In this document: positions 1 to 24,210 of the stretch, piece by piece | How positions within the stretch are numbered: position 1 is the stretch's first letter | Layout: every line of letters begins with the position of its first letter | Virus record (IMG/VR): IMGVR_UViG_3300009149_000276 | Span: 1 to 24,210 of that record | DNA from: a virus | Length of the DNA: 24,210 nucleotides | Direction: 5' to 3' (one strand) | The notes under the pieces: generated by a model | The model's input: the letters and a program-made list of their open reading frames with translations, nothing else | Database searches by the model: none | Told to the model about the DNA's origin: nothing | Program-made: the position numbers and the translations under genes

Positions 1-522
1 ATGAATATAAATTATTTTATTACGAACATGATCTGGCAAATCTGCTGCTCTTTTATAAGAATCTAAATTAAGTTTATATACATCTTCAAAGTTGTGGAAT
101 ATCTCACATCCAGGTCCCGGCGGGATATCTAAAATAAACGCCCGGTCATATACTTCACTATATTCCCTCAGCCATTCATAATACATATCATATAATAACA
201 TTGACTCACGACGACTTAATCTTCCAATTGATATTTGAAACCCACCACTGTCTGCTATAAGATTACATCCATTAAATATTCCCATATCCCTACACTTTGT
301 ATATAATGTTCCCTCTTTTTCTTTATATTTATCATATTTCTTTTTACCTGCAAAATCTTGTCCAAATGAATGTAAAAATCCAGCTGGAGTATTAGCAAGA
401 AATTTTGAAATATCATCTCGAGTAAAATTATCTTCAAATCGCCCTCGCCTTCCGGCAATAAAATTATCCATAATAGTTGCTAATGTTTCAAACCCTGCTA
501 ATATATATCCACTTCTCGCCAT
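1..522 (-). CDS. TGT/DpdA-like 7-deazaguanine transglycosylase (partial, 5' part)
   Basis: The reading frame stays open for 174 codons from an ATG at 522 to the window edge, so the C-terminus is missing. A good ribosome binding site (GGAGAGG) precedes the ATG. Residues 91-96 are DSGGFQ, the signature of the tRNA-guanine transglycosylase superfamily, whose Asp is a catalytic-site residue. The later stretch AFILDIPPGPG fits the same barrel fold. Classical TGT swaps guanine for a 7-deazaguanine in tRNA; the phage DpdA branch does this in DNA. With queE some 2.5 kb upstream on the same strand, I infer a DNA-modifying DpdA-type role. A true tRNA enzyme cannot be excluded because the zinc-binding C-terminus, if present, lies outside the window. 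Confidence 0.72.
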   Translation of the reverse strand, partial: MARSGYILAGFETLATIMDNFIAGRRGRFEDNFTRDDISKFLANTPAGFLHSFGQDFAGKKKYDKYKEKEGTLYTKCRDMGIFNGCNLIADSGGFQISIGRLSRRESMLLYDMYYEWLREYSEVYDRAFILDIPPGPGCEIFHNFEDVYKLNLDSYKRAADLPDHVRNKIIYIH

Positions 523-583
523 ATCCTCTCCTATTCACATTTCATTTATACTTTGTTCCATTTAATTAATTTATAATCTACAT

Positions 584-988
584 TTAATTGATAGAAATTT
601 TTAAGTTTATTATTTCAACTAAAAGTGATGGTTTAATAAAAATATCAAATTCTTTATATTTATCTTTATTTACCTCTATTTTATAATCATAGATTAATCT
701 TTGACCTTTACAAGTATGCAGACAATACTCTATCATCTCATAAATAGTGGTATAAGTCTCAAACAAATTATTTTCAACAATTCTTCTAATGTGTAAAATT
801 ATTTGTTGTATTTCTATACGCCTCGAAACCGACAGTCTTTTTTTCGATGTGATTGCATTAGAGATCCAATCGACTTTTTTTGTACCATTACATTTATCAC
901 ATACATATATACCATCTTTGTGTACTCCAGAACCTTTACATAAAGGACACAATAGTTCACCTTCTTTTAATTTTAATTCAAAATTCAT
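584..988 (-). CDS. Small zinc-ribbon protein with DnaJ-type CxxCxGxG motif
   Basis: A 134-residue protein. I chose the ATG at 988 because GAGG lies about 8 nt upstream; an in-frame TTG at 1015 lies inside the preceding gene and lacks such a site. The N-terminus has CPLCKGSG (C14, C17) and CDKCNGT (C30, C33), a four-cysteine zinc knuckle like half of the DnaJ zinc domain. The rest is helical with no family I recognise. It lies just after the proteasome-like gene, probably in the same leftward transcript. The same CxxCxGxG chemistry recurs in the gene at 7462, so the phage may use several such proteins. Function unknown. Confidence 0.6.
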   Translation of the reverse strand: MNFELKLKEGELLCPLCKGSGVHKDGIYVCDKCNGTKKVDWISNAITSKKRLSVSRRIEIQQIILHIRRIVENNLFETYTTIYEMIEYCLHTCKGQRLIYDYKIEVNKDKYKEFDIFIKPSLLVEIINLKISIN

Positions 989-992
989 ATTA

Positions 993-1523
993 TCAATCCT
1001 CAAGAAATTCTTCAACTACAAATGGTGGACCGGTTGCCATATCGTACACAGCAGCTACTTTTAAAGCAGTCATTATTCTTTTCTTTGGACTACTCCAATG
1101 TCTTGTTGTATATAATGACCCAACAGCAAAATGAGACCCGGAACCAATCGCTGTAAAATCTTCAATCTCATTCATCTGGAAATCTAGTAAAATTTCATAT
1201 AGTTTTCCTTTTGTAGTTGCTACTAACAGATTTGATTCATGTACAGAACATTGTGATTCAGAATCTACAGCCAAACACCTCTTTGATTCAAAGTGTGCAA
1301 TCATTTTATCAGGAAAATCAAGTACCTTTTTGGGTGCAGTAAAAAATTCAGGCTTAAGTACTTGGCCAACTCTAACACTTCCAATATAACCAATTAAATA
1401 AGGTCCATTGGTAAATATTTTGTTGCATTTCATTCGTCTTCGTTCACCATCTTTAGTAGTTGCATAACTATCAGCACCCATCCATACTTTTCCATTATCA
1501 ACAATTGCTACAACTGTAGACAT
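993..1523 (-). CDS. HslV/20S proteasome-like Ntn-hydrolase peptidase
   Basis: A 176-residue protein with the proteasome-beta/HslV layout. The N-terminus MSTVVAI would expose Thr3 as nucleophile after processing. GADSYAT (16-22) matches the conserved Asp region. NKIF at about residue 34 fits the catalytic Lys position. GSVRVG and, later, AIGSGSHFAVGSL match the glycine-rich and Ser/Gly motifs of HslV. Its length matches HslV (about 175 aa). No HslU-type ATPase gene is visible here, so it may use a host unfoldase, process phage proteins alone, or be a different Ntn hydrolase. It starts 1 nt after the thymidylate synthase stop, which points to co-transcription and translational coupling. Confidence 0.75.
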   Translation of the reverse strand: MSTVVAIVDNGKVWMGADSYATTKDGERRRMKCNKIFTNGPYLIGYIGSVRVGQVLKPEFFTAPKKVLDFPDKMIAHFESKRCLAVDSESQCSVHESNLLVATTKGKLYEILLDFQMNEIEDFTAIGSGSHFAVGSLYTTRHWSSPKKRIMTALKVAAVYDMATGPPFVVEEFLED

Positions 1524-1524
1524 G

Positions 1525-2349
1525 TTACTCTCCTTTTAATTTCATATCATCTCTCATTCTAAGACATTTTGCCAAATCAAATGAGTAGTCATAAATATGT
1601 AATCCTTTACTTGTTGCAATTATTTCTCCATCTTCAACTCCAATCTCAGCAGCACAGTATTCTTTAAGCAATTGTATTCCGCCAAGATTTGCAGGAAATC
1701 CACCCCATAGATCCCATGATCTGAAATACGGATAAAAGTGTAGTTTTCCATCTTGGATTCTTGTATCAATTTGTCTTAAACATGGTGGGTCTTGAAGAAG
1801 CATGTCTGTTGGATGTGCTACTTGTAGAACCATTTGATTGTTTCTATATCCTTTGTTTTTATAAGTCCAGATTAATAATTCAATTTGATTTAAAAGATAT
1901 GGATTTTCACCGACAACTTTACCAGGATGCATCCTATATACAATTCCAAGATCACGTAACTCATTCAGTTCTTTGATAATAATATCCGCCCAAACTTTAT
2001 CATAATTTGTTATAACAGGATATTGAACTGGAAATCCACATAACCTCTGACCGTATGTATATGACTCGCCTTTTTTTAAATCAGCAGTCATTAAATACGG
2101 AAGATAATCATCAAGGTAATCATCTGCAACTGGATTTGGTATAGAGAAATGAGATTCAATTTGAGGTAATAGTGGTTTTACACCTGGATGCTCAACATGA
2201 ATTGTTATCCAATCAAATTCCAATCTTTTCTGTCCAGCATATGATCCACGGTCAATTTTAAAAACTGTACCCTCTTCCAACATACGAAAAAGAGTTTGAA
2301 ACCAAGCATCACTCAAATCCCTCGCTTTAATATATTGTAAATTTAACAA
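1525..2349 (-). CDS. thyA: Thymidylate synthase (ThyA superfamily, archaeal-like form)
   Basis: A 274-residue protein that would methylate dUMP to dTMP using methylene-tetrahydrofolate. Family residues visible: the nucleophile in DPPC (C190), the phosphate-binding R-S-W-D (210-213), N221 in FPANLGG, and HIY (251-253). The Asn at 221 favours dUMP; dCMP-hydroxymethylase relatives usually carry Asp there. The PPCLRQID and FRSWDLWGGFP stretches look closer to the divergent archaeal/phage branch than to E. coli ThyA. A ribosome binding site (AAAGGTGG) precedes the ATG at 2349. It sits among replication genes, consistent with dNTP supply, and near a polymerase with a uracil-glycosylase domain. Confidence 0.85.
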   Translation of the reverse strand: MLNLQYIKARDLSDAWFQTLFRMLEEGTVFKIDRGSYAGQKRLEFDWITIHVEHPGVKPLLPQIESHFSIPNPVADDYLDDYLPYLMTADLKKGESYTYGQRLCGFPVQYPVITNYDKVWADIIIKELNELRDLGIVYRMHPGKVVGENPYLLNQIELLIWTYKNKGYRNNQMVLQVAHPTDMLLQDPPCLRQIDTRIQDGKLHFYPYFRSWDLWGGFPANLGGIQLLKEYCAAEIGVEDGEIIATSKGLHIYDYSFDLAKCLRMRDDMKLKGE

Positions 2350-2367
2350 TTAAATCACCACCTTTCA

Positions 2368-2721
2368 TTAAGTAATAATTCGACTTTTAGGTGCAGGTTG
2401 TATTATTGGTTCTCCTTCTGTATCTCCACCAATAACAATTTCTTCAAGATTGGAAAGCATATTTTCGTCTGTTAATGTACCATAAATTTCCTCTTCATTC
2501 AAAACCTTCATAATACATTTATCAAACAAAACATCCATTCCGCCTCTAATATGAACTACAATTACATCACCTTCTTTAATTGAAGTTACATCTTCACCCA
2601 CTGATGTAACTTTACAATATGCTTGAGGATCTTTTACTGCATCTGGAATTATCAATCCTCCGCTAGTTTTCTGTCTCAACATTATTTTACCGACTACTTT
2701 ATTCTTGATTGCTTTGATCAT
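2368..2721 (-). CDS. GroES-like co-chaperonin (Cpn10 fold)
   Basis: A 117-residue protein. Residues 10-75 follow the Cpn10 pattern: VGKIMLRQ, then SGGLIIPD (mobile-loop region), KVTSVGED, KEGDVIVV, and a closing EEEIYGTL. These match the GroES core, with about 30 extra acidic and proline-rich residues at the C-terminus. The mobile loop normally ends in a hydrophobic GroEL-contact triplet; here LII fits. No GroEL is encoded in this window, so it probably caps the host chaperonin, as T4 gp31 does. The gene overlaps the 3' end of the S21 gene by 23 nt, implying coupled translation. Confidence 0.82.
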   Translation of the reverse strand: MIKAIKNKVVGKIMLRQKTSGGLIIPDAVKDPQAYCKVTSVGEDVTSIKEGDVIVVHIRGGMDVLFDKCIMKVLNEEEIYGTLTDENMLSNLEEIVIGGDTEGEPIIQPAPKSRIIT

Positions 2722-3043
2722 TTTTCATTCCTTCCCGTCTCTTTTGTTTTTGAATTTTGGCTAATCTTTTTTGTTTGGCTTTATCCAACTTTTCTTTCAT
2801 TGCTAACAATTTATCTTCTTCTCTTTTTATTGTTCTGATAGATTGTGCTTTCTTACGTCTTTTCTTATCACTTGGTTTTTCAAAATACATTTTCTCACGT
2901 AATTCTCTTGATAAACCGCTTTTAGAATATTTTTTCTTAAACCTTTTAATAAGACTATCGACTGTTTCTGATTTACGCCTTACCACACAAATGCCACTGT
3001 ATTCGTCTGGTTTATAATGATTCGTTTGTATAATTTTTGTCAC
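2699..3043 (-). CDS. rpsU: Ribosomal protein bS21 homologue with Lys-rich C-terminal tail
   Basis: The core VVRRKSETVDSLIKRFKKKY, followed by SGLSRELREKMYFEKPSDKKRRKKA, matches bacterial S21 (about 70 aa) over nearly its whole length, with a Lys/Arg-rich tail of about 40 residues. S21 binds the small subunit near the mRNA Shine-Dalgarno site, and phage S21 copies are known in huge phages. The start is unclear. The boundary given uses GTG at 3043, but that GTG sits inside a near-perfect Shine-Dalgarno sequence (AAAGGGGGTGA). An in-frame ATT at 3034, 5 nt beyond that sequence, is the better-spaced start; a TTG at 3067 has no site. It overlaps the GroES-like gene. Confidence 0.82.
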   Translation of the reverse strand: MTKIIQTNHYKPDEYSGICVVRRKSETVDSLIKRFKKKYSKSGLSRELREKMYFEKPSDKKRRKKAQSIRTIKREEDKLLAMKEKLDKAKQKRLAKIQKQKRREGMKNDQSNQE

Positions 3044-3053
3044 CCCCTTTCTT

Positions 3054-3722
3054 TTATACAAAACCAAACATGATATGGTTTCGTGATGAAAAATTTACTT
3101 TATATTTTTCACAGGCGTCGAATACCTGTGATGAATTTCTTATAAGATCTGATCTGGTTACGCCCTCTGGCATCAACCAAAATTTTCTACTCATTTCAGG
3201 TGTTAGTTTTTTTGTAATCTTTTCTAAATAATCAATCACCCCTTCTCTGTTCTCATATACAAGTTTGATGAAAACCCTATCGTCTTTCAAAAGGTCTTCT
3301 GTTATATCCAATGCATTATCATAGTCACTTTTATTAAAAATCTTTGGAGAATACATAAAATGAACTTTCTTTGATGGATCAGTTTCTTTAAGCAATGATC
3401 TTAGATCAAAACCATTAGTTTCTACATTAGCAATTGGATAGTCAAGTTCATTCAACATCATGCGTGTCTCATTAAAATGTTTTGGAACTGTTGGTTCTCC
3501 ACCAGTGATCATAATACCGGACCGATTCCTATATATATTTTCTTGGATGTCAGAAAGTAAATATGGTGCTTCTGATGAAATTCTCATTTTGACAGATGTA
3601 TCACACCAAGGACATTTGAGATTGCATGTTTTGAATCTCAAGATTATCATTGCCTGGCCGCTATCAATTCCTTCTCCCTGCCAACTTACAAAGTTTTCAA
3701 TTAAATGTACTTCTTTCGTCAT
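3054..3722 (-). CDS. queE: 7-carboxy-7-deazaguanine synthase (radical SAM)
   Basis: A 222-residue protein. QueE converts 6-carboxy-tetrahydropterin to 7-carboxy-7-deazaguanine, the ring-contraction step toward preQ0. Visible family features: FVSWQGEG (11-18), the radical-SAM cluster motif C33-x3-C37-x2-C40 in TCNLKCPWCDT, MITGGEPT (71-78, SAM binding), VETNG, and YSPK. Length is typical. SD CTCC/GGAG complement precedes the ATG at 3722. The other preQ0 enzymes (FolE, QueD, QueC) are not in the window and could be elsewhere or supplied by the host. With the TGT-fold gene downstream on the same strand it fits a deazaguanine DNA-modification pathway. Confidence 0.9.
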   Translation of the reverse strand: MTKEVHLIENFVSWQGEGIDSGQAMIILRFKTCNLKCPWCDTSVKMRISSEAPYLLSDIQENIYRNRSGIMITGGEPTVPKHFNETRMMLNELDYPIANVETNGFDLRSLLKETDPSKKVHFMYSPKIFNKSDYDNALDITEDLLKDDRVFIKLVYENREGVIDYLEKITKKLTPEMSRKFWLMPEGVTRSDLIRNSSQVFDACEKYKVNFSSRNHIMFGFV

Positions 3723-3781
3723 AATATACTCCTTTCATATTCATTTGTTCTTAAAAATAATAAACGATACTTATTTATTTC

Positions 3782-4006
3782 TTAACTAATTATAATAGAA
3801 GATGTTCCATCAGATACATGTATATAATCATCGTGTTCTTCTATAGTATTACCTTCTAACACTTCTATATTTATTTTTCCATAACACCCATGAGGTTGTT
3901 CTTCTCCATCTACAGTTAGTAAAAAACCATCCACTACAATATCAGCTCCTTCAAATTCCTTATAGTCAATTTCATCACAAACTGTTGTTACTTTAATCTT
4001 TGCCAT
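3782..4006 (-). CDS. Small acidic protein, unknown
   Basis: A 74-residue protein preceded by GGAG about 9 nt before the ATG at 4006. It is rich in Asp, Glu, Val and Ile with alternating hydrophobic residues (IVVDGFLLTVDGEEQ), suggesting a small beta structure. No motif I recognise. It lies 17 nt after the polymerase gene and before queE, all leftward, so it is probably in the same operon. Confidence 0.6.
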   Translation of the reverse strand: MAKIKVTTVCDEIDYKEFEGADIVVDGFLLTVDGEEQPHGCYGKINIEVLEGNTIEEHDDYIHVSDGTSSIIIS

Positions 4007-4023
4007 AATTATTATCTCCTTTG

Positions 4024-7000
4024 TTATACAGTTAACAACACTGTTTTCTTTTTAAAGTCTGTTAATGGTTGTAGCATTAATTCATGCCTGTCCGTAAAAC
4101 AAAACTTTAATGCTCCTTTTAAATCAGGAACAAAAAATGGTGGTAATCGTGGTTCCTCATCCGGAATTGCGATTACTTCAAATTTATTTCCTCCCTCTAT
4201 ATATTTATCATAGTTTGTTCTGATTTGTTCTCTCTGAACAGGATCAGATATTTTATCAAAATCTATTCCTCTAACTCGATACATATATGCTTTTGCACCA
4301 CGTTGATGAATATTATACATGATCTTATTCCATGCTAACATTGCTCTAACCCCTTGAGGAATTACTTTATAATCTTTCAATGATTTTCCAAATGTTACAG
4401 GTCTTGAAATTCCTTTCTCTCCTTCCATAATCATTTTAGTAAACTCTCGTTCTTTTCTCCCAATGTACTCAAGAGTTCTTGTAATGTTAAACTTTTCTTC
4501 TTTAAGAATTAACTCTGATAATTCTTCTAGAAATTCTTTTGATTTACTTGGATAATCAGAGCGTTTAATTTCAACCCCCATGTAATTAATTTTATCAACA
4601 TCTTTTCCTTCATTATTAACTACACGAATAGCATATCGTTTCTTTGCTAGAAATAATCCACGAGAAATAACCAATTCATTCTTTAACTTTAATCTATTAA
4701 AGTCCATATCAACATTATGTTTCTTTACAACTTCAGCAATTTTATCTTCATTTAAAAAGTTTTCTATCTGTTTACACCAGTTATTAATATTCTTAATTGA
4801 TATTTCCTGTTTGAAATTACCAAACATACAGAAAATAGAATCTGTATCTCCAGTTATAATATAATCTCTACTAACTTCTGAAAATTTATATATTTCAGGA
4901 TGTTTATCAGGATCAGCAAACATTTGTGCTTTTGTAATCATTGGAGGTTTTACATATGGTTTGCCTGTATCCAAATGTCTCATAAAAGCATCACCTTCAA
5001 TGATTGATGTTTTCAATGCTTCTTGCCCAGATAACGTAATTGCTGCTGCTAATGATAAATCAAAAAATCTAAATGATTTATTAGCAACAACTCCATATAA
5101 TGTATTTGCCAAAACCTTATATACCAATTGCCTTGTATAATAAAATGTTTCGCCATCTTTATCTTTTGCTTCAATGGCATCAAACATCTGTCCTTTATAC
5201 TTCTTTCTTGAGGACATAATCATATCAACAACTTCACCAAATAATGAGAACTCTTTTTTATGTGGTTGAAAGAAACATCCATTTATTGTACATATTAATT
5301 TATCATCCTTAATCTTTTTAAGCAATTCTTTTGAAGATACACTCACTAGTTTCTTTTCAAATAATGGATCTATTACAACCTTAACTTTTTCTGGGAGTGC
5401 CTCAGGTCTATATGTTATATCATAACCAAGATGTGGATCTTGTGTTTTCATTACAAAACTATTAATACCAATGTTATATGTAATCATAAGACTTGGATAT
5501 AGTGATGCAAAATCAAAATCTGTAATCCAATCATATGCACCTGGTGTAGGTTCTAATACAAATGCACCTGGATATTTTTGTTTTTGAATATGTGGATCAG
5601 CATTTTTTGATGCCGTTCCTTTTTCTTTGAGGTATGATACCATTAAAGAATCAATTTGCCCAAATGATGATACAGCATCAAATGATGTATTACAAATAAC
5701 CCTCAACTCATTTAAAAGATTAATATGAGCAAGTTTATCATCAAGTTTCTGTAATAGTTCAGTATCTCTAATGTTATAGTCAATTGTTGTATTCAACATT
5801 TTCCAATACATTTCATTAAATGGTAATGGTAAATCGAGTTTTGTTACACCCAGTTCATGTTGTGCAATGAATCCCAATTTATAGTTTTCCATCTTTGTGA
5901 ATGTGAATGTTTTATAAAGAAAATCCTGATCTATTGCCACAGTTCCCGGTATATGGCAAATGTATCTTTGTCCATCAACATAAAACTCATTGAATTTTGT
6001 AAAACTTGTTTGTCTTATTCCTATTTGTGGTAACCTTGTGAAAATATACTGTAAGTCAAAGCTGATACAATTCCAACCAGCTAAGAAATCAGGATCTTGA
6101 TCTTTAAAATCAGAAATAAAATCAGACATCATTTTCTTTTCATTAGCAAATATTTTATATGTAATACCATCTTTCTTTTCAATTGGTTCTGTTTTATTAT
6201 CAACAACATAACAAATTTTAGAACCATTGAAAATCGTGGTTAACATATTAATTGGAAACTTTGCTTCTGTTGGTGTTGGAAATACTCTTGATTTTCCTGT
6301 GTCGACCTCAATATCAAAAAACATAATATTTGAATACACTTTTGCTGATTCACCTTCGCTAAAATGATAATAATCCATAGCATGTTTTGCTGTTATTTTA
6401 ACGTCACCCTCATATGTAATTTCAGGATCTAGGTTCGATCTATCTTTATATTTAATTGATATTTGATTTAATTGTTCATATGGTAAAATCTTTTTTGCTG
6501 GAACTCCATCTGGAGTTTGATAACAAATATAATCATCTGTTTCTGTATGAAATATTTTATTATTATCCCTATCTCTAAAAATATATAATACCTGTTGATT
6601 TTTGTTTATAAATTGAGTATCGATAAGTCTATAATCTTTTGTGTAATATTTTTCAGGAATTCTATATCTGTGAATACCAGTTCCAATTGCCTTTGCATGA
6701 ACATCTGTTTTAATTTCTTCTTTTCCGGTCATCAATGAAGATATTTTACTCATAGCATCTTCATATTTTGGTTCCCATAAACTTAAGTTTCTATTAACAA
6801 ACGATGGATGAACAACAATAATCGTTTTATAACCTTCCCATTCAACAATATTTCCATGTAATTTTGTAATTCCTGATTTTGCAATTCCAAATGCTTCCAT
6901 TGGACTTGTGCCCATAATTACAATAAGCTTTGGATTACATGATCTAACTAAAGACATACAGTTAATTTTGCACATATCAATAACATCAGATGCTGGATTT

Positions 7001-7284
7001 CCAGTAGTTCCATCCTCAAGTAATGTTTGGCATAATACACAATTGGTTAATAAGTACTTAGTTTTATTCAAACCAAATTTATTAAAATATTTTCTAAACA
7101 TTTTACCTGCCTTACCTACTAATGGCAGACCTTTTTTAACTTCATCTTTACCAGGATTTTCAGCTATAACTATAAGTTCAACCTGACTTAAATCATCTTT
7201 GCAATTCGTTTCTAAAATACATGATGGAGCATCAAGTAATGGGCAAACTGAGCAATTAGCAAATGAATTTTTTATTGAAAACAA
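4024..7284 (-). CDS. UDG-like domain fused to family B DNA polymerase
   Basis: A 1086-residue replicative polymerase. Residues 1 to about 190 resemble a family 4 (Fe-S) uracil-DNA glycosylase: C11-x2-C14 and later cysteines C85 and C105 as candidate cluster ligands, AENPG (41-45), GLPLVGKAG (52-60), LLTN (78-81) and HPS (159-161). A 3'-5' exonuclease follows: Exo I DIE (324-326), Exo II N405-x3-F409-D410, Exo III YNIRD (503-507). The polymerase domain has motif A DFASLYPS (591-598), motif B K723-x3-N727-x2-YG, motif C TGDTDS (811-816) and KKRY (881-884). All catalytic acids are present and I see no intein. UDG-like domains on phage family A polymerases are known; the family B fusion is less familiar to me. 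Confidence 0.93.
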   Translation of the reverse strand: MFSIKNSFANCSVCPLLDAPSCILETNCKDDLSQVELIVIAENPGKDEVKKGLPLVGKAGKMFRKYFNKFGLNKTKYLLTNCVLCQTLLEDGTTGNPASDVIDMCKINCMSLVRSCNPKLIVIMGTSPMEAFGIAKSGITKLHGNIVEWEGYKTIIVVHPSFVNRNLSLWEPKYEDAMSKISSLMTGKEEIKTDVHAKAIGTGIHRYRIPEKYYTKDYRLIDTQFINKNQQVLYIFRDRDNNKIFHTETDDYICYQTPDGVPAKKILPYEQLNQISIKYKDRSNLDPEITYEGDVKITAKHAMDYYHFSEGESAKVYSNIMFFDIEVDTGKSRVFPTPTEAKFPINMLTTIFNGSKICYVVDNKTEPIEKKDGITYKIFANEKKMMSDFISDFKDQDPDFLAGWNCISFDLQYIFTRLPQIGIRQTSFTKFNEFYVDGQRYICHIPGTVAIDQDFLYKTFTFTKMENYKLGFIAQHELGVTKLDLPLPFNEMYWKMLNTTIDYNIRDTELLQKLDDKLAHINLLNELRVICNTSFDAVSSFGQIDSLMVSYLKEKGTASKNADPHIQKQKYPGAFVLEPTPGAYDWITDFDFASLYPSLMITYNIGINSFVMKTQDPHLGYDITYRPEALPEKVKVVIDPLFEKKLVSVSSKELLKKIKDDKLICTINGCFFQPHKKEFSLFGEVVDMIMSSRKKYKGQMFDAIEAKDKDGETFYYTRQLVYKVLANTLYGVVANKSFRFFDLSLAAAITLSGQEALKTSIIEGDAFMRHLDTGKPYVKPPMITKAQMFADPDKHPEIYKFSEVSRDYIITGDTDSIFCMFGNFKQEISIKNINNWCKQIENFLNEDKIAEVVKKHNVDMDFNRLKLKNELVISRGLFLAKKRYAIRVVNNEGKDVDKINYMGVEIKRSDYPSKSKEFLEELSELILKEEKFNITRTLEYIGRKEREFTKMIMEGEKGISRPVTFGKSLKDYKVIPQGVRAMLAWNKIMYNIHQRGAKAYMYRVRGIDFDKISDPVQREQIRTNYDKYIEGGNKFEVIAIPDEEPRLPPFFVPDLKGALKFCFTDRHELMLQPLTDFKKKTVLLTV

Positions 7285-7306
7285 ATGATACCTCCAAAAA
7301 GATTTG

Positions 7307-7330
7307 TATTATGTTCTTATTTATAATACA
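7307..7330 (-). promoter_or_regulatory. Leftward promoter-like motif, copy A
   Basis: Read leftward this is TGTATTATAAATAAGAACAT followed by AATA. It lies about 20-45 nt before the polymerase start and matches 22 of 24 positions of the element at 11379-11402 upstream of the other leftward operon. It contains TATAAATA, identical to the T4 late-promoter core. The function is inferred from position and conservation. Confidence 0.55.
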
Positions 7331-7367
7331 AACATCCGTATATCTTTTTCATTTTATAATATAACTG

Positions 7368-7389
7368 TCTATATATATTAATTAGTGAA
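7368..7389 (+). promoter_or_regulatory. Rightward promoter-like motif, copy A
   Basis: A 22-nt element beginning TCTATATATATTAATTAGTG, repeated exactly at 11407-11428. Both copies are in divergent intergenic gaps, 73 and 47 nt upstream of rightward genes. Likely a phage promoter or activator site; which bases are the -10 or start site cannot be told. Confidence 0.55.
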
Positions 7390-7461
7390 ATGGCTAGGTG
7401 TGCTTGTTTTTTATTATTTTATTTACTAAGGCAAATCATAAAACACGAAAGGAGTATTAAA

Positions 7462-8172
7462 ATGGTACAAGAAAATCAGGTTGCATTAGATCAATTGCCC
7501 GCTACTGCCCAAGATGTAGCAACCGCAAAACTCCTGGTAGACATCGAAGAGGCTGAAGCACTACTCGGATTCGGAAAAAAGAAAGACTATTCAGTTAATG
7601 ACTTGCTCAAAAGCTTTGAAGTATGTTTTCAAGTATTTGAGGAAAATGGAGAAACGAAAAAGATTCTCCCATTAACCAATGCCAAAAACATTCTTATGCG
7701 CCATCAGATAGAACAGATGGTTGCAGAAAATGGGCGGTTTGATGTAACCGGCATGATTCCATTCGAGAAAATATGTTTATCATGTCGTGGTACCGGAGAA
7801 TTGTATAAATTCTTCCGACGTGTCGTTCCAACTCCATGTAAGTTTTGTAAGGGTGAAGGAACATCTATTCGACAATGTATATCTTGTAAAGGAACCGGTC
7901 GATATAAAAACAAAGATTGTCGACTCTGCAATGGAACTGGCAAACAGATAATTAAATGCCGCAGCTGTCATGGTAAAGGTGTTTTCAACAAGTTTGCAAT
8001 TGATGCCAAAATCAGTTCAACAACACCATGTAAAAAATGTGAAGGACATGGTTTTATTACACCAAAACCAGAGACAAAAAAACAACATGTTCACACTCCA
8101 AACAATCCAGTTATAACTGCGGATTTGGGCGAGACGATCAAGAACACTGTTGTTGCTATCAATCCAAAATAA
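7462..8172 (+). CDS. Protein with six DnaJ-type CxxCxGxG zinc motifs
   Basis: A 236-residue protein. The ATG at 7462 is chosen over the 24-codon-earlier start because GAAAGGAG lies just before it. After a helical N-terminal region (1 to about 100) come six CxxCxGxG motifs with first cysteines at residues 105, 126, 139, 153, 166 and 190. DnaJ itself has four, which bind two zincs and unfolded proteins; six would allow three zinc sites. There is no J domain (no HPD), so it cannot stimulate DnaK in the usual way. It is the only gene of a short rightward unit, driven by the motif at 7368 and ended near the 8200-8254 hairpin. Exact role unknown. Confidence 0.8.
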   Translation: MVQENQVALDQLPATAQDVATAKLLVDIEEAEALLGFGKKKDYSVNDLLKSFEVCFQVFEENGETKKILPLTNAKNILMRHQIEQMVAENGRFDVTGMIPFEKICLSCRGTGELYKFFRRVVPTPCKFCKGEGTSIRQCISCKGTGRYKNKDCRLCNGTGKQIIKCRSCHGKGVFNKFAIDAKISSTTPCKKCEGHGFITPKPETKKQHVHTPNNPVITADLGETIKNTVVAINPK

Positions 8173-8199
8173 CAAGTATTTTTTTAAACACCTGGCCAA

Positions 8200-8254
8200 A
8201 TGTGAATATGACATGGAGGAATAGTATTTTTATTTCTCCATGTCACATTCATGT
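8200..8254. terminator. Hairpin between convergent genes
   Basis: Inverted repeat arms 8200-8218 and 8236-8254, paired almost throughout (core TGACATGGAG with CTCCATGTCA, then one mismatch and GAAT with ATTC). It lies at the meeting point of the rightward gene ending at 8172 and the leftward gene ending at 8230, and covers the last codons of the latter. No clean T-run follows either arm, so it may end transcripts in a factor-dependent way or protect 3' ends. Confidence 0.5.
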
Positions 8255-8781
8255 AAAGAAAAGTTATCCTCTAAAAAATTCTCCAATGATATTTTTTTTG
8301 ATACAATCTTTTCATTCTTTTTCATTTTTATTTTTTTTGGTTTTTCTAATCCCATCGAGTCATATACACCATCTCTATTTTCTGATTCTTCGATCTTTTC
8401 ACATAACAAAAGTATATCATCATTTTTTAGTAATGGCATTCTTTCCCTAAGCTCTTCATATAACAATTGTCTTGGTTGTCTTTTATAAAACATTATATCT
8501 CGTTTACTTACTTTAAAATCCATTACACATTTCTTAATAAATTTGAATAGTTCTTCTTTTGTTAAATATCTCAAGTTAATATCATTAAAATATGTATCTA
8601 AATAATGATTCAACGGACCATGTTTTAAGAATAATGATATGAGAAATGTATGTGTAATTGGAGAATTATATTTCAAAATATCTGGAGTTTTAATTTTTCC
8701 ATTATCGTCATATGTTGGTCTTGGAATCGGACTATCCCTACGTCTATCAAACAGCCAGTTGTTGAAAGTCTTGTATGGCAT
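8230..8781 (-). CDS. Unknown phage protein, 183 aa
   Basis: A 183-residue basic protein with a C-terminal Lys/Glu-rich tail (KPKKIKMKKNEK). It starts at an ATG at 8781, 12 nt after the HNH gene stop, in the leftward operon that begins near 11326. The middle (residues 40-105) looks helical, with ITHTFLISLFLKHGPLN and YLTKEELFKFIKKCV. I considered a clamp-loader small-subunit role but saw no convincing match. Function unknown. Confidence 0.65.
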   Translation of the reverse strand: MPYKTFNNWLFDRRRDSPIPRPTYDDNGKIKTPDILKYNSPITHTFLISLFLKHGPLNHYLDTYFNDINLRYLTKEELFKFIKKCVMDFKVSKRDIMFYKRQPRQLLYEELRERMPLLKNDDILLLCEKIEESENRDGVYDSMGLEKPKKIKMKKNEKIVSKKISLENFLEDNFSLHECDMEK

Positions 8782-8793
8782 TAATTATTCCTT

Positions 8794-9297
8794 TTAGTGT
8801 TTGTTCTTTATTGCAAATTTAGGATGCTCTGTATTCAAACAAAGCAATCTGTTACACGCTCTATCGTCCCAATACTTTTCATTTTCATGATGAATATGCC
8901 ACTGAAAGTTTTTTCCATTTCTTGGACTTATACCGACTTCTCTACATTTTTCTTTACTGATTGTTTTCCAAAGATCCGTATCAGGAAGAGATGGATATGT
9001 AAAATCCATTTCTCGATTTTCCAAAAAATGAAAAAACAGATGTTTGCCCATATCTTGACATTTTACCAAACCGAATGGACCAAAGATCTTTTGGCTTGGA
9101 TAAACCCTAGTTCTTTTGGTGCCGTTTGCATATTCATATGTACTATTAGATTTGAAGCAACATCCCGGACAAAGTGTCCCGTTCCTTTTTCTTTCATTCT
9201 GATTACATATTCTACAATCACCATCCATACTATCAATGATAGCTTCTATTCCATCATAATCAATCGGGTTATTTCCCTTAAAAGTCTTGTTAGTCAT
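8794..9297 (-). CDS. HNH-type nuclease-like protein with zinc finger
   Basis: A 167-residue protein. I chose ATG 9297 because the earlier GTG at 9312 overlaps the Shine-Dalgarno GAGGAG that serves this ATG. The N-terminal part has C28-x2-C31 and C43-x2-C46, a candidate zinc finger. The C-terminal WHIHHENEKYWDDRACN-LLCL has the H-H, N and downstream His spacing seen in HNH nucleases. Such genes are often free-standing homing endonucleases in large phages. It overlaps the glycosyltransferase gene by 8 nt and shares its direction, so it may be a stable operon member rather than a recent arrival. Confidence 0.6.
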   Translation of the reverse strand: MTNKTFKGNNPIDYDGIEAIIDSMDGDCRICNQNERKRNGTLCPGCCFKSNSTYEYANGTKRTRVYPSQKIFGPFGLVKCQDMGKHLFFHFLENREMDFTYPSLPDTDLWKTISKEKCREVGISPRNGKNFQWHIHHENEKYWDDRACNRLLCLNTEHPKFAIKNKH

Positions 9298-10255
9298 TTT
9301 TAATCTCCTCACAAATTTTATTATAAAATTTACTCATTTGCTCTCTACATTTTAACTTCGGTACATCTAATAGTCCCCATAATGCTTTTTCAAGCACTTC
9401 AAATAGTTCCTCCTTATTATTATATAGATATTTTCGTGGTAACAATTCAGGATACGATAAACTATTTCTAGCGATTGGAATACAGTTATTATTAATTGCA
9501 TCTACAATTTGATAACCAAATGTATCTTCATGTGCTGTTATTAATAAAACTTGAGATTCGCCAAGAAATTTATAATACTCTTCAAAATCTTTATGATCTT
9601 TTCTTGTAATTGAACCGAATTTACTTTCAACTTTAGCTTCCAATTCTGAGTCGACCTTTTGCAATCCTGGTCTTGATGCTGATACAATTCCATATTTTTT
9701 TGTTTCATTTTTGAAGCATTTAAGATGCGTTGGACCTGGCAATGATGTAACAACTGTATTTGACCACTGAAGTTTCTGATCATGATAGTTACTCCCTGCA
9801 AATATTTTATTGAACATTGAAGCATGTGCTGTTTCGACAGGGAACTTTGAATATCTAACTTTTTCAAAATAATCGAACCTATTTGCGCTTGTAGCATGAC
9901 AAAAAGCAAACATTTTCTTTGGATGTCCATGATATAAGACATTGCAAAAAAGACCAGGAAAACTAATATCAGCTAAAAATAATATATCATTTTCGGTTAT
10001 ATTAAGACACAAGTATTGGCTAATTTGCTCTGTTTCAAATTCAATTGCAAGTTTAATTGGAGAAAACAAACTCAGATTTCCACGCCTATGAATCATCTTA
10101 TTTGCATAATCTTTACCTAATGTTACAACTTTATAACCTGCTTTTCTAAATTCCTCAGGAAATTTCCACATCCACCACGATTGATACCTGTTAGGAGTTG
10201 GATATTGAGGTACAAAAATTATTCTTTTATTCAAATTATCTTCTTCCCCTTTCAT
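9290..10255 (-). CDS. GT-B fold glycosyltransferase (GT4-like)
   Basis: A 321-residue protein. The C-terminal half has ITAHEDTFGYQIVDAINNN, matching the acidic-xFG nucleotide-sugar site of GT4/GT1 glycosyltransferases, and an SASRPGLQKVD segment that fits the start of the second Rossmann lobe. The N-terminus IIFVPQYPTPNRYQSWW fits the acceptor lobe. The ATG at 10255 has no good binding site; a TTG at 10234 has AAAGGGGAAG upstream and may be the true start. Phage enzymes of this type glycosylate DNA bases, proteins or surface sugars; the target cannot be told. A PIG-L deacetylase upstream in the same operon could act on related sugars. Confidence 0.78.
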   Translation of the reverse strand: MKGEEDNLNKRIIFVPQYPTPNRYQSWWMWKFPEEFRKAGYKVVTLGKDYANKMIHRRGNLSLFSPIKLAIEFETEQISQYLCLNITENDILFLADISFPGLFCNVLYHGHPKKMFAFCHATSANRFDYFEKVRYSKFPVETAHASMFNKIFAGSNYHDQKLQWSNTVVTSLPGPTHLKCFKNETKKYGIVSASRPGLQKVDSELEAKVESKFGSITRKDHKDFEEYYKFLGESQVLLITAHEDTFGYQIVDAINNNCIPIARNSLSYPELLPRKYLYNNKEELFEVLEKALWGLLDVPKLKCREQMSKFYNKICEEIKND

Positions 10256-10439
10256 ATAATAAATCTGGTATATCTAATTTTTTAGCATGTTTACAAACCC
10301 AGCAATAACATCCGCTAATGTTATTATCTATTGGGCAATCTTTGAAATAATTACACCAATCTTTTTTTTCTAAATGTAAGTTATAATAAGTTTTAAATGT
10401 TGGACCTGTTTCTCCAAATTCCGATTGACCTGAACTCAT
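10236..10439 (-). CDS. Small cysteine-rich protein
   Basis: A 67-residue protein with five cysteines in its second half (WCNYFKDC, then GCYCWVCKHAKK), a probable metal-binding knuckle. A ribosome binding site (AAAGAGG) precedes the ATG at 10439. It overlaps the glycosyltransferase start region by up to 20 nt, so the two are likely translated together. No family recognised. Confidence 0.55.
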   Translation of the reverse strand: MSSGQSEFGETGPTFKTYYNLHLEKKDWCNYFKDCPIDNNISGCYCWVCKHAKKLDIPDLLYERGRR

Positions 10440-10452
10440 ACTATTACCTCTT

Positions 10453-10611
10453 TTAATCTATTAATTTAGATAATTGTTTTACGTCCTCAATCTGTTTCTT
10501 TAATATATCGACTACTGCATATTCAACAAAGAAATTTATCTCATCTTCGGTAAACTCACATTCCATTGTACAAAAACCATCTTTTGGTTCATGAACTTTT
10601 AAGATTTTCAT
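10453..10611 (-). CDS. Small acidic protein, 52 aa
   Basis: A 52-residue frame beginning MKILKVHEPKDGFCTMECEF and ending with a helical, charged stretch. GGGGGA lies about 7 nt before the ATG, whose A is shared with the TAA of the upstream membrane protein (a TAATG junction). The coupling and site support a real gene. Function unknown. Confidence 0.6.
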   Translation of the reverse strand: MKILKVHEPKDGFCTMECEFTEDEINFFVEYAVVDILKKQIEDVKQLSKLID

Positions 10612-10832
10612 TATATATTCCCCCACATAAAAAAATTTACCATCGAAAATATTAATAAAACAATCATTTGAAATATCAAAAATTTCTGTTTTGTTTTAAC
10701 AAATATATATACTTGAACTGCATAGCTTGGCAAAAATACTATCCATCCAAATCTATTATGAATTTGTAATAAATATAATGCTATAAGTGTTAATGTGAAA
10801 GAAATAATCCCAAGTTTATTTAAAAAATCCAC
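10611..10832 (-). CDS. Small membrane protein, possibly half-PnuC/SemiSWEET-like
   Basis: A 73-residue protein with about three hydrophobic segments (8-23, 28-45 and 50-70). The pattern of a short helix, FGW, a long hydrophobic stretch and a final aromatic helix recalls one repeat of PnuC vitamin transporters or SemiSWEETs, which is notable given NAD-salvage genes nearby. The resemblance is weak and I would not rely on it. It overlaps the deacetylase gene by 13 nt and the next small gene by 1 nt, so it is part of a tightly packed operon. Confidence 0.55.
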   Translation of the reverse strand: MDFLNKLGIISFTLTLIALYLLQIHNRFGWIVFLPSYAVQVYIFVKTKQKFLIFQMIVLLIFSMVNFFMWGNI

Positions 10833-11326
10833 TTACACCTACCTTCAAATAAAACAAACTTTTTTTCATACTCCCATAATGATTTTTGACTTGGATATAC
10901 AGCATTAAGCAATTCTTCTTTTAAAGATTTTTGTTTAACCTCATGTATATATCTAACATTCATTAAAGTTGTATAAAAAATAATATCTCTTCCCTCTCTT
11001 GCAAGAGCTTCACCAATAAATCCCCAACCTCTATGTGCTGGATGGATTTCACTCACTGGATCAGGAAAATAGAATGTTATATTTTCTTTAGGAATTGATA
11101 GTAATGGAACAGGAATGGAGTTTTGAAACATTTGTGCTTTGATATTATTTTTGTGTTTTCTTAATGTTAGCGCTTCTTGTTTTCTTTCTATATCAGCATC
11201 TCCAGAATATACAATTGTTATACTCTTGCTTGTATCACATAGAATTTCATAACAACCAATTATTTCATCATCTGGATGTGGTGCTATAATAACTGTTTCA
11301 TGAGTTGCTTCTTTTTCTTCAGTCAT
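10820..11326 (-). CDS. PIG-L/LmbE-type deacetylase
   Basis: A 168-residue protein with APHPDDE at residues 15-21, the zinc-binding signature of the PIG-L/LmbE family, which removes N-acetyl groups from sugars linked to lipids or thiols. A candidate third ligand is in EIHPAHRGWGF. The C-terminal YPSQKSLW also fits the family. It is shorter than most relatives (200-280 aa), a compact form. It is the first gene of the leftward operon, preceded by AAGGAGAG and the promoter-like motif at 11379. With the glycosyltransferase three genes later it may form a sugar-modification pair; the substrate is unknown. Confidence 0.85.
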   Translation of the reverse strand: MTEEKEATHETVIIAPHPDDEIIGCYEILCDTSKSITIVYSGDADIERKQEALTLRKHKNNIKAQMFQNSIPVPLLSIPKENITFYFPDPVSEIHPAHRGWGFIGEALAREGRDIIFYTTLMNVRYIHEVKQKSLKEELLNAVYPSQKSLWEYEKKFVLFEGRCKWIF

Positions 11327-11378
11327 ACAATCTCTCCTTTTTATTTATTTGTTACCGTCATTAAGTAATTTGTCTCAC

Positions 11379-11402
11379 TATTATGTTCTCATTTTTAATA
11401 CA
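11379..11402 (-). promoter_or_regulatory. Leftward promoter-like motif, copy B
   Basis: Read leftward it is TGTATTAAAAATGAGAACAT followed by AATA, matching copy A (7307-7330) at 22 of 24 positions. It sits about 50-75 nt before the deacetylase ATG. Shared only with the other divergent gap, as far as I could see on this strand. Confidence 0.55.
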
Positions 11403-11406
11403 CTTA

Positions 11407-11428
11407 TCTATATATATTAATTAGTGAA
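11407..11428 (+). promoter_or_regulatory. Rightward promoter-like motif, copy B
   Basis: Exact 22-nt repeat of 7368-7389. Only 4 nt separate it from the leftward motif here, against 37 nt at copy A, so the two motifs act as independent units. It would drive the operon starting at 11475. Confidence 0.55.
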
Positions 11429-11474
11429 TGGGAAGTTTTGCTTATTTTAATATCTTAAACAAAGGAGAAACATT

Positions 11475-11792
11475 GTGGATTTCAAGAATAAGATAAACCA
11501 ACAAAGCAGAGATGAATTGATTACAGGTCAATTATTTTTTCGTCAAATGGGAGCCGCAATGGAACTTGATATGTCACACAGAAGTCTCTTTGCAGTTGTT
11601 GGATTAATTGCACTTCCTCAAAAACATTTTTTAATTAAAACAGAATATCAATATACAATTGCTGGGTGGGGAGATCTCTATGAAGATGGTCTTATTATAG
11701 GAATTGATCTAACAACAGCAAAGAATTTAAAAACAGTAGCACGTGGCGATAACATAGGTTCGTTATTAACAAAACCTGTCTGGAGGATATGA
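11475..11792 (+). CDS. Unknown protein, 105 aa, GTG start
   Basis: A 105-residue protein starting at GTG 11475, with AAAGGAG 7 nt upstream. It is first in the rightward operon leading into the nicotinate phosphoribosyltransferase gene, 4 nt away. The C-terminal half (TEYQYTIAGWGDLYEDGLIIGIDLTTAKNLKTV) suggests a small beta-rich fold. The context hints at an NAD-related role, but I see no motif to support one. Confidence 0.65.
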   Translation: MDFKNKINQQSRDELITGQLFFRQMGAAMELDMSHRSLFAVVGLIALPQKHFLIKTEYQYTIAGWGDLYEDGLIIGIDLTTAKNLKTVARGDNIGSLLTKPVWRI

Positions 11793-11796
11793 TATA

Positions 11797-12955
11797 ATGA
11801 AAATGATTAAAAGTATTTTGGATAATGATCAATATAAATTCACCATGCAACAGGCATTGTTGAAGTTGGGGTTCGGTTCAGTTCCGGTTGTATATAAATT
11901 TAAATGTCGAACCAAAAAGGTTGATTTTTCAAAAGCTTACCATGATATTGTATATCAAATCGACTGTTTAAAAGATTTATCAATTTCAGAACAAGAGTTA
12001 GAATTTATGAAATCTCTACGTTATTTTTCTCCCGATTATTTATGTTTTTTAAAACAGTTTCGGTACGATCCCGATTATGTTACTACACAGTTGAATAAAG
12101 AAACTGGTGAACTAGATATTATCATTGCAGGACCATGGTTTCATACTATTCTATTTGAAGTCCCAATATTAGCAATTGTAAGTGAGTCATATAGTCCAGG
12201 TGGACATTTTGAGTTCGCTGATAATAAACTTCATGAAAAGATAAAGAATTTGGTTTATGCACCGGCATTTAGATTCATGGAATTTGGTACACGAAGAAGG
12301 AAATCATTTGATTGGCAACATCATGTTGTTAATACATGTAAAAAGAAAGTAACTAATAATTTTATTGGAACAAGCAATTTGTTGTTAGCAATGATAACAA
12401 AATCTAAAGCTGGGTACAATGGCACACGAATGGTTACAAGCACATCAACAGCTTGGATACCGTGTCAGTAAAAGTCAAAAGATGGCATTTGAAAACTGGA
12501 TTAAAGTATATAGAGGAGATCCGGGGATTGCCTTATCTGATGTAATCAATACAGATGTATTCTTAAAAGATTTTGATGACCCTCTTTTTTATAAACTTTT
12601 TGATGGGGTGAGAGAAGACTCAGAACCTGACCCAATTAAATTTGGTCATCAAATAGTTAATTTCTATTATAGAAAAAATATAAATCCACAGACAAAAACC
12701 ATTGTATTTAGCAATGGATTGACATTCAAACATGCAGAAACACTATATAATGAGTTTCATCGCTTAATAGGTATCTCGTTTGGTATTGGAACAAATCTTA
12801 CTAACGATTGGGAACACGACCCATTGAATATTGTTATTAAGATGATTTCTTGCAATGGAGAACCAGTAGCGAAAATTTCAAACTCACCTGGTAAGGGTAT
12901 GTGTGAAAGTCCTGAGTTTGTTTCTTATCTAAAATCAGTTTATAAAATCGACTAG
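11797..12955 (+). pseudogene. pncB: Nicotinate phosphoribosyltransferase, frameshifted
   Basis: Two frames together encode about 386 residues that follow E. coli PncB from end to end. Frame 1 (11797 to about 12411) has LDNDQYKFTMQQA, YKFKCR, FGTRRR and FIGTSN. Frame 2 (about 12412-12955) resumes with GTMAHEWLQAHQQ, GIALSDVINTDVFL, SFGIGT and SPGKGMC. PncB turns nicotinate and PRPP into NaMN. The break is at GCTGGGTAC (12409-12417). Restoring the family spacing between GTSN and GT needs 2 added bases (GCT-ATG-GGT), so a 2-nt deletion is the best fit, with programmed +1 shifting or sequence error as alternatives. Also odd: the DSGDP site reads DSEPDP. Frame 2 alone has an ATG at 12419 but no good ribosome binding site. 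Confidence 0.88.
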
Positions 12956-12958
12956 TTT

Positions 12959-13005
12959 AATTCTCATTGTTTTTATAGAAATTTTTTAGAACAAAATAGA
13001 GAATT
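12959..13005 (+). terminator. Imperfect hairpin after the pncB region
   Basis: AATTCTC at 12959-12965 can pair with GAGAATT at 12999-13005, with partial pairing inside. It lies just after the pncB stop and before the tRNA cluster. A weak candidate for separating the two; no clear T-run follows. Confidence 0.25.
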
Positions 13006-13056
13006 AATAAAATTTTAAGAGTTTCAGTATATAACTTAAACTATAATTAAAATAAT

Positions 13057-13132
13057 CGCTGATGTAGTGTAATCTGGTAACACGAGAGTTTTGGGTACTC
13101 TAGTTACGGTTCAAATCCGGCATCAGCGACCA
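13057..13132 (+). tRNA. tRNA-Pro(TGG)
   Basis: 76 nt with encoded CCA. Acceptor CGCTGAT/ATCAGCG starts with C1-G72 as in bacterial tRNA-Pro. Anticodon arm AGAGT-TTTGGGT-ACTCT gives TGG, reading CCA/CCN. The T-loop TTCAAAT is standard, but the T-stem keeps only three good pairs and the variable loop is short, so it may be suboptimal. Confidence 0.88.
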
Positions 13133-13143
13133 TTACACCGACC

Positions 13144-13185
13144 AATTGCCTCTTTTATTTAGAACAAAAAATAAAAGAGGCAATT
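13144..13185 (+). promoter_or_regulatory. 17-bp hairpin covering the homing endonuclease ribosome binding site
   Basis: Arms 13144-13160 and 13169-13185 are perfectly complementary (17 bp, 8-nt loop). The right arm contains AAAAGAGG, the Shine-Dalgarno sequence of the ATG at 13189. Transcripts reading through from the tRNA side would fold it shut. A start inside or after the left arm would leave it open. Confidence 0.75.
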
Positions 13186-13188
13186 AAA

Positions 13189-13806
13189 ATGCTATGTGAA
13201 TATGGTTGTGGAAATAAAGCAGCATTTAAACTAAAAAATGGAAAACATATTTGTAAGGATAGTCCTAATAAATGTGCAGCGATAAGAAAAAAGAATAAAA
13301 CTAAAAAACAAACACATTATAGATTTGTAAACCCAGAAGATAATCCTGCAAATATAAAATTAGAATGCTGTCACTGTAAGAAAAAAATAAGCATGTCAAA
13401 TATAAAAAAACATATAAATGCATGCTATTTAAATCCTATAAACTTAAAGATATGTCCAGTTTGTGGTACCCCTATAAAAGATTACAAAAATAATAAAACA
13501 TGCTCATCAAAATGTGCAAGAAAATATTTTTCTAATATGTATTTAGAATTTGCATCTATACCCTGGAAATTTAGAAGTCCTAATTATAGAGAAATATGTT
13601 TTGATATTCATGAAAAATCTTGTATTATTTGTGGAGAAAAAAATATAGTTGAAGTTCATCATTATGATTGGAATCATGAAAATAATGATCCATCTAATTT
13701 AATTCCTCTCTGTTCAACACATCATAGATATATGGGTAGTAAATTTGAAAAATTAATTATTAAAGAAGTAAATAATTATCATAGATCAATTTCAGCAAAG
13801 AATTAA
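13189..13806 (+). CDS. HNH homing endonuclease with zinc fingers
   Basis: A 205-residue, Lys/Asn-rich protein. The N-terminal CEYGCGNKAAFKLKNGKHIC knuckle is repeated at the start of the second homing endonuclease at 22135. CxxC pairs follow at CCHCKKK and CPVCGTP, and the C-terminus has CIICGEKN-VEVHHYDWNHENNDPSNLIPLCSTHH, a full HNH site (HH, N, H) braced by cysteines. It sits alone between tRNA-Pro and tRNA-Leu, and its base composition is more AT-rich than its neighbours, as expected for a mobile gene. Translation is probably limited by the hairpin at 13144-13185. Confidence 0.85.
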   Translation: MLCEYGCGNKAAFKLKNGKHICKDSPNKCAAIRKKNKTKKQTHYRFVNPEDNPANIKLECCHCKKKISMSNIKKHINACYLNPINLKICPVCGTPIKDYKNNKTCSSKCARKYFSNMYLEFASIPWKFRSPNYREICFDIHEKSCIICGEKNIVEVHHYDWNHENNDPSNLIPLCSTHHRYMGSKFEKLIIKEVNNYHRSISAKN

Positions 13807-13815
13807 ACTGAATTT

Positions 13816-13899
13816 GCCCGGGTAGACGAACTGGCATAGTCGCAAGGTTTAGGCCCTTGGTCTTCGGACGTGGGGGTTCAACTCCCCCCTCGGGTACCA
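13816..13899 (+). tRNA. tRNA-Leu(TAG)
   Basis: 84 nt with encoded CCA and a class II variable arm (GTCTTCGGAC). Anticodon arm CAAGG-TTTAGGC-CCTTG gives TAG, reading CUA. T-arm GGGGG-TTCAACT-CCCCC. The acceptor has two G-T pairs. Confidence 0.92.
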
Positions 13900-13918
13900 A
13901 CAAAAAAAGGATGTTGGA

Positions 13919-14320
13919 ATGAGCGAAGAATTTATTCAATATAGATTTCCATGTAAAACTTGTCTTGTTCAAGCTGCTTGTCAAGATCTTGATAGAATTA
14001 AAAGTAGGGAACTTAATGAAAATCGTCCCTCATTAGCTCTTCCCATATTTAAGGATAAAAGTTATCATAAAGGTCTTTTAGAATGTATATTAAATCTTCT
14101 AAAGCAGATAATGGATAAAGTATCCAGAGATGGGGGATTAAAAGATTTTGACAAACAGGATGCTGATAAATTACCTATGGCATATGTTCATCTATTGATT
14201 GATACGTCAGCAATTTTATGTCATATGGTCAACTCGACAAGTTGGAGAGAAGGCGAATTATTTGAATTTGACAGAATCGAACTTAAACGAAGATTAACTC
14301 AATTGGAGAGGTGGTTATGA
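13919..14320 (+). CDS. Cysteine-motif protein A, paralogue of the gene at 15179
   Basis: A 133-residue protein beginning with PCKTCLVQAAC (from residue 11), a C-x2-C-x5-C motif found in at least four other small proteins of this window. The body is helical and shares with the 15179 product a YHKxLxEC segment, a long hydrophobic helix, and a closing NSxSWRxGE-x3-FDxxEL block. Together these show the two are paralogues. It overlaps nadE by 4 nt (ATGA), so it is translated with it. The cysteines could bind zinc or an Fe-S cluster. Role unknown, but the tight coupling points to NAD metabolism or control of NadE. Confidence 0.8.
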   Translation: MSEEFIQYRFPCKTCLVQAACQDLDRIKSRELNENRPSLALPIFKDKSYHKGLLECILNLLKQIMDKVSRDGGLKDFDKQDADKLPMAYVHLLIDTSAILCHMVNSTSWREGELFEFDRIELKRRLTQLERWL

Positions 14321-15186
14321 TAAAATTACCCACTATGAATCCAGAAGTTGTTTCTAAAGAAATACAGAAGTTTATTTTAAATAAGGTTAGACATCATAAA
14401 AAGACTGGGGTTGTTCTTGGTCTATCTGGTGGAATAGATTCTTCAGTTGTAGCTGTTCTTTGTCTAAAAGCTTTTGAAGGAACTCCTTTTGTTGTAAAGG
14501 GGTATTATCTTCCACATAGTAATGATGATAATAGTAGAGTTTTTGTTAATCGTCTTATAGATGCTTTCCCTAAAATAGAATATCAAATAGCATCAATATA
14601 TGATCAATGTACATTCCATGTATATCAGGTAGAAGCATATACTTCACAATTAACCAATTATCAAAAAGGAAATTGTTACTCAAGAGTAAGAGCAACTTTT
14701 CTATCAGCTTTTGCTGAAAAGGAAAACAAAGTTTTATCAGGCACAGGGAATCGTGATGAAGATTATGGAGTTGGATATTACACAATGTTTGGCGATGGTG
14801 CAGTTCACATGAATCCCATAGGGTGTCTTTCAAAACGATTGGTATATCAAATGGCAGAATATTTAGACATACCATTATCAATTATTAAAAGACCTCCTAC
14901 AGCTGGATTAGAACCAAATCAAACAGATCTTGGTGATCTTGGATATCAATATAGTACAGTTGAAATTGTCATAGAATCAATACATCAAAAAGTTAGTGAA
15001 ATTGATTTACATAAAATCCTTGAAGCAAAAGGGATTACTTTTGATCGTAATAAATTCGCTGATATAGGAGAGATGGTTGAAGATATCTTATCAAGGCATC
15101 TTGGTGCTTTAGTCAAAAGTCAAATTATTAATCCTCCTGTCCCAACAGTAACCTTACATTATAGCGAGGTGCTCCAAAATGAGTGA
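14317..15186 (+). CDS. nadE: NAD synthetase, ammonia-dependent type
   Basis: A 289-residue protein that amidates deamido-NAD to NAD using ATP. LGLSGGIDSSV (about residues 36-46) is the ATP-pyrophosphatase P-loop. GTGNRDEDYGVGYYTMFGDGA, PIGCLSKRLVYQMAEYL and RPPTAGLEPNQTDLGDLG are NadE signatures. There is no glutaminase domain, so it would use free ammonia. The ATG at 14317 overlaps the preceding stop (ATGA) with GGAG upstream, and the gene end overlaps the next start by 8 nt. With pncB nearby it makes a partial Preiss-Handler pathway (NaMN adenylyltransferase is not seen). It could rebuild NAD during infection, including against NAD-depleting defences. Confidence 0.93.
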   Translation: MIKLPTMNPEVVSKEIQKFILNKVRHHKKTGVVLGLSGGIDSSVVAVLCLKAFEGTPFVVKGYYLPHSNDDNSRVFVNRLIDAFPKIEYQIASIYDQCTFHVYQVEAYTSQLTNYQKGNCYSRVRATFLSAFAEKENKVLSGTGNRDEDYGVGYYTMFGDGAVHMNPIGCLSKRLVYQMAEYLDIPLSIIKRPPTAGLEPNQTDLGDLGYQYSTVEIVIESIHQKVSEIDLHKILEAKGITFDRNKFADIGEMVEDILSRHLGALVKSQIINPPVPTVTLHYSEVLQNE

Positions 15187-15574
15187 ACGATTTGCACAAG
15201 TTGTAGTTCCTTGTAATGACTGTATAGTAAAATCTATGTGCAGTGATAGGGAACGAACAGAAGAAAGAACTAAAATGTGGAATGGTTTATTAGGAATTCC
15301 CAAAGTTGATGAAACTAAAAAGATGTATCATAAAAGTCTAATTGAATGTTGGGCGAATATGGGATGGGATATTGTTTCTCATATGAGTCATATTCAAACA
15401 GAAGGAATTCCAAAAGAAGCACAATCAGTATTTATGAATTATTTAGTTGAAATGTGCAATACATTACAATGGTTAGTGAACTCAAAAAGTTGGAGGGATG
15501 GAGAAGAACATTCATTTGACTCAATGGAGTTAATGCACAAAACCAGACAATCAGTTGGTTGGATACCAAAATAA
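15179..15574 (+). CDS. Cysteine-motif protein B, paralogue of the gene at 13919
   Basis: A 131-residue protein with PCNDCIVKSMC near the N-terminus and the same later blocks as protein A (MYHKSLIECW; LVNSKSWRDGEEHSFDSMEL). Its ATG lies inside the 3' end of nadE (8-nt overlap), giving an A-nadE-B cassette. The N-terminal cysteines are spaced C-x2-C-x5-C. Divergence between A and B outside these blocks is high, so the duplication is old or the copies have separate roles. Function unknown. Confidence 0.8.
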   Translation: MSERFAQVVVPCNDCIVKSMCSDRERTEERTKMWNGLLGIPKVDETKKMYHKSLIECWANMGWDIVSHMSHIQTEGIPKEAQSVFMNYLVEMCNTLQWLVNSKSWRDGEEHSFDSMELMHKTRQSVGWIPK

Positions 15575-15581
15575 TTAATTA

Positions 15582-15669
15582 GCCACCGTTGCTTAGCTGG
15601 CCGATAGCGCCGCACTTGTAATGCGGAGACGATTAGTCCACGTAGGTTCGAATCCTACCGGTGGCTCCA
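15582..15669 (+). tRNA. tRNA-Thr(TGT) with long variable arm
   Basis: 88 nt with encoded CCA. Acceptor GCCACCG/CGGTGGC has the Thr identity pairs G1-C72 and C2-G71. Anticodon arm CCGCA-CTTGTAA-TGCGG gives TGT, reading ACA. The variable region is about 15 nt with a GAC/GTC stem, normal for Leu, Ser and Tyr tRNAs but not Thr. Confidence 0.9.
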
Positions 15670-15678
15670 TATAAAATA

Positions 15679-15770
15679 TCGGGTTCGACTCCCGACCTCT
15701 CAATGAGAGGAAATTGAACTGCAAGGGGCGGTTCTATAATTGTTTATGGGAGGATAATTCCTCCCTAAAC
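15679..15770 (+). other. Chain of hairpins with a tRNA T-arm remnant
   Basis: Four hairpins in about 90 nt: a perfect T-arm (15679-15695, TCGGG-TTCGACT-CCCGA); CCTCTCA/TGAGAGG (15696-15710); GAAC/GTTC with an 11-nt G-rich loop (15716-15734); and a strong 12-bp stem (15742-15770) just before the next gene. The first two look like the 3' end of a lost tRNA without CCA. The last may regulate or end transcription, though no T-run follows. Confidence 0.45.
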
Positions 15771-15786
15771 AAAAGAAAGGAAAAAT

Positions 15787-15960
15787 ATGGAATCAATTAA
15801 ATTGTTTCATATCATTGCAACAATAATATTTTTATTCTTTGGAATCATATGGACCACAAAAACTTGGTCAAATAGCTTATTGAAAATAATCTTCTTTTTT
15901 ATGGCAGTGTGGGGAATTGTTATATGTCTTTATGATTACGGATTTATTATTAAACAATAA
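15787..15960 (+). CDS. Small two-helix membrane protein
   Basis: A 57-residue frame, MESIKLFHIIATIIFLFFGI onward, with two hydrophobic helices (about 5-22 and 31-49) separated by a short polar turn. AAAGGAAAAAT precedes the ATG and the next gene follows after 12 nt. No family recognised. Confidence 0.6.
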   Translation: MESIKLFHIIATIIFLFFGIIWTTKTWSNSLLKIIFFFMAVWGIVICLYDYGFIIKQ

Positions 15961-15972
15961 AAAGGAGTTATT

Positions 15973-16233
15973 ATGGCTACTTTATTTGATGAAGAATATG
16001 GCACATATAATAATATTGCCAGAGAACTTGATATAGAAACAACAAAAGCAATAAGACCATTGTTTGAAAAATATGTCAAAGCTGGTTATAAACTTAAAGA
16101 AATCGCTTATATTATTATTTCTAATGTGGGTATGGAAGAGTGTGAACGAAGACTTACAAGAAATGGTAAAATAGCTCAGGCGAAGATGAAAGAACGACAA
16201 CATCAATCACGTCTTAAAAAAGATTCTAAATAA
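15973..16233 (+). CDS. Small basic helical protein, unknown
   Basis: An 86-residue protein with AAAAGGAG before the ATG. It looks fully helical, with a Lys/Gln-rich C-terminus (KMKERQHQSRLKKDSK) that could bind nucleic acid. It ends 5 nt before tRNA-Arg. No motif recognised. Confidence 0.6.
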   Translation: MATLFDEEYGTYNNIARELDIETTKAIRPLFEKYVKAGYKLKEIAYIIISNVGMEECERRLTRNGKIAQAKMKERQHQSRLKKDSK

Positions 16234-16238
16234 TTTTT

Positions 16239-16316
<78 letters not shown>

Positions 16317-16342
16317 CTCATTAAACAATATAGGTGAATAAT

Positions 16343-16570
16343 ATGACATTTGGAAACTTTATATTTATGGTAGTAAATGGACTTATGGGTTCAATTATGA
16401 TTGTTGGAGCAGTTGTTGTAATAATTTCTGTATTCACAATGGATCTTGGTACTATGTTTTTCGGAATAGTATTGGTTATGGGATCATTTTTAATATTATC
16501 AATATCAATTAAAATAAAAGAATCATTTGATGATAAAAATTTAACCACAAGTCATGAAAAAAATACATAG
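16343..16570 (+). CDS. Small membrane protein, 75 aa
   Basis: Start taken at ATG 16343 because TAGGTGA lies 5 nt upstream; a GTG at 16334 falls inside that site. Almost the whole protein is hydrophobic (two long helices, about 4-27 and 30-55), ending in a charged tail. It overlaps the following membrane protein by 17 nt. Function unknown. Confidence 0.6.
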   Translation: MTFGNFIFMVVNGLMGSIMIVGAVVVIISVFTMDLGTMFFGIVLVMGSFLILSISIKIKESFDDKNLTTSHEKNT

Positions 16571-16811
16571 AATTATATATTTAATTATATGCTTTTTAGA
16601 ACATCTATGTACAGTAATATTTATAAAAGATCCATGTAAAGGCAATAAATGTTTAGTTAAAGCATGTTGTTCACAAGCATGTGATGAAAAACTACACTAT
16701 CAATGTTTTTTTGATACTGAAGGAAGCATAATATTTCTAAAAATATGTGCTATTTCAATAGTTTTATCATTTTCATCATTGGTAATAGTATTAGTTAAGA
16801 AATTAATTTAG
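16554..16811 (+). CDS. Membrane protein with cysteine motif loop
   Basis: An 85-residue protein with hydrophobic helices at about 6-24 and 58-82 flanking a cysteine-rich loop, DPCKGNKCLVKACCSQAC. The KCLVKACCSQAC part matches the C-x5-C-x3-C motif of the family seen at 13919, 15179, 19163 and 20810. The start overlaps the previous gene. Its stop codon TAG shares two bases with the 5' end of tRNA-Gln. The side of the membrane facing the loop cannot be told. Confidence 0.6.
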   Translation: MKKIHRIIYLIICFLEHLCTVIFIKDPCKGNKCLVKACCSQACDEKLHYQCFFDTEGSIIFLKICAISIVLSFSSLVIVLVKKLI

Positions 16812-16889
16812 CCCCTTGGTGAAGCGGTCTACCACGACGGGCCTTGGACCCGTTATCTTTCCCAGGTTCGAATCCTGGAGGGGCTTCCA
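16810..16889 (+). tRNA. tRNA-Gln(TTG)
   Basis: 80 nt with encoded CCA. Acceptor AGCCCCT/AGGGGCT, anticodon arm ACGGG-CCTTGGA-CCCGT gives TTG, reading CAA. T-arm CCAGG-TTCGAAT-CCTGG. Its first bases lie in the stop codon of the preceding gene. Confidence 0.92.
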
Positions 16890-16912
16890 ACAAAAAATGC
16901 GAAAGGATAATT

Positions 16913-17134
16913 ATGTGCGATAATCCAAACTGTACAAGTGAAAGAATATTATCAGTAGACGCCAAATGTAATGACCTTTGCATGGTAGATTTTAATGGCG
17001 CACAAAGAGATGACTATGTTCCAGGTGATATTGGAATTAGCGATAATGAAGATTATATCAGCTTCGATTATTGTTTGGAGTGTGGAAAAGTTCAAGGAAA
17101 ATTTCCAATTGATGATCCAAAATTTTCATTATAA
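16913..17134 (+). CDS. Small cysteine-rich phage protein
   Basis: A 73-residue protein from ATG 16913 (GAAAGGA upstream). It has an N-terminal CDNPNC, CNDLC in the middle, and a C-terminal CLECGKVQGKFP. This layout (NCTSERI, a VDFNG segment, then CxxCGxxQGxFP) is one I associate with small phage hypotheticals. Probably a zinc-binding protein. Role unknown. Confidence 0.7.
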   Translation: MCDNPNCTSERILSVDAKCNDLCMVDFNGAQRDDYVPGDIGISDNEDYISFDYCLECGKVQGKFPIDDPKFSL

Positions 17135-17189
17135 ACATATGGTTAATAATTTTAAAGAATAAAGAATCAACTAACAAAAGGAGATAAAA

Positions 17190-17726
17190 ATGAGCGAAAT
17201 GACAATCACAGAAGGATTGAAAAAATTAAAACTTCTGGAAAAACGAATGGCAAAAAACTGTGAGGAAATTGAAAGATATTCTTCTTTGCTTTCCAACGAA
17301 AAACCAATTTTCGATACTGAAACCAAACAAAAGGAAGAAGTTCGAAAATTGATTCAATCTAATCAAGATTTGGAAAAGGAATATTGTCATATTAAGGCAA
17401 TGGTTGACTATACCAACTTGATGATTATTGTTAAGATCGACGATGAAGAACGAACAATTCATAGTTGGTTAACTGTCTTGAGAAAGACTGGTAGTCAGCT
17501 TATCAGAACTTTTTCATCTTTGAGTGATCGTGAAGCAAGTCAACGCCAAACGAGATTCAGAGATAAAGATACAAACATGACTCCAACTGTCATTCGTTTG
17601 TATGATGAAAACGATAAACGGAATGGACAGAGAAAGTGGGAAGATTTAACATCTGGGAAGACCATTGAAGGTCGTCTTGAGGTGATCAATGCAACCACAC
17701 AACTCATGGAAGTTCCTGTAATTTAA
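17190..17726 (+). CDS. Coiled-coil protein, DIP1984-like (tentative)
   Basis: A 178-residue protein with AAAAGGAGATAAAA before the ATG. Residues 5-70 form a long charged coiled coil; then DYTNLMIIVKIDDEERTIHSWLTVLRKTG fits the DIP1984 family pattern of paired helices with a central short beta segment. The C-terminus ends in short beta-like stretches. The match is by eye only. Its codon use looks more GC-rich than the neighbouring small genes. No catalytic motif is seen. Confidence 0.65.
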   Translation: MSEMTITEGLKKLKLLEKRMAKNCEEIERYSSLLSNEKPIFDTETKQKEEVRKLIQSNQDLEKEYCHIKAMVDYTNLMIIVKIDDEERTIHSWLTVLRKTGSQLIRTFSSLSDREASQRQTRFRDKDTNMTPTVIRLYDENDKRNGQRKWEDLTSGKTIEGRLEVINATTQLMEVPVI

Positions 17727-18046
17727 TTACTTTGGATTCGGTAGTGTAAACATTGAAATAAATGAGCCCTTCCATATTGGGTAAATATGATTCCTTTACA
17801 GGAGACTACGATAGCCTTGAAAGCTATTCATTGGCGAAAACGCCTTATATCAAGGTTAAAGATTTAATTCTCAAGTTTAACTCGTGCCGCAACGAGAATA
17901 AATAAGGCGGTCTTAAAGTCTCAAGAGGTAAAGAATCAAGGTTAGGGGTATTGTGATATACCGAGAAAAATCCAGGTCAAGTGAAGCTTCTCATTAGCAA
18001 CAATTCACTTCTGGCTGCTATTTGGATCCAAGTTTATTAAAAATTT
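17727..18046 (+). ncRNA. Candidate structured RNA, about 300 nt
   Basis: This 320-nt gene-free stretch has no plausible frame but many nested stems. Examples are ACTTTGGAT near the 5' end with ATCCAAGT near the 3' end (one bulge), CCTTGA/TCAAGG enclosing GGCG-AAAA-CGCC, CTCGT/ACGAG, GGTAT/ATACC, and AAGTGAA/TTCACTT. It lies directly before three tRNA genes. Large phage ncRNAs beside tRNA clusters (GOLLD, ROOL) are known, but this is shorter and I cannot match it. Confidence 0.5.
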
Positions 18047-18049
18047 TAT

Positions 18050-18137
18050 GGCCGGGTGGTGGAACTGGTAGACACAAGGGACTTAAAATCCCTCGAGAAT
18101 AACTCTCGTACGGGTTCGACTCCCGTCTCGGCTACCA
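18050..18137 (+). tRNA. tRNA-Leu(TAA)
   Basis: 88 nt with encoded CCA and a class II variable arm (CGAGAATAACTCTCG). Acceptor GGCCGGG/CTCGGCT. Anticodon arm AGGGA-CTTAAAA-TCCCT gives TAA, reading UUA. Confidence 0.93.
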
Positions 18138-18145
18138 AATATCTT

Positions 18146-18233
18146 GGCGACATGGTGGAAAGGGTAGACACGCTAGTTTCAAACACTAGTTCTTTGATCA
18201 AGAATGTGGGTTCGACTCCCTCTGTCGCTACCA
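18146..18233 (+). tRNA. tRNA-Leu(CAA)
   Basis: 88 nt with encoded CCA and a class II variable arm (TTCTTTGATCAAGAA). Acceptor GGCGACA/TGTCGCT. Anticodon arm CTAGT-TTCAAAC-ACTAG gives CAA, reading UUG. One T-stem mismatch. Confidence 0.92.
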
Positions 18234-18246
18234 TAAAAAATCTTAA

Positions 18247-18336
18247 TGCGGGGTAGAGTAGCCTGGTTAACTCCCTGGTCTCATAAGCCAAGGTCTCATT
18301 GCGAGAACACGGGTTCGAATCCCGTCCCCGCCACCA
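18247..18336 (+). tRNA. tRNA-Met(CAT), initiator-like
   Basis: 90 nt with encoded CCA. Residues 2-7 pair as GCGGGG/CCCCGC while T1 and C72 cannot pair. An unpaired 1-72 position is the hallmark of bacterial initiator tRNA. The D-stem has A11-T24 and GAGTAGCCTGGT resembles E. coli tRNA-fMet. The anticodon stem lacks the full run of three G-C pairs (third is T-G), and the variable region forms a TCTC/GAGA stem that initiators lack. Confidence 0.88.
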
Positions 18337-18343
18337 AAAATCT

Positions 18344-18568
18344 AACCTATTCCTGTACGCCCAGGTGATGCACCGGAATGTCAGATAGCTGGCTGGATTA
18401 ACAAGGAATTTCTAGAAAAGTACTTGTTATACAATTAGGGTAGGTTGGGCATGTTTTAAAATTGGTGACTGAACGACAAATCGACAATATGGCAACGATA
18501 TAGATTTGCATGACCGGAGGCGCACCAAAGGTTCCCTGTTGTAGTCGCCAGATATTTCAATTTTAAAA
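18344..18568 (+). ncRNA. Candidate two-domain structured RNA
   Basis: Domain A: AACCTA (18344-18349) pairs with TAGGTT (18441-18446), enclosing ATTCC/GGAAT and AACAAG/CTTGTT stems. Domain B: an 11-bp perfect stem, TTTTAAAATTG (18454-18464) with CAATTTTAAAA (18558-18568), encloses GGTGACT/AGTCGCC, CAAATC/GATTTG and ACC-AAA-GGT. The right arm of domain B ends at the ribosome binding site of the next gene (ATG 18576). It could be a leader that controls that gene or a free RNA. Confidence 0.5.
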
Positions 18569-18575
18569 GGAAAAA

Positions 18576-18923
18576 ATGATAAATAAAAACGTAATGAAAA
18601 CATCTGAGTTTGATGACGCAATATACTATCGTGTTGCTTGTTCTTGTGGAAGTGATGAACATGACGTTACTATTGAATTTGAAAAAGATGATAAAATTCC
18701 ATCTATGATATTTTTAAACTTTCATAAAAGACTTGGTTGGTGTTCTAGATGGGGAACTCTTAATATATTTGAAAGATTCTGGAAAAGAATAACCGGTTCT
18801 TTTAAAATGTTATTCACTGGTTATATTGAAGTTGAAGAAAGTTTTATTTTGAGTGAGGATAATATTGATCCTTTCATTGAAGCTCTTAAAGAAGGAAAGG
18901 GTTATATTGAAAATAAAAGGTGA
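18576..18923 (+). CDS. Phage protein with CxCG-x4-HD motif, unknown
   Basis: A 115-residue protein with AAAAGGAAAAA before the ATG. RVACSCGSDEHDVTIEFEKD near residue 19 and a later WKRITGSFKMLFTGYIEVEESFIL block look like a recurrent small phage family of unknown function. The Cys-His set could hold a metal. Its last five bases overlap the 5' end of tRNA-Ser(GCT). Confidence 0.7.
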   Translation: MINKNVMKTSEFDDAIYYRVACSCGSDEHDVTIEFEKDDKIPSMIFLNFHKRLGWCSRWGTLNIFERFWKRITGSFKMLFTGYIEVEESFILSEDNIDPFIEALKEGKGYIENKR

Positions 18924-19008
18924 GTTGCCCGAGTATGGCTTAAGGGAGCAGTTTGCTAAACTGTCGAGTGTAATAGCTCCACAGGTTCAAATCCTGTACT
19001 CACCGCCA
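18919..19008 (+). tRNA. tRNA-Ser(GCT)
   Basis: 90 nt with encoded CCA. Acceptor GGTGAGT/ACTCACC with G73. Anticodon arm GCAGT-TTGCTAA-ACTGT gives GCT, reading AGC/AGU. Class II variable arm. The 5' end overlaps the stop region of the upstream gene. Confidence 0.94.
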
Positions 19009-19011
19009 CTT

Positions 19012-19141
19012 TGACAAGAGAGGTCTGGAAAAAGAAAGTTTGGTCTACTCCAGTTCAGTGGAAAGGATGCGAGTTATAGTAAGACAATGGTTCGCCAAAC
19101 AGCCCAATCTTACATACTGCGGACGCATTGTGCTCTTGTCA
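19012..19141 (+). ncRNA. Candidate structured RNA, 130 nt
   Basis: A 9-bp perfect closing stem, TGACAAGAG (19012-19020) with CTCTTGTCA (19133-19141), encloses CTGGA/TCCAG, ATGCG/CGCAT, GTAAGA/TCTTAC and a TGG-TTCG-CCA hairpin. It has no good frame. It begins 4 nt after tRNA-Ser(GCT) and ends shortly before a cysteine-motif gene, so it could be released by tRNA 3' processing. Confidence 0.6.
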
Positions 19142-19162
19142 TTTAACTTTTGAAAGGAAATT

Positions 19163-19426
19163 ATGAATCGATGTCCTTGTAATAAATGTATTTGTGTAGC
19201 TATGTGTAGATTAAAAACATATCCTTCTTTAATTAACTCATGCTCTTTATTATTGTCTTATTTAGAAAATCCATTTTCGCTTTCATTAATAGATCGATCT
19301 AATGGAAGATTAAAATTGATACAGAAATCTCTTGATCCAAAAACATGGACCTTATTTTATGATGAATTTGGAAGAGCAATGGTTGATAGTTATACTGGAT
19401 ATAAACAATGTCATTTTTACTACTAA
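19163..19426 (+). CDS. Cysteine-motif protein, 87 aa
   Basis: Starts at ATG 19163 after GAAAGGAAATT. The N-terminus RCPCNKCICVAMCRLK carries the C-x2-C-x5-C motif of the 13919/15179 family, followed by a helical body and a tyrosine-rich end. It lacks the SWRxGE block, so it belongs only to the motif family. Function unknown. Confidence 0.68.
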   Translation: MNRCPCNKCICVAMCRLKTYPSLINSCSLLLSYLENPFSLSLIDRSNGRLKLIQKSLDPKTWTLFYDEFGRAMVDSYTGYKQCHFYY

Positions 19427-19441
19427 CGAAAGGATATTAAT

Positions 19442-19738
19442 ATGAAATTTCATGAATTAATTTATTGTGAATCATCCATTCAAGATGTAATTAAAAAAGA
19501 ATTTCCAGAAGCAGTTTTTACAGATGCATCTGATATTGTTCATACAGAAAGATTTTCAGTTGATATTGAATCTGAATCTGAGAATATAGAAAGAGATTTT
19601 TATATTTTTGCTATAAAAAAAGGGTTTGCAAAATGCTGTTTCTGTTTTGAATTATTACTTCGCCAAAATCCATCAGAAATATCAAAGTGGATTGAATTGG
19701 TAATGAATAATTTAGGGATACGTGGGAGTTCTGAATAA
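19442..19738 (+). CDS. Unknown protein, 98 aa
   Basis: A 98-residue acidic protein with GAAAGGA before the ATG. It alternates helices and a beta-like centre (FYIFAIKKGFAKCCFCFELLL) with a CCFC cluster. No family recognised. It follows the 19163 gene by 15 nt and is probably co-transcribed. Confidence 0.62.
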   Translation: MKFHELIYCESSIQDVIKKEFPEAVFTDASDIVHTERFSVDIESESENIERDFYIFAIKKGFAKCCFCFELLLRQNPSEISKWIELVMNNLGIRGSSE

Positions 19739-19795
19739 ATAGAACAGTACATCTAGGGGTTGGGAGGGTGTGCACCAAAATAGAAAGGAATGAAA

Positions 19796-19879
19796 ATGTT
19801 TTTAGAATATCTTATAAAATATTTAATAGCTTGTGGAATTGGTTTTAACATAATGTTATTAGTTATGTTATTTGACTGA
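19796..19879 (+). CDS. Tiny single-helix membrane peptide
   Basis: A 27-residue frame, almost entirely one hydrophobic helix, ending in FD. GAAAGGAATGAAA precedes the ATG and a well-placed ribosome binding site for the next gene follows. The short length keeps confidence low. Confidence 0.42.
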   Translation: MFLEYLIKYLIACGIGFNIMLLVMLFD

Positions 19880-19893
19880 AAGGAGAATGCATA

Positions 19894-20082
19894 ATGGAAA
19901 AGCGGCATTGTAAAATATGTAATGCTATTCTTAGCGGATATAATAAAACCAACGTATGTTTTTGTCATAATGAGAAACCTGATGATATACATTTGCATTT
20001 GAAAGTTACATGTTGTTCCAGCAGAGGAAATGAAAAATTTTTATATACATATAGAGAGTATAATGGTGGATACTGTGAGTAA
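19894..20082 (+). CDS. Small zinc-finger protein
   Basis: A 62-residue protein after AAAGGAG. CKICNAILSGYNKTNVCFCH is a C-x2-C...C-x-C-H knuckle of the CxxC-LS-YN type common in phage and transcription-factor zinc fingers. Cysteines recur later (TCCSS). The next gene starts inside its end (20-nt overlap). Role unknown. Confidence 0.65.
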   Translation: MEKRHCKICNAILSGYNKTNVCFCHNEKPDDIHLHLKVTCCSSRGNEKFLYTYREYNGGYCE

Positions 20083-20362
20083 TATAATATATACAGTAGT
20101 AACAATAAAACACAACCTGAAAAATAGATGTGTCGGATGGTTTCCAACTAAAGAAGAAGCAATAGAAGTAGTTGTTGAAAACTACGGAAATATCAATGAA
20201 TATGGATATTATCCATATGCGATAGTTGAAGGAGTCAAACCGGGATTATATAATTTTGATCGTGAAGAGATCTGGTTTAAGTGGGATAATGATAAACATC
20301 AATATATACAATGTGGTAAACCAGATAAGTTTGGAAATTCAACTTGTTACTCAATGGGGTAA
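20063..20362 (+). CDS. Unknown protein, 99 aa
   Basis: Start taken at ATG 20063 (GAGAG upstream); the longer reading from 20030 overlaps the previous gene further. The sequence TKEEAIEVVVENYGNINEYGYYPYAIVE, then KPGLYNFDREEIWFKW, resembles a small hypothetical family seen in bacteria and phages, probably a compact alpha/beta fold. No catalytic motif is clear. Confidence 0.68.
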   Translation: MVDTVSNIIYTVVTIKHNLKNRCVGWFPTKEEAIEVVVENYGNINEYGYYPYAIVEGVKPGLYNFDREEIWFKWDNDKHQYIQCGKPDKFGNSTCYSMG

Positions 20363-20380
20363 AAGAAAGGATTAATATTT

Positions 20381-20554
20381 ATGTTTCGGAACTGGATAAG
20401 AGGTATAATACACTCTATACAAAAAGCTTGGAGACAGAGAAATTACAGAATGATATATTCTGATACATATGGATATGGTGTTGAAGAACAGCTGTCTTAC
20501 AATCTTAAATATCAGTGGTTTATTAATCATACTGATTATATTGAAGAAGAATAA
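20381..20554 (+). CDS. Small protein, 57 aa
   Basis: A 57-residue frame with AGAAAGGA 9 nt before the ATG at 20381. The N-terminus is basic and helical (FRNWIRGIIHSIQKAWRQRN) and the C-terminus is acidic. Stops 2 nt before tRNA-Ser(TGA). Function unknown. Confidence 0.55.
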   Translation: MFRNWIRGIIHSIQKAWRQRNYRMIYSDTYGYGVEEQLSYNLKYQWFINHTDYIEEE

Positions 20555-20556
20555 CT

Positions 20557-20641
20557 GGAGGGGTCGACAGTGGGGAAGTCAACTTGTCTTGAAAACAAGG
20601 GCGCGATAGCGTTGCAGGTTCAAGTCCTGTCCCCTCCGCCA
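20557..20641 (+). tRNA. tRNA-Ser(TGA)
   Basis: 85 nt with encoded CCA. Acceptor GGAGGGG/CCCCTCC with G73. Anticodon arm CTTGT-CTTGAAA-ACAAG gives TGA, reading UCA. Class II variable arm. Confidence 0.94.
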
Positions 20642-20663
20642 CTTTAAAACAAAAGGAGTAAGT

Positions 20664-20810
20664 ATGATTTGTCCGGTTTGTGAAATAAAGGTAGAGGAAT
20701 TTGATGAACCAGATGGAGCAATTAGATTTATATGTTGTCATTGCAAAACTCTTATAACATTAAGAGATATAACAGATGATGAAGCATGTCAAGATGAAAA
20801 GGATGATTAA
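20664..20810 (+). CDS. Small zinc-ribbon protein, 48 aa
   Basis: A 48-residue frame with AAAAGGAG before the ATG. CPVC near the N-terminus and CCHC about 20 residues later form a four-cysteine zinc ribbon, followed by an acidic tail. The stop overlaps the next ATG (TAATG), which indicates coupling. Confidence 0.62.
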   Translation: MICPVCEIKVEEFDEPDGAIRFICCHCKTLITLRDITDDEACQDEKDD

Positions 20811-21109
20811 TGAGAATTCCTTTTTGCAAAAAATGTTTAGTATCACCTATATGTAATAAAAAGTGTGATTATTTACAGAAGAAATTGGATATGCTTAAAA
20901 CAGTATCATCTTTCTCATTTTTCAATTGGTTCTTTTTTGGTTTTGTAGCAGTGAATATTATATTAATAGCTATTTATGAATCTATGGAAAAAGTTCAAAT
21001 CATAGGTATTATAAGTTTAATGGTAGGTCAAGTCTTGCTTCTTATCTTACATATATTAGCAAGAAAATTAAAAGATAAAATTGAATCTAAATTTGATAAA
21101 GGATTTTAA
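20810..21109 (+). CDS. Cysteine-motif membrane protein, 99 aa
   Basis: The N-terminus FCKKCLVSPICNKKC (C-x2-C-x5-C-x3-C) is the fullest form of the family motif seen at 13919, 15179, 16554 and 19163. Two hydrophobic helices follow (about 38-58 and 65-84), then a charged tail. The motif would face one side of the membrane as an N-terminal head. It starts at the stop of the zinc-ribbon gene. Function unknown. Confidence 0.68.
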   Translation: MRIPFCKKCLVSPICNKKCDYLQKKLDMLKTVSSFSFFNWFFFGFVAVNIILIAIYESMEKVQIIGIISLMVGQVLLLILHILARKLKDKIESKFDKGF

Positions 21110-21125
21110 AAAAAGGAATAAGTCA

Positions 21126-21254
21126 ATGAAATGTATTGAAAAACATGGAGACGTCAAAAGAGTCAGTGATGAAGTTGCAGCAGATATGGTCGATAATAAA
21201 GGATGGGTATATTGTCCAAAATCAAAATGGAAAGAATCAGGTCGGGGTAACTAG
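21126..21254 (+). CDS. Small phage protein, 42 aa
   Basis: A 42-residue frame with AAAAGGAATAAGTC before the ATG. The pattern RVSDEVAADMVDNKGWVYCPKSKWKE matches a short protein type I have often seen in phages (an A-LV-GWxYCPKSxWK core). The function of that type is unknown to me. Confidence 0.6.
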   Translation: MKCIEKHGDVKRVSDEVAADMVDNKGWVYCPKSKWKESGRGN

Positions 21255-21262
21255 GTGATCTT

Positions 21263-21649
21263 ATGATTAGAATCCATATTGATTGGAAATTTATGAGTCC
21301 TTTATTGGGTGTAGCATCTGGAATTTTAGAAGTTCGTGATATGCATCTAAGTAAAAATACATTACTCTTACAATGTAAAGTAAAAAAAGAGAATGGATGT
21401 GTTAAATATGAAGCTATAGATAGAACCAAACCCGGCATACATTCCAAATTTTTTGAAGCGATAAGACCAGAGGTTAGTATAATGGTAGATTCGTATTTTT
21501 ATGGAATGACATTATGTGACTTAACATTTTGTTGGTTAGAAGATTCGCTGAACAGCGAAGGATGGGAAAACTGGGCAATAAAACATGATATAGATCCAAA
21601 AGAAATAGATGCAATCCCATATTCAAAGCAACGAGAAATGGGGGTTTAA
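21263..21649 (+). CDS. Unknown protein, 128 aa
   Basis: A 128-residue protein from ATG 21263, with AGGTGATCTT upstream. Mixed alpha/beta character, with hydrophobic stretches such as TLLLQCKV. No motif recognised. Its last ten bases are also the first ten of tRNA-Val, so transcript processing at the tRNA would cut the mRNA end. Confidence 0.65.
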   Translation: MIRIHIDWKFMSPLLGVASGILEVRDMHLSKNTLLLQCKVKKENGCVKYEAIDRTKPGIHSKFFEAIRPEVSIMVDSYFYGMTLCDLTFCWLEDSLNSEGWENWAIKHDIDPKEIDAIPYSKQREMGV

Positions 21650-21715
21650 CTCAGTGCGCAGAGTGTCGCTTTTACACGGCGAAAGGCGAAGGTTCAAATC
21701 CTTCAACCCCCACCA
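21640..21715 (+). tRNA. tRNA-Val(TAC)
   Basis: 76 nt with encoded CCA. Acceptor GGGGGTT/AACCCCC. Anticodon arm TCGCT-TTTACAC-GGCGA gives TAC, reading GUA. T-arm GAAGG-TTCAAAT-CCTTC. Overlaps the end of the preceding gene by 10 nt. Confidence 0.93.
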
Positions 21716-21738
21716 TATTTTCTAATGAAAGGATTACT

Positions 21739-21963
21739 ATGAAAGGTGGATATTGGGTTCCAGCAGTCATAGAAGATAAGGAGATAACATATTCGTATGA
21801 ACGACACGAACCAATTCAATTAAAAAGCACCCCATGGTTATATTGTAAATTTTGTGGATTATTATATCTTAATAATGCAATCACAAAATGGTGCATCCGT
21901 ATGGGGTGTAATTGCAATTATCATAAAAACTTCAAAAAGATGCTATATAAGGGAGGTAATTAA
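21739..21963 (+). CDS. Small zinc-binding protein, 74 aa
   Basis: A 74-residue protein with GAAAGGA before the ATG. CKFCG in the middle and CIRMGCNCNYH near the end give a four-cysteine plus histidine set, a likely zinc ribbon. The segment between resembles rubredoxin-style knuckles without being one. Function unknown. Confidence 0.65.
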   Translation: MKGGYWVPAVIEDKEITYSYERHEPIQLKSTPWLYCKFCGLLYLNNAITKWCIRMGCNCNYHKNFKKMLYKGGN

Positions 21964-21965
21964 TC

Positions 21966-22135
21966 ATGGGGAAGCAAAACGTAGATTCCATATAATAAAA
22001 TGTGGAACAAATTATACAATTAAAAAGAGATTCGGACCTTTTTGGTTCTATGTAAGAAAAGGGTTTAAAAAACTATCATTTACTGATTTTGGTGATGTAG
22101 TTAGATATGTTAATGAAAGAAGGAGAAATAAATAA
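21966..22135 (+). CDS. Small basic protein with apparent 1-nt frameshift at its start
   Basis: AAGGGAGG (21949-21956) points to ATG 21966, but that frame stops after nine codons. The frame one base away runs to 22135 and reads GEAKRRFHIIKCGTNYTIKK, then FGPFWFYVRKGFKKL, a convincing small phage protein. One extra G in the GGGG run at 21968-21971 would join them into 56 residues. So either a base is lost (natural or in sequencing), or an ATT at 21959 starts translation. The stop overlaps the next ATG. Confidence 0.5.
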
Positions 22136-22782
22136 TGCTGTGTAGTTATGGTTGCGGAAGGCCAGGAATACATTATTTCAAAAGAGTGAATAAATGGTGT
22201 TGTGAAAAGCAGCATCAAAAATGTCCGGTAAACAGAAAGAAATATTCACAACCTGGAAATAAAAATCCTATGTATGGTAAAGAATGTGTATTTAAAGGTA
22301 AAACAAAAGAAAACTACACACCATTAAAAATAGTTTCTGAAAAGATATCTGAACATCATAAAAAAGGTAATATAAAATGTTATTTTCTTAATTATTGGAC
22401 TGGTAAAAATCACACAGAAAAAACTAAATTAAAAATAGCTAAAAAAATGCGAGGGAATACTTACGGTAAGGGAAGAGGAATTAGAACTATTTATAATGAT
22501 ATAACATTTAAATCATCTTGGGAAGCTGAAGTTGCTAAATTTCTTGATTTAAATAATATAAAATGGAATTATGAAGAAAAAGAATTTATATTAAGTGATA
22601 CCGAATCATACAGACCTGATTTCTTTATTTATGAAAATAATTCATTTGTTAAACTTATAGAAGTTAAAGGTTATTTCAGAAAAGAAAATAAAATTAAATT
22701 TCAAAAATTCAAACAAAAATACCCTGAAATTCAAGTAGAATTATGGGATAAAAAAATTTTAAAATCTAAGAATATAATTTAA
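22135..22782 (+). CDS. Homing endonuclease: zinc knuckle, NUMOD3-like, PD-(D/E)XK-like
   Basis: A 215-residue, Lys-rich protein after AGAAGGAGAAATAA. The N-terminal CSYGCGRPGIHYFKRVNKWC knuckle matches that of the HNH gene at 13189. KNPMYGK and GKNHTEKTKLKIAKK look like NUMOD3 DNA-binding repeats. The C-terminal third, FKSSWEAEVAKFLDLNNI, then YRPDFFI and IEVKGYF, matches a PD-(D/E)XK nuclease core (PD...E-x-K). It ends 1 nt before tRNA-Tyr, so it is lodged in the tRNA cluster. It likely cuts phage genomes lacking it. Confidence 0.8.
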   Translation: MLCSYGCGRPGIHYFKRVNKWCCEKQHQKCPVNRKKYSQPGNKNPMYGKECVFKGKTKENYTPLKIVSEKISEHHKKGNIKCYFLNYWTGKNHTEKTKLKIAKKMRGNTYGKGRGIRTIYNDITFKSSWEAEVAKFLDLNNIKWNYEEKEFILSDTESYRPDFFIYENNSFVKLIEVKGYFRKENKIKFQKFKQKYPEIQVELWDKKILKSKNII

Positions 22783-22783
22783 T

Positions 22784-22871
22784 GGGGGGTGTTCCTAACA
22801 GCGGGCTGTAAACTCGTTGCCATAATATGTTAGGTGGGCGGCAAGAGGTTCAATTCCTTCACCCCTCACCA
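22784..22871 (+). tRNA. tRNA-Tyr(GTA), atypical D and variable arms
   Basis: 88 nt with encoded CCA. Acceptor GGGGGGT/ACCCCTC (one G-T). Anticodon arm GCGGG-CTGTAAA-CTCGT gives GTA. T-arm AGAGG-TTCAATT-CCTTC is imperfect. Only 10 nt separate acceptor and anticodon stems, so no normal D-arm forms, while the variable region is 26 nt. CCTAACA (22794-22800) is fully complementary to TGTTAGG (22828-22834) in that variable loop. Confidence 0.78.
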
Positions 22872-22874
22872 GTT

Positions 22875-22969
22875 TGCCGGGGGGTAAAAACGAAAAGGAA
22901 TAGGATTTGATGCTGGTAAAACCGTTAAAATGAGATTTCCACTCAGAGCATCGCTTCCACCCCCCGGCA
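22875..22969 (+). ncRNA. Twin structured RNA, copy 1
   Basis: 95 nt closed by a perfect 11-bp stem, TGCCGGGGGGT (22875-22885) with ACCCCCCGGCA (22959-22969), and followed by TTTTT. Inside: GATGC/GCATC, a GGT-AAA-ACC hairpin and TGAG/CTCA around loop ATTTCCA. Copy 2 at 23148 has the same plan with altered but still paired bases. It starts 4 nt after tRNA-Tyr and ends before a small gene. Confidence 0.75.
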
Positions 22970-22986
22970 TTTTTAAAGGTGCTAAT

Positions 22987-23145
22987 ATGACAACAGTAAT
23001 GAGAGATGGGGAATGTTATGAAGTCATAGATGAGTGTGGAGATATGTATGCTGTATGTGTAGTTTTTAAATTTGCTGATTTTCCATATCTTAGAGAACTA
23101 AAACTTTGGTGGGAAAAGAAACATTGCACTGTTGTAAAAAAATAG
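22987..23145 (+). CDS. Small protein between the twin RNAs, 52 aa
   Basis: A 52-residue protein from ATG 22987 (AAAGGTG upstream); an earlier in-frame ATG at 22930 lies inside the RNA element and is rejected. MRDGECYEVIDECGDMYAVCV suggests a small beta-barrel-like start. Its stop is 2 nt before the second RNA copy, so gene plus RNA may have moved as a unit. Function unknown. Confidence 0.6.
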   Translation: MTTVMRDGECYEVIDECGDMYAVCVVFKFADFPYLRELKLWWEKKHCTVVKK

Positions 23146-23147
23146 TT

Positions 23148-23242
23148 TGCCGGGGGGTAAAAAGAAAAAGGAATAGGAAGAAGATGCTGTCAAAGACGTT
23201 AAATGAGATTTCCTCTCTTTGCATCTCTTCCACCCCCCGGCA
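23148..23242 (+). ncRNA. Twin structured RNA, copy 2
   Basis: 95 nt with the same 11-bp closing stem (23148-23158 with 23232-23242) and following TTTTT. AGATGC/GCATCT replaces GATGC/GCATC, GTC-AAA-GAC replaces GGT-AAA-ACC, and GAG/CTC keeps loop ATTTCCT. The unpaired stretch AAAAGGAATAGGA and the linker CGTTAAA are unchanged. Confidence 0.75.
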
Positions 23243-23252
23243 TTTTTAAAGG

Positions 23253-23330
23253 TAATATATTAATTATCTAATGTCTATAAGTATATAGAACATACATAAA
23301 ATTTCAAATTTTAAAGGGGATAATATACAG
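23253..23330 (+). promoter_or_regulatory. AT-rich gap with promoter-like sequence
   Basis: The gap after RNA copy 2 contains TATATTAATTA, shared with the rightward motif at 7368/11407. It also has TATAGAACATACATA, similar in the same sense to the AGAACATAATA end of the leftward motif. A promoter for the following genes is plausible but the match is partial. Confidence 0.3.
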
Positions 23331-23477
23331 ATGGCAATTCGTTTAAATAAGGAGAGTTTGAGCGGTAGCATAGATTCTGATGATGCTAATGCTAGTGACA
23401 TTAATATAATAGAAATTGATGATCATGAGCAAAAATGCACAGATGGTGAATGTCGTCTTGAATGGGACGATGATTAG
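23331..23477 (+). CDS. Small acidic protein, 48 aa
   Basis: A 48-residue frame with AAAGGGG about 13 nt before the ATG. Very Asp/Glu-rich (SIDSDDANASDINIIEIDD) and ending CTDGECRLEWDDD with a C-x4-C pair. Could mimic nucleic acid or bind a metal; no family recognised. Confidence 0.5.
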   Translation: MAIRLNKESLSGSIDSDDANASDINIIEIDDHEQKCTDGECRLEWDDD

Positions 23478-23570
23478 ATAGCACAGCTACCTGATACATA
23501 GGTCATTAGAGGACCTCCAAATTCAGTTTAACCGTATTATTAATTAAAACTGAAAAAAGGAGAACTAAAA

Positions 23571-23924
23571 ATGACTTACAAAGAACTCAAATTAAAAATA
23601 AAAGAACAACAAAAATCTTTAGCACAACAAATAAAAAGAGGCAAAGAACTTCGTAAACCTTGTAACAGAACAGATGTTACAGAAGAGGATAGAAAACTTT
23701 ACTATTCTACATGGGGCGAGGGAGATGGTTTTTCATGTTGGAAAATTGAATCTCTCAGTGATGTATATCGGCATAAACATATTGCTTATTGTACTATGTT
23801 TTTCAAAACTCCATATGAAGAAATTGAACTATTTTGCAAAGAAAGTCCAGACTTTGACAGAATTGATTCATATAAAAAAGAATGGGAAGGTTTGCTTGAT
23901 GAAGCTTTACTTGATTGTGCGTAA
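23571..23924 (+). CDS. Unknown protein, 117 aa
   Basis: A 117-residue protein after AAAAAAGGAGAACTAAAA. Residues 1-27 form a charged helix (KELKLKIKEQQKSLAQQIKR), then YRHKHIAYCTMFFKTPYEEIE, a pattern I associate with small phage proteins, and an acidic C-terminus. A hairpin (TTCAGTTT/AAACTGAA, about 23521-23551) lies just upstream. It overlaps the peptidyl-tRNA hydrolase gene by 26 nt, so the two are translated together. Confidence 0.7.
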   Translation: MTYKELKLKIKEQQKSLAQQIKRGKELRKPCNRTDVTEEDRKLYYSTWGEGDGFSCWKIESLSDVYRHKHIAYCTMFFKTPYEEIELFCKESPDFDRIDSYKKEWEGLLDEALLDCA

Positions 23925-24189
23925 AGATTTAACAACTTCTCAGATGGCTGTGCAAGCAGGTCATGCGTTAGCAGCATACTTGTTTCACAGCCATTTTTCC
24001 CGCTGGAAAAATGAAACATTAATATATCTGGGCGTAAAGAACTTGTTTCATTTAGAAAAGTTAAAACTTAAGTTTAAAAAAGATAATATCAAATATATAG
24101 AGTTTCGTGAACCTGATTTAGATAATCAAACTACAGCAATTGCAACTGACATAAGTAACAAATATATTGAAAAGCTTAATTTATTATGA
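23899..24189 (+). CDS. Peptidyl-tRNA hydrolase, Pth2 type
   Basis: A 96-residue protein from ATG 23899 inside the 3' end of the previous gene (AAGG upstream). KLYLIVRKDLTTSQMAVQAGHALAAYLF matches the Pth2 start, with its Lys/Asp and the QAGHA (usually QxxHA) site. W36, the KLKLKFKKDNI helix and the final TTAIATDI strand also fit. Pth2 enzymes free tRNA from stalled peptidyl-tRNA, mainly in archaea and eukaryotes; short phage copies occur. The earlier start at 23674 is a frame shadow. Its place at the end of a tRNA cluster suggests tRNA recycling during infection. Confidence 0.82.
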   Translation: MKLYLIVRKDLTTSQMAVQAGHALAAYLFHSHFSRWKNETLIYLGVKNLFHLEKLKLKFKKDNIKYIEFREPDLDNQTTAIATDISNKYIEKLNLL

Positions 24190-24210
24190 ATGATTTAATA
24201 AAGAGCCCGG
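24186..24210 (+). CDS. Possible start of a next gene (partial)
   Basis: An ATG overlaps the preceding TGA (ATGA) and the frame MNDLIKSP stays open to the window end. Only eight codons are visible, so the call rests on the junction alone. Confidence 0.25.

Follow-up and report, generated by a model that had tools for sequence, protein, structure and literature searches.

Two paralogous copies of a candidate structured RNA element beside a tRNA-Tyr-like gene in a tRNA-rich phage

A virus record of 24,210 bases (the window), from a group of large phages with long tRNA arrays, carries two 95-nt elements whose ends are constant and whose interior varies yet keeps its pairs. One copy follows a tRNA-Tyr-like gene and the other a small open reading frame (ORF52). 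We tentatively favour, at somewhat less than even odds, a paralogous, lineage-specific structured RNA module that would be co-transcribed with tRNA-Tyr and would act through a leaky terminator-like end, as a small stable RNA, or as both.

Results

Genomic setting and layout of the two copies

The DNA polymerase of this phage group is a distant relative of T4-like phage polymerases, and kin phage records reach up to 248 kb. ARAGORN called eleven tRNA genes on the plus strand of the window, between 13057 and 21715. The tRNA-Tyr-like gene, which ARAGORN did not call, is the twelfth; it has an 8-9-bp acceptor stem and an odd D arm, or no normal one, and close counterparts occur in two kin phages (L018, about 11647-11736, and L118, minus strand). 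Its tRNA-Sec match lay below the Rfam threshold and was rejected as an identity. The protein encoded by ORF52 belongs to no known family, and no relative of it was found.

Two 95-nt elements with the same closing stem, a following T5 and the same plan are present where the initial annotation had reported them (Table 1). The arms of the closing stem, TGCCGGGGGGT and ACCCCCCGGCA, are identical in both copies and form 11 perfect base pairs, nine of them G-C. The repeat unit is longer than the element, at about 110 nt (AGTTTGCC...GGCATTTTTAAAGGT, ending AAAGGT), and identity accordingly continues beyond the inverted repeats in both copies, with GTT in front and TTTTTAAAGGT behind. The first A of the copy 1 unit is the last base of the tRNA-Tyr CCA (22871), with the element beginning 3 nt later, while the copy 2 unit opens at the final two bases of the ORF52 stop codon, with the element two bases past the stop. 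The two copies are the only plus-strand sites in the window at which AAAGG closely follows a T5. The ORF52 start codon lies 17 nt downstream of copy 1, which leaves no room for a promoter between them, such that ORF52, if expressed, would depend on read-through or on a start inside copy 1.

Table 1 Features of the window around the two copies, and a further element behind another tRNA gene
Feature	Position	Strand	Remarks
Endonuclease ORF	22135..22782	+	NUMOD3 motif, phage endonuclease I-like; directly 5' of tRNA-Tyr
tRNA-Tyr-like gene	22783..22871	+	Anticodon loop CTGTAAA, CCA encoded; weak tRNA-Sec model match
Copy 1 repeat unit (element and shared flanks)	22871..22980	+	Alignment of copies, repeat listing
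Copy 1 structured element, 95 nt	22875..22969	+	
Copy 1 P1	22875-22885/22959-22969	+	
Copy 1 A-rich bulge	22886-22902	+	
Copy 1 P1b	22903-22905/22956-22958	+	
Copy 1 P2	22908-22914/22947-22953	+	
Copy 1 P3, AAA loop	22915-22917/22921-22923	+	
Copy 1 junction	22924-22930	+	
Copy 1 P4, loop ATTTCCA	22931-22934/22942-22945	+	
T5 then AAAGG	22970..22979	+	Likely ribosome-binding site of ORF52
ORF52, 52-aa small protein between copies	22987..23145	+	
Copy 2 repeat unit	23144..23253	+	Alignment of copies
Copy 2 structured element, 95 nt	23148..23242	+	Copy 1 plan, P3 GTC/GAC, P2 AGATGC/GCATCT
130-nt element, not homologous to the copies	19012-19141	+	3 nt behind tRNA-Ser, before ORF 19163

Fold and compensated changes

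The predicted RNA folds of the copies have energies of -36.8 kcal/mol (z -3.9) and -40.0 kcal/mol (z -5.2) relative to dinucleotide shuffles. Folded alone, the 73-nt interior gave z values of -1.2 and -1.8, so that the fold significance comes mainly from the closing stem. Folding is just as good on the minus strand; the T5, the direction of the neighbouring genes and a U.G pair, whose minus-strand equivalent would be an A.C mismatch, favour the plus strand.

Between the copies there are 14 substitutions and two indels. Six of the substitutions fall in paired positions and make up exactly three compensated pairs, two in P3 (GGT-AAA-ACC vs. GTC-AAA-GAC) and one in P2 (TGATGC/GCATCG vs. AGATGC/GCATCT, U.G to A-U), such that the paired internal changes previously noted in these helices are real, with both partners altered in three pairs. 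Each copy retains all 26 pairs, none being broken, and sliding the partners by 1-3 columns left zero compensated pairs. The corresponding shuffle control, a weak one with two sequences, gave 45 of 500. Under a mutate-and-refold null, at least three compensated pairs, none broken and at least 26 pairs in total arose in 0.2-1.4% of trials, the range reflecting which copy was the parent and whether mutations were confined to the interior. Together with the compensated pairs, this supports the earlier proposal of selection on RNA structure, although two sequences do not prove it. All 14 substitutions lie within the inner 62 aligned columns (chance about 2e-4 for a fixed span that long), which identifies the stem and flanks as the constant part.

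The conserved stretch AAAAGGAATAGGA was originally described as single-stranded, but its last GGA pairs with TCC in the predicted fold. A loop contact between GGAA and TTCC is possible; both of its sides are invariant, which rules out a covariation test.

Search for known families and further copies

No Rfam 15 family reached its gathering score, which bears out the view that the element matches no known RNA class. There were sub-threshold matches only, among which MIR1507 on the minus strand was rejected as an identity at 28.9 bits against a threshold of 73, the others being lower. On inspection, an integron attC site was dismissed because the ends carry no GTTRRRY/RYYYAAC pair, and a 5S rRNA mimic because agreement is limited to the UGCC/GGCA ends. 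Binding of CsrA or Hfq through GGA or ARN repeats is possible.

Pattern scans of IMG/VR and of GTDB genomes, which require exact loop motifs and thus yield limited negatives, found no third copy, and neither did blastn against INPHARED phages and PLSDB plasmids or a covariance model run on 19 kin phage records, six of which measure 114-248 kb. The closing-stem pattern had no match in IMG/VR. There, the pattern AAAAGGAATAGGA..GTTAAA..ATTTCC returned chance matches only (one, L001, folds differently and scored 11.4 bits), and the best covariance score from relaxed patterns was 19.8 bits vs. 127 for the true copies. The sole scoring match in GTDB (L049) was an ordinary terminator hairpin. By sequence, the two-copy element is an orphan with no further homologue; homologues with covariation, whose absence the initial annotation had named as a point against its interpretation, did not occur within the searched sets. 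The fold appears genuine, but with only two copies known, any function of the 95-nt RNA is a guess.

The same site in kin phages

Three kin phages (G002, G005 and G016) are syntenic here, with tRNA-Val or tRNA-Ala, small ORFs and tRNA-Tyr, and further along a short ORF (missing from G005, or not evident there), an ORF reading MTYKELK... and a peptidyl-tRNA-hydrolase-like (PTH2-like) ORF. The elements and ORF52 are absent from the corresponding site in all three, which have other sequence there, and so is the endonuclease gene beside tRNA-Tyr. This absence places the elements within a lineage-specific stretch around tRNA-Tyr. They may plausibly have arrived together with the endonuclease gene, by co-conversion in the course of homing. 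The contig of G001, a phage with a 91% identical polymerase, ends directly past tRNA-Val and does not reach tRNA-Tyr.

A strong hairpin (z about -5 to -7) lies within the first part of the PTH2-like coding sequence. It is found in four phages, namely that of the window (23942-23996), L017 (14202-14256), L018 (14198-14246) and L118 (minus strand), with stem letters that differ among them and pairing that is kept. Long hairpins also lie directly 5' of endonuclease-like ORFs in the window (13144-13185) and in L022 (11575-11625). These share a AGAACAAAA-type loop on different stems, the ORFs behind them have the same kind of Cys-rich N-terminus, and the hairpins may hide the ribosome-binding site.

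Structured elements behind other tRNA genes

Across the window phage and its kin, a helix of 8 bp or more begins no further than 25 nt behind 17 of 115 tRNAs, compared to 3.8% in base shuffles. The 17 include tRNAs that had gone unrecognised, plain hairpins preceding endonuclease-like genes and helices that fall within ORFs, and the pattern was noticed after the fact. Candidate elements sit 3-9 nt past the tRNA CCA end, often just before a small ORF, and are unrelated in sequence to the two 95-nt copies. The one behind tRNA-Ser in the window (Table 1; also L016 9274-9402) has a 9-bp closing stem (TGACAAGAG/CTCTTGTCA), a possible GTTTGG/CCAAAC pseudoknot and a 90% identical orthologue in G001; it does not fold significantly better than chance (z -1.3) and has no Rfam match. 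Behind tRNA-Arg, the element at L016 2917-3019 (z -4.6) has a 73%-identical relative at L044 2594-2690. This family, with closing stem ACCACGT/ACGTGGT, occurs near tRNA-Arg in two distant kin phages and has no significant Rfam match; candidate relatives of the L016 element in L058 and L060 were set aside as probable chance matches in coding sequence. A 67-nt element follows tRNA-Val in L118 (z -2.1), and another lies between two tRNAs in L022 (10355-10470, z -5.0).

Three of these other elements share a layout in which tRNA-CCA, a short gap, the closing stem and a small ORF's ribosome-binding site follow one another. The 95-nt pair thus looks like one case of a habit of the phage group rather than a lone oddity. 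A broader proposal, to which we assign a low probability, is that these large tRNA-rich phages keep fast-changing, unrelated small structured RNAs directly behind their tRNA genes, the 95-nt pair being one family; tRNA processing would free them to act as a small-RNA pool, for example in phage-host conflict or in protecting phage RNA ends.

Several ORF-less elements lie beside tRNAs of kin phages (L018 2340-2431 and 2440-2517, L121 18737-18834, and the L022 element between two tRNAs), with closing stems of 11-14 bp and mutually unrelated sequences. An ORF-less stretch of about 235 nt between tRNA-Val and tRNA-Gly in L022 (11242-11476) has a long closing stem (CATTTCAGTC/GACTGAAATG), matches nothing in Rfam at E values up to 0.5, and looks like another structured RNA. 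Three kin phages carry tmRNA genes within their tRNA clusters (L017 16212-16562, L118 16086-16471 on the minus strand, and L121 9726-10100). L019 4070-4149 and its kin were rejected as noncoding RNA, as they look coding (FEWIKxHxK). This small-ORF segment, which is present in L120 (9524-9600), L118 (minus strand) and L019, forms a hairpin too, with a closing stem that varies among the three phages and is still paired.

Discussion

In the arrangement that we tentatively favour, both copies would be transcribed from the plus strand along with the cluster of tRNAs and small ORFs, and copy 1 would be parted from tRNA-Tyr as the tRNA 3' end is made. The GC-rich closing stem would form the end of the RNA and, with U5, a partial terminator, and would protect against nucleases, to the benefit of either a free RNA about 95-105 nt long or the ORF52 message at its 5' end. 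The specific part would be the branched interior, including its constant A/G-rich loop, perhaps as a binding site. The fold, the compensated pairs and the position of each copy, 2-3 nt past a gene end and with T5 after it, speak for a co-transcribed module, and the unrelated elements behind other tRNAs make a tRNA-linked RNA end a recurring arrangement. Against it stand a T5 that is short for a terminator, the location of copy 1 just before a ribosome-binding site, a minus-strand fold that is as good, the concentration of fold significance in the closing stem and the restriction to two sequences. Most of the 115 tested tRNAs have no such element, indicating that it is not generally needed.

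The run of T5, AAAGG and ATG directly behind copy 1 would also suit a cis-acting leader of the following gene, which for copy 1 is ORF52, with control either by attenuation at P1-U5 or by hiding and releasing a start signal. Consistent with this, AAAAGGAATAGGA resembles a Shine-Dalgarno site for an ATG that lies 4-5 nt further on, buried in P2, and reading frames begin within the element, with MRFPLxASLPPPGIFKG common to both copies and its copy 1 frame continuing in frame into ORF52. However, copy 2 has AAAGGT but no ORF in reach, the next start codon being about 80 nt on, the indel between the copies disrupts the first mini-ORF, and there is no match to a known riboswitch family. We consider a leader unlikely. 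The elements could also be read as an elaborate but ordinary intrinsic (Rho-independent) terminator that was duplicated, with the interior a structured loop that has no role of its own. Like such terminators, they have a GC-rich stem (11 bp, 9 G-C) and a T run immediately after a gene; stem and T5 do not vary at all between the copies, and the interior alone folds no better than shuffles. Their 73-nt branched loop is far longer than usual, however, and the element is absent from the output of a terminator scan that allows loops of 3-8; moreover, the T run is only five long, the P2 and P3 changes are compensated, and AAAGG and the start of an ORF follow copy 1 at once. We give the terminator little credence.

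At the DNA level, constant ends around a diverged interior could mark a MITE-like or recombination repeat that arrived beside the endonuclease gene, with the 11-bp inverted repeats as its working part. The elements resemble MITEs in their short, perfect terminal inverted repeats and in having more than one copy, the stretch and the adjoining endonuclease gene are both missing at the same place in three kin, and MITE ancestry has been proposed for some phage and satellite ncRNAs (PMC7567579). Yet identity extends past the inverted repeats into shared flanks, no target-site duplication is visible, and copies are not many and dispersed, with two in the window and none in 19 kin records. Compensated internal pairs would not be expected of such a repeat either. 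We regard it as improbable.

If real and expressed, the co-transcribed module would define a new family of small structured RNAs in large phages. Of more use is the place to look that it indicates, namely the first few bases after the CCA end of tRNAs in tRNA-rich phage clusters, where several unrelated candidate structured elements not covered by Rfam occur.

GOLLD and ROOL, two structured RNAs of phages, frequently lie near tRNA genes, and an ICP1 transcript of about 800 nt has been called comparable to them (PMC7567579). The likeness of the 95-nt elements to GOLLD and ROOL as structured phage RNAs near tRNA genes is one of setting only, since those RNAs span many hundreds of nt, and the elements here match no Rfam model. 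The T4 tRNA cluster encodes the stable RNAs C and D, short non-tRNA RNAs that are co-transcribed with the tRNAs and for which we know of no function. The candidate 95-nt RNAs are likened to them by setting only: they too lie in a phage tRNA cluster and share its strand, 3 nt behind tRNA-Tyr and in the company of eleven further plus-strand tRNAs, and they differ from RNAs C and D in forming a pair of paralogues, each with a closing stem and T5.
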